Below, piece by piece: positions 1 to 55,714 of a DNA stretch of 55,714 bases. The notes under the pieces are model-generated. The model had not been told where the DNA came from. It did no database searches and saw only the letters and a list, made by a program, of their open reading frames with translations. The position numbers and the translations under genes were made by a program. The DNA comes from Oscillospiraceae bacterium. Lineage in GTDB: Bacteria > Bacillota > Clostridia > Oscillospirales > Oscillospiraceae. The stretch covers positions 1-55,714 of the forward strand of contig JAFQFP010000028.1 in NCBI GenBank assembly GCA_017398625.1, in the 5' to 3' direction. Positions within the stretch are counted from its first letter, which is position 1, and the number at the start of each line of letters is the position of its first letter.

Positions 1-476
1 ACAGTTTCCATATCAAAGGCGGTGGAGGCATAAGCTGCCTGCTCGGCGGTGAGTCTGGTGTTGGCAAGATCATCGGTGTTGTAGCTGAAATTGTTCTGCG
101 CCGCCGCGCCGTAGTTGAGAAGATCTGCCATTAGGGTGAAGGAAGCAGCGTTTACCTCGCTCTTATACACCAGAACAGCGGCATCGGCAACGGTGGTCAC
201 AAACTCATTGCTGACAGCATTGCCGTTAGCGTCATAAACGGTGACGGTGATCTCGTCGGTCATTTCCTTGGCGGCAATGCCGTTGAAGCCCACACGGTAC
301 ATAGTGCCGTAGTAGTTCTCCCAATCCGTTGCCGCAACGGTCTTGGTGACCTCTCTGCCGTCGGCATAGGACTTGACGATCTCCATGGTGTAGCTTGCGT
401 CGTAGTTTTCCGCCATCACATACAGATACAAGGTGATGTCGTTGTTCAGCGCAAGGTTCACACCGGCAATACTGAA
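1..476. repeat. Long direct repeat, copy A (C-terminal domain DNA)
   Basis: This stretch aligns with 15933-16408 at an offset of 15932 with only scattered single-base differences, most of them silent. It codes for the C-terminal domain of the LRR protein. The match ends where the LRR region begins, so the shared unit is the domain and not the whole gene. Confidence 0.9.
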
Positions 477-2582
477 TAATTCAACACACTGATAATGGAT
501 CGTTGCGTTGGTGAGGGCTTCGTTGCCATCATCAATATAGATGTCGTCCCATTGATCGGCTGTGCCGCTGTAATATACATCTGTCAGACTTCTACAATTC
601 GAAAACGCATCATAGTCAATACTGGTCACGCTATCCGGGATGGTGATGCCGGTCAGCCCGGTACAGCCGGAGAACGCCCAACCGCCAATGCTGGTCACGC
701 TGTCCGGGATGGTGATGCCGGTCAGCCCGGTGCAGTCGGAGAACGCGCCCCAACCAATACTGGTCACACTGTCCGGGATGGTGATGCCGGTCAACCCGGT
801 GCAGCCGTAGAACGCATAATTGCCAATGCTGGTCACGCTCTCCGGAATGGTGATGCCGGTCAGCCCGGTGCAGCCGTAGAACACAGAACCACCAATGCTG
901 GTCACATTGTCCGGGATGGAAACGCCGGTCAGACTGCTGCAATTATAGAACGCATAACTGCCAATACTGGTCACGCTGTCCGGGATGGTGATGCCGGTCA
1001 GCCCGGTGCAATCACGGAACGCATAATCGCCGATGCTGGTCACGCTGTTACCCATGGTGATGCTGGTCAGCCCGGCGCAGCTGGAGAACGCAGCATAGCC
1101 AATGCTGGTCACGCTGTCCGGGATGGTGACGCCGGTCAGCCCGGTGCAGCCGGAGAACGCATAACTGCCGATGCTGGTCACGCTGCCACCGATGGTGATG
1201 CCGGTCAGCCCGGCGCAGCGGTAGAACGCATAACTGCCAATACTGGTCACGCTGTCCGGGATGGTAATGCTGGTCAGCCCGGCGCAGCCGGAGAACGCAC
1301 GGTCCGGAATCGATGTGACTGTGTCATCCAAAACAACATGGGTCACTTCGTTGCCGTTTTTGTCCACAATGTGTAATGCATCTGCATAATACACGGGATT
1401 CGAATAGGAATTGCCAAAGCTGATCTTGCACCATGCGCTGGGATCGGTAATATACACATCCGTCAGACTGCTGCAATTATAGAACGCATAACTGCCAATG
1501 CTGGTCACGCTGTCTCCGATGGTGATGCTCGTCAGCCCGGTGCAATCACAGAACGCAAAATCACCAATGTAAGTCACGCTATCCGGGATGGTGATACTGG
1601 TCAGTCCGGTGCAGCCTTCGAACACAGACCAACCAATACTGGTCACGCTGTCCGGGAGGGTGATGCTTGTCAGACTGCTGCAATTATAGAACGCATCGTC
1701 GCCAATGCTGGTCACGCTATCCGGAATGGTGATGCTGGTCAGCCCGGTACAGTGGGAGAACGCACGGTCCGGAATCGATGTGACTGTGTCATCCAAAACC
1801 ACCTGCGTCACTTCGTTGCCGTTTTTGTCCACAATATGTAATGCATCTGCATAATACACGGGATTCGAAGAAGAATTGCCGAAGCTGATCTTGCACCATG
1901 CGCTGGGATCGGTAATATACACATCCGTCAGACTGCTGCAATTACAGAACGCATAATCGCCAATGCCGGTCACGCTGTCCGGGATGGTGATGCCGGTCAG
2001 CCCGGTGCAACCGTAGAACGCATGACTACCAATGCTAGTCACGCTGTTACCGATGGTGATGCCGGTCAGCCCGGTGCAGCCCTCAAACGCATAACTGCCA
2101 ATACTGGTCACGCTCTCCGGGATGGTGATGCTGGTCAGCCCGGTGCAGCCCTCAAACTCAGACCTGCCAATACTGGTCACGCTGTTACCGATGGTGATGC
2201 CGGTCAGCCCGGTGCAATTATAGAACGCATAACTGCCAATACTGGTCACGCTGTCCGGGATGGTGATGCTGGTCAGCCCGGTGCAGCCGGAGAACGTATA
2301 ACTGCCAATGCTGGTCACGCTGTCCGGGATGGTGATGCTGGTCAGCCCGGTGCAAACCCAGAACGCATAATTGCCAATGCTGGTAACGGGATAGCCCCCG
2401 ATGGTATCCGGAATCACAAGCTCACCGGAGGCGGTGGAACCGCAATCAGTGATGGTCACCTTACCGTTGGAGATGCTATAGGTCAAAGACCCATAGGTTG
2501 CCGCCTTAGATTCTACGGGCAGCAGGAACAGACAGCCCACCAGCAGCACCATGCTCAAAATCACGGAACAAAGCTTTTTCAT
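1..2582 (-). CDS. BspA-type leucine-rich-repeat secreted protein (3' end outside window)
   Basis: Secreted repeat protein; the first 860 codons are in the window and no stop is reached. The start ATG at 2582 follows an AGGAGG site. The product opens with a signal peptide (MKKLCSVILSMVLLVG), then about 23-residue repeats of the form LTSITIPDSVTSIGSYAF..C (TpLRR/BspA family, LRR_5). From about residue 700 the repeats stop and a C-terminal domain begins (FSIAGVNLALNNDITLYLY..., ...EMTDEITVTVYDANGN...), which also occurs in the protein encoded at 15530-18007. BspA repeats are known in surface proteins of gut and oral bacteria that bind host or bacterial ligands; the ligand here is unknown. Antisense frames read as collagen-like GDAGQPG repeats but are shadows of the LRR code. 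The function class is firm, the specific role is not. Confidence 0.9.
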   Translation of the reverse strand, partial: MKKLCSVILSMVLLVGCLFLLPVESKAATYGSLTYSISNGKVTITDCGSTASGELVIPDTIGGYPVTSIGNYAFWVCTGLTSITIPDSVTSIGSYTFSGCTGLTSITIPDSVTSIGSYAFYNCTGLTGITIGNSVTSIGRSEFEGCTGLTSITIPESVTSIGSYAFEGCTGLTGITIGNSVTSIGSHAFYGCTGLTGITIPDSVTGIGDYAFCNCSSLTDVYITDPSAWCKISFGNSSSNPVYYADALHIVDKNGNEVTQVVLDDTVTSIPDRAFSHCTGLTSITIPDSVTSIGDDAFYNCSSLTSITLPDSVTSIGWSVFEGCTGLTSITIPDSVTYIGDFAFCDCTGLTSITIGDSVTSIGSYAFYNCSSLTDVYITDPSAWCKISFGNSYSNPVYYADALHIVDKNGNEVTHVVLDDTVTSIPDRAFSGCAGLTSITIPDSVTSIGSYAFYRCAGLTGITIGGSVTSIGSYAFSGCTGLTGVTIPDSVTSIGYAAFSSCAGLTSITMGNSVTSIGDYAFRDCTGLTGITIPDSVTSIGSYAFYNCSSLTGVSIPDNVTSIGGSVFYGCTGLTGITIPESVTSIGNYAFYGCTGLTGITIPDSVTSIGWGAFSDCTGLTGITIPDSVTSIGGWAFSGCTGLTGITIPDSVTSIDYDAFSNCRSLTDVYYSGTADQWDDIYIDDGNEALTNATIHYQCVELFSIAGVNLALNNDITLYLYVMAENYDASYTMEIVKSYADGREVTKTVAATDWENYYGTMYRVGFNGIAAKEMTDEITVTVYDANGNAVSNEFVTTVADAAVLVYKSEVNAASFTLMADLLNYGAAAQNNFSYNTDDLANTRLTAEQAAYASTAFDMET
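1301..1943. repeat. Internal 465-bp-period duplication in the LRR gene
   Basis: The segment from ggtccggaatcgatgtgac at 1301 reappears at 1766, almost base for base, through to about 1478/1943. It encodes a non-LRR insert (DVYITDPSAWCKISFGNS, then YYADALHIVDKNG) that interrupts the repeats twice. This is an intragenic duplication of an insert plus several LRRs. Confidence 0.8.
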
Positions 2583-2695
2583 GGATATTCCTCCTCAGCA
2601 TTTTTTCTCTCTCCCTCCGTCAAAAATCAATAGATTTTTGCCACCTTCCTCACCAGAGGGAGGCTATTTTCTGCGGGCAGGCGTTTACCCGCCTT

Positions 2696-4398
<1,703 letters not shown>

Positions 4399-4410
4399 GG
4401 TGATCTCCTT

Positions 4411-5217
4411 TCACTGTGGTTGCTTCAGTGTTTCATAGGCGGCACACAGATCGTGATCTGCCACCGCCCAAAGCTTTTCAATGCCGTGGGCACATTCCTT
4501 GGCATCGCACAGCCGCACCTCGGCATCGCCCAGCTTTCCTAAGCGGACAGCGCCAACGCGCAGCAGATAGGGCTCGTAATTGTCAAAAAAGTGGGACATG
4601 CTTCTTAAATGCCGGGTCACGGGTCTTTCTGTCACCGTGCCGTCATAGTCCCGCAGGAATAGCCTTGTGGGTTGGGGCTGCAGGCGGTCGGGAATGTCCA
4701 GATATTCGTCCACCGCGTGGAAGAAGGTATTTCTGGCATGGGTCACGCCGATGAGCAGGATCTTCCCGTTCTCGCCGTAGAGTCTTCCAAAGCTCCCATC
4801 CACCGGCGCAGGAGTCACAGCCGCATCGTCCCCGGCAACATATTCCGCTGCCCGCTTTCCAAAGGCTACTACCGAATGGGTGGGATGCCGGGAGCGCAGG
4901 CAGGTCCCATCCTGTGCATCATAGGCCGCCGCTGCCAGCTCCACCGCCACGGTGGGCACCGCCCCGATGCAGGGCATGGTGCTGCGCATATCCATCACAT
5001 CCCCGTCCTCCCGGACATTCGCCCATGTGTGGGCAGGGATCAGCAGCAGCCCCTCCGGCAGACATTCCCGCAGGGCTTCGATGAGAATGTGGGCAGCGGT
5101 TTTATCCGCCGCCTCGACAGCGCCCAAAGAGCGCAGGGAGGTATGCACCATCACCGTATCGCTAATTTCGATCCCCAGTGCCTTGATCTGCCGGATCAGC
5201 TCCTGTTTCGTCAGCAT
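4411..5217 (-). CDS. AAC(3)-family (YokD-like) N-acetyltransferase
   Basis: A 268-residue acetyl-CoA-dependent N-acetyltransferase of the antibiotic-NAT (AAC(3)/YokD) family. Visible signatures are MVHTSLRSLGAV near the N-terminus, the SRHPTHSVVAFGKRA stretch around residue 108, FGRLY and ILLIGVTHARNTFFHAVDE. Family members acetylate the 3-amino group of aminoglycosides, but many chromosomal members such as YokD have no proven antibiotic substrate, so resistance is not implied. The ATG lies just after the stop of the PH-domain gene, and the FTR-like gene follows. Confidence 0.85.
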   Translation of the reverse strand: MLTKQELIRQIKALGIEISDTVMVHTSLRSLGAVEAADKTAAHILIEALRECLPEGLLLIPAHTWANVREDGDVMDMRSTMPCIGAVPTVAVELAAAAYDAQDGTCLRSRHPTHSVVAFGKRAAEYVAGDDAAVTPAPVDGSFGRLYGENGKILLIGVTHARNTFFHAVDEYLDIPDRLQPQPTRLFLRDYDGTVTERPVTRHLRSMSHFFDNYEPYLLRVGAVRLGKLGDAEVRLCDAKECAHGIEKLWAVADHDLCAAYETLKQPQ

Positions 5218-5218
5218 A

Positions 5219-5752
5219 TCAGTTCTCCCTCGCGCTGTACAAAAGCTGCTGCACCCGGGCTACCTGCGCCACATTTTCTATTAGAAACACACCGTAGGGA
5301 TTCCCGGAAAGATCGTAGCTCTGTCTGCCGTAATAGCCTTCCGCGCCGATCCGAATAGTGCCGCAACCGTTACTGTGCACCGTAACATGGATTGCGGCCT
5401 TGGTATGATCCTGAATATCGATCTTCTGTCCCCGCTTGCGGATGATCTTCCGGTTGGTGATCACATACTGTGTTTGCTTACGCATATGTGCCGTCCAGAG
5501 AAACCTACCAAACACCAGATACAAGCCCATCACCACAAAGGGTATGCCAAACAGAGCAAAAAACACCGGAGCACCACTGACCAGCACAGACACAAACCAG
5601 AAAACGGCAAATCCGCACCATACAATACTGAAAGGGATCATAAAGGCATCCCTTCCTGTCACCAAATTCCCCTGTTCCGGCTTTCCCCGCCACAGGATCT
5701 GCTCACCGGGTGTGATATAGGGATTGGCGAAGCTGTAATCCTCATAGCTCAT
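5219..5752 (-). CDS. Bacterial PH-domain membrane protein
   Basis: A 177-residue protein. The N-terminal part contains GEQILWRGKPEQGN, a motif common at the start of bacterial PH-like (bPH/DUF304-type) proteins. Two hydrophobic helices follow (about residues 38-58 and 62-82), then a soluble beta-rich tail with QYVITNRKIIRKRGQKIDIQ. The start at 5752 follows AAGGAG. The function is not known; such proteins sit in the cytoplasmic membrane. It is placed between the larger membrane protein and the acetyltransferase gene in the same leftward group. Confidence 0.7.
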   Translation of the reverse strand: MSYEDYSFANPYITPGEQILWRGKPEQGNLVTGRDAFMIPFSIVWCGFAVFWFVSVLVSGAPVFFALFGIPFVVMGLYLVFGRFLWTAHMRKQTQYVITNRKIIRKRGQKIDIQDHTKAAIHVTVHSNGCGTIRIGAEGYYGRQSYDLSGNPYGVFLIENVAQVARVQQLLYSAREN

Positions 5753-5767
5753 CGTTTCTGCTCCTTA

Positions 5768-6643
5768 TTAAGCCGCGTCAAAGGAAACGCTCTCTGCCCA
5801 ACGGAAGATATCATCCTCATACTCGGAATAGTCCTCTGTCTCCACGGCAAACTGCACCAGCCAGAAAGCATCGGTGCCCTTATACAAACAGGACACATAG
5901 CGGTACTGCTCGTTGACCTCGGTATTGTCATAATCGTATGTAAAATAGGTAATGCCGTCCTTTTCCAGCAGGCTGCGGTCAGTCATTCCGTTAGCCTGCA
6001 GCACAAGCTGGCCGTATTCCTGCAGGGTATAGTTCTCCAGCCCCTCCATGAGAGAAAAGGATTCCTTAAGTCCCAGCACTACCGCATCCTTGGAGGCATA
6101 CCCCACAGTAAAGCCGGCAGCATCCTTCATCTCCGAAAACGCCTTGGTCAGTGTGATCTGCAGTCCCTCACAGGAAAAGGTCTTGGGATCGTTGCTTTTT
6201 GCGCCAAGGATGGCAGAAGTGGAAAGCCAGCCCACCAAAGCGCCGATCAGCGCCGCAACAGCAACGATCACCACTGCCACAGTGCTCTTTTTCTTTCTGG
6301 ATCTCTGCTTTTCCGGGTCGTTCTCGTTGCCGTCAAAAACAAAGGCATTGCTGCCCAAGCTGAACCGGCACTGCCCGGACAGGCTTACATCCTCCTGCCC
6401 CGCGGGAACGGTGTAAGAATCATTGCAATAGTTCTTGCTCAGCTTGTCCGCGATAACAAATACCTTCGCCTGTTCCCCGGTGACAGCAAAGGCCTTTTCC
6501 TCACCGTTTTTCAAAGTCCCCAGCTTTCGGCAGGGTGTCCCCTCGATCTCCAATTCTGCGCTGACAGCATCCTCAATGTATACATGCACCTTCGCGGCGC
6601 AGCCTACAAAGCTCTTGTTTCGCTTAACGGTCAGATTCCTCAT
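5768..6643 (-). CDS. Single-pass membrane protein of unknown function
   Basis: A 291-residue protein I do not recognise. Residues 1-105 look like a small beta-rich cytoplasmic domain. A basic stretch (KQRSRKKK) precedes one transmembrane helix at about 121-145 (STVAVVIVAVAALIGALVG), and the outer part (about 150-291) resembles extracytoplasmic sensor or lipoprotein-like domains. The start at 6643 has AAGGAG upstream and a TTGCGA-17-TATAAT promoter. It is the first gene of the leftward group that ends with glpK. Confidence 0.65.
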   Translation of the reverse strand: MRNLTVKRNKSFVGCAAKVHVYIEDAVSAELEIEGTPCRKLGTLKNGEEKAFAVTGEQAKVFVIADKLSKNYCNDSYTVPAGQEDVSLSGQCRFSLGSNAFVFDGNENDPEKQRSRKKKSTVAVVIVAVAALIGALVGWLSTSAILGAKSNDPKTFSCEGLQITLTKAFSEMKDAAGFTVGYASKDAVVLGLKESFSLMEGLENYTLQEYGQLVLQANGMTDRSLLEKDGITYFTYDYDNTEVNEQYRYVSCLYKGTDAFWLVQFAVETEDYSEYEDDIFRWAESVSFDAA

Positions 6644-6675
6644 GATCTAGCTCTCCTTTTAATTTGGATAATCGG

Positions 6676-6704
6676 ATTATACTACATTTCCTCCCGGTTC
6701 GCAA
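6676..6704 (-). promoter_or_regulatory. Sigma-A promoter for the leftward glpK group
   Basis: Reading leftward: -35 TTGCGA (6704-6699), 17-bp spacer, -10 TATAAT (6681-6676), about 33 bp before the start at 6643. Confidence 0.75.
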
Positions 6705-6901
6705 CAGCTTGCCCCACATTCCCAAAAAATTCCCACCCCTGCGCCACGGATCGCCCGTGGAGAAAAAGCAGGTAGCAATCCGCCCGGCTCTGTGGTAAAA
6801 TACAAATATCAAATCAACAAAAACCGCTTTCCGTGTCGTTCCGTTTTACAAAGCCACCGGATAAAATGAAGCTGTGATCAATCATTTGGAGGTTTTATAA
6901 A

Positions 6902-7258
6902 ATGAACACAGACAAGATCTTCGCAGAAACACTGGCAAACGAGTACGCGCCCAAAAGCGCATCCAAAGTGGTCGCGCTGAAAAAGCTTGACCGCAAGGCT
7001 AAGAATCCTGCCAACATCTTCACCTATTCCTTCGGCATCATCATGTGTCTGGTCTTCGGAACCGGTATGTGCCTTGCCATGCAGGTGATCGGTCCCGCCA
7101 CCACCGCCTCCTTTATTTTTGGTATCGTGGTCGGCTTGGTGGGTATCGTAGGAATGTCCGTCAATTACTCCATCTACAAGAAGCTGCTGGAAAAGGGCAA
7201 ACAGAAATACGCCTTCGAGATCATGGAGCTCGCCAAAGAGATCTGCGAGGCAGAATGA
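6902..7258 (+). CDS. Small two-helix membrane protein of unknown function
   Basis: A 118-residue protein with a good GGAGG site upstream. It has a charged N-terminus, two hydrophobic helices (about residues 38-60 and 66-88) and a charged, helical C-terminus. I do not recognise the family. It lies 21 nt before a TetR-type regulator and may be its target or co-transcribed with it. Confidence 0.65.
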   Translation: MNTDKIFAETLANEYAPKSASKVVALKKLDRKAKNPANIFTYSFGIIMCLVFGTGMCLAMQVIGPATTASFIFGIVVGLVGIVGMSVNYSIYKKLLEKGKQKYAFEIMELAKEICEAE

Positions 7259-7279
7259 CCGTGAAAGGAGCAAAGCAGG

Positions 7280-7876
7280 GTGAATAAAGCAGAAAGTAAG
7301 TATTTTCATACCGCAGTAAAAATGGACGAAGCCCTGCTTTCTCTTCTGGAAAGAAAGGATTTTCAGTACATCACTGTTAAAGAGATCTGCGGTGCCGCGG
7401 GGGTCAACCGTTCCACCTTTTATCTGCATTACGAAACACTAGAAGATCTTCTTGGGGAAACGGTCGAATATGTCTTAAATAAATTCCGCGAGAAATTTGA
7501 CTCCCACCGACAATTATCCCCGGAGCAGATCTTCACCATGCCCAAAGAGAAGCTGATCCTAATCACCCCGGAATATCTGATCCCCTATCTGGAGTTTGTG
7601 AAGGAAAACAAGCGTATTTTTGCTGTGACGGTATCCCAGCCTCAAACCATGCAGGCAAACAAAATCTTCAGCCGCTTCTTAAGTGATATCATCTATCCCA
7701 TCATGACACGGTTCGGGCTGAAAGAATACGAAATACATTATAAACTCACCTTTTACCTGCAGGGGATTGTTGCGGTAGTATGCCAGTGGGTCAAAAACGG
7801 TTTCCCGGAAGACGAAGACACCATAGCCGACCTACTGATACATTGCATTTTTCCAGAGGGAGGGCTGCTGCCATGA
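7280..7876 (+). CDS. TetR/AcrR-family transcriptional regulator
   Basis: A 198-residue regulator. The N-terminal helix-turn-helix is clear: FQYITVKEICGAAGVNRSTFYLHYETLEDLL (about residues 27-57). The C-terminal helical part would be the ligand and dimer domain and resembles the TetR_C_7/DhaS-type group. It starts with GTG at 7280, with AGGAG nine bases upstream. Its last codons overlap the next gene by ATGA, so the downstream membrane protein is translationally coupled and a likely target. The ligand is unknown. Confidence 0.88.
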   Translation: MNKAESKYFHTAVKMDEALLSLLERKDFQYITVKEICGAAGVNRSTFYLHYETLEDLLGETVEYVLNKFREKFDSHRQLSPEQIFTMPKEKLILITPEYLIPYLEFVKENKRIFAVTVSQPQTMQANKIFSRFLSDIIYPIMTRFGLKEYEIHYKLTFYLQGIVAVVCQWVKNGFPEDEDTIADLLIHCIFPEGGLLP

Positions 7877-8475
7877 TCCTTGAATCCTTAAGAAAAGACA
7901 AAGCCTACCGGCTGAATTTTACAACGATCACGAGCTTGACCCTCAACGGCATCTATGCCGTGGGTAATATCGCGCTGGGCGCTGTAAACGATTCCATCTG
8001 GTTTATTGCCTTGGGGGCGTTTTTTCTTGTGCTTTGCATCACGCGGGGTGTATGTCTCAGCGCTTTGCACAGCAAAAGCAGAAAGCGGGTATATGTGGGC
8101 AGGCTGAGCGGTCTTCTGCTGATCGTTTTATGCATCACGCTGATCTTCTCGGTGGTTTTAAGTGACCGGATGGATGTGGTCACGCCGATCCATGAGATCA
8201 TAATGATCGCCATTGCAGCCTTTACCACCGCAAAAACCATCACCGCCGTTGTAAACACCGTAAAAGCAAACAAAGCCGGAGATCCTATTCTGATCGCCCT
8301 TCGAAACATTAGCCTTGCCGATGCCGCCGCGTCCATTCTTTCCATGCAGCGGTCCATGCTTGTGTCTTTCGGAGAAATGCCGGTAGACACTGCCAAATTG
8401 ATGAACCTGCTGACCGGAATCGGAGTTTGTCTTTTCATATTTGCCCTTGGGATCCTATCGTATAAAACAAAATGA
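7873..8475 (+). CDS. Multi-pass membrane protein coupled to the TetR gene
   Basis: A 200-residue hydrophobic protein with about five or six membrane helices (for example TLNGIYAVGNIALGAV, FIALGAFFLVLCITRG, LLLIVLCITLIFSVVL and GIGVCLFIFALGIL). The ATG at 7873 overlaps the TetR stop (ATGA). No family recognised. It is followed by a terminator at 8480-8515. Confidence 0.75.
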   Translation: MILESLRKDKAYRLNFTTITSLTLNGIYAVGNIALGAVNDSIWFIALGAFFLVLCITRGVCLSALHSKSRKRVYVGRLSGLLLIVLCITLIFSVVLSDRMDVVTPIHEIIMIAIAAFTTAKTITAVVNTVKANKAGDPILIALRNISLADAAASILSMQRSMLVSFGEMPVDTAKLMNLLTGIGVCLFIFALGILSYKTK

Positions 8476-8479
8476 CTCC

Positions 8480-8515
8480 AAACCGTCTATGGTTTTCCGC
8501 CATGGGCGGTTTTTT
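8480..8515 (+). terminator. Rho-independent terminator
   Basis: A stem pairing AAACCGTCTATGG with CCATGGGCGGTTT (11 of 13 pairs), followed by a T run, directly after the membrane-protein gene. Confidence 0.75.
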
Positions 8516-8516
8516 G

Positions 8517-8545
8517 TTGCAGCTTTCTGCCGAAGTTGTTATAAT
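8517..8545 (+). promoter_or_regulatory. Promoter for sbcDC
   Basis: TTGCAG (8517-8522), 17-bp spacer, TATAAT (8540-8545); the sbcD start follows 22 bp later behind GGAGG. Confidence 0.75.
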
Positions 8546-8567
8546 AAAGAAAAATGGAGGTGTGCTT

Positions 8568-9704
8568 ATGAAGCTGATTCATCTTTCCGACCTGCATCTA
8601 GGCAAGCGGGTCAACGAGATCTCCATGATCGAGGATCAGGAATATATCCTGCATCAGATCATCGGCATCATTCAAAGCGAAAACGCCAATGCCGTACTGC
8701 TGTGCGGCGATATCTATGACAAGAGCGTCCCCTCTGCCGAGGCGGTAACCCTATTTGATGGATTTCTCAGCCGTTTGGCAAGGCTTGGAGTACAGGTGCT
8801 TGCCATCAGCGGCAACCACGACAGCCCGGAGCGGCTTGCCTTCGGCAGCCGTCTGATGGAGGGCGCAGGTATCCATATCTCCCCGGTATACAGCGGCAGC
8901 GTGACCCCGGTCACCCTGTGCGATGAACACGGTGAAGTGGACTTCTGGCTGCTGCCCTTCCTCAAGCCTGCCCATGTGAAGCGGTACTATCCCGACGAGA
9001 GCATCGAAAGCTATACCGATGCCCTGCGGGTCGCCACCAAAAAAATGCACATTGATCCAACCCGGCGGAATGTGCTGCTGACCCACCAGTTTGTCACCGG
9101 CGCCGCCACCTGTGAATCAGAGGAACTCAGTGTTGGCGGCAGCGACAATGTGGATGCCGCCGTATTTGCGGACTTTGACTATGTAGCGCTGGGACATATC
9201 CACGGTCCTCAGAATATCGGCTCCAACCGCATCCGCTACTGCGGCACACCGCTGAAATACTCCTTCTCCGAGGTAAGCCACTACAAGAGCGTCACCGTGG
9301 CAGAGCTGGGAGAAAAGGGCGCGCTGACCCTGCGTACCGCTCCGCTGACGCCTTTGCGGGATATGCGCCAGCTCCGGGGCAGCTTCGGAGAGCTTACCGC
9401 CAAGGCAGCTTGGGAGAATACCGCCACCGGAGACTATCTGCACTTGATCCTCACTGATGAGGAGGATATCCCCGAAGCCATCGGCAAGCTCCGCGTCCTC
9501 TATCCCAACATTATGAAGCTGACCTACGACAATACCCGTACCCGTGCCAGCCGGTTTATTGGCGGCGGGGAGGATGTGGAAAACAGGACGCCTCTGGAGC
9601 TGTTTGGGGCGCTGTACGAGGAGCAGAACAATCAGCCTATGAGCGAACAGCAGCGCCGATTTGTCGGCGAGCTGATCGAGCATATTTGGGAGGGGAAGGC
9701 ATGA
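8568..9704 (+). CDS. sbcD: Exonuclease subunit SbcD (Mre11 family)
   Basis: Nuclease subunit of the SbcCD complex, which processes double-strand ends and DNA hairpins. The 378-residue product has all calcineurin-type metal motifs: SDLHLGK, GDIYDKS, GNHDSPERL, THQFV and LGHIHGPQ. The start ATG at 8568 is set by GGAGG eight bases upstream; reading frames extend further up but lack a ribosome site. The stop overlaps the sbcC start (ATGA), typical for stoichiometric subunits. Confidence 0.96.
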   Translation: MKLIHLSDLHLGKRVNEISMIEDQEYILHQIIGIIQSENANAVLLCGDIYDKSVPSAEAVTLFDGFLSRLARLGVQVLAISGNHDSPERLAFGSRLMEGAGIHISPVYSGSVTPVTLCDEHGEVDFWLLPFLKPAHVKRYYPDESIESYTDALRVATKKMHIDPTRRNVLLTHQFVTGAATCESEELSVGGSDNVDAAVFADFDYVALGHIHGPQNIGSNRIRYCGTPLKYSFSEVSHYKSVTVAELGEKGALTLRTAPLTPLRDMRQLRGSFGELTAKAAWENTATGDYLHLILTDEEDIPEAIGKLRVLYPNIMKLTYDNTRTRASRFIGGGEDVENRTPLELFGALYEEQNNQPMSEQQRRFVGELIEHIWEGKA

Positions 9705-12463
9705 GACCTTTGAAACTGACCCTGTCCGGCTTTGGACCCTACGCCGGTACACAGGTGCTGGACTTTGCGGCATTGGGAAAGAGCGGTCTGTATCTGATCG
9801 CCGGCGATACCGGCGCAGGCAAGACCACCATATTCGATGCCATTACCTTTGCTCTGTTCGGGCAGGCAAGCGGTGACAGCCGGGACCCGGGAATGCTCCG
9901 CTCCAAGTATGCCAGAGCGGAGGATCCTACCGGAGTGGAGCTGACCTTTTCCTACGACGGCAAGGAATACACCGTAAAGCGCAGCCCGGAATATGAACGG
10001 GCAAAGACTCGGGGCACAGGCACCACCAAACAGCTTGCGGAAGCCCTGCTGACCTACCCCGACGGCCGTGTGGTCACCAAGCAGCGGGATGTGGATAAAG
10101 CCATCGGTGAGATCATCGGTCTGACCCGGGAACAGTTTTCTCAGGTCTGCATGATCTCCCAAGGGGAATTTCGCAAGCTGTTGCAGGCAGATACCAAGGA
10201 ACGCCAGAAGATCTTTCGGGATATTTTCGGCACCGGGCTGTATGTGACCCTGCAGAACCGGCTGAAAGAGGAAGCAAATGATCTGATGCTTCGGCTGAGC
10301 CATGCGGAGCAGAGCCGGCAGCAATACATCAGCGGCATCACCTGCAGCGAGGACTCCCCGCTGGTTTTGGATGTGAAAAAGGCAAAAGAAAACAGTATGC
10401 TCACCGCTGAGGTAATGGCGCTTTTGGACAAGCTGCTGACAGAGGAACGGGAAACACAGGATACCCTTACCGCTGCCCTTGCCGACAGAGAAAAAGCACT
10501 GGAAGCCATTACCGCCCAGCTTATCAAGGCGGAAGCCTATGAAAAAGCCAAGACCGCCCTTTCCGAAAACGAGGGAAAAGAAGCAGAAAAAACAGCGGCA
10601 CTGGAACAGGCGCAGACCGCACTGGAGACTGTGCAAAACACCCTGCCGGAACAGGAGCAGCTCAGCCGGCAGATCACCCGGATCGGTCTGCTGCTGCCCT
10701 CCTTTGATGAATTGGACAGCCTAGCCACCGCTCTTGAGAATAAGAGATTGGCTCTTGCGGATGCCCAGACTTTGGAGCAGACCGCCACCGCATCCATCAC
10801 CGCTCTCAGCAGCGATATTGCCCGGTGGAAAGCCGAGCGCAAGGCGTTGGAGGCCGTGGACAGGGAAAAAGAAAAGCTGCTTGCTGAAAAGCAGCAGTTT
10901 ATTGGACAAAGAGGAGCATTTCAGGCGCTGATCTCAGGTCTGGGGCTTCTGGATGCCCAACGGAAAAAGCTGCTGACAAAGCAAGCCGCTTACCAAGCCG
11001 CGGAAGCAGCCTCTGACCGGCTGCGGCAGATCTACGATGCCACCAACAAGGCATTTTTGGATGAGCAGGCAGGGATCTTAGCAAGCACCCTGTCCCCCGG
11101 CGCTCCCTGTCCCGTCTGCGGTGCCACCGACCACCCCCATTTAGCAGTGATATCCGCAGCCGCCCCTACGGAGGAAGCGGTGAAACAGGCAAAGCAGGAC
11201 TATGAGACCGCCCAGAAAGATACTATCGAGGCAAGCCGTGAGGCAAGCACCCAAAGGGGCATCGTGTCCAACGCGGAGGAAAAGCTTTTGCAGGATACCG
11301 CCGTTCTGCTGCCCAACACAGCTTTGGAAGATGCCCGCGCCGCCGCTGCAGAAAAGGAAACAGCCTTAACGGAAGAGATCAACAGCTTAGGCAGACAGAT
11401 CACCGACTTGGAAGCCAAGCAGACCCGGCGTGATACATTGGATCTGCTGATCCCCCAGCAGGAAACGGCACTTATCCGGGCACAGCAGACCGCCGCAGCC
11501 GCCAAGGAGCAGATGGCTGCTCTAAATTCTGCCAGTGCGGAACTGCAAAAGCAGATCCGGCAGCTTATCGCTAAGCTTCCCTTCCCGGATAAAGCAGCCG
11601 CCAAAGCTCACGCTGATGAGCTTGCGCGTCGCTTAACCGGCTTGAAGCAGGCGCTTACCCTTGCGGAAACCGACTACCGCACCTGCAATGAGGAACTGAC
11701 CGCCATCCGGGCAGCCATTGGGCAGCTTCGGGCGCAGCTTTCCCAGAGCCATGAGATCGAGACCGACGCTCTGGAGCAGCGGAAAACCGCCTTGACTGAG
11801 GAAAAGCGGCAGATCACCGCAAAGCAAAAGGATATCCATGCCCGACTCACCGCCAATGCCCATGCGCAAACCCACATTTCCGCCAAAGCAGCGGAAATGG
11901 CAGTGATGGAGGAGAAATATAGCTGGCTGCGTGCCCTTTCCGACACCGCCAACGGCACCCTCACCGGCAAGGATAAGATCATGCTGGAAACCTATATCCA
12001 GACCACCTATTTTGACCGGATCCTGCAGCGGGCAAATCTGCGGCTGCTGAAAATGTCCGGCGGTCAGTATGAGCTCAAGCGCCGCCGGAAAGCGGAAACC
12101 CTCCGGGGGCAAAGCGGTCTGGAGCTGGATATCATCGACCATGTCAACGGCACGGAGCGCAGCGTCAACACCCTGTCCGGCGGTGAAAGCTTTCTGGCTT
12201 CCCTTGCCTTGGCGCTGGGGCTTTCCGATGAGGTGCAGATGTCCACAGGTATCCGGCTGGACTCTCTGTTCGTAGACGAGGGCTTCGGCTCGCTGGACTC
12301 CGGCGCTTTGGAGCAGGCATACCGCACACTGGCAGGTCTTACCGAGGGCAACCGGCTGGTGGGTATCATTTCCCATGTGCCAGAGCTGAAAGACAAGATC
12401 GACCGCCAGATCATCGTCACCAAGGACCGATCCGGCAGCAGCAACGCAATCATTTCGGTGTAA
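9701..12463 (+). CDS. sbcC: Exonuclease ATPase subunit SbcC (Rad50 family)
   Basis: A 920-residue SMC-like ATPase partner of SbcD. Walker A GDTGAGKTTIFDAI is near residue 33, followed by the Q-loop region VCMISQGEFRKLL, a long coiled coil, and the zinc hook CPVC at about residues 470-473 (GAPCPVCGATDHPH). After the return coiled coil come the signature NTLSGGESFLASLAL and Walker B SLFVDEGFGSLD. It is coupled to sbcD by a 4-base overlap. A perfect GC-rich terminator lies just after the stop. Confidence 0.96.
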   Translation: MRPLKLTLSGFGPYAGTQVLDFAALGKSGLYLIAGDTGAGKTTIFDAITFALFGQASGDSRDPGMLRSKYARAEDPTGVELTFSYDGKEYTVKRSPEYERAKTRGTGTTKQLAEALLTYPDGRVVTKQRDVDKAIGEIIGLTREQFSQVCMISQGEFRKLLQADTKERQKIFRDIFGTGLYVTLQNRLKEEANDLMLRLSHAEQSRQQYISGITCSEDSPLVLDVKKAKENSMLTAEVMALLDKLLTEERETQDTLTAALADREKALEAITAQLIKAEAYEKAKTALSENEGKEAEKTAALEQAQTALETVQNTLPEQEQLSRQITRIGLLLPSFDELDSLATALENKRLALADAQTLEQTATASITALSSDIARWKAERKALEAVDREKEKLLAEKQQFIGQRGAFQALISGLGLLDAQRKKLLTKQAAYQAAEAASDRLRQIYDATNKAFLDEQAGILASTLSPGAPCPVCGATDHPHLAVISAAAPTEEAVKQAKQDYETAQKDTIEASREASTQRGIVSNAEEKLLQDTAVLLPNTALEDARAAAAEKETALTEEINSLGRQITDLEAKQTRRDTLDLLIPQQETALIRAQQTAAAAKEQMAALNSASAELQKQIRQLIAKLPFPDKAAAKAHADELARRLTGLKQALTLAETDYRTCNEELTAIRAAIGQLRAQLSQSHEIETDALEQRKTALTEEKRQITAKQKDIHARLTANAHAQTHISAKAAEMAVMEEKYSWLRALSDTANGTLTGKDKIMLETYIQTTYFDRILQRANLRLLKMSGGQYELKRRRKAETLRGQSGLELDIIDHVNGTERSVNTLSGGESFLASLALALGLSDEVQMSTGIRLDSLFVDEGFGSLDSGALEQAYRTLAGLTEGNRLVGIISHVPELKDKIDRQIIVTKDRSGSSNAIISV

Positions 12464-12475
12464 AATAGATTTCTC

Positions 12476-12500
12476 AAGGGGCTGCTGCAGCAGCCCCTTT
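12476..12500 (+). terminator. Rho-independent terminator after sbcC
   Basis: AAGGGGCTGCTG / CAGCAGCCCCTT stem with a very short loop, ending in T residues. Confidence 0.85.
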
Positions 12501-12519
12501 CCATTTTCTAAAAAAACTA

Positions 12520-12548
12520 TTGACACTTTTTCTCTACTGTAGTAGAAT
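12520..12548 (+). promoter_or_regulatory. Strong promoter of the blaI-blaR1-like pair
   Basis: TTGACA (12520-12525), 17-bp spacer, TAGAAT (12543-12548). A dyad covers the -10 region, as expected for repression. Confidence 0.85.
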
Positions 12549-12573
12549 AAAAGCACCTCTACCAGAGTAGAGG
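12533..12573. promoter_or_regulatory. Two BlaI-type operator dyads
   Basis: Dyad 1 is TCTACT-gt-AGTAGA (12533-12546), overlapping the -10 box. Dyad 2 is CCTCTAC-caga-GTAGAGG (12556-12573), between the promoter and the ribosome site. Both have perfect arms and share the CTAC/GTAG core typical of BlaI/MecI sites, so autoregulation is likely (inference). Confidence 0.75.
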
Positions 12574-12588
12574 AAAGGAGGCATTTCT

Positions 12589-12939
12589 ATGGAAACACCC
12601 AAGATCCACGAAAGTGAATACCGCTTTTGCTTGATCCTATGGGAGCAGGAGCCCATCCGCAGCCCGGAGCTGGTTCGCCTGTGTACCCAGCGGCTGGGCT
12701 GGAAGGAGACTACCGTCTACACCGTGATGAAACGGCTGGAGGAACGGGGGGTCTTGAAGGTTGAAAACAAGACCGTCACCTCCCTCTTTTCCAAGGATCA
12801 GATACAATCCGCCGAGCTGGATGAATTTGTGAACAAGACCTTTGAAGGCTCTCTGCCTGCCTTTATCGCTGCCTTTGGCAGACGGCAGGCACTATCCGAG
12901 AAGGAGATTGCGGAGATCCGGCGCATCATCGAGGGGTAA
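12589..12939 (+). CDS. BlaI/MecI-family transcriptional repressor
   Basis: A 116-residue winged-helix repressor. Recognisable parts are FCLILWEQEPIRSPELV, the recognition region LGWKETTVYTVMKRLEERG, and a C-terminal dimer part ending in EKEIAEIRRIIEG. BlaI proteins are cleaved or released when the partner BlaR1/MecR1 sensor is triggered. It lies behind a strong promoter with two dyads and 4 nt ahead of the sensor gene. No beta-lactamase gene is adjacent, so the controlled genes may be only this pair or lie elsewhere. Confidence 0.92.
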   Translation: METPKIHESEYRFCLILWEQEPIRSPELVRLCTQRLGWKETTVYTVMKRLEERGVLKVENKTVTSLFSKDQIQSAELDEFVNKTFEGSLPAFIAAFGRRQALSEKEIAEIRRIIEG

Positions 12940-12943
12940 GGCT

Positions 12944-15439
12944 ATGCAGGAACTCTTTTTAGAGCTGGTGCGGCTGAGCATGGTAGGCTCCCTGTTTGCC
13001 ATGGCTGTCATGCTGCTGCGGCTGGTATTTCGAAAAGCACCAAAATGGATATTTGTGCTTCTGTGGGGCGTGGTTGCCCTGCGGCTGGTGCTGCCGGTTT
13101 CCGTGGAAAGCAGCCTCTCCGTTGTACCGGACAAGCTGGCAAGCGGTCAGCTCATCTCCAATGTAGGCGACGGCTACATCGGTGATGTCACCGTGATCTA
13201 CAAGGGCGCTCCCGGTTATAACGAGGCTCTGAAAGCCGGGCGGAAGCCTGTTTACACCGACAGCGGCAGCTATGTGGTGACCCGTGGAGACACTTTTGCC
13301 GCACCCAAAACCGTGGAGAACACGGTGTTTCCCCTGCTGAGCCGGATCTGGCTGGCAGGGACGGCGGTTATGCTCTGCTATATGGCGGTGAGCTATCTGC
13401 TGCTGAAGCGAAAAATGGAGGAAGCCACCCTGCTGTGGGAAAATATCTGGCAAAGCGAGCAGACCGCCTCCCCCTTTGTGCTGGGGCTGCTTCGCCCACG
13501 GATCTATCTGCCCTATACCGTTGCCGGCGTTGATATGGAAAATGTCATTGCCCATGAGCGCGCCCACATCTGCCGCAAGGATCACTGGTGGAAGCCCATC
13601 GGCTTTGTGCTTCTTTCCGTTTACTGGTTCAACCCGGTGCTGTGGCTTGCCTATATTCTGCTGTGCCGGGATATTGAAGCCGCCTGCGACGAGCGGGTGA
13701 TCCGCACCATGGACAAAACACAGCTCCGTGGCTACTCCGCCGCGTTGCTCCATTGCAGCGTTCACCGCCGCAGCATCAGCGCCTGCCCGCTGGCATTTGG
13801 CGAGACCGGAGTGAAAGAAAGGATCAAGCGCGTTATGCATTACAAAAAGCCTGCATTTTGGCTGATCGCTCTGGCAGTGACCGCGGCTGTGATCGCAGGT
13901 ATCTTCCTGCTGACCGACCCGATCCCCCAGCGCAGCCCGGGAAATGTAAAAACAGGCAGCTATTACATTAGGGAAACGGATACCACCTACCACTATGAAC
14001 TGAAGCTCACCGGAAGGCTACCCAACGCAGCCACCGAAACCACATTTTATGTGTACACCGACGATCCCACGCTGACCTTCCGCAAGCTCAGCTCCATACT
14101 CACCTCCGCGGCGTACTCCACCGTTGATTTTTATATTTCCGATTCCTCCATCACCGCAGATACCCTGCTGGAGCTGGTGGATGGGATCGCGAAAAACGAC
14201 GATCCGGCGGTTACGGTAAGCTCCAACCCCTACGATTACATTGCGGCACGGCAGAGCCGGTACAATAAGATCCTCGCCTACGGAAGTGAAGCGGTGGATT
14301 GCTTTGTGGAGCAGCTTCGCACCGGCGAAAACGGTCTGCGGGGCTACATCATGGCAGCCGCCTGCGCCGATATCACCGGCATTGGCGTAAAAGCAGGCGA
14401 ATATGACCCCTCGTGGTGGGCTACGGCGCAGGAATGGCTGGCGCTGTATGACAAAAGCGAAAAGCCGGATATCGTGCCGCCGCTGATTGCCACAGATTAC
14501 ACCAGCGGTAAGCAGGCACGGTTCCTCTCCTTTAGCTATTCCCGGGAAACCCCCGACCAAAGCATTATCGCCTGCGGCATCTCCCCTTGGCAGGGTAGCT
14601 ACGGTGATGCCAACACCCTCATCCTTGATGGCAAATACGGTCAAAATCAGATCCTGCTGACCCCGGCAGGTGCCACCCTTGTTGGCTACACTGTGTATCT
14701 GCCGGACGGAACGGTGTATGATGACGGCACCAGAACCATATACGATTCCCTCTCTATGCGGGTGTCACATTCCGACCGGGGATTGAGCATGACCGCGCCC
14801 TTTACACCCGGCGAGTATATTTACGCCGTAGAGCTTCTGTGGGAACAGGAGAATATCCGGGTCACCTATGGGCTGAAGCTGGTAATGACCGGACAAGAAA
14901 GCGATTACGACCGGGCAGTGCGCAGCGTATTTGACGCTTACAGGGAGGGCTCTCCCCTGATCGCAGTGACCCTTGTGGACAAATATACCTTGGCAAATGC
15001 GGCGTACAGCTCTGACCGCTATCTGTTCCGGGTAGAAAATGTCCCAAATGCCCCCATTTGGGTAGAGGTCTACCAACACACCGGCGAAATTGTCTGCGAG
15101 GTGGAAGACTCGGAAACCCGGCAGGTATATCCACCCTATGTGCCGATCCCGACCCAACTGCCCGATGACAGCCTGCAGATGAGCGTAGAGGATGTTCTGG
15201 CACTGTCTAAGCTGGGTATGGAGCTTACATGGGAGGATCTGCGTCCCTATCAAGGAACAGATGTAGGCTCCGGACTGCATGTTATGCAATACGATATCGA
15301 TTCGGAGCTTTCTCTGTTGGTGGGTGACGGAAAAACCACAGGAACACCCATGTACGCCCGCTTAATTTACAAAGGCAGCAAAGCCTATTGTGACATCCGC
15401 ACAGAGGATGTGGCAGCCTTTCTGATGGATCATTCATAA
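12944..15439 (+). CDS. BlaR1/MecR1-like M56 membrane metalloprotease sensor
   Basis: An 831-residue protein. The N-terminal 330 residues form the M56 membrane protease: several helices, then the zinc motif HERAH near residues 204-208 (VIAHERAHICRKDHWWK), ACDERVI, and a final helix LIALAVTAAVIAGIFLL. In true BlaR1 the outer part is a penicillin-binding sensor with SxxK; here I see no such motif. Instead there is a region containing NPYDYIAARQSRYNKI and GYIMAAACADITG, a module seen in many clostridial M56 proteins, followed by further beta-rich domains. The signal sensed is therefore probably not a beta-lactam (inference). Start ATG at 12944, 4 nt after the blaI stop. Confidence 0.88.
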   Translation: MQELFLELVRLSMVGSLFAMAVMLLRLVFRKAPKWIFVLLWGVVALRLVLPVSVESSLSVVPDKLASGQLISNVGDGYIGDVTVIYKGAPGYNEALKAGRKPVYTDSGSYVVTRGDTFAAPKTVENTVFPLLSRIWLAGTAVMLCYMAVSYLLLKRKMEEATLLWENIWQSEQTASPFVLGLLRPRIYLPYTVAGVDMENVIAHERAHICRKDHWWKPIGFVLLSVYWFNPVLWLAYILLCRDIEAACDERVIRTMDKTQLRGYSAALLHCSVHRRSISACPLAFGETGVKERIKRVMHYKKPAFWLIALAVTAAVIAGIFLLTDPIPQRSPGNVKTGSYYIRETDTTYHYELKLTGRLPNAATETTFYVYTDDPTLTFRKLSSILTSAAYSTVDFYISDSSITADTLLELVDGIAKNDDPAVTVSSNPYDYIAARQSRYNKILAYGSEAVDCFVEQLRTGENGLRGYIMAAACADITGIGVKAGEYDPSWWATAQEWLALYDKSEKPDIVPPLIATDYTSGKQARFLSFSYSRETPDQSIIACGISPWQGSYGDANTLILDGKYGQNQILLTPAGATLVGYTVYLPDGTVYDDGTRTIYDSLSMRVSHSDRGLSMTAPFTPGEYIYAVELLWEQENIRVTYGLKLVMTGQESDYDRAVRSVFDAYREGSPLIAVTLVDKYTLANAAYSSDRYLFRVENVPNAPIWVEVYQHTGEIVCEVEDSETRQVYPPYVPIPTQLPDDSLQMSVEDVLALSKLGMELTWEDLRPYQGTDVGSGLHVMQYDIDSELSLLVGDGKTTGTPMYARLIYKGSKAYCDIRTEDVAAFLMDHS

Positions 15440-15441
15440 TC

Positions 15442-15470
15442 AAAGCCCCAACCACTCCGGTTGGGGCTTT
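15442..15470. terminator. Bidirectional terminator
   Basis: AAAGCCCCAACC-actcc-GGTTGGGGCTTT, a perfect 12-bp stem between two convergent genes with T runs on both sides. Confidence 0.9.
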
Positions 15471-15529
15471 GATTTTGCTTTCCTTTACAAGGATATCGGA
15501 GCAGCTAATACATCTGCCGGGATCAAAAT

Positions 15530-18007
15530 TTAGTCCTTGAAGTAGTTATAGCAGCTTGTGGCAAACTCCATCAGCTCGATGAACAGGTCATTGGTGGCGC
15601 TGGCTTGCGCGCGGACGCAATACCATGCGATGGAATCGGTGAGGGAGCAGACCTCCGCACCGTTTGCATCCACGATCTGCACCTTCACGGGCACATTCCC
15701 GTCCGCGGGTGTCAGCGCACTGACATTCACGGTGATCATGCTGCCGTTGGCAGTAAACTCGCTGCCGGGGATGGTGAAGCTATTCGCTACGCCCTTGTAG
15801 TTGGTGTAGCTGACCTTGGCGGTCATGGTGCTGTCCACCACTGCGGCATCAAAAATGAAGTTGTGCTGGATATTGGTGTTCAGATACAATGTCGCACCCA
15901 TAGCACCGGTCGTGCCGGTAGCCTTGCCTTCCACAGTGGTCATGTTAAACGCAGCGGAGGCATAGGCTGCCTGCTCGGCGGTGAGTCTGGTGTTGGCAAG
16001 ATCATCGGTATTGTAGCCGAAGTTGCCCTGCGCCGCCGCGCCGTAGTTGAGCAGGTCTGCCATCATGGTGAAGGAAGCAGCGTTTGCCTCGCTCTTGTAC
16101 ACCAGCACGGCAGCATCGGCAACGGTGGTCACAAACTCATTGCTGACAGCATTGCCGTTAGCGTCATAGACGGTGACGGTGATCTCGTCGGTCATTTCCT
16201 TGGCGGCGATGCCGTTGAAGCCTACACGGTACATAGTGCCGTAGTAGTTCTCCCAATCGGCTGCGGCAACGGTCTTGGTGACCTCTCTGCCGTCGGCATA
16301 GCTCTTGGTGATCTCCATGGTATAGCTTGCGTCGTAGTTTTCCGCCATCAGATACAGATACAGGGTGATGTCGTTATTCAGCGCCAGATTCACGCCGGCA
16401 ACATTGAACAGCGCTGCATAGTTGGGATCCTTCGCACCGCAACGGCTGCATACACCGTTTGCATAGTCATGTCCCAGCGGGTCAGTATACCTGTAGGTAT
16501 AATATCCGCAGTTGCGTGTGCAATCTGCATGTATCTCCCCCCTCGTCTCGCAGCCGGGGGCTATATACTCATACCAATCTCCCCACTTATGCCCCAACGC
16601 ATTCACATAGGAATCCATATAGCGCACACCGCAATCGCAAATATGTAGGGTATAGCCCTGATCAAAACAATCAGGCTGTTTTACCACGCTCTGATAGCTG
16701 TGGGTATGGGTCGCACCGCTGATGTTGATGGCAAAAAACATAGGTGTGCTGTTATCGGTAACATACCAGACCACCTGCTCTCCGGTGTACACAGGCTCAC
16801 AGTCGGAAAGGGTGGCATTCATGGTGAAGACCTCGCCAATAGGCTTGCCGGTATTGTCCACAAAGCGGTAATGCAGCACATCATCCTCGGTCCACATCAG
16901 CAGATATTTGGTCTTGGATATCTCCACCAAATAGGGGTTGGATATCTCGGTATCGCTGTTTAGTGCTTCCTCTGTAAACCATGTAATGCTGACGGCATCC
17001 TCCGCAAAATCATTTTTCGGTACTGCCGCTACATAAACATTCTGCGTTCCACTGGGGTTATAGGTCTCGTCCTGTGCCACAGAAGTACCTGCCACCAGAT
17101 AATGGGTGCTTGTTACCTGCAGGCTGCCAAGCTGCATTCCGGTATAGTTATCGCCTGTCCCGCCCATAATCGGCAGAACATCGATATAGGACACATACTT
17201 GCTTAGTGTCTCATTTCCGGCGCAGTTGTCATAGCGGCAGAGCACCACAGACCGTGGATGGGCATCGCCATGATCCAGCGTGATCACATCATCTCCATCT
17301 ACCGCGATAAACTGATTGAAGGAGTGGCTGCTATAGCCTCTTCCGGTATTGCTGACCGAATGACGGGATTCCGTCAAGGTCATGTCGGAGATCCGAACCG
17401 CAAAGGTCATATTTGCTTGATGGTTTCTCCCATCACTACTGACATACATTTCATGGCAGGTATGGATATAGAGCATTCCGTCTACCTCTGCCATCCGCAG
17501 GCTGCCTGCGTCAAAGGGAATAGAAGTATTGGCACCGTACACGCTGGCAGATGCCACCCGCTTCCACTGCTTGGTATAGGAAACGATCCTTACCACCTCT
17601 GTACCGTTGGTCTCATTGGGATTTTCCTGACCGAACACCAGAAAATAGTAGTTCGAGCCCTCATAAAAGCCACCGAACAGGGGCAGCTCAAAGGAAATGG
17701 CCTTCTGAGAAGTGATCCGATAGCTGCTGTCGTAGGTCTCCACCGTTACGATCCGATCTGCTGCATCCACCGCATACTCGTTGGACCCCTCCACCCGGGT
17801 AAAGCTGCCATCGGAATGGGATACCAAATAGGACAAAACGGTATCGCTCCAGTTCCACGGACGGTTATAGGTTCTGTAGAGCAGGTAATCATGGGCATAC
17901 AGATTGTCGGAAACCGTAGGTGTCAGCGTTTGCGCATGCACCGTGCCCAACGACAGGGATACCAGCATCAACACCGCCATAGCCACTGCAAAAATTCTTC
18001 GTTTCAT
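15530..18007 (-). CDS. Large secreted protein sharing the C-terminal domain of the LRR protein
   Basis: An 825-residue exported protein. Signal peptide at residues 1-25 (ending VHA). Residues 26 to about 430 are beta-rich, possibly a propeller-like or multi-sheet domain, not recognised. A Cys/His-rich section at about 430-530 has the pattern HTHSYQSVVKQPDCFDQGY, CDCG, LGHKWGDW, LGHDYANGVCSRCGAKD, common in clostridial surface proteins. From about 532 to the end lies the same domain as in the LRR protein (GVNLALNNDITLYLY ... LLNYGAAAQGNFGYNTDDLAN). No LPXTG or SLH anchor is visible, so attachment may depend on that domain (inference). The start at 18007 has AGGAG upstream and a TATAAT promoter. 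Confidence 0.85.
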   Translation of the reverse strand: MKRRIFAVAMAVLMLVSLSLGTVHAQTLTPTVSDNLYAHDYLLYRTYNRPWNWSDTVLSYLVSHSDGSFTRVEGSNEYAVDAADRIVTVETYDSSYRITSQKAISFELPLFGGFYEGSNYYFLVFGQENPNETNGTEVVRIVSYTKQWKRVASASVYGANTSIPFDAGSLRMAEVDGMLYIHTCHEMYVSSDGRNHQANMTFAVRISDMTLTESRHSVSNTGRGYSSHSFNQFIAVDGDDVITLDHGDAHPRSVVLCRYDNCAGNETLSKYVSYIDVLPIMGGTGDNYTGMQLGSLQVTSTHYLVAGTSVAQDETYNPSGTQNVYVAAVPKNDFAEDAVSITWFTEEALNSDTEISNPYLVEISKTKYLLMWTEDDVLHYRFVDNTGKPIGEVFTMNATLSDCEPVYTGEQVVWYVTDNSTPMFFAINISGATHTHSYQSVVKQPDCFDQGYTLHICDCGVRYMDSYVNALGHKWGDWYEYIAPGCETRGEIHADCTRNCGYYTYRYTDPLGHDYANGVCSRCGAKDPNYAALFNVAGVNLALNNDITLYLYLMAENYDASYTMEITKSYADGREVTKTVAAADWENYYGTMYRVGFNGIAAKEMTDEITVTVYDANGNAVSNEFVTTVADAAVLVYKSEANAASFTMMADLLNYGAAAQGNFGYNTDDLANTRLTAEQAAYASAAFNMTTVEGKATGTTGAMGATLYLNTNIQHNFIFDAAVVDSTMTAKVSYTNYKGVANSFTIPGSEFTANGSMITVNVSALTPADGNVPVKVQIVDANGAEVCSLTDSIAWYCVRAQASATNDLFIELMEFATSCYNYFKD
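15933..16408. repeat. Long direct repeat, copy B
   Basis: Nearly identical to 1-476 and in the same orientation. It codes for the C-terminal domain of the secreted protein. See copy A. Confidence 0.9.
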
Positions 18008-18041
18008 AAAGACCGCTCCTTTACTGATGGAAGTTACTGTC

Positions 18042-18070
18042 ATTATATCGCCGCAGCATCCAAAAATCAA
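18042..18070 (-). promoter_or_regulatory. Promoter for the secreted-protein gene
   Basis: Leftward TTGATT (18070-18065), 17-bp spacer, TATAAT (18047-18042), 35 bp before the start. Confidence 0.75.
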
Positions 18071-18087
18071 CCTGCTGAAGCGCTCAA

Positions 18088-18123
18088 AAAAGGTGCATTG
18101 CAATTTTTCGCAACGCACCTTTT
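18088..18123 (-). terminator. Terminator after the P-type-ATPase-like gene
   Basis: Arms AAAAGGTGCATTGC and GCAACGCACCTTTT match at 13 of 14 positions. It lies directly beyond the stop at 18132. Confidence 0.8.
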
Positions 18124-18131
18124 GTATTTTG

Positions 18132-20177
18132 TTATCTCGCCCACTCGGTGATCAGCAGACCGGGCACCAGCCACACGAGCTGATACAGCAGCATATTCAC
18201 CGGGGTCAGCAGCGCCGTCTCTCCCAGATACATCAGCGCTGCAATGGCAGCCAGCCCCAAAACGCCGCCCAATATCTGCACCACTACACCGAAAATGCTG
18301 CTCCTGCGCAGGGATCGGGCACCGGTGAGGGCGCAGGCATAGGAAACAAGACCGGGTCTTGTGACCAGTGCCAGCGAGCTACTTCCCTCGGGGATCTGCT
18401 TTGCGGAAAGCTCCTGCCGCTGGGCATACTCCGGGAAACTCATACGCCGGGTGTTTACATTGAAGCGGCTGCGGATAAAGCTCTCTGTCAGCATAAAATC
18501 GTTGCTGACCAGAACAGGCCGCACAGAGCGACGGGAGCAAAGCGCGGAAATTCCCATAGCGGCAGCCTTCTGCTTGCTGTAGGTCACTGCTACCAGACCG
18601 CAGAACTCTCCGTCGATGGCGATATACACCGCCAGATTCACTCTGGTCTCCTCCGGCAGGTCAACGCCCATGGAGCGTAGGAAATTCATATCACCCACCA
18701 GAACGCTTTCGCCCCGAACCTCGCCGCCGATGCCGCCGTCCCCCTCTGCCCGCAGGCTCTGGGCCTTATAGCGGCGGCAGTTGCGGCTCTCTACCAGATG
18801 GTCAAACAGAGGCACCAGACCGCCACCGTCGGCGGTGATCAAGGCAGCAGCATAGGCGATGACCTGATCCGGATCCCGATGTCCGTAGAATTTTACACCG
18901 TTTAGCTTGCAGGAGCCTGTGGGGAACAGGTCACTGTGGGTCACGGGGAACTTTGTGCGTCGGCACAGCTCCCGAATGCCCCGCCAACCGCAAAATACGG
19001 TGCCTAAAGTGTGAAGTCTCTTTTCCTGCAGCGCCATAGGCCGGGTCAGGCTGACGAAGGATGCCACGGGAACCGCCGCCAAAGCGGCAGCCGCCGTGAC
19101 CTGCAGGGCAAAGGAAATGCTCTTATGGAGCAGCCATGCCCCAACACCGCAGCCGATGCACAGCAGCATGGCGATGAAGGCGTACCAGCACTGTGCCTTT
19201 TCCGGACCGGAGCTGCGGCGGTAATTGTCCATAAAATGCTCCGGCTCTCCATCCCCACGCAGGATGCCCGGCATGCCGTCATGGTAATCGGGGCAGGTAT
19301 ACATTCCGTCAAGACGGGTCGCCTTGCGCAAAGTGTCCATCTGCGCCATTTCGGTGCTGCGCCGGTGATATGCCGCCCACAGCGACATCGTCACCTGCAG
19401 GCTGAACGCCGCGCAGCAGGGCACACGCTGCTCCCGCAGGCAGAACCAACCGTCGGCACAGCATACCGCAAAAGTAAACACCAGCATGGAATTCAAGGTA
19501 AATCTGCCGCGGAAGATGGACGCCACCCCATCCAAAAGCTGGTGGCTTCCCAACAGCGCAGATAACAGCAGCGCAAAAAACTGCCCAAACACCATCAGCT
19601 TGACCCGGCTCTCCGGAATCTTTCCGGCAGCATACAGCGCCATCACTCCGGCGGAAAGCAGTGCCACAAACAGGCTGATAAAGATCAAAACCTGCAGCTT
19701 TCCCAGACCCTTTTCACTGAGCTCATAGTACCGCTTCTCCGGGCCCTCGATCAGCTTCCGCTTCAGCTCCCGCAGGCGGGAACGGGGCTGAAACCGAATG
19801 GGCTCCGGTGGGACATACTCACCCATGTGGTTTTCATAGTCCGGCTGCCACTGTTCGGTAAAGGGCTCCGGTGCAGGCTCCGGCACAGGCGCTTCCTCCT
19901 GCGGCGGCTGTTCGCTCTCCGGCGCAGGCTCCTCCCGAAGCTGCTCCAAGCCCTCCAGCCGCACCGTATCTCCGGTAAGCTTCGACCTCTTTTTCAGCTT
20001 CACCGGCTCGACCTTCACTGTCTCGGCAAGCACATTGGGCAGGGGCTGGGTATCGCTCAGCTCCCCTTCCTCAGCATCCGGCAGATCCTCCGAGGCAAAT
20101 TCCAGCAGAATATCGTCAAGATCCAGCTCCAGATCTGCACCTTCCGGCTCCACGGTCTGAATATCCTGTTCGTCCAT
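18132..20177 (-). CDS. P-type-ATPase-like membrane protein lacking the phosphorylation motif
   Basis: A 681-residue protein. Residues 1-130 are acidic and proline-rich, probably disordered. Paired helices follow at about 160-215 and then at 330-385, and two more close the C-terminus (ILGGVLGLAAIAALMYLG and MLLYQLVWLVPGLLI). Between them, KLNGVKFYGHRDPDQVIAYA and GGIGGEVRGESVLVGDMNFL ... VYIAIDGEFCGLVAVTYSKQK resemble the nucleotide-binding and actuator-facing parts of P1-type ATPases. Where DKTGT should stand the sequence reads HSDLFPTGSCKLNG, so the phospho-acceptor signature is gone; no TGE actuator loop is seen. It is likely a non-transporting relative with another role. It starts 10 nt after rlmB in the same operon. 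Confidence 0.6.
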   Translation of the reverse strand: MDEQDIQTVEPEGADLELDLDDILLEFASEDLPDAEEGELSDTQPLPNVLAETVKVEPVKLKKRSKLTGDTVRLEGLEQLREEPAPESEQPPQEEAPVPEPAPEPFTEQWQPDYENHMGEYVPPEPIRFQPRSRLRELKRKLIEGPEKRYYELSEKGLGKLQVLIFISLFVALLSAGVMALYAAGKIPESRVKLMVFGQFFALLLSALLGSHQLLDGVASIFRGRFTLNSMLVFTFAVCCADGWFCLREQRVPCCAAFSLQVTMSLWAAYHRRSTEMAQMDTLRKATRLDGMYTCPDYHDGMPGILRGDGEPEHFMDNYRRSSGPEKAQCWYAFIAMLLCIGCGVGAWLLHKSISFALQVTAAAALAAVPVASFVSLTRPMALQEKRLHTLGTVFCGWRGIRELCRRTKFPVTHSDLFPTGSCKLNGVKFYGHRDPDQVIAYAAALITADGGGLVPLFDHLVESRNCRRYKAQSLRAEGDGGIGGEVRGESVLVGDMNFLRSMGVDLPEETRVNLAVYIAIDGEFCGLVAVTYSKQKAAAMGISALCSRRSVRPVLVSNDFMLTESFIRSRFNVNTRRMSFPEYAQRQELSAKQIPEGSSSLALVTRPGLVSYACALTGARSLRRSSIFGVVVQILGGVLGLAAIAALMYLGETALLTPVNMLLYQLVWLVPGLLITEWAR

Positions 20178-20187
20178 AAAAAACCTC

Positions 20188-20991
20188 CTATTTGCTTAGG
20201 CGCTGCCGCACCGCCTCGTACAGCAGGATAGACGCGGCAGCAGAAGCATTCAGCGAAGAAATGCTGCCACGCATAGGGATATGCACCGTCACATCGCAGC
20301 TTTGCCGCACCAAACGGCTCATTCCGTCCCCCTCAGAGCCGATGACGATGGCTGTTCTGCCGGTGAGGTCTGCTTCATACATGGGGATGGAGCCCTCGGC
20401 AGCCGTGCCGAAGATCCACACACCCTTCTGCTTCAGTTCCTCGATGGTAGCGGTGATATTGGTGACCCTTGCCACCTTCATATACTCCACCGCGCCTGCG
20501 GATGCCTTCGCCACCGTTGCGGTAAGTCCCACACTGCGCCGCTTGGGAATGATCACGCCGTGGGCACCGGCACACTCGGCGCTGCGGAGGATCGCGCCCA
20601 GATTGTGAGGATCCGACAGCTCATCGCAGATCACGATCAGCGGCTCCTCTCCCCGTTCCCGGGCAGAATCCAAGATCTCATCCACGGTGGCATACTCCCG
20701 GGCAGCGGCTTGGGCAATGATGCCCTGATGGGAATGGCTGGTGCTCATCATATCCAGCTTGCGGCGATCAACGCTGACTACCACCGCTCCGGCTTCCTTT
20801 GCCTGCGCTGCCAGACGCTGCAGCGCCCGGTCAGTCTCTCCGGAGGCAACAAACACCTTATCGATGGTCCGTCCGCTGCGCAGCGCTTCCGTCACCGCGT
20901 TGCGGCCCTCCAGCTGACACTCATTGATCTCCTCCTCGCCTGCATTTCGGCGGGGTTCATAGTTTTCTCTTCTCGGACGGCGTTCCTTCAT
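20188..20991 (-). CDS. rlmB: 23S rRNA (guanosine-2'-O-)-methyltransferase RlmB, SpoU family
   Basis: A 267-residue SPOUT methyltransferase of the TrmH/RlmB group, which methylates G2251 (E. coli numbering) of 23S rRNA. A basic N-terminal tail (about 25 residues) precedes the substrate-binding domain starting LEGRNAVTEALRSG. The knotted SAM domain has the three SpoU motifs: DELSDPHNLGAILRSAECAG, AIVIGSEGDGMSRLV and IPMRGSISSLNASAAASILLYE. The start at 20991 lies behind a good promoter. Confidence 0.94.
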   Translation of the reverse strand: MKERRPRRENYEPRRNAGEEEINECQLEGRNAVTEALRSGRTIDKVFVASGETDRALQRLAAQAKEAGAVVVSVDRRKLDMMSTSHSHQGIIAQAAAREYATVDEILDSARERGEEPLIVICDELSDPHNLGAILRSAECAGAHGVIIPKRRSVGLTATVAKASAGAVEYMKVARVTNITATIEELKQKGVWIFGTAAEGSIPMYEADLTGRTAIVIGSEGDGMSRLVRQSCDVTVHIPMRGSISSLNASAAASILLYEAVRQRLSK

Positions 20992-21048
20992 AACCGATCA
21001 TCTCCCTGTTCCAGACGCAAATGGTCATAGCTTCTCAATTTACCTAGT

Positions 21049-21077
21049 ATTATAGCAAAGTTTTGCCCGGGGCACAA
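21049..21077 (-). promoter_or_regulatory. Promoter for rlmB
   Basis: Leftward TTGTGC (21077-21072), 17-bp spacer, TATAAT (21054-21049). Confidence 0.7.
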
Positions 21078-21148
21078 CTGTTTTTTTGCTGGCATCAATT
21101 TTATCCCAATTTTAACAGAAAATTTACGGGAAATAGGAGGTTCTTTCG

Positions 21149-21177
21149 TTGCAGGCAGGGAAAAAATGTGATATGAT
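21149..21177 (+). promoter_or_regulatory. Promoter for ftsH
   Basis: TTGCAG (21149-21154), 17-bp spacer, TATGAT (21172-21177), 39 bp before the ftsH start, which follows GAAAGGAG. Confidence 0.75.
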
Positions 21178-21216
21178 GAGCAAAAACTATGACTACCCCC
21201 GAAAGGAGACATCCGA

Positions 21217-23238
21217 ATGGAGCAAAATAACCAGCCCCAAAAGCCCCAAAACAACGGCAGCAACGACAAGCGGCCTAAGGGCAATCTGTGGGGCACGCTG
21301 ATCGTTTCCATTGCCATCATTCTGGGCATCAGCCTGATCTTCAATGCCATTTCCGACAGCCAGTACACCGAAACCACATGGTCTGCCTTTTTGCAGGACA
21401 AGGAGAGCGGCAATCTGTCAGAAGTGCTGCTTAAGGATGACCGGATCATCTATCTGACCAAGGAAGAAGCCGCAAAGCCCGCCGAGTCCCAAAAGGCATG
21501 CTTTACCGGTCTGCCCTCCGGCGGCGATAAAATGGCGCTGGCGGCAGAGCTGCACGCCATGGGCGTTATCGTGAATGACGAGATCGTGGAGGATAACTCC
21601 ATGATCATCATGATCCTTTACTACGCCTTTATGTTCGGCATCATTTTCTTCACCATGCGTATGCTCAGCAGGCGCATGAGCGGTGAGGGCATGATGGGCG
21701 GCTTTGGCAAGAGCAAAGCAAAGGTCTATATGGAAAAGCAGACCGGCGTTACCTTCAAGGATGTCGCCGGACAGGACGAGGCTAAGGAATCCCTACAGGA
21801 GATCATCGATTTCCTCCACAATCCCCAAAAATACACCGAGATCGGCGCAAAGCTGCCCAAGGGCGCTCTGCTGGTGGGCTCTCCCGGTACCGGTAAGACC
21901 CTGCTGGCTAAGGCTGTGGCAGGCGAAGCCAATGTGCCTTTCTTCTCCATCTCCGGCTCCGACTTCGTGGAAATGTTCGTGGGCATGGGTGCCAGCCGGG
22001 TCCGCGACCTGTTCCAGCAGGCGGCAAAGGTGGCTCCGTGCATCATCTTCATTGACGAGATCGATGCGGTGGGCCGCTCCCGTGACAACCGCTACGGCGG
22101 CAACTCCGAGCAGGAGCAAACCTTGAACCAGCTTCTGGGCGAAATCGACGGCTTCGATTCCACCAAGGGCATCGTATGCCTTGCCGCCACCAACCGTCCC
22201 GAGATCCTTGACAAGGCGCTGCTGCGTCCCGGCCGTTTTGACCGGCGGATCATCGTAGACCGCCCCAACCTGCAGGGCAGATTGGACACGCTGAAGGTAC
22301 ACACCCGGAAGATCAAGCTTGCCGAGGATGTGGATCTGCAGAAGATCGCGCAGGCAACCGCCGGTGCCGTCGGTGCCGACCTTGCCAATCTGGTAAACGA
22401 AGCCGCTCTGCGGGCAGTACGCCACGGACGCAAGGCGGTGAATCAGGAGGATCTGATGGTCTCCTTCGAGACCGTGATCGCCGGCACAGAAAAGAAAAAC
22501 ACCGTCCTTTCCGATACGGAAAAGCGGCTGGTTGCCTATCACGAGGTGGGTCACGCGCTGGTCGCTGCGCTGGATAAAAAGGCGCAGCCGGTTTCCAAGA
22601 TCACCATCGTGCCCCATACCACCGGTGCTCTGGGCTATACCATGTACCTGCCGGAGGAGGAAAAGTACCTCTCCACCAAGGAGGAGCTGCTGAGTGAGCT
22701 TCGTGCCCTGCTGGGCGGTAGAGCCGCGGAGCAGGTGGTGTTCGGTGTCAAGACCACCGGCGCTGCCAACGATATCCAGAGAGCAACCTCTCTGGCAAAG
22801 AACATGGTCGCCCTCTATGGTATGAGCGATGAGCTGGGTCTGATGGCACCTGCCACTGTCCATAACCAGTATCTGGAGGGTCAGAGCTATATGGATTGCT
22901 CTCAGGAGACAGCGGCTAAGGTGGACGATGCCGTGAAGAAGCTGCTGGAGGACTGCTACCGGGATACGGTGGCGGCACTGACCGGTCACCGGGCACTGCT
23001 GGACGAGATCGCCCAGTTCCTGCTGGTAAAGGAGACCATCACCGGCGACGAGCTGATGGCTTTCGTCAACCGGGAAAACGAAGCCCCCGCAGCGGAAACC
23101 CCCGCAGAAGAAATCTCCGCAACGGAATCCCCCGCAGAAGAAATCTCCGCAACGGAATCCCCCGCAGAAGAAATCTCCGCAACGGAATCCCCCGCAGAAG
23201 AAATCTCCGCAACGGAATCCCCCGCAGAGGAAGAGTAA
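21217..23238 (+). CDS. ftsH: ATP-dependent zinc metalloprotease FtsH
   Basis: A 673-residue membrane AAA+ protease that degrades membrane and regulatory proteins. Two N-terminal helices (about 24-46 and 128-148) flank a small external domain. The AAA domain has Walker A GSPGTGKT (about 221-228), Walker [13 protein letters not shown] and the SRH region [20 protein letters not shown]. The zinc site is HEVGH at about 442-446. The C-terminus after residue 625 is unusual: perfect ten-residue repeats ([10 protein letters not shown]) that add an acidic tail absent from ordinary FtsH. A strong terminator follows the stop. Confidence 0.97.
23101..23230. repeat. 30-bp perfect tandem repeat in the 3' end of ftsH
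   Basis: Four identical 30-bp units (23101-23220) plus a partial fifth. Each begins cccgcagaagaaatctccgc. The unit is a multiple of three, so copy-number change keeps the frame. Confidence 0.97.
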
Positions 23239-23241
23239 CGA

Positions 23242-23278
23242 AACGGCAGATGGTTTACACCATCTGCCGTTCTTTTTT
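23242..23278 (+). terminator. Terminator after ftsH
   Basis: AACGGCAGATGGT-ttac-ACCATCTGCCGTT perfect 13-bp stem followed by TCTTTTTT. Confidence 0.92.
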
Positions 23279-23283
23279 AGGAA

Positions 23284-24084
23284 TTAGGGACGCAGACCCA
23301 GACCGCCCTCCAGCGTAACGGTCTCGCCGGTCATATACTTGAAATCGGGGTGGGCAAGCTGCACGCAGACTCTGCCGATATCCGCTTCGGGTCTGCCGAA
23401 GTAGCCCATGGGCGGGGTGTGGACATTCTTGGCAAAGGCATCGGGATATGCCTTCTGGAACTGCTCAAGCTGTGCTGTCCATGCCAGCGGGCAGACCACA
23501 TTCACATTGATGCCGTCCTTTGCCCACTCGGTAGCCGCCACACGGCTCAAGCCGCGGATGCCCTCCTTGGCAGCGGCATAGGCACATTGACCGTAGTTGC
23601 CGAACAGACCTGCGCCGGAAGCGAAGTTGATCACGCTGCCCTTTGCCTTGGCAAGGTAGGGGTAGCAGGCCTGCATATAGTGGAAGGTGGCGTACAGACC
23701 GGAGTACAGCGCCAGATCAAACTGTGCTACGGTATGATCCGCCAGCGTCACACCGGAAGCGGAAGCCTGCGCATTGTTGATCAGCACATCGATGCTGCCA
23801 AAGGCGGCAACGGTCTGCTCCGCCACAGACTTGGCAATGGCGGCATTATCGGAGCCTGCGGAGATGTCTGCCTGAATGGGCAGCACCTTCACGCCGTACA
23901 GCCGCTCCAGCTCCTCCTTGGCATCCTCCAGCTTCTTCACATTCCGTCCGGTGATAACGATGTTTGCGCCCTCCTTGGCGTAAGCGGTGGCAATGCCGTA
24001 GCCGATGGAGCCTGCGCTGCCGTCATCCAGCACAGCTCTGCCGCCGCCGGTGATCACAACGGTTTTTCCTTCAAAGTAGCCCAT
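23284..24084 (-). CDS. Short-chain dehydrogenase/reductase
   Basis: A 266-residue classical SDR with an NAD(P)-binding Rossmann fold. The N-terminal glycine motif is stretched (TGGGRAVLDDGSAGSIGYG instead of TGxxxGIG). NNAQAS replaces the usual NNAG; the catalytic serine lies in VINFASGAG and the Tyr-Lys pair in YAAAKEG. The C-terminus YMTGETVTLEGGLGLRP is typical of the family. The start at 24084 has GGAGG and a good promoter. The substrate cannot be told from sequence; it is not part of an evident pathway cluster. Confidence 0.88.
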   Translation of the reverse strand: MGYFEGKTVVITGGGRAVLDDGSAGSIGYGIATAYAKEGANIVITGRNVKKLEDAKEELERLYGVKVLPIQADISAGSDNAAIAKSVAEQTVAAFGSIDVLINNAQASASGVTLADHTVAQFDLALYSGLYATFHYMQACYPYLAKAKGSVINFASGAGLFGNYGQCAYAAAKEGIRGLSRVAATEWAKDGINVNVVCPLAWTAQLEQFQKAYPDAFAKNVHTPPMGYFGRPEADIGRVCVQLAHPDFKYMTGETVTLEGGLGLRP

Positions 24085-24117
24085 AAAAATTACCTCCATT
24101 TGTAGATTTGTAGCTTC

Positions 24118-24146
24118 ATTATAGCCATACCGCCCCAGAAAGGCAA
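24118..24146 (-). promoter_or_regulatory. Promoter for the SDR gene
   Basis: Leftward TTGCCT (24146-24141), 17-bp spacer, TATAAT (24123-24118). Confidence 0.75.
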
Positions 24147-24189
24147 GTATTTTTTCAGAATAGTCAGTAGACACCGGCGGTGCTGCAAC

Positions 24190-24227
24190 AAATAAAGGGG
24201 CAGCTACAGGTATCCCCTCATTTATTT
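24190..24227. terminator. Hairpin beside tRNA-end repeat copy 1
   Basis: AAATAAAGGGG ... CCCCTcATTTATTT stem with A and T runs at the two ends. It precedes repeat copy 1 in the same way that terminators precede copy 2 and tRNA-Arg. Confidence 0.65.
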
Positions 24228-24363
24228 GGTACGGCGGGAGGGACTCGTTTGCATTTTTGCCCTTGCGTGAGACGGGCAAAAATTAAGGTAGCCACCAGTT
24301 TTTGAACTGGTGGCAGCAATATGCCACCGGCATATTGCATTTTATCTTTCGAGCCCCTTCCTC
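24226..24363. repeat. tRNA-Arg-end-derived repeat, copy 1
   Basis: Begins with a slightly diverged copy (18 of 20) of the tRNA-Arg 3' end (GGTACGGCGGGAGGGACTCG). It then has three internal hairpins: TTTTGCCC/GGGCAAAA, GCCACCAG/CTGGTGGC and GCAATATGCC/GGCATATTGC. It closes with an inverted copy of the first motif (CGAGCCCCTTCC). About 100 bases of the centre are identical to copy 2 at 29027-29165. Confidence 0.9.
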
Positions 24364-24371
24364 TGCGTAAG

Positions 24372-24414
24372 AATAAAAGACGCAGTGGATGTATCATCCA
24401 CTGCATCTTTTATT
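24372..24414. terminator. Hairpin like the tRNA-Arg terminator
   Basis: AATAAAAGACGCAGTGGA-tgtatca-TCCACTGCATCTTTTATT; 17 of 18 pairs. It has the same outer arms and a similar loop as the hairpin at 29174-29216. Confidence 0.75.
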
Positions 24415-24423
24415 GTATTTGGG

Positions 24424-24441
24424 CGCATATTTTGATAGAAA
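24424..24441. repeat. Left inverted end of the defence island
   Basis: CGCATATTTTGATAGAAA; its inverted partner at 28872-28889 reads CGCATATTTTAGTAGAAA on the other strand (16 of 18 identical). Confidence 0.6.
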
Positions 24442-24447
24442 CGCCTA

Positions 24448-24540
24448 GGGGGGTGCAAATTCCCATTTAGGGGGGTGCATCGCCTCAAAAGGGGGTGCAT
24501 TTTAGTGAGGCGGGGGGTGTATTTCACAGAGGGGGGTGCA
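24448..24540. repeat. Five G-run direct repeats (GGGGGGTGCA), about 21-bp period
   Basis: G(5-6)TGCA or G6TGTA units start at 24448, 24470, 24491, 24512 and 24531, spaced 22, 21, 21 and 19 bp. They fill the gap between the left inverted end and the Shedu-like gene stop. The spacing of about two helical turns suggests protein-binding iterons. Confidence 0.85.
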
Positions 24541-24609
24541 AAAGCTACTTTTCTTCGCAAAAAACGCACGAATTATCTACTTTTCGCACATTGGAAATCA
24601 GCATATTTC

Positions 24610-25725
24610 CTAGAACGGCAAATCAATATTCTCAAATGGGTCAGGCTCTTCAACCGCTGCCTCCCCAACAATGAATTTAGCCCGTTCGTATAGTTCATCA
24701 AAAGTAATTATTTCGGGATTATGCAGTGAGCGTCTATAACGTTCAAATGAGTTTCGCTTGTTTCGATCAGTTAATTGAGATGCTCGACCAATAATTACGA
24801 TTCCTTTTGGGGAAACGGTATGAACTCCTTGGAGTGCATCACGATTCTGGTCACTACGAGATCCGGTAATTTCCCACTCTGCACAATTTGCTTGTACTTG
24901 AGCAATTGCACCGGTTAGATCGTTGCTAACACCATAGGCACCATTGCGATACGCTTGCGACTGCAACAAATGAGTATCCGGTCGCTTAATCTCCACTAAG
25001 CAGGTAAACTTAGTATCGCCTTCTGTATGAGTTAGGTAGTCGCCACGCTCGCCGCCCCTACCCGAAATGTCAGCGCCGCCATAGTTTGGCTGCGATTGTG
25101 TAATATTAAGTATCTGGTATCGCAAACCATAACCAAAAATCCACTTGTTCTCATCAAAGAACTTCTGCCAGGTTCCTTCCGTCAAAGTTGAATCTTTTAG
25201 CATTTTTTCAAATTGAACAAGCACCTGAGATCGGCTTAGTTGGATTTGCGATAGTGCAAGTCTTGTGGCAATGTCTGGATTGGCGGCTGCAAATTGAGTC
25301 CAAACATCCTCTCCCAGATTTTTATCGAGCAACTCTGTAATTATTTGCGCCTTATTTGCATCTGTGATTATCAGCGAAGCTGCATCCGCAATGACATACT
25401 CTCTTTCACCGTAACGGATACCTCGGCTTTCCAGCAGCTCGTAAAGTTCTGTGATTTTTTGATACAGCAACTGAAGTGCCTCTGTAGGCAGTTCAATTTT
25501 TACGCCATCATCTGCATGAAGTTCGTTGAAGTTTGTAGGAACGATTTCATTGTAGCTTCCATCAACATTTTTACGATATCGTATTACGCGACCTCTAACA
25601 CCGCCCGAATGCATTTCAGCTTTGAATACCGTTCGTGTGCGTTTGGTATCTTCAAGCACAAACTCTTGCGGAATATCCAAAAAATCACGTCCGAGGCTTT
25701 TTGTTGTAATTGTTTTATCGTCCAT
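24610..25725 (-). CDS. Shedu-like (SduA, DUF4263) nuclease
   Basis: A 371-residue protein. The C-terminal half has the DUF4263/Shedu pattern: WQKFFDENKWIFGYG, then a PD-(D/E)xK-type core with D in RGDYLT and E-x-K in CLVEIKRPDTHLL, followed by AIAQVQANCAEW, SPKGIVIIGRASQL and IITFDELYERAKFI. The N-terminal about 170 residues vary in this family and may sense the target. Shedu proteins are known single-gene anti-phage nucleases. Here the gene is the last of a four-gene leftward operon, 22 nt after a C5 methyltransferase, so it might instead act with that enzyme (inference). Base use is AT-richer than flanking core genes. Confidence 0.82.
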   Translation of the reverse strand: MDDKTITTKSLGRDFLDIPQEFVLEDTKRTRTVFKAEMHSGGVRGRVIRYRKNVDGSYNEIVPTNFNELHADDGVKIELPTEALQLLYQKITELYELLESRGIRYGEREYVIADAASLIITDANKAQIITELLDKNLGEDVWTQFAAANPDIATRLALSQIQLSRSQVLVQFEKMLKDSTLTEGTWQKFFDENKWIFGYGLRYQILNITQSQPNYGGADISGRGGERGDYLTHTEGDTKFTCLVEIKRPDTHLLQSQAYRNGAYGVSNDLTGAIAQVQANCAEWEITGSRSDQNRDALQGVHTVSPKGIVIIGRASQLTDRNKRNSFERYRRSLHNPEIITFDELYERAKFIVGEAAVEEPDPFENIDLPF

Positions 25726-25747
25726 AGTGCCTCCACAATAATTGTTT

Positions 25748-26704
25748 TTAATGATATGGTTTTTTCATTATGACCGCATAAATCTGTTTTGCAATATATC
25801 GAACAACCGGAACAGACACCGAATTTCCGATTTGCTTATATGTGTTTTCAAGCGTAATTGTTTTGGGAAAGCCGAAGCTATCTGGGAAGCCCTGAAAGCG
25901 CAAACACTCCCTAGGTGTTAGTTTCCGAACTCCATAGTCATCCCGGATAAGGTGAACCTGATTCTTTTGAGTACCCATGGACGCCGTTAGGGTGGGACAC
26001 ATATGATTTTGGGTGATCTTGATACTGGAGTGGTACACCCGATATATTGAATCTTTGCGTTTGACAATTTCCTGCGCAGCGAGAGAAAAGGGATCACTAT
26101 CCGTATAGTAATATACATCTCGCACTCGCTTGGCTTGGTCGATGATATCAGAGATTTTTACTTTTAATTCCGTTGGTTCCGGAAAAGAAAAGCAATCACA
26201 ATCTTCTATCTGCCGAAATGCCACAATATATATTCGATCACGGATCTGGGGCACATTGCCGTATTCTGATGCTCGCATTACCCGGTAGCGAATATAATAG
26301 CCGTATTCGATTAGCGTGTTATAGATCACATGGAATGTGCGACCATTGTCGTGCTGGATTAGGTTGGCTACATTCTCTAAGAAAACAAAACGAGGATTAT
26401 GCGATTTAATGAAACGGGCAATCTCAAAAAAGAGATTGCCCCGATCATCATGAAAACCTTGTTGCTTTCCGGCTATAGAAAATGATTGGCACGGAAAACC
26501 AGCGGCGATCACATCGACAGAAGGCAGACTATCAGCATTAACTTTCCGGACATCTTGCTCAATCAGCAATGTGTCTCGAAAATTAGCCCTATAGGTTTCG
26601 CACGCAGCATGGTCTTTTTCGATTGCCCAAGCAATTTCATAACCAGCTTGTATAAAACCCAAATCAATTCCTCCTATGCCGGAGAAAAGGCTGCCTACCT
26701 TCAT
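25748..26704 (-). CDS. DNA (cytosine-5) methyltransferase, second enzyme
   Basis: A 318-residue C5-cytosine methyltransferase. Motif I is SLFSGIGGIDLGFIQAG, motif IV carries the catalytic Cys in GFPCQSFSIAG, motif VI is FVFLENVANL, motif VIII has the form QIRDRIYIVAF, and motifs IX/X are RKLTPRECLRFQGFPDSF and YKQIGNSVSVPV. All catalytic motifs are present, so it should be active. The target-recognition part (about residues 180-245) differs from that of the HaeIII-like enzyme next door, so a different sequence specificity is likely. It lies 15 nt after the endonuclease gene. Confidence 0.92.
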   Translation of the reverse strand: MKVGSLFSGIGGIDLGFIQAGYEIAWAIEKDHAACETYRANFRDTLLIEQDVRKVNADSLPSVDVIAAGFPCQSFSIAGKQQGFHDDRGNLFFEIARFIKSHNPRFVFLENVANLIQHDNGRTFHVIYNTLIEYGYYIRYRVMRASEYGNVPQIRDRIYIVAFRQIEDCDCFSFPEPTELKVKISDIIDQAKRVRDVYYYTDSDPFSLAAQEIVKRKDSIYRVYHSSIKITQNHMCPTLTASMGTQKNQVHLIRDDYGVRKLTPRECLRFQGFPDSFGFPKTITLENTYKQIGNSVSVPVVRYIAKQIYAVIMKKPYH

Positions 26705-26719
26705 TTGGACCTCCCGATA

Positions 26720-27703
26720 TCAGCACTCCCAAGGTTCAACTTGAATATGAATAGAGTTTGGTACAGAAATCAACTGCACGTCAAATTTAAGAGAAGGCTC
26801 GATTTTACTGGATGCATTGTGGATGCGCATAGTAAGTGTCCAACCTTCGTCACAAACAATGGTGACCTTGTTGTCTGAGCCAGGTACCATATCCATATGA
26901 TAGAAGCAGGTTGGAAGTTTAAGCCTAGAAACATCCACAATAGATTTGTGACCGTTTGCCGGTTTATTCAATGTGCCGGCAATATTGATCGCCTCGACTC
27001 GTGTTGTCTTGTGAGTGTCATCTGTAATGACCTTATAAAAGTCATATCTGCCAAGCATATATTCAATTAGCTTCTTGGGAATGCTGGCATCTCGTTCAGA
27101 TAGACGCTTCATTTCAGCTAAAAATGCTTTAAGCACCGGGATATAGTACCGTTCTACTTTATCGGGGATATCATTCCACAACGGAAGAGGATCTCCGTTA
27201 GCAACAGCGGCAGCTCTCATATCACGCAGCTCGTTGAAGAGCGGGACAACGGTGTTGAAATATGTGTCGGAACAAGGAACCCCAAACCATTCTTTGCCAA
27301 AGTCAATTGTAGCAGAAAGTCTACTGTGTTTTACTGCTTGGTGATTATGCTTGCAGGAAAGACCGATCTCCCAACCATTAGCCCCGCGAATACAGACAAC
27401 ATCACGAACGTCACCCGCAATACCCTGGGCATCAGTTTGGATGACCAAGGTAAGCGGTCCGTTGCCATATTCCAGTTGCGGCTCCAAGCGCAGAATAACC
27501 CGGGATGCTGCATCTGCAGCCAGCACAAGTTTTTCGGAGAGACCTTCGCTTTTAGCTTTTTCAAAAGCATTCCGCGCAGTATCCAATGCATCGGATTCGG
27601 AGATTACAACAGGTCCAACACCCTTTTCGGTCAAATACCGGTTAATGGACATTAAACATGCGTATTCATAGGCCTTTCCGTATTCTGTATTTGTCAGAGC
27701 CAT
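26720..27703 (-). CDS. Type II restriction endonuclease, HaeIII family (predicted GGCC)
   Basis: A 327-residue endonuclease of the HaeIII family. Stretches resembling the HaeIII enzyme as I remember it are GKAYEYACL, AGDVRDVVCIR, GWEIGLSCKHNHQAVKHSRL, DFGKEWFGVPCS, LGRYDFYKV and RIHNASSKIEPSLKFDVQL. The acidic and lysine residues in DVRD ... EIGLSCKHNH would form the catalytic centre. Recognition of GGCC is inferred from family membership. It lies 15 nt after its cognate methyltransferase gene in one operon. Confidence 0.9.
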   Translation of the reverse strand: MALTNTEYGKAYEYACLMSINRYLTEKGVGPVVISESDALDTARNAFEKAKSEGLSEKLVLAADAASRVILRLEPQLEYGNGPLTLVIQTDAQGIAGDVRDVVCIRGANGWEIGLSCKHNHQAVKHSRLSATIDFGKEWFGVPCSDTYFNTVVPLFNELRDMRAAAVANGDPLPLWNDIPDKVERYYIPVLKAFLAEMKRLSERDASIPKKLIEYMLGRYDFYKVITDDTHKTTRVEAINIAGTLNKPANGHKSIVDVSRLKLPTCFYHMDMVPGSDNKVTIVCDEGWTLTMRIHNASSKIEPSLKFDVQLISVPNSIHIQVEPWEC

Positions 27704-27718
27704 AACTGCACCATCCTT

Positions 27719-28657
27719 TTATTTGCCAGCCTGCTCCAAATAAGGTCTAATATAGTTGGCTACGAATTCTGCCAACTTGACAGGCACGGCATTGCCAATT
27801 TGCTTATAAATGCTGGTTAACTCTCCAGCAAATTCGAGATCCTTAGGGAATGTTTGAATCGCAGCTACCTCGCGCCAGCTTAACCGGCGAGTAAAGCCTC
27901 CGCTACCGAACTTCCAAAGATCCGTACCCATTTTCTCCATATCAGGAGAGCCGGGCCAAAGGGTTACTTGCTTTGCCATAGCGGGAACCGTGTATGCTAC
28001 TTCATCCCAACCTCTTTTTCTATTACGGGACATATAACGAGAGGAATAGGATGCGTCACATACATCACCAGGCTTAGCTTCCGGCATATCGCCGATTGCT
28101 TCTCGGAGTGTCATGGATTCACCATTGGTATCAGGCAAATTAAAGTCCTTTACATTGAGATCCTTCCGGAAACCCACAATAATGACACGCTCACGATCCT
28201 GCGGAACACCAAAATTCTTTGCATTCACCAGCTTGTAAAACACATCATAGCCACAATCGGCAAAGTCTGCAATGATTGCATCAATGATTTGCCCGCCACC
28301 CATGGTGAGCAAGCCCTTAACATTCTCGCCAATAAAGGCAAGGGGCTTATTTTGACGAACCAGTTTAACATAGTGCTTATACAGCACATTTCTGGAATCG
28401 TCAATTTTTCTAGGACCACTCAAACTAAATCCCTGACAGGGGAAACCGCCCAAAATCACATCAGAGGCAGGGATCGTCGAGTAGTCAATTTTGGAGATAT
28501 CTCCACAGACCACTTCTGCGCTGCTCCAGCTCCGATGAGTTTTACAGGCGTCCTGGTCAAAATCATTTGCCCAGATTGTCTTGTAGCCAGCACGGTCAAA
28601 ACCCATGTCAAGACCGCCAGCGCCACAAAACAGGCTAACTGCCGTAAATTCTCTCAT
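27719..28657 (-). CDS. DNA (cytosine-5) methyltransferase, M.HaeIII-like
   Basis: A 312-residue C5 methyltransferase that should protect the host from the adjacent HaeIII-like nuclease. Motif I is SLFCGAGGLDMGFDRAG, the catalytic Cys lies in GGFPCQGFSLSG, followed by ENVKGLL and QDRERVIIVGFR. The target-recognition region YMSRNRKRGWDEVAYTVPAM resembles M.HaeIII (MSRNR ... W.E.A.TV.A). It ends with IYKQIGNAVPVKLAEFVA. It is the first gene of the operon, which favours methylation before restriction, behind a strong promoter at 28713-28741. Confidence 0.93.
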   Translation of the reverse strand: MREFTAVSLFCGAGGLDMGFDRAGYKTIWANDFDQDACKTHRSWSSAEVVCGDISKIDYSTIPASDVILGGFPCQGFSLSGPRKIDDSRNVLYKHYVKLVRQNKPLAFIGENVKGLLTMGGGQIIDAIIADFADCGYDVFYKLVNAKNFGVPQDRERVIIVGFRKDLNVKDFNLPDTNGESMTLREAIGDMPEAKPGDVCDASYSSRYMSRNRKRGWDEVAYTVPAMAKQVTLWPGSPDMEKMGTDLWKFGSGGFTRRLSWREVAAIQTFPKDLEFAGELTSIYKQIGNAVPVKLAEFVANYIRPYLEQAGK

Positions 28658-28712
28658 CTTAATAGCTCCTTATGTAATGTGTTGCAACGATGTCTTACTT
28701 GCAGCCAGACAT

Positions 28713-28741
28713 ATTATACCTTATTTCTGCTAACTTTTCAA
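28713..28741 (-). promoter_or_regulatory. Promoter of the restriction operon
   Basis: Leftward TTGAAA (28741-28736), 17-bp spacer, TATAAT (28718-28713). The five-copy repeat array lies immediately upstream. Confidence 0.85.
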
Positions 28742-28768
28742 TTACAAAAACAATTCAATTAGCGATAA

Positions 28769-28857
28769 TCCGTCGAACCGGAGGACAGTCCGTCGAAGTT
28801 AGGATAGTCCGTCGAACCTAAGACGATAGTCCGTCGAAGTTAGGATAGTCCGTCGAA
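28769..28857. repeat. Five TCCGTCGAA direct repeats, about 20-bp period
   Basis: Units start at 28769, 28789, 28808, 28830 and 28849 (steps 20, 19, 22, 19). The longer consensus is ATAGTCCGTCGAA. They lie between the operon promoter and the right inverted end and mirror, in copy number and spacing, the G-run array at the left end. Confidence 0.92.
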
Positions 28858-28871
28858 CTCACCGAAATTTC

Positions 28872-28889
28872 TTTCTACTAAAATATGCG
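28872..28889. repeat. Right inverted end of the defence island
   Basis: TTTCTACTAAAATATGCG on the + strand, the inverted partner of 24424-24441 (16 of 18). Confidence 0.6.
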
Positions 28890-28991
28890 TCTTTCTATCC
28901 GTATGAGCGCATATATTGCGGAATAGCGTTTTATTATCCTCTTAATAGTTCGCAACACACCCGAAAACGAGCATTTTACAGCAAAAACAAC

Positions 28992-29024
28992 AAGGACGGT
29001 TACTCTATCAAAGTAACCGTCCTT
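28992..29024. terminator. Hairpin beside repeat copy 2
   Basis: AAGGACGGTTACT-ctatcaa-AGTAACCGTCCTT perfect 13-bp stem, placed as the tRNA-Arg terminator is placed against the tRNA. Confidence 0.75.
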
Positions 29025-29026
29025 TA

Positions 29027-29165
29027 TTGGTACGCCGGAAGGGACTCGTTTGCATTTTTGCCCTTGCGTGAGACGGGCAAAAATTAAGGTAGCCACCAGT
29101 TTTTGAACTGGTGGCAGCAATATGCCACCGGCATATTGCGATTTGATCTTTCGAGTCCCTTCCTC
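29027..29165. repeat. tRNA-Arg-end-derived repeat, copy 2
   Basis: Starts with a perfect 20-base copy of the tRNA-Arg 3' end (GGTACGCCGGAAGGGACTCG), contains three hairpins, and ends with the perfect inverse CGAGTCCCTTCC (29152-29163). The central part is identical to copy 1. Small reading frames in it (LPPVQKLVATLIFARLTQ) are shared by both copies and are not genes. Confidence 0.92.
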
Positions 29166-29173
29166 AATGCATA

Positions 29174-29216
29174 AATAAAAGACGGAGTGAATCTATCATT
29201 CACTCCGTCTTTTATT
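29174..29216 (-). terminator. Terminator of tRNA-Arg
   Basis: AATAAAAGACGGAGTGAA-tctatca-TTCACTCCGTCTTTTATT; perfect 18-bp stem directly beyond the CCA end. Confidence 0.85.
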
Positions 29217-29291
29217 GGTACGCCGGAAGGGACTCGAACCCCCAACCCTCGGAACCGGAATCCGATGCTCTATCCATTGAGCCACCGGCGC
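29216..29291 (-). tRNA. tRNA-Arg (anticodon CCG)
   Basis: A 76-nt cloverleaf on the - strand starting GCGCCGGTGGCTCAATGG. Anticodon stem TCGGA/TCCGA holds loop TTCCGGT (anticodon CCG); the T arm contains GGTTCGAGTCC. Acceptor GCGCCGG pairs with CCGGCGT with one G-U, and the CCA is encoded. Its 3' end is the sequence copied in the two repeats toward 24 kb, so it looks like an integration site. Confidence 0.96.
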
Positions 29292-29391
29292 ATGCTTTAC
29301 AGCCTAGCTATTATAGCAGGGTTTCCCCCTTTTGTAAAGAGGTCATTTTCAAAAAATTCTCTCCTTTTCCCCCTCTCTCTTTGGAAAACAG

Positions 29392-29420
29392 TTGTTTTCC
29401 CGCCAAAAGTATGCTATAAT
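29392..29420 (+). promoter_or_regulatory. Promoter for the DivIVA-like gene
   Basis: TTGTTT (29392-29397), 17-bp spacer, TATAAT (29415-29420). Confidence 0.65.
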
Positions 29421-29454
29421 TTCAAAAAATGACCGCACTTTGGGAGGTATTTTT

Positions 29455-30036
29455 ATGGCAGAGGTTCAGAATTTCCGCAGCGCCTTCAACGGCTTCAATC
29501 GTGAGGATGTGGTTCACTACATCGAGTACATCAACAACCGCCACAACGCCGAGCGCAACCAGCTTCAATCCCAGCTTCAGACCGCCGAGGAGGAGCTTGC
29601 CGCCCTGCGGGGTGTTCCCGCCGTGGATGAGGAGACGCTGGCGCTCCTGGCAGAAACGACCCAGCGCTTGGAGCAGTCTCAGCAGCAGTGCGCCGCGCTG
29701 GAAGCGGAGCTTGCCGAGGTTCGGGAGCAGCTTGCTGCCGCTGCCGCGGAGCAGAGCCGCCTGCAAACCGAGGAGGAGCTGGCTGCCTACCGCCGTGCCG
29801 AGCGGGCGGAGCGGGTTGCAAACGAGCGGGTGAATCAGCTTTATGCTCAAGCCAACGGTGCTCTTGCAGATGCCACCGTGAAGGTAGATGCCGCCGCCGA
29901 GCAGGTGGCAGAGGCTGCCGAAGCGGTGATCGCTCAGCTCAGCACTCTGCAGACCGCCGTGATCGGCAGCAAAAACTCCCTGCGGGATGCTGCAGCGGCG
30001 CTGTACGCCGTCCGTCCTGTCAGCGAGGAAGTATAA
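29455..30036 (+). CDS. DivIVA-like coiled-coil protein
   Basis: A 193-residue protein with an N-terminal FRSAFNGFNREDVVHYIEYI motif similar to the membrane-binding DivIVA start, followed by a long alanine- and glutamate-rich coiled coil (about residues 25-175). DivIVA-type proteins mark curved membrane and division sites in Gram-positives; whether this one does is inference. The start at 29455 has GGGAGG upstream. It stands alone between a promoter and a terminator. Confidence 0.7.
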   Translation: MAEVQNFRSAFNGFNREDVVHYIEYINNRHNAERNQLQSQLQTAEEELAALRGVPAVDEETLALLAETTQRLEQSQQQCAALEAELAEVREQLAAAAAEQSRLQTEEELAAYRRAERAERVANERVNQLYAQANGALADATVKVDAAAEQVAEAAEAVIAQLSTLQTAVIGSKNSLRDAAAALYAVRPVSEEV

Positions 30037-30042
30037 TGTTCC

Positions 30043-30074
30043 CGGGCGCATACCCTCTGTATGCGCCCGTTTTT
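30043..30074 (+). terminator. Terminator
   Basis: CGGGCGCATA-ccctctg-TATGCGCCCG followed by TTTTT. Confidence 0.85.
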
Positions 30075-30091
30075 CATAAGGAGATCTTTAT

Positions 30092-31090
30092 ATGGATATC
30101 TTTTACCCCGACTATTATCCCCGGTTTCGGTGCATTGCCGACGCATGCCCGGATAGCTGCTGCCACGGCTGGGCTGTGACCGTAGACGAGGACTCCGCCC
30201 GGTATTACCGCACTTTGCCCGGAGAGCTGGGCGATATCCTGCGCAGCCATTTGATAGAGGAGGACGGCGAAACCATCCTTTCTCTTACCGCTGACGGCCG
30301 CTGCCCCATGTGGGCACAGGACGGTCTGTGCCGCTTGCAATGCGAGCACGGAGAGCAGGCGCTCTGTCAGGTATGTAAAGAATTCCCCCGGCTGCGGCAT
30401 GACTACGGCAGCTTTGCGGAGCTGGGCTTGGAGCTTTCCTGCCCGGAGGCAGCAAAGCTGATCCTATCCGCCGAAAACCAAGCCTTTCTGTGCAAATCCG
30501 TCGCCGGTGGTGACGAACCGGACTATGATACCGACGCCATGACGATCCTGCTGCGCAGCCGGGAACAGGTCTTGGACTTTTTAACGGAGCAGACCCTTTC
30601 CGTAGGGGAAGCGCTGGCTGTGGTTCTGCTATACGGCTATGCCGTTCAAAGCGAGCTGGACGGCGGCGACCGGGCTGTGCTGTCCCCGGAGGATATGCTG
30701 AAAACCGCCCGATCCCTCGCCCGCGCGGGCAGCGCCGCCGAGGTTTTGGAATTCTATCGGGATCTGGAGATTCTGACGCCCCAATGGTCTGCCATGCTGG
30801 CTGCCCCCAAGGGCTCGGCTTGGCGGGAAGCCCACCGAGCCATGGCGCGTTATATGATCGCGCGCTACTGGCTACAGGCAGTTTCCGACTATGACCTCAT
30901 CGGCAGAGCAAAGCTGACCGTTCTTTCCTGTCTTGTGGTGAAGCTGCTGGGGGGCAATATTCTGCGCACCGCCCAGCTTTACTCCAAGGAGATTGAAAAC
31001 GATGCGGACAATATAGATGCCATTCTGGACGGGGCTTACACCTCCCCCGCTCTGGCAGACATCCGCCTGCTGGAGCTTCTGCTGCAATAA
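30092..31090 (+). CDS. FliB-like (flagellin lysine-N-methylase family) cysteine-rich protein
   Basis: A 332-residue protein with the Cys pattern of the FliB/YkgJ-related family: CIADACPDSCCHGWAVTVDE at the N-terminus, then RCPMW, GLCRLQCEHG, LCQVCKEFPR and LSCPEAAKL. In Salmonella FliB methylates flagellin lysines; the cysteines probably bind a metal or Fe-S cluster. No flagellar or chemotaxis gene is in this window, and clostridial members are common in non-motile species, so the substrate is uncertain. The start at 30092 follows AAGGAG. Confidence 0.75.
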   Translation: MDIFYPDYYPRFRCIADACPDSCCHGWAVTVDEDSARYYRTLPGELGDILRSHLIEEDGETILSLTADGRCPMWAQDGLCRLQCEHGEQALCQVCKEFPRLRHDYGSFAELGLELSCPEAAKLILSAENQAFLCKSVAGGDEPDYDTDAMTILLRSREQVLDFLTEQTLSVGEALAVVLLYGYAVQSELDGGDRAVLSPEDMLKTARSLARAGSAAEVLEFYRDLEILTPQWSAMLAAPKGSAWREAHRAMARYMIARYWLQAVSDYDLIGRAKLTVLSCLVVKLLGGNILRTAQLYSKEIENDADNIDAILDGAYTSPALADIRLLELLLQ

Positions 31091-31107
31091 TACGGTCACA
31101 CACAAAG

Positions 31108-31136
31108 ATGCCCCGCCGGTCGGCGGGGCATTTCTG
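31108..31136 (+). terminator. Terminator
   Basis: ATGCCCCGCCG/CGGCGGGGCAT stem with a T-rich tail. Confidence 0.85.
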
Positions 31137-31166
31137 TTCGCATAGCGATGACAAAAAAGCGCCTGA

Positions 31167-32996
31167 TCAGGAAACCGCGTCAAATTGAGATTCATACAGC
31201 CGGCAGTAAAAGCCCTTTTGCGCCATCAGCGATTCATGGGTGCCCTGCTCCACCACCTGCCCTTGATCCAGCACCAGAATATTATCCGCAGAGCGAATGG
31301 TGGAGAGCCGGTGGGCGATCACGAAGCAGGTCTTGTTCTGCATCAATGTCCGCATGGCAGCTTGGATCCGCTGCTCGGTGCGGGTATCCACATTGGAGGT
31401 GGCTTCGTCCAAGATCAGCATATGGGCATCCAGCAGCATGGCACGGGCAATGGTGAGCAGCTGCTTCTGCCCCTTGGAAATGGAGGTTCCGTTGTCAGAC
31501 AAAAGGGTATTATAGCCCTGCGGCAGCCGGGTGATATAGCTGTGGATATGGGCAGCCTTTGCCGCCGCTATCACCTCCTCCATGGTGGCATCGGGCTTTC
31601 CGTAGGCGATATTTTCAAAGATCGTACCGTGGAACAGCCATGTCTCCTGCAAGACCATAGAGTATGCCTTTCGCAGAGAGCTGCGGGTGACGCTGCGGAT
31701 CTCGTTGCCGTCCACATAGATCCCACCGGCATCCACATCATAAAACCGCATTAGCAAATTGATGATGGTGGTCTTTCCCGCGCCTGTAGGACCTACGATG
31801 GCGGTCAGGCTGCCGGGCTGGGCATGCAAATCCAGATCTTGGATGATGGGCTGCTCGCGCACATAGGAGAAATCCACATCCTTCAGTTCCACATCCCCCT
31901 CCACCGATTCCAAAACCAGCGCATCCGGTGCATCGGCAGGCTCGGGCTTGGCATCGATCAGCGCAAAGACCCGCTCCGCGGCGGCAATGGCACTTTGAAG
32001 CTCAGAGATAATGTTCGCCACCTCATTGATGGGACCGGAAAACTTTCGGGAATACTGCACAAAGCTGCTCAGATCACCCAGCCGGATCTTTCCCTGCACC
32101 AGCAGCACCGAGCTGAACACGCAAACCAGCGCCAGAGAAAGATTGTTGATAAAATTCACCGACGGGCCGGTAAGCGTGCCGTTTGCCTCGGCTGTGGTAT
32201 AAGCCTCCACTGCCGCGTTGTTTTTCGCATCAAAGCGCTCCAGCACCACCTTTTCCCTACCGTAAGCACGGATGGTCTTTTGCCCGGAGAGCATCTCCTC
32301 CACAAAGCCGTTCAGCTCGCCCAACCGGGCGCTGCGGGTACGAAACAGCGGACGCACCCGCTTGGTCATCCAGCGGGTAAAAAGGAAGGTAACGGGAATG
32401 GTGAATACGAAGATCAGCACCAGCCGGGGCGCAATGGTCAGCATCATGATAAAGGAAACGGTGACCGTGACGATGCTCTGCAGGATCTGCAGCAGGTCAG
32501 CAGATATGCTTTGGTTCACGGTATCCACATCATAGGTGATGGTACTGATGATATCGCCTGTCTGAAACCTGTCAAAATACCCGACGGGAAGGGCTGTAAG
32601 ATTCTCAAACACATCATGGCGCATCTGTTTGGTCACCGACCGGGACAGCCGCAGCATTACCGCGTGAAGCAAATAAGTAAGAGCGGAGGAACAGATATAG
32701 AAAATGACCATCAGTATGGCGCATCGGAAAACGGTATCGAAGTCCACCTTCCCCGCACCCAGATCAATGGCATTAATCGCTTCACCGGAGAGCTTGGGAC
32801 CGTACAGCACCAGCAAGCTGCTGGTCACAGACAGGAAAAGCGCCAGCACCAACAGCAGGCGGTTTCTGCCCAGATACTTCCAGAGCCGAACCAGCAGCGC
32901 CCGTACATCGATCTTCTTCGCTTCAAATCTGCGGTTGTCTCCGCTGCCTTCTCCCCGGGCATAACGGCCGCCGCCGATCATATTTACATTTGCCAT
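31167..32996 (-). CDS. ABC exporter half-transporter, subunit B
   Basis: A 609-residue fused membrane/ATPase subunit: six helices in residues 40-330, then the ATPase with Walker A GPTGAGKTTIINLL, Q-loop LQETWLFHGTI, and Walker B MLILDEATSNVD with the catalytic Glu. Its signature motif is altered (SISKGQKQL instead of LSGGQ). Together with its partner this makes a heterodimer with one consensus and one degenerate ATP site. The ATG overlaps the partner's stop by one base. Substrate unknown; multidrug or peptide-type export is typical. Confidence 0.93.
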   Translation of the reverse strand: MANVNMIGGGRYARGEGSGDNRRFEAKKIDVRALLVRLWKYLGRNRLLLVLALFLSVTSSLLVLYGPKLSGEAINAIDLGAGKVDFDTVFRCAILMVIFYICSSALTYLLHAVMLRLSRSVTKQMRHDVFENLTALPVGYFDRFQTGDIISTITYDVDTVNQSISADLLQILQSIVTVTVSFIMMLTIAPRLVLIFVFTIPVTFLFTRWMTKRVRPLFRTRSARLGELNGFVEEMLSGQKTIRAYGREKVVLERFDAKNNAAVEAYTTAEANGTLTGPSVNFINNLSLALVCVFSSVLLVQGKIRLGDLSSFVQYSRKFSGPINEVANIISELQSAIAAAERVFALIDAKPEPADAPDALVLESVEGDVELKDVDFSYVREQPIIQDLDLHAQPGSLTAIVGPTGAGKTTIINLLMRFYDVDAGGIYVDGNEIRSVTRSSLRKAYSMVLQETWLFHGTIFENIAYGKPDATMEEVIAAAKAAHIHSYITRLPQGYNTLLSDNGTSISKGQKQLLTIARAMLLDAHMLILDEATSNVDTRTEQRIQAAMRTLMQNKTCFVIAHRLSTIRSADNILVLDQGQVVEQGTHESLMAQKGFYCRLYESQFDAVS

Positions 32997-34720
32997 TATG
33001 CCCCCTCCCTTCTGTCACCCATTTGGGTCTGGGCAATGCTGCGGTATTCTTCGCAGGTCTGCATCAAATGGGCGTGATCTCCCGCGCCGCTAACTCTGCC
33101 GTCATCCAGCACCAATATCAGATCCGCATGGCGCAGGGAGCTGACCCGCTGTGTGACCAGCACCGTGGTAGTATTGCGGTAGTTTTCCCGCAGGGCACGG
33201 CGCAGGCGGGAATCTGTTTGGTAATCCAGCGCAGAGGACGCATCATCCAGCACAAGGATCTCAGGGTTTGCCGCCAGCGCCCGGGCGATCAGCAGCCGCT
33301 GCTTCTGTCCGCCGGAGAGGTTATTACCACGAACCACCACCTCAGCATCCATGCCGCCCTCCTTTTCCGCGATAAACTCCGCCTGTGCGGCATCGGCAGC
33401 GGCATAGACCGTAGCATCGTCGATATCCCGGAAAAAGCGGATGTTGTGGGCAATCGTACCTTCTGTAATAAAATCGTTCTGGAAAACAATGCCGAATTTT
33501 TCCCGAAGCTGCTCATAGGGAATGGTGCGTATATCCTGCCCATCCAGCAGCACCTGCCCGGCATCCGGGTCGTAAAGCCGCAGCAGCAGATTCAAGATGG
33601 TGGTCTTGCCGGAGCCGGTGGGACCCAGAATACCCAAGGTCTGTCCATGCTCCAACCGGAAGCTTAGGTTTTCAATATCCATACCCACGCCGGTGTAGGA
33701 AAAGCTGACATTTCGGAACTCAATATGGGCAGCCTTCCCGGAGCGCTCCCCTTCCTCCGCCGGAACGACCGCAAGATCCTCCGGCAGCTCCAGCACATCC
33801 GCCACACGGTCGGCGCTGGCAGCGCCCTTTGACCACATTACAAAGATCCGGGTAATGCCCAGCATGGCATTGAGGATCATGGTGAAATACTGCAAAAACG
33901 CAATGATCACGCCGGGCTGGATCTCCCCGGAATTGACCCGAAACGCGCCCACGACCACCACCAGCGTCAAGCCAAGATTCAGTACCATCGTAGATACTGG
34001 ATTTGTGACAGAGGTGATCATGCCTGCTTTCAAACCGGTCTGGGCAAGCTCCTCGTTGACGGCGTGAAATCTGGCCTTTTCATGGTCGCTTTTGCTCAGA
34101 GCCTTGATGACACGGATGCCGGTGATGTTCTCCTGTACCACACGAACCACCTTGTCCAGCACCGTCTGCTGCCGCATATGCATGGGGACACTGTACTTGG
34201 TCACAAAATAGACCACCACACCGATGATCGGCAGCAATCCGATAAACACCAGCGCCAAAGCCGCGTCCATCTGCAGTGTCATGATAATGCCGCCGATGAG
34301 CAGGATCGGCGCACGGATACCCATGCGCTGGATCCGGGTCAGCATTTGGTTGATGTTATAGGTATCGCTGGTCAACCGGGATTCCGCCGAGGGCACCGTA
34401 AGCCTGTCCATCTGCCGGGCAGAAAGGCTCTGCAGCTTCACAAACAGGTCATGGCGAATGGCTCGGGTGATCTTGCCGGAGCTGACGGCAGACATCCGGT
34501 TGGCAACAATGTTTCCCACCAGCGCGCAGACCGCGCACAAAAGCATCCCTCCGCCGTAAAGATAGATCTGGGTCATATCCCCTGCCGGGGCTTTTTCATC
34601 GATGATGGTCTCCATCAGATCCGGGATCATCAGCTCCACATAGGTGCCGAGGAACTTGATGACCAAAGTGGCGAGAATGAAAAACCGATGGGGCCGGATA
34701 TACTTCCAAAGCTGCTTCAA
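32996..34720 (-). CDS. ABC exporter half-transporter, subunit A
   Basis: A 574-residue subunit with six helices, Walker A GPTGSGKTTILNLL, canonical signature NLSGGQKQRLLIARA and Walker B ILVLDDASSALD. The residue after the Walker B Asp is Asp, not the catalytic Glu, so its own ATP site is the degenerate one, matching the altered signature of subunit B. The start is TTG at 34720, 1 nt after the MarR stop, with the AGGAGG inside the last marR codons; translation is coupled. The MarR regulator probably controls both. Confidence 0.93.
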   Translation of the reverse strand: MKQLWKYIRPHRFFILATLVIKFLGTYVELMIPDLMETIIDEKAPAGDMTQIYLYGGGMLLCAVCALVGNIVANRMSAVSSGKITRAIRHDLFVKLQSLSARQMDRLTVPSAESRLTSDTYNINQMLTRIQRMGIRAPILLIGGIIMTLQMDAALALVFIGLLPIIGVVVYFVTKYSVPMHMRQQTVLDKVVRVVQENITGIRVIKALSKSDHEKARFHAVNEELAQTGLKAGMITSVTNPVSTMVLNLGLTLVVVVGAFRVNSGEIQPGVIIAFLQYFTMILNAMLGITRIFVMWSKGAASADRVADVLELPEDLAVVPAEEGERSGKAAHIEFRNVSFSYTGVGMDIENLSFRLEHGQTLGILGPTGSGKTTILNLLLRLYDPDAGQVLLDGQDIRTIPYEQLREKFGIVFQNDFITEGTIAHNIRFFRDIDDATVYAAADAAQAEFIAEKEGGMDAEVVVRGNNLSGGQKQRLLIARALAANPEILVLDDASSALDYQTDSRLRRALRENYRNTTTVLVTQRVSSLRHADLILVLDDGRVSGAGDHAHLMQTCEEYRSIAQTQMGDRREGA

Positions 34721-34721
34721 A

Positions 34722-35150
34722 TCACATCTCCTCCTTCCACTGGCAGGTGTGCTGCTCCATTTTTTGCAGCATACAAAGCAGGAGCGCTCTTTCTTCCTCT
34801 GTCAGATCCTGTGTCAGCCGATCCTCCCAATGGGTCAGGATCCGTGTCAGCTCCGGGAGCAGGGCTATCGCCTTTTCCGTGGGATACAGCCGCATGATCC
34901 GTTTATCCTCTTGGCAGGCGCATCGGGTAATGTAGCCCTCTTCCTCCAGAAACGCCACCTGCCGGGCAATACTGCTCTTGTCCGTCTGACGCTGACGGGC
35001 AAGGCTGTCCTGAGAAATGCCGCTTTGCCAGCAGATCAGCGAAAGATCCATGGCATGGCAGCTTTTCAGCCCGTAGGGCAGCACCCGGTTTGTCAGATAC
35101 TGTCCCCGGCTGCGGGAAAGATCGGTGATCAGCTGGGTGATTTGATACAT
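34722..35150 (-). CDS. MarR-family transcriptional regulator
   Basis: A 142-residue winged-helix regulator. The DNA-binding part reads SGISQDSLARQRQTDKSSIARQVAFLEEEGYI, followed by the wing CQEDKRIMRLYPTEK. I set the start at the ATG at 35150, 6 nt after AGGAGG; an ATG two codons earlier overlaps that site. It heads the operon with the two ABC genes. A 35-base dyad right at its promoter suggests self-repression. Confidence 0.9.
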   Translation of the reverse strand: MYQITQLITDLSRSRGQYLTNRVLPYGLKSCHAMDLSLICWQSGISQDSLARQRQTDKSSIARQVAFLEEEGYITRCACQEDKRIMRLYPTEKAIALLPELTRILTHWEDRLTQDLTEEERALLLCMLQKMEQHTCQWKEEM

Positions 35151-35163
35151 AAGCATCCTCCTG

Positions 35164-35198
35164 ATAGTTGCAAACGCAACTGTTGCATTTGCAACTAT
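35164..35198. promoter_or_regulatory. MarR operator dyad
   Basis: ATAGTTGCAAA ... TTTGCAACTAT perfect outer arms, plus inner GCAAC-t-GTTGC. It lies between the -10 box and the ribosome site of the regulator gene. Confidence 0.85.
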
Positions 35199-35225
35199 TT
35201 TACGCAGCCCTAATCGGGATGTCAA
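35197..35225 (-). promoter_or_regulatory. Promoter of the marR-ABC operon
   Basis: Leftward TTGACA (35225-35220), 17-bp spacer, TAAAAT (35202-35197); the -10 touches the operator. Confidence 0.88.
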
Positions 35226-35254
35226 CACTTTTTTAATAATGCGATCTCGTTAAC

Positions 35255-35298
35255 AACCCACCGGACTGTCGCATTTGGATGGGTTCGAGTCCGTTATC
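35255..35298 (+). other. tRNA T-arm-like fragment
   Basis: GGTTCGAGTCCGTTATC (35282-35298) equals 17 bases of the 3' half of tRNA-Val (44676-44692, opposite orientation). The rest of a cloverleaf is missing. Just upstream, AACCCA (35255) and CGGACT (35262) can pair with TGGGTT and AGTCCG in crossed order, like a small pseudoknot. It is probably a relic of an integration site. Confidence 0.45.
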
Positions 35299-35311
35299 TA
35301 TCAAAAAGGAA

Positions 35312-35349
35312 AACCTCCCCATTGATCGGGGAGGTTGATCGGGGAGGTT
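35312..35349 (-). terminator. Hairpin with a duplicated right arm
   Basis: AACCTCCCC-attgat-CGGGGAGGTT, with the right arm repeated as GATCGGGGAGGTT. It lies just beyond the SHOCT remnant. Confidence 0.7.
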
Positions 35350-35357
35350 AAAGTTGA

Positions 35358-35426
35358 TTACATATCCAAATACTCTTTTTTCTTAGTGTCAAATTCCTCT
35401 TGAGTAATTGCAAGTCCTTTGCTACC
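35358..35426 (-). pseudogene. Remnant of a SHOCT-domain gene
   Basis: Reading leftward, a stop codon (35429-35427) is followed by GSKGLAITQEEFDTKKKEYL-DM and a stop. This matches the C-terminal half of SHOCT motifs (..GIITQEEFDAKKK..). No start or upstream domain survives, so it is a gene fragment. Confidence 0.6.
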
Positions 35427-35502
35427 TCAAGCATAATGCTTTCTGCTATTATAGATCAGCTCCTTCTAAACAAGGATAGCACAAATCAGTAGGTTTGTCA
35501 TT

Positions 35503-35668
35503 AGCTAAATTACTTCGTAGCGAAATTGCTCGCTATGCTCGCAGCTAAATTATTGCTTCGCAATAGCTAAATTAAATTCGGCTATATAGCTGGGCGAAGC
35601 CCAATTTAGCTCCGTTAGGAATTTAGCTGCCAATAGGCAATTTAGCTCGGCGCATGCCGAATTTAGCT
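35503..35668. repeat. Array of AATTTAGCT / AGCTAAATT units with palindromic spacers
   Basis: AGCTAAATT at 35503, 35543 and 35565, with a variant AGCGAAATT at 35519. The inverse AATTTAGCT is at 35603, 35620, 35639 and 35660. Most spacers are small palindromes: AC-TTC-GT, ATTGC-TTC-GCAAT, GGGC-GAA-GCCC, CC-GTTA-GG, GCC-AATA-GGC and CGGC-GCAT-GCCG. The left and right halves can also pair with each other. Confidence 0.9.
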
Positions 35669-35708
35669 GAAAAGACCGTAATTGTGGTGTCACAATTACG
35701 GTCTTTTC
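35669..35708. terminator. Perfect 18-bp hairpin abutting the array
   Basis: GAAAAGACCGTAATTGTG-gtgt-CACAATTACGGTCTTTTC. It resembles the tRNA-Val terminator, sharing CACAATTACGGT. Confidence 0.8.
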
Positions 35709-35777
35709 ATGTGTAATAACCCTAATTTTGAAATATTGCGACTCCCGGGGGTCGTTTTTCTGCGTAGAGCTCTATGG

Positions 35778-36056
35778 TCATATTCCCTGTCCTTCCAACA
35801 GCTCGTTTTGCCGAAGCTGATCAATAAATGCCGTGACGGAGGGCCTTGCGGTTTCCTCCGAAATGCCGAAATGGTCGGCAACTTGGGCAAGGAGCGCATC
35901 GAAGGTGATATCGCCAGTGCTTAGTATTTTGAAGATCATCTCACCGCTGGAATTGAGCTTGATCATACCTTTGAACTGCTCGCTGTCCGCTCCTACAGCA
36001 ATAGCAACAGCCTGTCCGGCCACATTTCGGACAACGAAATTGTATCTTAGCTTCAC
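35778..36056 (-). CDS. PqqD-family protein (RiPP recognition element-like)
   Basis: A 92-residue PqqD-like protein: N-terminal strands (KLRYNFVVRNVAGQAVAIAVG), then LNSSGEMIFKIL and a winged-helix-like tail (FDALLAQVADHFGISEETA). PqqD domains bind leader peptides of ribosomally made modified peptides. It begins with GTG overlapping the stop of the HprK-like gene by one base and is the last gene of the pair. No radical-SAM enzyme, cyclase or protease is adjacent, so its peptide partner is not certain. Confidence 0.85.
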   Translation of the reverse strand: MKLRYNFVVRNVAGQAVAIAVGADSEQFKGMIKLNSSGEMIFKILSTGDITFDALLAQVADHFGISEETARPSVTAFIDQLRQNELLEGQGI

Positions 36057-36769
36057 TAAATCTCTCCTATGATCGTTCCGTAGGCAATGATGGCGGCTTC
36101 CTCGGATATATTGCAGCGGATGACCCAGACATTACATACCGACAGCATCCGGTCCGTTAGCTCAAGGGTCTTTTCGGCTGCGGCAGGGTCTGACGGGAGC
36201 AAAAGCTGCTGCATCAGTGCATTGAGCCTTTCCACCGGTTCAACCCGGAATACGGAATTATCCGGGCTTCGCTCGATAAAGCAAATATCCGTAAGGGGTA
36301 CCCGGTCATTGCTTTGCAGCTTCTCTTTGCCTGCCCATGGTGTGCCGTAAGCGAAGGGAACGTCATCGAAAAAACGCAGGATGGGCTTATCGCCGTTGAT
36401 GATCCGCACCTGCTCTCCGTACACCTGCTTCCAAAGCATGGTATGGGTGGTCTTGCCTACACCGCTTCGTGCAAAAAATGCGATGCCCCTGCCACAGCAG
36501 GATATTACCGAGCCGTGCATCAGCATGGCATCGTGCAGGGGAAGCTCTATGCACAATTTCCGGTAGGCACATACGCTTTCCAAATACCCGGCAGGATACC
36601 GGATATCGGGTGTCATATTTTGCTCCGCGCGGATATCCTCCTCGGTCACACGAACCGTAAAATCAGCCGGGGCGGTGCCGCTATATTGATATTCCACACA
36701 TTGTCTTGTGAGGAAGTCATATTTATTTTCGATGTCTACTACAAAATCTGCCAGTGAATACAGCGCCAT
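36056..36769 (-). CDS. HPr kinase-like P-loop protein (PqqD partner)
   Basis: A 237-residue protein. The P-loop is FFARSGVGKTTHTMLWKQ at about residue 98, preceded by LMHGSVISCCGRG as in HprK-type folds, and followed by IINGDKPIL and YGTPWAGKEK. It lacks the N-terminal domain of true HPr kinase. Such HprK-like proteins often accompany PqqD proteins and, in lasso-peptide clusters such as paeninodin, phosphorylate the precursor; that role here is inference. It is coupled to pqqD (1-base overlap) and separated from the lipoprotein gene by a terminator. Confidence 0.8.
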   Translation of the reverse strand: MALYSLADFVVDIENKYDFLTRQCVEYQYSGTAPADFTVRVTEEDIRAEQNMTPDIRYPAGYLESVCAYRKLCIELPLHDAMLMHGSVISCCGRGIAFFARSGVGKTTHTMLWKQVYGEQVRIINGDKPILRFFDDVPFAYGTPWAGKEKLQSNDRVPLTDICFIERSPDNSVFRVEPVERLNALMQQLLLPSDPAAAEKTLELTDRMLSVCNVWVIRCNISEEAAIIAYGTIIGEI

Positions 36770-36802
36770 ATCCAGTATCCTTCCGAGATTGGTTTATCAC
36801 AT

Positions 36803-36840
36803 AAAGGGCGGTGGCGGTCCTGTTCCGTCACCGCCCTTTT
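36803..36840 (-). terminator. Terminator after the lipoprotein gene
   Basis: AAAGGGCGGTG ... CACCGCCCTTT stem between the lipoprotein stop (36866) and the HprK-like start (36769). Confidence 0.8.
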
Positions 36841-36865
36841 GGGTTAAGGGGTGGTTGCTATTTTC

Positions 36866-37282
36866 TCAACCAACAGGCACCGGGGGCAGCTCATCATCGT
36901 CAAAGCCGGGTGGATCGGTAGATTCTGTCGGCTCCGTTGTTTCGGGAGGCTGTGTGCCTTCTGTCGGTTCCGTCGTTTCAGGAGGCTGTGTGCCCTCAGT
37001 TTGCTTCGTTGTTTCGGGAGGCTTCGTTCCCTCGGCAGGCTTCGTACCTTCCGTCGGCTGGGTGGTTTCAGGGGCAGTGGCTTCTTCCGCAGGCTGTGTC
37101 ACAGGCTTTGTTTGCTGGGGAATGACGACAGGTGGAAGCTCTCCTTCCTCCAGCCCATCGGTAGCCTCTGTTACAGGCTGTGTGGTGGTCGGAGAGGCAT
37201 CCTCTGATGGCTGCTTGCCGCAGCCGGTCAGAAGCAATACCAAAAGCAGAACACACAGAGCCAGCTTAACATACTGTTTCAT
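36866..37282 (-). CDS. Pro/Thr/Glu-rich lipoprotein with ELPPV motifs
   Basis: A 138-residue lipoprotein. The signal ends in the lipobox LLTGC (Cys about residue 21). The mature part is nearly all low-complexity: imperfect repeats such as TEGTQPPETTEP. It begins with EEGELPPVVIP and ends with DDDELPPVPVG; the same core occurs at the end of the 40-residue peptide encoded 9 nt upstream. The function is unknown. The ribosome site is weak, so translation may depend on the upstream genes. Confidence 0.75.
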   Translation of the reverse strand: MKQYVKLALCVLLLVLLLTGCGKQPSEDASPTTTQPVTEATDGLEEGELPPVVIPQQTKPVTQPAEEATAPETTQPTEGTKPAEGTKPPETTKQTEGTQPPETTEPTEGTQPPETTEPTESTDPPGFDDDELPPVPVG

Positions 37283-37291
37283 TGCGTTTGA

Positions 37292-37414
37292 TCATCCAAT
37301 TACGACGGGAGGCAGCTCGTCCTCATCCAGACCACCGCCGTCGCTGGCGGTAATGATATCCATTGTCTCGAAGCTGATAATCTTCAGTTCCGGTTCCAAA
37401 AATTTTTCTTTCAT
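37292..37414 (-). CDS. 40-residue peptide, possible modified-peptide precursor
   Basis: A small ORF with GAGGAG eight bases before its ATG (37414); that site lies in the last codons of the giant surface-protein gene, 2 nt upstream. The product starts MKEKFLEPELKIISFET and ends GGGLDEDELPPVVIG. Peptides of this build (a KP/EP-EL-I leader followed by a Gly-rich acidic tail) are frequent in Clostridia and often lie next to PqqD or HprK genes. The terminal ELPPVV recurs in the following lipoprotein. It could be a precursor, a signal or a structural peptide; the call as a real gene rests on the ribosome site and operon position. Confidence 0.6.
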   Translation of the reverse strand: MKEKFLEPELKIISFETMDIITASDGGGLDEDELPPVVIG

Positions 37415-37416
37415 AA

Positions 37417-40400
37417 TCATTTCTCCTCAAAGTAATTGTTAGCTGCCTGATTGTACAGGTACAAGGAGGCGACCAGATTTTTCATATTTTCATCAAAGCT
37501 GCCGGTGGTGTCGTTCTGAACCGCCTGACAGTATGCCATGGGGTTGAAAGAAACTTCGGCGGTGTTGGTGCCATCGTTAATGGTGATGGTCACATCCTCG
37601 TCCAGATCCTTGGCAGAGATACCGACCACGTCCACATAGTACAGACCGCTGCGCTCCTTGACCTCCAGCGTCTGACCGTTGTAGGTTGCGGTGATGCTGC
37701 CGGTGAAGAAGAACCGCAGGGTGGTTTCGGACTTCAGGATCAGAGAAGCGGAGTAGAACTTTGCCAGCTCGGTGCCCTGACCGGCAACGGCACCAATGCC
37801 GGAGATGGTCACATTGGAGTAATCGGGAGCTGCCAGCTCGGCGTTTGCCAGATCGTCGGTGTTGTAGCCGAAGTGGGTCTGAGAAGCGGCACCGTAGTTC
37901 AGCATGGCAGTGATCAGAACCTTGATCTTCTCATTGGTAGATGTTTCGAGGATGTGCTTTGCGTAGGTCTGGACACTGTAGGTATGCTCCTTAGTAGAAC
38001 CTTCCTCATAGAAGAACTGGCTGATAACTTCGTCAGTCATTTCCTTGGCATCCACAGCGCAGGAGAACACATAGTAGGCCTCGCCTTCATACTCGTACTT
38101 CACGCCCTCGCTGACGGGAATCTGGATGATCTCGCCATCTGCCATAGTGAACTGCATATAAGCGGTGCTGTCAGAGAGAACCTCGTCAGACAGGAGCATA
38201 TAGTAGTTCAGAGCGATGTTGCCCTTCAGGCTGATGGACACCATCCGCAGCAGCGCAGGCTGCATCAGCTCGTTACAGCTATCGCAGCGACCGCTGTTGT
38301 CAGCATCGATGTGTTCGCCGCTGACATCGGTGTTGCTATAGACAGTTTCGCCCTTGCAGTCGGTGACCTGATAGACCTTCGCGCCCTTCAGCGCAGGATA
38401 AGCATCCTCACCGATGGTCTGACCCCAGACCAGCTCGGGCTCACTGGTGCCAAGCCAGTCACCGGTTTCGTCGTCCCAGATGTCCTCGCCCACCTGACCT
38501 GCCTGGAGCAGGTATGCCACCTCGCCACTGGCGAACTGGGCAGCGGTCTTGCCGATGGTGCCGTATTCGTCGTCGGTCTCGGAGAGGAAGTAGCAGTTTT
38601 CAATGCTGCCGTAGCCGGAGTACATATAGGCTACAAAGGAATCACTGTAGGCAAAGCAATTGCTGAAGTAGCCTGCGTTGTAGCCGACCATAGTGCCTGT
38701 ATAGGCGTTGCCCCGGACGGTCACGTTCTCAACGACGGCGATATTGGTAGCTGAGACCTCGCCGTAGCCTGCCAATGCGCCCACGTAATGATTGCCGATG
38801 AAGGTGGAGTCGGTGATGGTCAGGTTCTTGACCTCGGGATTATAGCCTACATAGCCGAACAGACCCACATAGTCCCATTCGGGCTGGTTCACATACAGGC
38901 CGGAGATGCTGTGACCCCGACCGTCGAAGCTGCCGGAATAGATATGAGAGAGGCTGCCGATGGGTGTCCACTGGGGAGCACTTTCGGGAACGGCAATGTC
39001 ATTGACCAGCACAGCGGCCACGCTGCCACCCACATTGTTCACATATTCCGCAAACCAGTACAGCTGGCCCGCATTGGCGATCTCGTAATAGTAGCCCTCT
39101 TCGTTGAAGGTGGCTTCCTCACAGCCGCCGCAGTTAGTGCAGAAGCCCTGGACAAATTCATCATGGTCAGGGCAGATGATGGTCAGGGTTGCAGGATATG
39201 CCCACACATAGTAGTTCTCCGTCACATCCTTGCCCTCTGCGTCCACGATCATCAAAGAGCCCTCCTCCACGGAGATGGAGGCGTATTTTGTGGAGCCCTC
39301 ATTCATTTCGGCAATGAGCTTGATGGAAGCAATGCTGTGTCCCTCCAGAAGACCCTCATCCACATCGATCTCCCAGGCGTTCTGATCCAGTGCCTCCAGA
39401 GAGGCTGCCTGCTGGTCGGAAAGACGGATGGTCAGACCCTTGTGGTAGATGGAAATGCTGGTTTCGTAGTTGCCCCAGATATTGTAAATGGGAAGAGTCG
39501 CTTCGGAGACGACGGTGTAGTTATGTCCATCCTCGCCGCCGGTGGTCAGACCCTTTACAGTAACCTGATCGTATTCACCTGCATTGGCAGATGCCACTTC
39601 CACAGAATCGTAGAGGATCTCGATGCTGTCGCCGTCGAGAATGCCCTCTACCTTAAAGCCGCTGGCGCCGTAGGAGGTATCCAGCGTAACATAGGGCGTG
39701 CCGTCGTAGTTTCTGGTCTCTGCTTCCGCACCCAGCAGGGTGATGGGAATGGGAGAGACGGTCACGGTGTCCTCTACAGAGACCTCGCCCACGCTGAGCC
39801 GGACAATGTAAGTGCCTGCATCCGAAGGGGCAGACTTCAGAAGCTCAGGCTCTGCCTCGGGATCATCGCTGCAGCGGAAATACTGAAGCAGGACGCCGGA
39901 AACGGGGGTGGTATCCTCGATGACATAGCGAGCCTCACGGACGCTCCGGTCATAATTCCAGTCTTCGGGCACCTCCATGCTGACAGATGCGCTGTAGGAG
40001 CAGTGCTGGCAGGACTCGGTGATGCGGTTTTCCTCTACGGTATAGGAATAGCTATGTGCCTCTGCAGATGCGACATCGCAGAGCGCGCAGCCCACCGTGT
40101 GGGTTTCCCCGTTGTCGGTGTAGACGAAGTGAAGATCCAAGGTGGGATAATAGTAGGAAATGCCTGAGCAGATATGCCAGTTTTTATATCTATCGTCATT
40201 CTGCTCGTTGACCCAGGCATTGAGCACATCCACCACCGCACCGGTCTCGCCGGAGGCAGCAGCAAACTGCTCTGCGGCAAAGGTGGAGAGCTGAGAGGGG
40301 TTGGAGGACTTGTCATAGGGGATGCCGACGGAGTTTTCGCTTGGACAATAGTAGCAGTTTGTCACAGTGCTGTCATAGACGTTCTCGCCGATCAATTCGC

Positions 40401-42402
40401 CTACATACTCGGTTCCCTCCACAGGACCAAGGTTATAGCAGTTGGTTACGATGCCGTAGTTCTTGCTAAGCAGGCCGCCTACCGTCTTATTGCCTTCCAC
40501 ACTGCCCACATTGTAGCAGTTCTGGAGCAGGCTTTCTCTTGCGTACATACGGCCGGCGATACCGCCGACCCACCAGTCGCCGATGATCCTGCCGCTGTTA
40601 TAGCAGTTGATCATTGCGCTGCCGTCGGCAACGTAGCCGGCGATACCGCCCACACTGGATGCGCCGTTTCCGGACTGGCCGATGCTCTTTATGGTGCTGG
40701 TGTTGTAGCAGTTCTCCACGGTGGAATAAATCACATAACCGGCAATACCGGCAACATTGTATACGGCATTGATCCAGGAATCCACCAGGCCGATATTTTG
40801 GATGGTTGCTCCGTTGATCGCACCGAACAGGCCCACGTCTTCATCCACATAATCATTGAGGTACAGACCGCTGATCGTGTGACCCTGGCCGTCAAACTTG
40901 CCGGAGTACTCCGTGGTGTCTCTGCTGCCGATGGGCACCCATTCTCTGAAGGTCGATTCGTAGAGGTCGGGCATGCCGACGTCGTTGAGCACATTCTCGT
41001 TGACCACAATATCGGCGGTCAGCTTGCCGTTGATGGCGCTGTTGCCGCCGTTGACCTGCTGCGCAAACCAGTAGAGCTGGCCGCCGTTGCTGATCTCGTA
41101 ATAGCCGTCGCCGTCGGAATCCACCGCTGCCTCCACCGTGGGGCAGTAGGGGCAGAAGCCGTTGACCAGCGTGACACTGCTGTCGTGGTTATTGAGATCC
41201 GGCTCGCCGTAGCTGCTCTGGCAGATATCGCAGAAGGCACGGGTGGTGCAGTTGGCCGTGCCGCCGCAGGCGATGCTCTCGCCCTTGAGCCCACTGTTGC
41301 AGACAGGGGGACAGCCCAGAGCGTGGGTGCCATCGCCATTGGGATAATAGCAGGTCAGATGGCTGGGATAGTAGAGCTCAAAATAGCCGATGTATATCTC
41401 TGTGATATCGCCGTCTGCGGTAAATTCTGCAGCGGCATCGCTGCGGGTATAGTAGCCCGCCTCTCCCGTCAGCTGATAGGGGTCGTAGCCGACGGTCAGG
41501 CCGTAGGCGCCGTCCTCGGTGGATACCATCTTGCGGATCAGGATATGGGAGGCACCGCTGACGGCAGAGGTGCCGTGCATGGCATAGATAGAGTAGGCAC
41601 CGGTCAGACCATCCATAACCACGGTGCTGTCCGCGATCTCTATGGTCTTGGCGTGGAGGCCAAGGAGCCAGCTCTTCTCCGTGGTCTTCTCCGCCAAATG
41701 GACGATACTGCCGTTATAAATGCCCACCTTTTGGGTCAGGGTGCCGCCGATGCCGGAGCAGGTGGTGCCAAGGCAGTTTACCACAGCGCCCTCGGTCTGG
41801 CCGATGAGAACGTTGGCACCGGAGATATCGTCATAGTTCGAGGTGCCTCGGACATTGAGGGTCACGCCGTCGATGTAAATGCTGCCGTGAGCGGTCATGC
41901 CGTAGGAAGCGCCATCGGAGGCGTTGACATTGACCGTGCCCTTGCCACTGAAGCGGATATAGTTGGTGTCGACAGTGGAGTTGATGCCCACGCTGCCTGC
42001 GGATGTGCCGGTGATGGTGACATTGGCACCCTCTGCGGCATAGAGGGAGAGGCTTCCGTCGGGCAGATCGATGCCGTTGCCATAGCCGGTGATATTGACC
42101 GTGCCGCTGGCGTGGATATTCAGCGTGCCGCCGGAGCAGTAGATGCCGTTTTCCAGAGAATCTTCTGTGGTGGAGCTGTAGCGGATATCCGCACCGTCCG
42201 TCAGGTACAAGGTGGCGGTCTCTACATCATAGCGCCAGCCTTGGCCGGAGGTGACAGCGCCTGCCACGTACTCCTCCACCACCGCTACGCCGCCCACATA
42301 TAAGTATCTTGGCAGAGTCGCCGCATCAGCGGCATAGCCTACCATCGGCAGCAAAGCCAACAGTATGGCAAAGGAAAGAACCAAGCACAATACTTTTTTC
42401 AT
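37417..42402 (-). CDS. Giant secreted protein with beta-helix, GLUG and YDG-type domains
   Basis: A 1661-residue exported protein. Signal peptide at residues 1-24. Residues 30-300 form a beta-helix-like domain of TLNIHASGTVNITGYG type. Cys-rich linkers follow, then GLUG motifs at about 440-690 (VGGIAGYVADGSAMINCYN...), a section with YDGTPYVTLDTS at about 870-975 (YDG-like), more GLUG-like repeats at about 1100-1280, and from about 1384 a C-terminal domain related to that of the two other secreted proteins (KEMTDEV ... LNYGAASQTHFGYNTDDLAN). GLUG repeats are known in adhesins and IgA-protease-like proteins. No LPXTG is visible. AGGAGG precedes the start. The small peptide and lipoprotein genes follow without a gap. 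Confidence 0.88.
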   Translation of the reverse strand: MKKVLCLVLSFAILLALLPMVGYAADAATLPRYLYVGGVAVVEEYVAGAVTSGQGWRYDVETATLYLTDGADIRYSSTTEDSLENGIYCSGGTLNIHASGTVNITGYGNGIDLPDGSLSLYAAEGANVTITGTSAGSVGINSTVDTNYIRFSGKGTVNVNASDGASYGMTAHGSIYIDGVTLNVRGTSNYDDISGANVLIGQTEGAVVNCLGTTCSGIGGTLTQKVGIYNGSIVHLAEKTTEKSWLLGLHAKTIEIADSTVVMDGLTGAYSIYAMHGTSAVSGASHILIRKMVSTEDGAYGLTVGYDPYQLTGEAGYYTRSDAAAEFTADGDITEIYIGYFELYYPSHLTCYYPNGDGTHALGCPPVCNSGLKGESIACGGTANCTTRAFCDICQSSYGEPDLNNHDSSVTLVNGFCPYCPTVEAAVDSDGDGYYEISNGGQLYWFAQQVNGGNSAINGKLTADIVVNENVLNDVGMPDLYESTFREWVPIGSRDTTEYSGKFDGQGHTISGLYLNDYVDEDVGLFGAINGATIQNIGLVDSWINAVYNVAGIAGYVIYSTVENCYNTSTIKSIGQSGNGASSVGGIAGYVADGSAMINCYNSGRIIGDWWVGGIAGRMYARESLLQNCYNVGSVEGNKTVGGLLSKNYGIVTNCYNLGPVEGTEYVGELIGENVYDSTVTNCYYCPSENSVGIPYDKSSNPSQLSTFAAEQFAAASGETGAVVDVLNAWVNEQNDDRYKNWHICSGISYYYPTLDLHFVYTDNGETHTVGCALCDVASAEAHSYSYTVEENRITESCQHCSYSASVSMEVPEDWNYDRSVREARYVIEDTTPVSGVLLQYFRCSDDPEAEPELLKSAPSDAGTYIVRLSVGEVSVEDTVTVSPIPITLLGAEAETRNYDGTPYVTLDTSYGASGFKVEGILDGDSIEILYDSVEVASANAGEYDQVTVKGLTTGGEDGHNYTVVSEATLPIYNIWGNYETSISIYHKGLTIRLSDQQAASLEALDQNAWEIDVDEGLLEGHSIASIKLIAEMNEGSTKYASISVEEGSLMIVDAEGKDVTENYYVWAYPATLTIICPDHDEFVQGFCTNCGGCEEATFNEEGYYYEIANAGQLYWFAEYVNNVGGSVAAVLVNDIAVPESAPQWTPIGSLSHIYSGSFDGRGHSISGLYVNQPEWDYVGLFGYVGYNPEVKNLTITDSTFIGNHYVGALAGYGEVSATNIAVVENVTVRGNAYTGTMVGYNAGYFSNCFAYSDSFVAYMYSGYGSIENCYFLSETDDEYGTIGKTAAQFASGEVAYLLQAGQVGEDIWDDETGDWLGTSEPELVWGQTIGEDAYPALKGAKVYQVTDCKGETVYSNTDVSGEHIDADNSGRCDSCNELMQPALLRMVSISLKGNIALNYYMLLSDEVLSDSTAYMQFTMADGEIIQIPVSEGVKYEYEGEAYYVFSCAVDAKEMTDEVISQFFYEEGSTKEHTYSVQTYAKHILETSTNEKIKVLITAMLNYGAASQTHFGYNTDDLANAELAAPDYSNVTISGIGAVAGQGTELAKFYSASLILKSETTLRFFFTGSITATYNGQTLEVKERSGLYYVDVVGISAKDLDEDVTITINDGTNTAEVSFNPMAYCQAVQNDTTGSFDENMKNLVASLYLYNQAANNYFEEK

Positions 42403-42808
42403 AAACCTTCCTCCTATGACACAAAAATCTCTCTTTTAATATTTTAGTGTAACGATTCAGTAGCCCTTAATTTGAGTTCTAAAATATGCGGGTATCTTCG
42501 CCAAAAGCGTTATGATATCAGAAATTCTTGCGTCAATTGTTTGTGGAAGATACCTCGACTGAATAGTTACATTTTAGCATAAAAAGGGGGCACATTGCAA
42601 TAGAAACACAGCAAGTTTTTTTACAAGAGATTTGCAAGCAGGTGTCGCGAAAAATAAACACGGAAGCCCGCCCACACCTTAGGAGAAGGGTACGCTCCGC
42701 CCAAAACCGACCGGTCACAAGCGCACCTCCGCTCCACACCGCAGGGCAAACTGACCCCAGCGCACCTTGTCGCGTAAGCAACAATTACTGACAAATCTCT
42801 ACCCCACC
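42403..42808. other. Intergenic stretch, mostly without recognisable content
   Basis: Contains the leader of the giant gene (AGGAGG, AT-rich promoter region) and a third copy of CTAAAATATGCG (42479-42490), the core of the right inverted end of the defence island. The rest (42560-42800) shows no convincing gene; an 83-codon leftward frame at 42533-42784 lacks family features. Confidence 0.5.
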
Positions 42809-44388
42809 ATAAAAGTGGAATACGATCTTCCCGTCTCGGTGAACAACTGCCTTATCAACCGATACCAGCCAAAGCTTGTTATCGAATGCCGCCAGTACTC
42901 CGTCTCGGTTCACTAATTCCTGCATAAATGCTACCAGCCCTTGTAGAAGTGGAAGTTTATGTTAAGGCGCATCACAGATACCGTGATGTTGATGAGGATA
43001 CCTGTTACCCTTGGTTTCTCATTTCTTGTACTGCAGAGCTTGCCAAAAATACGGACGATCTCCGCATTCAAAAGGTCGAGCAGTATAATCAGAAGAATAA
43101 GCAGAACAAGCCTTTGTCGGATTCTCTGGTTCCCATCAGCTATAAAATTGACCTAGAGAAAACTGCTACGGATTTTTTGAGAAAGCACTATCCGGAGGCA
43201 CTTGAAACCCCCATGCCTGTTGACCCTATGGTCCTTGCCAATAGGCTGGGTCTTACTGTTATCACGCATGAACTGACAGGAGATTTTTCTGTTTTTGGAC
43301 AGATTTTCTTTGCCGACTGTGACACCAAGGTTTTCAATTCTTCCACCGGGGAGATGGAAACCGTACATTTTCCGGCAAAAACAATCGTTGTCGATCCTAA
43401 GGCTTTCCTCCTGCGAAATCTGGGATCTGTTAATAATACCATTGTGCATGAGTGCATTCATTGGGATCAACACCGCAAAGCCTTTGAACTGGAGCGCCTT
43501 TATAACCGTGCCGCGGCACAGATCAAATGTCTGGTCGTTGGTGGCTCCAAAGGTTCTTCCAATCGTTCCGCTGCAGACTGGATGGAGTGGCAGGCAAATT
43601 CCTTGGCTCCGCGCATCCAGATGCCGCTTAGTGTATTCAAAGTAAAAGCCGCCGAATATATCCGTGCTTTCCAACAAGAGCTGAAAGCCGTCCACATCGT
43701 TGATGTAATGGAAGCTGTCATTGATGCCCTTGCATCGTTCTTTGTGGTCTCGCGACAGGCCGCAAAGATGCGTATGGTAGATGCCGGGTACGAAGAAGCA
43801 ATCGGTGCATTCACCTATATCGATGGTCGGTATGTGAAGCCGCACGCTTTCAAGAAAGGGAGTCTGAAGAAAGATCAGACATACTGTATCCGTGCGGACG
43901 ATGCCCAAATTATCGCCTTCAGTGATATGCGACTCGCTGGTCAATCGCAAAAGGGTTCATACATATATGATGTTATGGGAAAAGCAGATGCCTTTCTTGC
44001 TCGTGAGCTGGAAATTCAGCGGGTACTTTAGGAATTGCCTGCTACTTTTGGCGCTGCACTTATTTATCTTATGGATCGGGTGGAAATATCTGAAGAAGCC
44101 ATGGCAGAAAACACCTTGATATCCACGAAAATGGTTCAGCGTATGCGTAATAACCCTAATTACCCCAAAAGCATAGACAGCGTTGTTGCCATTTGCATCG
44201 GTATGCATCTTCCGCCTGAATTAAGCAATGCGCTTATTAGCAGATCCGGTTACTCGCTGCGACTGGCACAGAGCGAGGCCCATTTGATGTATAACTTCTT
44301 CCTAAACCATCTTTATATGAGTACAATACACGAATGTAATGATATGTTAATTGCGAAGAACTTGCCGGTTATGAACAGTACGGAATAA
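42809..44388 (+). pseudogene. Decayed ImmA/IrrE metallopeptidase gene
   Basis: Three pieces of one gene. Piece 1 (42809-42918) reads IKVEYDLPVSVNNCLINRYQ ... CRQYSVSVH and stops at TAA. Piece 2 (42928-44031, shifted frame) reads VEVEVYVKAHHRYRDVDED, then the zinc motif IVHECIHWDQH and DWMEWQANSLAPRIQMP, ending in a stop after EIQRVL. Piece 3 (44035-44388) holds the C-terminal helix-turn-helix-like part (VEISEEAMAENTLISTKMVQ). Intact relatives run through all three parts and carry more sequence between pieces 2 and 3, so there are a nonsense change, a frameshift and a deletion. ImmA/IrrE proteins cleave repressors of mobile elements or stress genes. The DNA is AT-richer than nearby core genes. 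Confidence 0.75.
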
Positions 44389-44473
44389 TTGGCTTTGATT
44401 TCCTTGGGCAGTGTAATAAACAAGAGGTGATTTGATGCTATGTTGAAGCACCTTCCCACAATTATAACGATAC

Positions 44474-44511
44474 CCCCATAAATTTAATAAAACCCCATAA
44501 ATTTAACGAAA
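44474..44511. repeat. 19-bp tandem repeat
   Basis: Two adjacent units, CCCCATAAATTTAATAAAA and CCCCATAAATTTAACGAAA (17 of 19 identical), in the gene-free stretch between the pseudogene and tRNA-Val. Confidence 0.8.
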
Positions 44512-44541
44512 CCTACGGGGGAAAATACCGCAAAAAACGCA

Positions 44542-44582
44542 AAATGCCCAACCCGGAAACACTCCAGGTTGGGCATTTCTTT
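44542..44582. terminator. Hairpin terminator
   Basis: AAATGCCCAACC ... GGTTGGGCATTT perfect 12-bp stem with a T-rich tail rightward. Confidence 0.8.
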
Positions 44583-44624
44583 TGAAAAATGTTCGATTAA
44601 CCCCGTTTTAGGGGTAAAAGGGCA

Positions 44625-44663
44625 AATAAAAGAACCGTAACTGCGTATCACAATTACGGTTCT
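44625..44663 (-). terminator. Terminator of tRNA-Val
   Basis: AGAACCGTAA ... TTACGGTTCT stem five bases beyond the CCA end, with a T-rich run leftward. Confidence 0.8.
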
Positions 44664-44667
44664 TATA

Positions 44668-44743
44668 TGGTGGACGATAACGGACTCGAACCGCTGACCC
44701 TTCGCACGTCAAGCGAATGCTCTACCAGCTGAGCTAATCGTCC
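44668..44743 (-). tRNA. tRNA-Val (anticodon GAC)
   Basis: A 76-nt cloverleaf on the - strand starting GGACGATTAGCTCAGCTGG. Anticodon stem TTCGC/GCGAA with loop TTGACGT (GAC). T arm GGTTCGAGTCC; acceptor GGACGAT pairs with ATCGTCC; CCA encoded. Confidence 0.96.
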
Positions 44744-44811
44744 GGGCGCATGATGTATTATAGCGGTGTAGGGTGCATTTGTCAAGCCGTTTTTCCAAAT
44801 TTCTTGATTTT

Positions 44812-45168
44812 TTATCCTGCCATGCCGTCGATCCCGGAATCCCCGACAAACTTGATCACCAGCCGGTTGGGCAGGCACACGATCTGAGCACCGCCGCTGC
44901 AAAAACCTCTGTCCATGCAGTAGTGGTCGGGACAATCCGCCTGAGTAACGGCGATCTTGCCGTCACGGACGGTGACCACATTGGTGCCGAGGCCGCTTTC
45001 CACCGTCACCGTCTGATCCACCGACAGCAAAAGAGTGTGCTTCAGCTCCCCCTCCGACCAGATCTGCGCCTGCTGCGCCTGTCCGCCGCTGCCCAGCAGC
45101 CACACGCTCAGCCCCATGCAGACCAGCAGCACAGCGCCGATCAGCAAGATCCAAGTTTTCGTTTTCAT
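44812..45168 (-). CDS. NusG domain II-containing membrane-anchored protein
   Basis: A 118-residue protein: one N-terminal helix (TWILLIGAVLLVCMGLSVWLL), then an extracytoplasmic NusG-II domain with the conserved DCPDHYCMDRGF and GAQIVCLPNRLVIKF. This domain type is found next to ApbE, Rnf and heptaprenyl-synthase genes in Firmicutes. Its ATG overlaps the stop of the ApbE gene by four bases, so the two are co-translated. The biochemical role is not established; assistance to extracellular flavinylation is inference. Confidence 0.85.
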   Translation of the reverse strand: MKTKTWILLIGAVLLVCMGLSVWLLGSGGQAQQAQIWSEGELKHTLLLSVDQTVTVESGLGTNVVTVRDGKIAVTQADCPDHYCMDRGFCSGGAQIVCLPNRLVIKFVGDSGIDGMAG

Positions 45169-46091
45169 TGGATCACCTCATAGCTGCAGCCGGAAAGCGC
45201 TACCCCCGCGGTGGCGTAGATACCTCCGTCCTCGGTAACGAATACCGCTTCAAAATCATCGCTGCTCCGCCAGAATTCCACGCCGTCCTCTAAGCCCATG
45301 ACAAACAGGGCTGTGGACAGAGCATCGGCGGTCATACCCTCATCGCAGATCACCGTCACCGACACCAGACCGGAATCCGCGGGATAACCGGTCTCGGGAT
45401 CCAAAATATGGTGATAAAACTGACCGTTTGCTTCAAAGCAGCGCTGATAGCTGCCGGAGGTGACCACACTTTTCGTTCCCTGCACGCTGATGATGCCCAG
45501 CGCATCCTCGCCATAGGGGTTTTGGATGGCGATCTGCCACGGTGTACCGTCGGGCTTTTCGCCGTAGGTCTGGATATTGCCGCCCAGACTTAGAATTCCC
45601 CTGTCTACCCCGGTCTGCTCCAAATAAGCCGCCGCCTTTTCCCCGGCATAGCCCTTCATGGCGGCGCCCAGATCCCACTGCTCCAATGCCAGCGCCGCGT
45701 CGATATCCGCCTGCTCCGGCACCCGGTAAGCCAGATTATAAAAGCCCCACGCACGGCTCACAGCCCGCATCTTCGGATCAAAAGCGCCTCCTGTACGCCG
45801 GGACAGCGCCTGCGCCCGGTCAAGGACAGCCTGCTGCTCATCGGTCAGCGCCACCTCCATGCCCACATTCAGCTTGCCAAGCAAGGATTGCTCGTTGGCA
45901 GCCGACCATGTGGTATGCAGGTCATTCATCATGGTTTGCAGCTCCCCGGCGGCCTTTTCCGCTCCGCTGCCCCATAGCTTTACATTCATAAAGGTGTCCA
46001 TGCACCAGAAGTCCACATCCGCTTTTTGCTCAAACCAGCCGCAGCCGGACAGCAAAAGACACGCCAATACGGCACAAAAAAGTCTTTTCAC
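45165..46091 (-). CDS. apbE: FAD:protein FMN transferase (ApbE)
   Basis: A 308-residue lipoprotein (lipobox LLSGC) that covalently attaches FMN to threonine residues of exported or membrane flavoproteins. Typical ApbE stretches are CMDTFMNVKLWG, FDPKMRAVSRAWGF, the AMKGYAGEKAA flavin-site region, LGGNIQTYG, YHHILDPETGYPADSG and the Mg-binding end MTADALSTALFVMG. I place the start at GTG 46091, eight bases after AGGAGG; GTG codons farther up would put that site inside the gene. The NusG-II gene follows directly. Confidence 0.9.
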   Translation of the reverse strand: MKRLFCAVLACLLLSGCGWFEQKADVDFWCMDTFMNVKLWGSGAEKAAGELQTMMNDLHTTWSAANEQSLLGKLNVGMEVALTDEQQAVLDRAQALSRRTGGAFDPKMRAVSRAWGFYNLAYRVPEQADIDAALALEQWDLGAAMKGYAGEKAAAYLEQTGVDRGILSLGGNIQTYGEKPDGTPWQIAIQNPYGEDALGIISVQGTKSVVTSGSYQRCFEANGQFYHHILDPETGYPADSGLVSVTVICDEGMTADALSTALFVMGLEDGVEFWRSSDDFEAVFVTEDGGIYATAGVALSGCSYEVIQ

Positions 46092-46115
46092 TTTTTCCGC
46101 CTCCTTTTGCACCAC

Positions 46116-46144
46116 AGTATACCAAAAAAGGGGGCAAAACGCAA
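46116..46144 (-). promoter_or_regulatory. Promoter for apbE
   Basis: Leftward TTGCGT (46144-46139), 17-bp spacer, TATACT (46121-46116). It is back-to-back with the rplU promoter. Confidence 0.65.
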
Positions 46145-46164
46145 GAAAAAGTTCGGAAAAACAC

Positions 46165-46193
46165 TTGACAATTATGACCTAGGGTGTTAAAAT
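46165..46193 (+). promoter_or_regulatory. Strong promoter of the rplU operon
   Basis: TTGACA (46165-46170), 17-bp spacer, TAAAAT (46188-46193). Confidence 0.92.
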
Positions 46194-46198
46194 TATTC

Positions 46199-46268
46199 AG
46201 CCGCATTGAATGGGTCGAAGTGGTGCGCCCTGCGTACCCACCCTAAGAGCGAGACTACACAATATAAA
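46199..46268 (+). ncRNA. L21 ribosomal-protein leader
   Basis: The leader between promoter and rplU contains GGGTCGAAGTGGTGCGCCC, TGCGTACCCACCC and AAGAGCGAGAC, which match the conserved parts of the Firmicutes L21 leader. It is thought to let L21 repress its own operon. Confidence 0.85.
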
Positions 46269-46284
46269 GTAGGTGAAAAAAGAA

Positions 46285-46596
46285 ATGAAAGCAATTATCG
46301 TGACCGGTGGCAAGCAGTACACCGTTGCAGAGGGCGATGTCCTCTACATCGAGAAGCTGGAGGCTGAGGCCGAATCCACCGTGAAGTTCGACCAGGTTCT
46401 GGCTGTGCTGGACGGCGACAACTCCAAGATCGGCGCTCCCGTTGTTGAGGGTGCTGTGGTCGAGGCTAAGGTCGTCAAGAATGGCAAGGCTAAGAAGATC
46501 ATCGTCTTCAAGTACAAGGCTAAGAAGAACGAGAAGAAGAAGCAGGGTCATCGTCAGCCCTACACCAAGGTGGAGATCACCAAGATCGCTCTGTAA
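46285..46596 (+). CDS. rplU: 50S ribosomal protein L21
   Basis: A 103-residue ribosomal protein. [20 protein letters not shown] at the start and [17 protein letters not shown] at the end are diagnostic. I use the ATG at 46285, eight bases after AGGTGA; a GTG four codons earlier overlaps that site. First gene of the operon with prp, rpmA and, beyond a terminator, obgE. Confidence 0.97.
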
Positions 46597-46598
46597 TT

Positions 46599-46922
46599 AT
46601 GACTAGATGCGAATTTTTTACCGAGGACGACAGAATCACCGGATTCTGTGTGTCCGGTCACAGCGGTTATGCGGAAGCAGGCTCTGATATTGTCTGTGCC
46701 GCCATCTCTACCGCTGTTACCATGGCCGAAGCTACCATCAACGATGTGTGCGGCGCAAAGGCCAAGGTTCGGGTCAAAGAGGATGGTGCCCGCATCACCC
46801 TGACCCTCCCCGCTTCCTGCGATGAGGAGGATGCCGTTCAGGCAGTTCTTGCCGGAATGATGCTCACCCTTTGCAGCCTGCGGGACGATTATCCTGATTA
46901 TATCGAAGTTTTGGAGGTGTAA
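46599..46922 (+). CDS. prp: Ribosomal-processing cysteine protease Prp
   Basis: A 107-residue cysteine protease that removes the N-terminal extension of L27. The catalytic His and Cys lie in [21 protein letters not shown]. It starts 2 nt after rplU. The L27 encoded next carries the matching extension, so enzyme and substrate are made together. Confidence 0.94.
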
Positions 46923-46927
46923 TTCCC

Positions 46928-47209
46928 ATGCTGAAGATTGGTATTCAGTACTTCGCTCACCACAAGGGCGGCGGTTCTACTAAGAACGGTCGTGATTCCA
47001 ACGCCAAGCGTCTGGGCGTGAAGCGTGCCGACGGTCAGTTCGTTCTGGCCGGCAACATTCTGGTTCGCCAGAGAGGCACCCACATCCATCCCGGCGTCAA
47101 TGTCGGTATCGGCAGCGATGACACCCTGTTCGCTTTGATTGACGGCACCGTCAAGTTCGAGCGCAAGGGCAAGGATCGCCGGCAGTGCTCTGTGTACGCC
47201 GTACAGTAA
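46928..47209 (+). CDS. rpmA: 50S ribosomal protein L27 with cleavable N-terminus
   Basis: A 93-residue ribosomal protein. It starts [10 protein letters not shown], the short extension that Prp removes, followed by the mature [20 protein letters not shown] that reaches the peptidyl-transferase centre. [14 protein letters not shown] and [16 protein letters not shown] are typical. A terminator follows. Confidence 0.97.
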
Positions 47210-47225
47210 TCACGCATAGTTTACG

Positions 47226-47265
47226 AAGGGCTGTTGCAAACTGACTTTGCGACAGCCCCTTTTTT
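47226..47265 (+). terminator. Terminator after rpmA
   Basis: GGGCTGTTGCAAA ... TTTGCGACAGCCC stem and TTTTTT tail. Confidence 0.85.
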
Positions 47266-47338
47266 AAGTGCTGTGACAAATGGGCATCTGTCGGCTGCCT
47301 GTTTTTGACAGCATGAATTCACAAACGGAGGAATTGCT

Positions 47339-48613
47339 ATGTTTGTAGATAAAGTACGAATCACCGTGGTAGGCGGCAGAGGCGGAGACGGTGCCGTTGC
47401 CTTCCACCGGGAAAAATATGTTGCCTCCGGCGGTCCCGACGGCGGCGATGGCGGTCATGGCGGCAGCGTGATCCTGCGGGTCAACGAGCACATGACCACT
47501 CTGCTGGACTTTCGCTATAAGCGCAAGTATACCGCCCAAGCCGGTGCCAACGGGCAGGGCAGAAACATGAGCGGTAAGCGTGGCGAGCCGCTGGTCATTC
47601 AAGTACCCCGCGGTACTGTTGTCCGGGATGCCGAGACCAACCAGATCATCGTGGATATGTCCACCGATGAGGACTTCGTCATCGCCAAGGGCGGCAGAGG
47701 CGGCTGGGGCAACAATCACTTTGCCACCCCCACCCGGCAGGTGCCCCGGTTCGCCAAGGCAGGTCTGAAGGGACAGGAGCGGGATGTGATCCTTGAGCTG
47801 AAGCTGCTGGCGGATGTGGGTCTGGTGGGATTCCCCAATGTGGGCAAGTCCACCCTGCTGTCTGTCACCTCCAATGCCCGCCCCAAGATCGCCAACTACC
47901 ACTTCACCACCCTGTTCCCCAATCTGGGTGTGATCTATGTAGACGAGGGTGTCTCCTTTGTCATGGCAGATATCCCCGGCATCATTGAAGGTGCTGCCGA
48001 GGGTGCCGGTCTGGGACACGATTTCCTGCGGCATATCGACCGCTGCCGTCTGCTTGTCCATGTGGTGGATGTGTCCGGCAGCGAGGGCAGAGATCCAGTG
48101 GAGGATTTCGATGCCATCTGCGCCGAGCTGGAAAACTACAGCGTGGATCTGAGCAACCGTCCCATGATCGTTGCCGCCAACAAGTGCGACCTGCTGATGC
48201 CGGAATCCGACAATCTGGAGCGGCTGCGCCGGCGGGTGGAGGAAGCGGGCTGCCGGCTTTACGAGATCTCTGCAGGCACCACACAGGGCACCCGGAATCT
48301 AATGCGGGTAGTGGCAGAGCAGCTTCGCACCCTGCCCCCTGTTACCATCTACGAGCCGGAGTATGTGGCACCTGTGATGGAAGCCGGCGATCCCAGCAAG
48401 CTGGAGATCGAGCATTACGGCAGCACTTGGCTGGTCACCGGCGAGTGGCTCTCCCGTCTGATCATGAACATCAACTTCGACGATTACGAATCCCGGAACT
48501 ACTTCGACCTGCAGCTTCGCAAGTGCGGTCTGTTTGCCCGTCTGGAGGAAATGGGCATCCAAGACGGCGATACCGTGGATATCTACGATTTTGAATTCGA
48601 ATACCAGCGGTAA
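47339..48613 (+). CDS. obgE: GTPase Obg
   Basis: A 424-residue ribosome-associated GTPase. Glycine-rich Obg fold in residues 1-158 (VVGGRGGDGAVAFHREK), GTPase domain with GFPNVGKSTLLS (about 163-174), DIPGIIEGAAEG, NKCD and SAGT, and a C-terminal OCT domain (about 345-424). It acts in 50S maturation and growth control. GGAGG precedes the ATG. Position after L21/L27 is the common bacterial order. Confidence 0.97.
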   Translation: MFVDKVRITVVGGRGGDGAVAFHREKYVASGGPDGGDGGHGGSVILRVNEHMTTLLDFRYKRKYTAQAGANGQGRNMSGKRGEPLVIQVPRGTVVRDAETNQIIVDMSTDEDFVIAKGGRGGWGNNHFATPTRQVPRFAKAGLKGQERDVILELKLLADVGLVGFPNVGKSTLLSVTSNARPKIANYHFTTLFPNLGVIYVDEGVSFVMADIPGIIEGAAEGAGLGHDFLRHIDRCRLLVHVVDVSGSEGRDPVEDFDAICAELENYSVDLSNRPMIVAANKCDLLMPESDNLERLRRRVEEAGCRLYEISAGTTQGTRNLMRVVAEQLRTLPPVTIYEPEYVAPVMEAGDPSKLEIEHYGSTWLVTGEWLSRLIMNINFDDYESRNYFDLQLRKCGLFARLEEMGIQDGDTVDIYDFEFEYQR

Positions 48614-48618
48614 AACGA

Positions 48619-48651
48619 GGGTGTGCTGTGACTTGCAGCACGCCCTTTTTT
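48619..48651 (+). terminator. Terminator after obgE
   Basis: GGGTGTGCTG ... CAGCACGCCC followed by TTTTTT. Confidence 0.9.
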
Positions 48652-48673
48652 CGGACAGGTACTGACATTTTTC

Positions 48674-48701
48674 TTGACTTGTTTGTATTTTATGATATAC
48701 T
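48674..48701 (+). promoter_or_regulatory. Promoter for the zinc-ribbon gene
   Basis: TTGACT (48674-48679), 16-bp spacer, TATACT (48696-48701). Confidence 0.7.
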
Positions 48702-48774
48702 GTGCTTATCCGTTTTACTGATGATAGACAGCATTCTTTCATCAGCAAACACATGTATAAAAGGAGGATTTCTC

Positions 48775-49071
48775 ATGGCATATTGTAAGAATTGCGGCTC
48801 CGTTATTGAGGATAACGCAGCGGTTTGCTCCTGCTGCGGCACCGCGCAGACCACCACCCCCACAGTGGTGGATAACGGTGGCTTTGGCTGGGGGCTTTTG
48901 GGCTGCTGCATTCCGCTGGTGGGTCTGATCCTGTTCCTCGTCTGGAAGGACACCAAGCCTAAGACCGCCAAGGCAGCCGGCATCGGCGCGCTGGTCAGTG
49001 TGATCGTGGCTGTCATCTTCTACATTCTTTCCTTTGTCATCGGCATGGCAGGCTACTATGTAGCATATTAA
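48775..49071 (+). CDS. Zinc-ribbon membrane protein
   Basis: A 98-residue protein. An N-terminal zinc ribbon has two CxxC pairs (AYCKNCGSVIEDNAAVCSCCG). Two hydrophobic helices follow (about 42-60 and 70-95) with a basic linker KDTKPKTAK. Such small zinc-ribbon membrane proteins are common in Firmicutes; role unknown. AGGAGG precedes the ATG. Confidence 0.8.
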   Translation: MAYCKNCGSVIEDNAAVCSCCGTAQTTTPTVVDNGGFGWGLLGCCIPLVGLILFLVWKDTKPKTAKAAGIGALVSVIVAVIFYILSFVIGMAGYYVAY

Positions 49072-49074
49072 CCC

Positions 49075-49446
49075 TTGCAGACTTGGCTTTATAAATGGCT
49101 GCCCATCATCTTCGGCTGCCATTGCCGGGATGACCGTTCCTTTCACTGGCAGGGGCGGAAGTTCCCCATCTGCGCCCGATGCACCGGAGAATTGGTGGGC
49201 ATGATCTTGGGCGCCGCGGCAGCCTTTTGGTTTCTGCCAAATGTGCCGGCCTGTCTGCTGCTTATGCTTCCGCTGGTTCTGGACGGCGTTATCCAGCTGA
49301 AAACCGCCTACGAAAGCACCAATCTCCGCCGCTTTCTCACAGGCGTTCTCTTCGGCTATGCGCTGATATCCCTGCTGGTGATCTTCGCAGTGACGGGATA
49401 CCGCCAAGGCTACGCCTTCGCGGCAAACTTGAAGCTGTCTCATTGA
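49075..49446 (+). CDS. DUF2085-family membrane protein
   Basis: A 123-residue protein with the DUF2085 pattern GCHCRDDRSFHWQGRKFPICARCTGELVG, then three hydrophobic helices. The cysteines suggest metal binding. It appears to start with TTG at 49075, 3 nt after the zinc-ribbon stop; I see no good ribosome site, so translation probably depends on the upstream gene. Function unknown. Confidence 0.75.
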   Translation: MQTWLYKWLPIIFGCHCRDDRSFHWQGRKFPICARCTGELVGMILGAAAAFWFLPNVPACLLLMLPLVLDGVIQLKTAYESTNLRRFLTGVLFGYALISLLVIFAVTGYRQGYAFAANLKLSH

Positions 49447-49460
49447 CCGCAACTGAAAAA

Positions 49461-49519
49461 ACGGCGCCATTCCAAGCCGGTGTATCCACCGGGCAGGAAT
49501 GGCGCTATTGTTTCTTTTT
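49461..49519 (+). terminator. Terminator
   Basis: GGCGCCATTCC ... GGAATGGCGC long-loop stem with a T-rich tail. Confidence 0.7.
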
Positions 49520-49520
49520 C

Positions 49521-49549
49521 TTGCATCGAACGAATTTTTGGTATATACT
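49521..49549 (+). promoter_or_regulatory. Promoter of the ymdB-yhaO-yhaN operon
   Basis: TTGCAT (49521-49526), 17-bp spacer, TATACT (49544-49549). Confidence 0.75.
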
Positions 49550-49580
49550 ATCGGTAAGAACCTTTGAAGGGAGAATGGCT

Positions 49581-50375
49581 ATGGATTTTAAGGTTTTGGC
49601 AGTGGGCGATGTGGTGGGAAATCCGGGTATGGAACGGATCCGCCGCAGTCTGCGCTATCTCAAGCGGAAAACTGGTGCAGACTTTGTGATCGTCAACGGA
49701 GAAAACGCCGCCGTTGTAGGTATGCTGCCCCAGCAGGGGGAGGACATTCTGGATGCCGGTGCCGATGTGATCACCATGGGCAACCACACCTTTGCCAAGC
49801 GGGAGATCGTTTCCTATCTGGACGATTGCCCCCAGATCCTGCGGCCTGCTAACTATGCTCCACAAGTCCCCGGCAGAGGCATCGGCATTTTTGATTCAAA
49901 GGCAGGCGCTGTAGCGGTGATCGATCTAATCGGCCGCTGCAACATGGATTACGGCCCGGATAACCCTTTCTTGCAAGTAGAAAAACTGCTGAAGGAGCTG
50001 GATGTGAAGATCATTCTGGTGGAGATCCATGCGGAAGCCACCTCGGAAAAGCTGGCAATGGGCTATATGCTGGACGGACGGGTCAGCGCTGTTTGGGGTA
50101 CGCACACCCATGTCCCCACCGCCGACACGCAGGTTTTGCCCAAGGGCACCGGCTATGTAACGGATCTTGGCATGACAGGGCCGAAGCACTCCGTGCTGGG
50201 CATCCGTCCCGACCTGTCCATCGCCAAATTCCGTGGGGATCTGACGGAGCGCTACCGCTGGGCCGACGGTCCTACCAAGCTGGAAGCCGTGCTGTTTACC
50301 ATCGACTCCGAGACCGGCAAATGCCGCTGTGTGGAAAGGGTGGATCTTAGCGATGAAGCTGCTTCACAGCGCTGA
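49581..50375 (+). CDS. ymdB: YmdB-type metallophosphoesterase (2',3'-cyclic nucleotide)
   Basis: A 264-residue protein of the YmdB/TIGR00282 phosphodiesterase family. Metal motifs are GDVVGNPG, NGENAA, MGNHTF, VEIHAEATSEK and GTHTHVPTADTQ. In Bacillus subtilis YmdB hydrolyses cyclic nucleotides and affects biofilm choice. I choose the ATG at 49581, 7 nt after GGGAG; an ATG two codons earlier is almost on the ribosome site. It overlaps the next gene by 23 bases. Confidence 0.92.
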   Translation: MDFKVLAVGDVVGNPGMERIRRSLRYLKRKTGADFVIVNGENAAVVGMLPQQGEDILDAGADVITMGNHTFAKREIVSYLDDCPQILRPANYAPQVPGRGIGIFDSKAGAVAVIDLIGRCNMDYGPDNPFLQVEKLLKELDVKIILVEIHAEATSEKLAMGYMLDGRVSAVWGTHTHVPTADTQVLPKGTGYVTDLGMTGPKHSVLGIRPDLSIAKFRGDLTERYRWADGPTKLEAVLFTIDSETGKCRCVERVDLSDEAASQR

Positions 50376-51414
50376 CTGGCATCTGGATGCTCCGCTGACG
50401 CTCCACGCGCCCCAAAACCGCGCCTATCTGCGGCAGGAGTTGCTGAGGCTCCCGGAAAAGGTGGCGCAGGCGGCACGGCAGGAGCTGTGCGATCTGATGG
50501 TGCTCAGTGGCGACCTGTTTGACGGAGCCTATACCAAGGAATCCTTCTCCGCCGTGTACCGGGCGCTGGCGGAGGTGGGCATCCCCGTATGCATTGCTCC
50601 GGGAAATCACGATTTTTACTCTCCCACTTCCCCTTATTTTCAAGAGATTTGGCCGGAAAATGTGCATATTTTTACCAAAAACACTATGGAAAGCATCTCC
50701 TTTCCCCACTTGGATTGCCGGGTATGGGGTGCTGCCTATACTGCCCCCTGCTGCGATCCCCTGCTGGCGGATTTTCAAGCAGAGGGCTCTGAGCGGTGGG
50801 CGATCGGTGTGCTCCACGGAGATCCCATGCAGGCGAATTCCCCCTACTGCCCTGTCAGCGCCTATCAGCTTCGCCGATCCGGACTGGACTATCTGGCGCT
50901 GGGACATATCCATAAGACCGGCACCGCCCAAAGCGGCGGCGGCTTCTGCGGCTGGCCCGGCTGCCCCATGGGCAAGGGCTATGATGAGTGCGGCGAAAAA
51001 GGTGTGTTGATCGTCACACTTTCCGACTCTGTTCACAGCCGCTTTCTGCCGCTGGATACCCCCCGCTTCTACGATCTGGAGGCTGCCGTCACCGGCTCAC
51101 CTGTCCAAACGCTGGAAAAACTTTTGCCTGCTGCCCAGAGCACCGACTTTTACCGGGTCGCACTGACCGGGGAGTGGGAAAGCGTGGATATCGGGGCGCT
51201 GAAGCGGCAGTTTTCCCGATGCCCCAATCTGTCGATCACGGATAAGACCGTTCCCCCGGTGGATCTTTGGGCTGCCGCAGGCACCGACACCTTGGAGGGG
51301 CTGTACTTTTCCCTGCTCCGGCAGCAGTTGGATGCAGGCTATGACCGAAACACCGTTCAGCTTGCCGCCAAGCTTTCCCGCCAGCTTCTGGACGGACAGG
51401 AGGTGGCGCTGTGA
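50353..51414 (+). CDS. DNA repair exonuclease, SbcD/YhaO-like
   Basis: A 353-residue Mre11-type phosphoesterase: HSADWHLDAPL, SGDLFDGA, APGNHDFYS, VLHGDP and LGHIHKTG. It is distinct from the SbcD at 8.6 kb. The DAPL after HSADWHL and the partner gene indicate the YhaO group. It starts inside the end of ymdB (overlap) and ends overlapping yhaN (GTGA). Probably a nuclease acting on DNA ends with the YhaN-like ATPase (inference). Confidence 0.88.
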   Translation: MKLLHSADWHLDAPLTLHAPQNRAYLRQELLRLPEKVAQAARQELCDLMVLSGDLFDGAYTKESFSAVYRALAEVGIPVCIAPGNHDFYSPTSPYFQEIWPENVHIFTKNTMESISFPHLDCRVWGAAYTAPCCDPLLADFQAEGSERWAIGVLHGDPMQANSPYCPVSAYQLRRSGLDYLALGHIHKTGTAQSGGGFCGWPGCPMGKGYDECGEKGVLIVTLSDSVHSRFLPLDTPRFYDLEAAVTGSPVQTLEKLLPAAQSTDFYRVALTGEWESVDIGALKRQFSRCPNLSITDKTVPPVDLWAAAGTDTLEGLYFSLLRQQLDAGYDRNTVQLAAKLSRQLLDGQEVAL

Positions 51415-53564
51415 GGATCTATGCCATGACCGCCACCTTCGGCAAGCTGGAGCATCAGACTCTGACTCTGCAGCCGGGGCTGAATATCATCCACGCCCCC
51501 AACGAATGGGGCAAATCCACATGGTGCGCCTTTCTTGCCGCCATGCTTTACGGTATTGAGACCCGTACCCACAGCACCAAAAACGCCCTTGCGGATAAGG
51601 AACGCTACGCCCCATGGTCCGGTGCGCCCATGACCGGGCGCATCGATCTGAACTGGAACGGCAGAGATATCACCATCGAGCGAAGAACGAAAGGCCGCGC
51701 AATTTTTGCTGATTTCCGGGCGTATGAGACCGTAAGCGGCGTTGCCCTGCCGGAGCTCACTGCCGCCAACTGCGGTCAAATGCTGCTGGGGGTGGAACGG
51801 GAGGTATTTATCCGTGCGGGATTTATCCGTCTGGAAAATATGCCTGTCACCCAAGACGAGGCTCTGCGCAGCCGGCTCAACGCGCTGGTGACCACAGGCG
51901 ATGAAAGCGGTGCGGGAGAGCTTCTGGGCAAGCGGCTGAAGGAACTGAAAAACCGCATCCGCTTCAACCGCACGGGACTTCTGCCCCAGACACAGGCACA
52001 GGTGAAGCTGCTGGAGGACCGCTTGGCACAGACCGCAGACCTGCAAGCCCAGCTGCACCGGATCTCCGATGCTCAAGAGCAGCTTGCCAAGCAGCGCAGC
52101 AAGCTGGAAAACCACCGGGATGCCCTTGCCTATCAAGCCGCACAGCAGCGGCGGCAGCGCGCCGCTGCCCTGCAGGTCCGGCGAGACGAGGCCTCGCAAA
52201 AGCAGGCAGCGCTGGAAATTGCCTGCGCTTCCCTGCCCCCGCGGGAAGCCGCGGAAGAAGCTCTGACCCGACTCAGCCTTGCCCAGCGAGAGCTGGATGC
52301 CATCTATGCCCAAGCACCCCAGCATACACAGCCGCCTCAGCCGCCCATCACTCCCGCACCCTTTGCGGATATCCCTGCCGAGGATGCGGCGGAGCAGGCG
52401 CAGAAGGATGCGGCACAATACGAAAAGCTTCATGCCCACATCCGCCCCGTGTTCCCTTGGTGGGTCATCGGGCTTGCGATTCTGGCGGCAGGGGGCGCTC
52501 TGCTGCTGGCTAAACAGCTTCAACCGGGGCTCATCGTTACCGCTGCCGGTGCAGCCGTAACGGTGCTGACACTGATCGTGACCCTGTGTCTCAGCGGCAG
52601 AAAACGCAAATTCTCCAAGCTTACCAAAGCGCTGCAGGCAAAATACGGTTCCATCCCTGCCCACCGGTGGATCACACTGGCGCAGGACTATCAAAGGGCT
52701 TTGCAGGAGCATGAAGCTGCTCTGTCCGGTCTGACCCAGAGCCGCCTGCTGTGGCGAGAAAGCGTTGCCGCCGCCCGTGAGTGTCTTTCCCATGTGACCG
52801 GGCAGCAGGAAGCATGGCAGTTCGAGGCGCAGATGCGGCACATCCTATCTCAGTGGGCTGCATTGGATGCTGTCGGCGAGGAGCTTGCGGGGCTGGATGC
52901 TATGCTGCAGACCCTCTCCCTGCCGGAGTCTTCCCTGCCTGCTCCCCGGTTTGCCGACACGCTGACATGGAGCGCCGACCAAACAGAGCAGCTTTTGGCT
53001 GAAAATGCAGCCCAACGGCAGCAGCTTCTTCTGCAAAAGGGGCACTGTATGGGGCAAATGGAACAGCTTGGGCAGGAAAGCGAGCTGCAACGGGAGCTTG
53101 ATGCCCTGCGTAAGCGGCTTCGCCAGCTGGAAGATACCTATGCGGCGCTGGATCTTGCCCAACAGACCCTGTCTCAAGCCACACGGGAGCTGCAACGGCG
53201 CTTTGCGCCCCAGATCACCCACCGGGCACAGGAGCTGCTTTCCCGGCTTACCGCAGGGCGGTATGACCGGCTGAGCCTGACAGAGGATTTCCGACTCAAT
53301 GCCGCCGCAACGCAGGAGGATACCCTCCATGCCGCCCAATGGCGCAGTGAGGGCACGGTAGACCAGCTCTATCTGGCACTTCGGCTGGCGGTCAGCGAAG
53401 CACTGACTCCCAACGCGCCGCTGATCTTGGATGATGCGCTGGTTCGCTTTGACGACAGCCGCCTTGCCGCCGCCATGGAGATCCTGCAGGAGGAAGCAGA
53501 ACAAAAACAGGTGATCCTGTTCACCTGCCAGACCCGGGAGAAAAATTTCCTTTCTTCTTTTTAA
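51411..53564 (+). CDS. YhaN-like SMC/AAA ATPase with two internal membrane helices
   Basis: A 717-residue Rad50-like ATPase. Walker A APNEWGKS at residues 29-36, coiled coil about 165-330, then two hydrophobic helices at about 347-395 (WWVIGLAILAAGGALLLA and GLIVTAAGAAVTVLTLIV) inside the coiled-coil region, a second coiled coil, then the Walker B end LILDDALVRFDD. The canonical LSGG signature is not evident. The membrane hairpin is typical of YhaN and separates it from SbcC. It starts with GTG overlapping the exonuclease stop. Confidence 0.87.
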   Translation: MRIYAMTATFGKLEHQTLTLQPGLNIIHAPNEWGKSTWCAFLAAMLYGIETRTHSTKNALADKERYAPWSGAPMTGRIDLNWNGRDITIERRTKGRAIFADFRAYETVSGVALPELTAANCGQMLLGVEREVFIRAGFIRLENMPVTQDEALRSRLNALVTTGDESGAGELLGKRLKELKNRIRFNRTGLLPQTQAQVKLLEDRLAQTADLQAQLHRISDAQEQLAKQRSKLENHRDALAYQAAQQRRQRAAALQVRRDEASQKQAALEIACASLPPREAAEEALTRLSLAQRELDAIYAQAPQHTQPPQPPITPAPFADIPAEDAAEQAQKDAAQYEKLHAHIRPVFPWWVIGLAILAAGGALLLAKQLQPGLIVTAAGAAVTVLTLIVTLCLSGRKRKFSKLTKALQAKYGSIPAHRWITLAQDYQRALQEHEAALSGLTQSRLLWRESVAAARECLSHVTGQQEAWQFEAQMRHILSQWAALDAVGEELAGLDAMLQTLSLPESSLPAPRFADTLTWSADQTEQLLAENAAQRQQLLLQKGHCMGQMEQLGQESELQRELDALRKRLRQLEDTYAALDLAQQTLSQATRELQRRFAPQITHRAQELLSRLTAGRYDRLSLTEDFRLNAAATQEDTLHAAQWRSEGTVDQLYLALRLAVSEALTPNAPLILDDALVRFDDSRLAAAMEILQEEAEQKQVILFTCQTREKNFLSSF

Positions 53565-53573
53565 GGTCACCAT

Positions 53574-53604
53574 AAGCGCGCTGTAGTTCTCGCAGCGCGC
53601 TTTT
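53574..53604 (+). terminator. Terminator after the yhaN-like gene
   Basis: AAGCGCGCTG-tagttctcg-CAGCGCGCTT then TTT. Confidence 0.9.
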
Positions 53605-53661
53605 CCATACCCTCGCCCTAATAAATCCGATGATTTGTCGAGGTGTCCGGTGGTGGCACCT

Positions 53662-53687
53662 GTAGGGGTGGATGCCCTCATCCGCCC
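53662..53687. repeat. Short palindromic repeat, GTAGGGG type, copy 1
   Basis: GTAG plus GGGTGGATG-ccct-CATCCGCCC (9-bp stem with one wobble). It shares the GTAGGGG start and Y-GGAT/ATCC-GCCC design with the copy at 55623-55646. Confidence 0.75.
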
Positions 53688-53813
53688 AAACCGTAAATGT
53701 ACCCGAAAGGTTCGATATGTTCAATCGGTCCCTATATGACCTGCCTGCCAAATCAGAATTTGGCGCTGGATAGGGCTATAGGATCGTTTTTACGGTCTTA
53801 GAGAAATTACCCC

Positions 53814-53842
53814 TTGTAAAAGAGCAAAAAATGTGGTAAACT
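53814..53842 (+). promoter_or_regulatory. Promoter of prfC
   Basis: TTGTAA (53814-53819), 17-bp spacer, TAAACT (53837-53842). The transcript would start near 53849 and include the leader ORF. Confidence 0.7.
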
Positions 53843-53885
53843 GAATTGGTTTATGTGAAATAATCACCTTTTTGGAGGGTTTTTT

Positions 53886-53909
53886 ATGCGGTTTTCCTTT
53901 CCCCCGTAG
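53886..53909 (+). CDS. Seven-codon leader peptide MRFSFPP before prfC
   Basis: ATG CGG TTT TCC TTT CCC CCG TAG, preceded by a strong GGAGGG at 53874-53879. It ends with two prolines and UAG, a slow-terminating context that needs RF1. It lies inside the prfC leader. The 3' neighbour is a hairpin that can cover the prfC ribosome site. This is a small ORF called from its ribosome site and position; translation is not proven. Confidence 0.6.
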   Translation: MRFSFPP

Positions 53910-53940
53910 CCTTCCGTGGTTTTCAATATCATAACGGAGG
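53910..53940 (+). promoter_or_regulatory. Hairpin that can hide the prfC ribosome site
   Basis: CCTTCCGT (53910-53917) pairs with ACGGAGG (53934-53940), seven pairs with one bulged T and a 16-nt loop. GGAGG here is the prfC ribosome site (ATG at 53948). The left arm begins one base after the leader stop codon, inside the footprint of a ribosome paused there. Confidence 0.6.
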
Positions 53941-53947
53941 AAATATT

Positions 53948-55540
53948 ATGTCAACCTTAATACAAGAGATCAGCCGCCGCCGGACCTTCGCCATCATCTC
54001 CCATCCCGACGCCGGTAAAACCACCTTGACCGAAAAATTCCTGCTTTACGGCGGTGCTATCGCTCAGGCGGGCGTGGTCAAGGGCAAGAAAAACTCCCGC
54101 GCCGCCACCTCGGATTGGATGGAGATCGAAAAGCAGCGCGGAATCTCCGTCACCTCCTCGGTGATGCAGTTCCAATACGGCGGCTTCTGCATCAATATTC
54201 TGGATACCCCCGGTCACCAAGACTTTTCCGAGGATACCTACCGCACCCTGATGGCGGCGGATTCCGCTGTCATGGTCATCGACGGTGCAAAGGGCGTTGA
54301 GCCCCAGACACGGAAACTCTTTAAGGTCTGCGCCATGCGCCATATTCCCATTTTTACCTTTGTCAACAAGATGGACCGGGAGACCAAGGATCCCTTTGAC
54401 CTGCTGGACGAGGTGGAACGGGAGCTAGGCATCGAGACCTATGCCATGAACTGGCCCATCGGCTGCGGCAAGGATTTTCAAGGCGTGTATGACCGGGAGC
54501 AGAGCCAGCTTCTGTTCTTCTCCGGTCTGAACGGCAAAGCAAAGGCCGATAAGCTGGCCGTGGATCTGTACGACCCCCAAGTGGCACAGCTTTTGGACGG
54601 CGAGGCGAAGCATCAGCAGCTCATCGACGATGTGGAGCTGCTCTCTGCAGGTCGGGAAATGGATCTGGAGGCTGTCCGCAACGGTCAGCTTAGCCCTGTG
54701 TTCTTCGGCTCTGCGCTGACCAACTTCGGCATCGAGCCTTTCTTGGAGGCGTTTTTGAAGCTGACACCGCCCCCGCTGTCCCGTGTGGCAGACTGCGGCG
54801 AGATCGATACCTTCTCCCCCGACTTTTCCGCCTTTGTATTCAAGATCCAAGCCAACATGAACAAGGCGCACCGGGACCGGCTTGCCTTTATGCGCATCTG
54901 CTCCGGAAAGTTCCAGCGGGACGCGGAATACTACCATGTACAGGGCAACAAGAAGATGCGTCTTTCCCAGCCTCAGCAGCTAATGGCAGCGGAGCGGGAG
55001 ATCGTGGAGGAGGCCTACGCAGGCGATGTGATCGGTGTATTTGATCCCGGCATCTTCGCCATCGGCGATACCATCACCACCCCCGGCAAGAAATTCCGCT
55101 TCTCCGGCATCCCCACCTTTGCCCCGGAGCATTTCTGCCGTGTCTCCGCCAAGGACTCCATGAAGCGCAAGCAGTTCGTCAAGGGTACGGAGCAGATCGC
55201 GCAGGAGGGTGCCATTCAGATCTTCAAGGTTCCCAACTCCGGTATGGAGGAGGTCATCGTGGGCGTCGTTGGCACGCTGCAGCTGGATGTGTTCCAGTAC
55301 CGCATGAAAAACGAGTATGGCGTTGACCTGCGGATGGAGACTCTGCCCTATGAGGAGATCCGTCTCATCGACAGCTACAGCGGCGATCTGGGCGACCTGA
55401 ATCTGGGCAGCGATGCGGAGCTTTTGGAGGACTACCGTGGCAGAAGCCTGCTGGTATTCTCCAGCTACTGGGCAATTGACTTCACCTGCCGCCGCAATCC
55501 CGGTCTGACTCTGAAAGAGATCGTTGTGGAAGAAGGCTAA
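53948..55540 (+). CDS. prfC: Peptide chain release factor 3
   Basis: A 530-residue translational GTPase that removes RF1/RF2 from ribosomes after termination. G1 is ISHPDAGKTTLTEKFLLYGG near residue 19. Switch regions include RGISVTSSVMQF and DTPGHQDFSEDTYRTL, G4 is NKMDRE, and the later domains include FSAFVFKIQANMNKAHRDR. The length is normal for RF3. It is a single-gene transcript with its own promoter, a leader ORF, and a terminator. Confidence 0.97.
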   Translation: MSTLIQEISRRRTFAIISHPDAGKTTLTEKFLLYGGAIAQAGVVKGKKNSRAATSDWMEIEKQRGISVTSSVMQFQYGGFCINILDTPGHQDFSEDTYRTLMAADSAVMVIDGAKGVEPQTRKLFKVCAMRHIPIFTFVNKMDRETKDPFDLLDEVERELGIETYAMNWPIGCGKDFQGVYDREQSQLLFFSGLNGKAKADKLAVDLYDPQVAQLLDGEAKHQQLIDDVELLSAGREMDLEAVRNGQLSPVFFGSALTNFGIEPFLEAFLKLTPPPLSRVADCGEIDTFSPDFSAFVFKIQANMNKAHRDRLAFMRICSGKFQRDAEYYHVQGNKKMRLSQPQQLMAAEREIVEEAYAGDVIGVFDPGIFAIGDTITTPGKKFRFSGIPTFAPEHFCRVSAKDSMKRKQFVKGTEQIAQEGAIQIFKVPNSGMEEVIVGVVGTLQLDVFQYRMKNEYGVDLRMETLPYEEIRLIDSYSGDLGDLNLGSDAELLEDYRGRSLLVFSSYWAIDFTCRRNPGLTLKEIVVEEG

Positions 55541-55547
55541 AAATTTT

Positions 55548-55573
55548 ACACGGGCGTATCGCTACGCCCGTGT
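55548..55573 (+). terminator. Terminator after prfC
   Basis: ACACGGGCGTA-tcgc-TACGCCCGTGT perfect 11-bp stem. Confidence 0.8.
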
Positions 55574-55622
55574 TCAGAGTGTCAAAAAAGTATTATTTTT
55601 CATCAATGTTTCAATCAAATTC

Positions 55623-55646
55623 GTAGGGGCGATCATGGATCGCCCG
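55623..55646. repeat. Short palindromic repeat, GTAGGGG type, copy 2
   Basis: GTAG then GGGCGATC-atg-GATCGCCC (perfect 8-bp stem). Same design as the element upstream of prfC. Confidence 0.75.
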
Positions 55647-55714
55647 TTAAAAACAACAAGAAAAGTTTCAATTTCCCCAGCATTTTGATTAATTTATATG
55701 TTCTTGAATTGGAA

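Follow-up and report, generated by a model that had tools for sequence, protein, structure and literature searches.

In the genus of the Oscillospiraceae bacterium studied here, a group of uncultured bacteria from the gut, prfC, the gene for peptide chain release factor 3 (RF3), which assists ribosomes in terminating at stop codons, is frequently preceded by a very short leader ORF ending in Pro-X-UAG and by two covarying arms, the second of which includes the prfC ribosome site. This arrangement is read as a translational attenuator, which would sense the efficiency of translation termination and feed back on RF3, and a probability of roughly 0.7 is given to this reading. Its basis consists of the leader ORF, the constraint on its stop codon and last two residues, the covarying arms, the upstream promoter and the association with prfC. 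A preliminary description had proposed feedback control of RF3 by a leader and a hairpin, an interpretation that comparison across related genomes supports, the feedback step being what we infer.

The prfC locus

The window (the whole stretch of DNA analysed, 55,714 nucleotides) presents the strong ribosome site, the seven-codon ORF ending in Pro-Pro-UAG, the arm and the ACGGAGG sequence just as they had been described at the outset:

53814..53842, plus strand: promoter predicted by motif comparison, with the -35-like element TTGTAA, a 17-nt spacer and the extended -10 element TGGTAAACT
53874..53878, plus strand: leader ribosome site GGAGG (a ribosome site precedes all 35 of the leaders found in the genus)
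53886..53909, plus strand: leader ORF MRFSFPP-UAG, the proposed termination sensor (ATG at 53886, TAG at 53907-53909)
53910..53917, plus strand: left arm CCTTCCGT, directly 3' of the leader stop and able to pair with the prfC ribosome site
53934..53940, plus strand: right arm ACGGAGG, including the prfC ribosome site GGAGG at 53936-53940
53948..55540, plus strand: prfC, peptide chain release factor 3, 530 aa, the proposed regulated gene (ATG at 53948-53950)

The identity of prfC is given by two NCBIfam equivalog models, TIGR00503 (638 bits, cut-off 467) and NF001964 (719 bits, cut-off 473). From the predicted promoter, transcription would begin around 53849, 5' of the leader. A separate promoter scan of the window did not return this promoter; of its two matches, one (9 of 12, plus strand, 53920-53949) overlaps the prfC start codon and the other (10 of 12) lies on the minus strand. 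Among the prfC upstream regions of the genus, the extended -10 element was found in 33 of the 35 with a leader and in 17 of 20 leaderless ones, and it is accompanied by a -35-like element in 30 and 16 of these sets, respectively. A transcription start downstream of 53909, which the preliminary description had set against itself, is not indicated, given that the extended -10 element lies 5' of the leader in those 33 regions and that no promoter was found between the leader stop and prfC in the 34 leader regions examined.

No terminator-like site was found between 53540 and 54020 in a scan of the window only, and no Rfam match in the window exceeded the gathering score. A freshwater-2 match over the leader (53865-53950; 22.1 bits against a threshold of 49.9, E 0.42) is probably due to chance. 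In the same genome prfB, the gene for RF2 (L240, G000:C42:45122-46177), runs uninterrupted from its ATG, free of any in-frame UGA, and thus seems to be without the usual frameshift autoregulation.

Conservation of the leader in the genus

The sample comprised 60 genomes of the same genus besides that of the window and yielded 56 prfC upstream regions from 55 genomes, two of them from G046. Five genomes with no usable prfC start (G005, G031, G036, G052 and G056) and one locus cut off at a contig edge (L009, G040) were dropped before counting. A leader, i.e., a ribosome site, an ATG, five to eight codons and a stop, precedes prfC in 35 of the 56 regions, as the proposal of a conserved short ORF had anticipated, and comparison of the sequences confirms this leader as real and far above chance across the genus. 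Seven codons are found in 28 of the 35 leaders, and the distance from the leader stop to the prfC start is 38-54 nt in 34 of them and 165 nt in L020. In this last locus the leader MRHFPP-UAG has been kept despite roughly 110-125 nt of extra sequence before prfC.

The leaders encode 32 distinct peptides and are variable apart from the stop and proline constraint. Their stop is UAG in 33 cases, UAA in two (L019 and L114) and UGA in none, versus 67 UAA, 36 UGA and 12 UAG among 115 background ORFs, each 120 aa or longer (Fisher 8e-21, relatedness ignored); the background ORFs, like the control genes used below, are mechanical ORFs. Proline lies within the last two codons of 34 leaders, versus at most 10 of 100 in the background (p 8e-22, a value that also ignores relatedness), at the last-but-one codon (-2) in 31 and only at the last in three more, and is absent from both in L006. 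The last residue is Ile in 11 leaders, Pro in 10, Thr in nine, His in three, and Asn and Val in one each, so that the Pro-Pro-stop context first proposed was right as to a constrained proline, but the form conserved is Pro-X-UAG rather than Pro-Pro. As all four proline codons are in use at -2 (CCC 15, CCA 9, CCG 6, CCT 1), the constraint acts on the peptide. The UAG, read by RF1 only, is at least as telling as the proline context. A C directly follows the stop in 20 of the 35 leaders versus 25 of the 115 background ORFs (p 1e-4, without regard to relatedness).

The expectation that relatives would keep the ORF and its stop context held for these leaders, but 21 of the 56 genus regions are leaderless, and only one of 215 regions outside the genus has a clear leader of this kind. 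Scored as leaderless were L007 (a chance ATG-TAA far upstream), L124 (MR-UAA) and the degenerate L008 and L131. On the prfC tree, where some forks are open, the leader is present on most of the deepest branches of the genus and its presence or absence requires 15 changes, a count that by itself fits gain or loss; taken with the deep branches, it suggests that the leader is probably ancestral in the genus and was then lost many times.

With regard to specificity for prfC, 61 genomes (38 from the genus) were scanned for a pattern of SD, ATG and Pro-X-UAG, with 87 matches. Those in frame with Pro at -2 numbered 43, 16 at prfC and 27 elsewhere, and 25 of the latter were examined (left out were G014:C38, of the same string type as L439, and G001:C60). 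An open frame of 100 aa or more, on one strand or the other, contains 22 of the 25; of the remaining three (L205, L207 and L429), L205 overlaps the start of a small ORF on the reverse strand. None of the 25 stands closely 5' of a same-strand gene as the leader does at prfC, and no PX-UAG leader was found at 400 control genes. A second pattern returned matches that mostly resembled chance, and its controls gave at least as many.

Covariation of the two arms

The pairing of the 16 nt after the leader stop with the 22 nt before prfC was evaluated in 34 of the 35 leaders, L020 being left out. Pairing with the own partner averages -12.9 kcal/mol, versus -10.84 (sd 0.30) with permuted partners and -7.3 for shuffled arms, and none of 20,000 permutations was as good, nor was any when ten loci were left out and 25 representatives retained. 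Four controls on these representatives were negative: 16,731 of 20,000 permutations were as good for the arm against the ribosome site of the leader, 5,326 for the leader coding end against the prfC site, 18,826 for the spacer against the prfC site and 6,311 for the arm against the first prfC codons. The covariation of the arms, one of the checks suggested in the preliminary description, was thereby borne out. The locus's own arm is better than its shuffles at the 5% level in 24 of the 34 loci and not in the other 10, and in L016, L018 and L023 the arms are clearly no better than shuffled ones. An alternative switch, based on pairing between the arm and the ribosome site of the leader itself, was rejected: no covariation was seen, and 18,915 of 20,000 permutations were as good.

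The first paired base of the C/U-rich arm lies 1-5 nt after the stop in all 34 loci; for example, GTTCTTCCGAGG pairs with CTTTGGAGGAAC in L115 and TCCTCCTGAAAA with TTTTTAGGAGGA in L011. A ribosome with a stop codon in its A site covers about 10 nt beyond the stop, and the arm begins within that distance of the leader stop. Given this geometry, the left arm is proposed as the segment covered by a ribosome waiting at the leader stop.

In the window the picture is weaker. The RNA folds no better than its shuffles (z 0.31 and 0.88), the minimum-energy folds do not contain the exact hairpin claimed, and the arm pairs with its own site at -11.0 versus a mean of -11.4 with the sites of other species, 6% of shuffled arms being as good. 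The SD-hiding hairpin of the preliminary description thus stands as a pair of covarying arms across the genus, but not as a structure recognisable in the fold of the window: it is unconvincing from the window alone and, as judged from the loci compared, strong across species.

The effect of a ribosome was modelled by folding the RNA with the bases under it blocked, in the 34 leader loci and in 17 of the 21 leaderless ones. The median probability that the prfC site is unpaired is 0.02 in the free leader RNA. With a ribosome placed on the leader start it is 0.01, and with the ribosome moved to the stop, 0.36; in the 17 leaderless loci, for which a shorter stretch was folded, it is 0.42. The modelled access increases with the ribosome at the stop in 31 of the 34 loci, by more than 0.3 in 12, and changes from 0.21 to 0.27 in the window.

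Proposed mechanism

The stop codon UAG is recognised by RF1 alone. In single-molecule work, the relevant passages of PMC5995542 make RF1 dissociation dependent on peptide release and RF3, while RF2 can leave spontaneously, and an excerpt of PMC3988563 gives a 500-fold faster dissociation of RF1 with RF3-GTP. Part of PMC5373646 describes ribosomes accumulating over stops and leader attenuators being disturbed without RF3, and, from a portion of PMC10192219, RF3 participates with RRF in the drop-off of short peptidyl-tRNAs. Termination can stall at a C-terminal proline, a residue that clades without RF3 avoid more strongly at this position (PMC7246954). The RF1-only UAG, the RF3-dependent exit of RF1 and the slowness of a C-terminal proline together suggest that the dwell time at Pro-X-UAG should depend strongly on RF3.

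We infer, then, translation of the leader, an RF3-dependent pause of ribosomes at its UAG, and a response in the following direction. A ribosome would load on the leader, make about seven residues and arrive at Pro-X-UAG, where scarce RF3 would make peptide release and RF1 turnover slow, so that the lingering ribosome would cover the C/U-rich left arm and leave the prfC ribosome site open for the production of more RF3. When RF3 is sufficient, the ribosome would depart, the arm would pair with the prfC site and the translation of prfC would drop.

Some observations stand against this attenuator, such as the 21 leaderless regions, the UAA stops of L019 and L114, the lack of the proline in L006 and the average arm of the window. 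From the literature, PMC7246954 also indicates that a C-terminal Pro or Thr left expression unchanged in Mycoplasma pneumoniae, which has no RF3, and part of PMC5373646 reports that leader-attenuated operons were expressed less, not more, in E. coli without RF3; those operons, as presented there, use transcription attenuation and a geometry other than that of the prfC leader.

If the mechanism is true, the leader would be a built-in reporter of termination by RF1 and RF3 and a natural assay for the role of RF3 in cells, the retention of one stop codon would be explained, and leader peptides could be said to monitor the termination machinery, and not just a metabolite or a drug.

Alternative explanations

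The covarying arms, and a geometry that suits any ribosome at the leader end, also accord with constitutive coupling, in which ribosomes passing through the leader open the prfC site and RF3 production follows general translation with no sensing of termination. This is rather unlikely, as it leaves unexplained the UAG of 33 of the 35 leaders, the proline in the last two codons of 34 and the association with the gene of a termination factor. It is quite improbable that the signal read by the leader is an external compound inhibiting termination or the exit tunnel (a macrolide or an apidaecin-like peptide, for example), with RF3 as the protective response. The six-residue leader MsrDL does stall at its stop with erythromycin, as part of PMC10314930 recounts, but the residues before the leader end are variable here, unlike those of a tunnel peptide that reads a drug, and an RF1-only stop with RF3 as the output suits an internal signal better.

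A short ORF closely 5' of prfC might likewise serve reinitiation, with the ribosome that ends the leader moving on to start prfC at a rate tuned by the slow stop; given the stop-to-start gap of 38-54 nt (165 in L020), the strong ribosome site of prfC itself and a covarying hairpin that would be left without a role, this is highly improbable. The least probable reading is that of inherited sequence without function. The loci are related and the p values ignore the tree, yet the stop, the proline and the pairing of the arms persist while the peptide and the spacer have diverged, the result of 0 in 20,000 holds for the 25 representatives, and a PX-UAG leader with a possible arm stands before prfC in another genus too (L379).

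Comparison with known systems

In the translational attenuation of erm and cat genes, a leader ORF with its own ribosome site is the place where a stalled ribosome frees a sequestered ribosome site downstream. The translational attenuator proposed for prfC likewise has a short ORF, a ribosome site of its own and a sequestered downstream site: the leader lies 5' of the gene in the 35 regions, with the predicted promoter upstream, and the covarying arms across the genus indicate a prfC ribosome site sequestered by a segment that a ribosome can cover. It differs in that the stall of erm and cat is induced by a drug inside the leader, whereas an RF1/RF3-dependent pause at the stop is proposed here, and in that the controlled gene is a termination factor.

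TnaC, the leader of the tryptophanase operon, pauses at a stop directly after a proline. From what a portion of PMC3902921 conveys, it differs in its need for tryptophan and a longer, tunnel-reading peptide, and in its control of transcription. MsrDL, the leader of msrD, resembles the prfC leader in its very short peptide, with the stop in the A site and the ribosome over the first half of a hairpin, and in a stop codon whose identity matters and is conserved, but it needs a macrolide, controls transcription through a terminator and prefers UAA (all from passages of PMC10314930). The window scan found no intrinsic terminator of the TnaC or MsrDL type between the leader and prfC, and a transcription attenuator was rejected, as no terminator is present in the window.

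The autoregulation of RF2 is a textbook case, and we know of no RF3 counterpart. In both prfB and the proposed prfC system a release-factor gene senses termination via a stop specific to one factor, and the in-gene stop of prfB is nearly always UGA and never UAG, in contrast to the UAG of the prfC leader (prfB as portrayed in part of PMC12421855). The prfB frameshift takes place inside the gene, while prfC would rely on a separate leader and a hairpin. No in-gene stop bypassed by a frameshift was found at prfC, where the ORF is separate; readthrough or frameshifting into a fusion with prfC was rejected, given that the distance from leader to prfC is not constant modulo 3. By analogy, the prfC leader may represent homeostatic feedback with the same logic as the prfB frameshift, a parallel that we draw from the comparison. 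Searches of open-licence papers on leaders, attenuation or autoregulation of prfC and RF3 brought up no such control, an absence that is not proof, and two papers on prfB autoregulation (PMC12421855 being one) leave RF3 and prfC unmentioned.

Leaders and start-stop forms outside the genus

Among 215 distinct prfC upstream regions from outside the genus, with near-identical ones removed, the one clear PX-UAG leader is that of L379 (genus g297), the ten-codon MINYHLQVPH-UAG, which is followed by TCTCCA, a possible arm. Also found were the 15-codon MKQFISAGRCLTSPT of L258 and L370 (genus g47), which ends in SPT-UAA 62 nt before prfC with no evident SD-pairing arm, and the MGDTPL-UGA of L270.

A different form, a start-stop mini-ORF made of a ribosome site, an AUG and an immediate stop, lies 44-69 nt before prfC in 14 of the 215 regions, at these loci:

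L034, L041, L046, L249, L274, L295, L298
L305, L340, L361, L372, L375, L377, L382

These forms often read GGG-loop-CCC-AUG-stop, with UAG in seven, UAA in six and UGA in one, and are spread over several genera in the family of the window as well as two further coded families (f23 and f26); the prfC starts in this set were read from tblastn and are approximate. At that distance 14 of the 22 places with a ribosome site and an ATG meet a stop at once, versus a mean of 0.72 and at most 5 in 300 runs of a first-order random model. Other distances before prfC gave 0, 2 and 2 cases, and none of the 24 such places at 400 control genes had an immediate stop. Two of the criteria, the permitted distance of 40-74 nt and three of eight ribosome-site strings, were chosen once the first hits had been seen. 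Restricting the strings to the five standard ones leaves 11 of the 215 regions (null mean of 0.58, never more than 3 in 300), and 71 regions fetched after the criteria had been fixed gave six hits, five of them with standard strings (null mean 0.19, at most 3 in 300).

In the start-stop forms no arm after the stop covaries with the prfC site (14,595 of 20,000 permutations were as good), and pairing before the ATG showed a weak, non-significant trend (2,145 of 20,000); a hairpin mechanism is accordingly not proposed for them. For 12 of these loci Rfam gave just a tRNA elsewhere and two matches below threshold. The start-stop pattern had 18 matches across 120 genomes of the family, three of them before prfC (L401, L417 and L411), and most of those away from prfC lie within open frames, so that the pattern is enriched at prfC, its exclusivity not being proved. 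Of the matches away from prfC, L415 is flanked by divergent genes, and L407 stands some 120 nt 5' of a ligase-like gene.

Both forms would put a terminating ribosome just 5' of prfC, at a stop which in nearly every case is one recognised by RF1. The chances are even that at least two kinds of termination sensor accompany the RF3 genes of this order, the Pro-X-UAG leader with its SD-hiding arm in the genus, with one case in another genus, and the AUG-stop mini-ORF elsewhere, which would make the RF1/RF3 cycle self-regulated and mirror the RF2 frameshift. Finally, two possible start-stop forms with other start codons, left uncounted, are TTG-TGA after GGGGGATACTCCC in L270 and GTG-TAA after GGGTGTCTTTCCG in L391.
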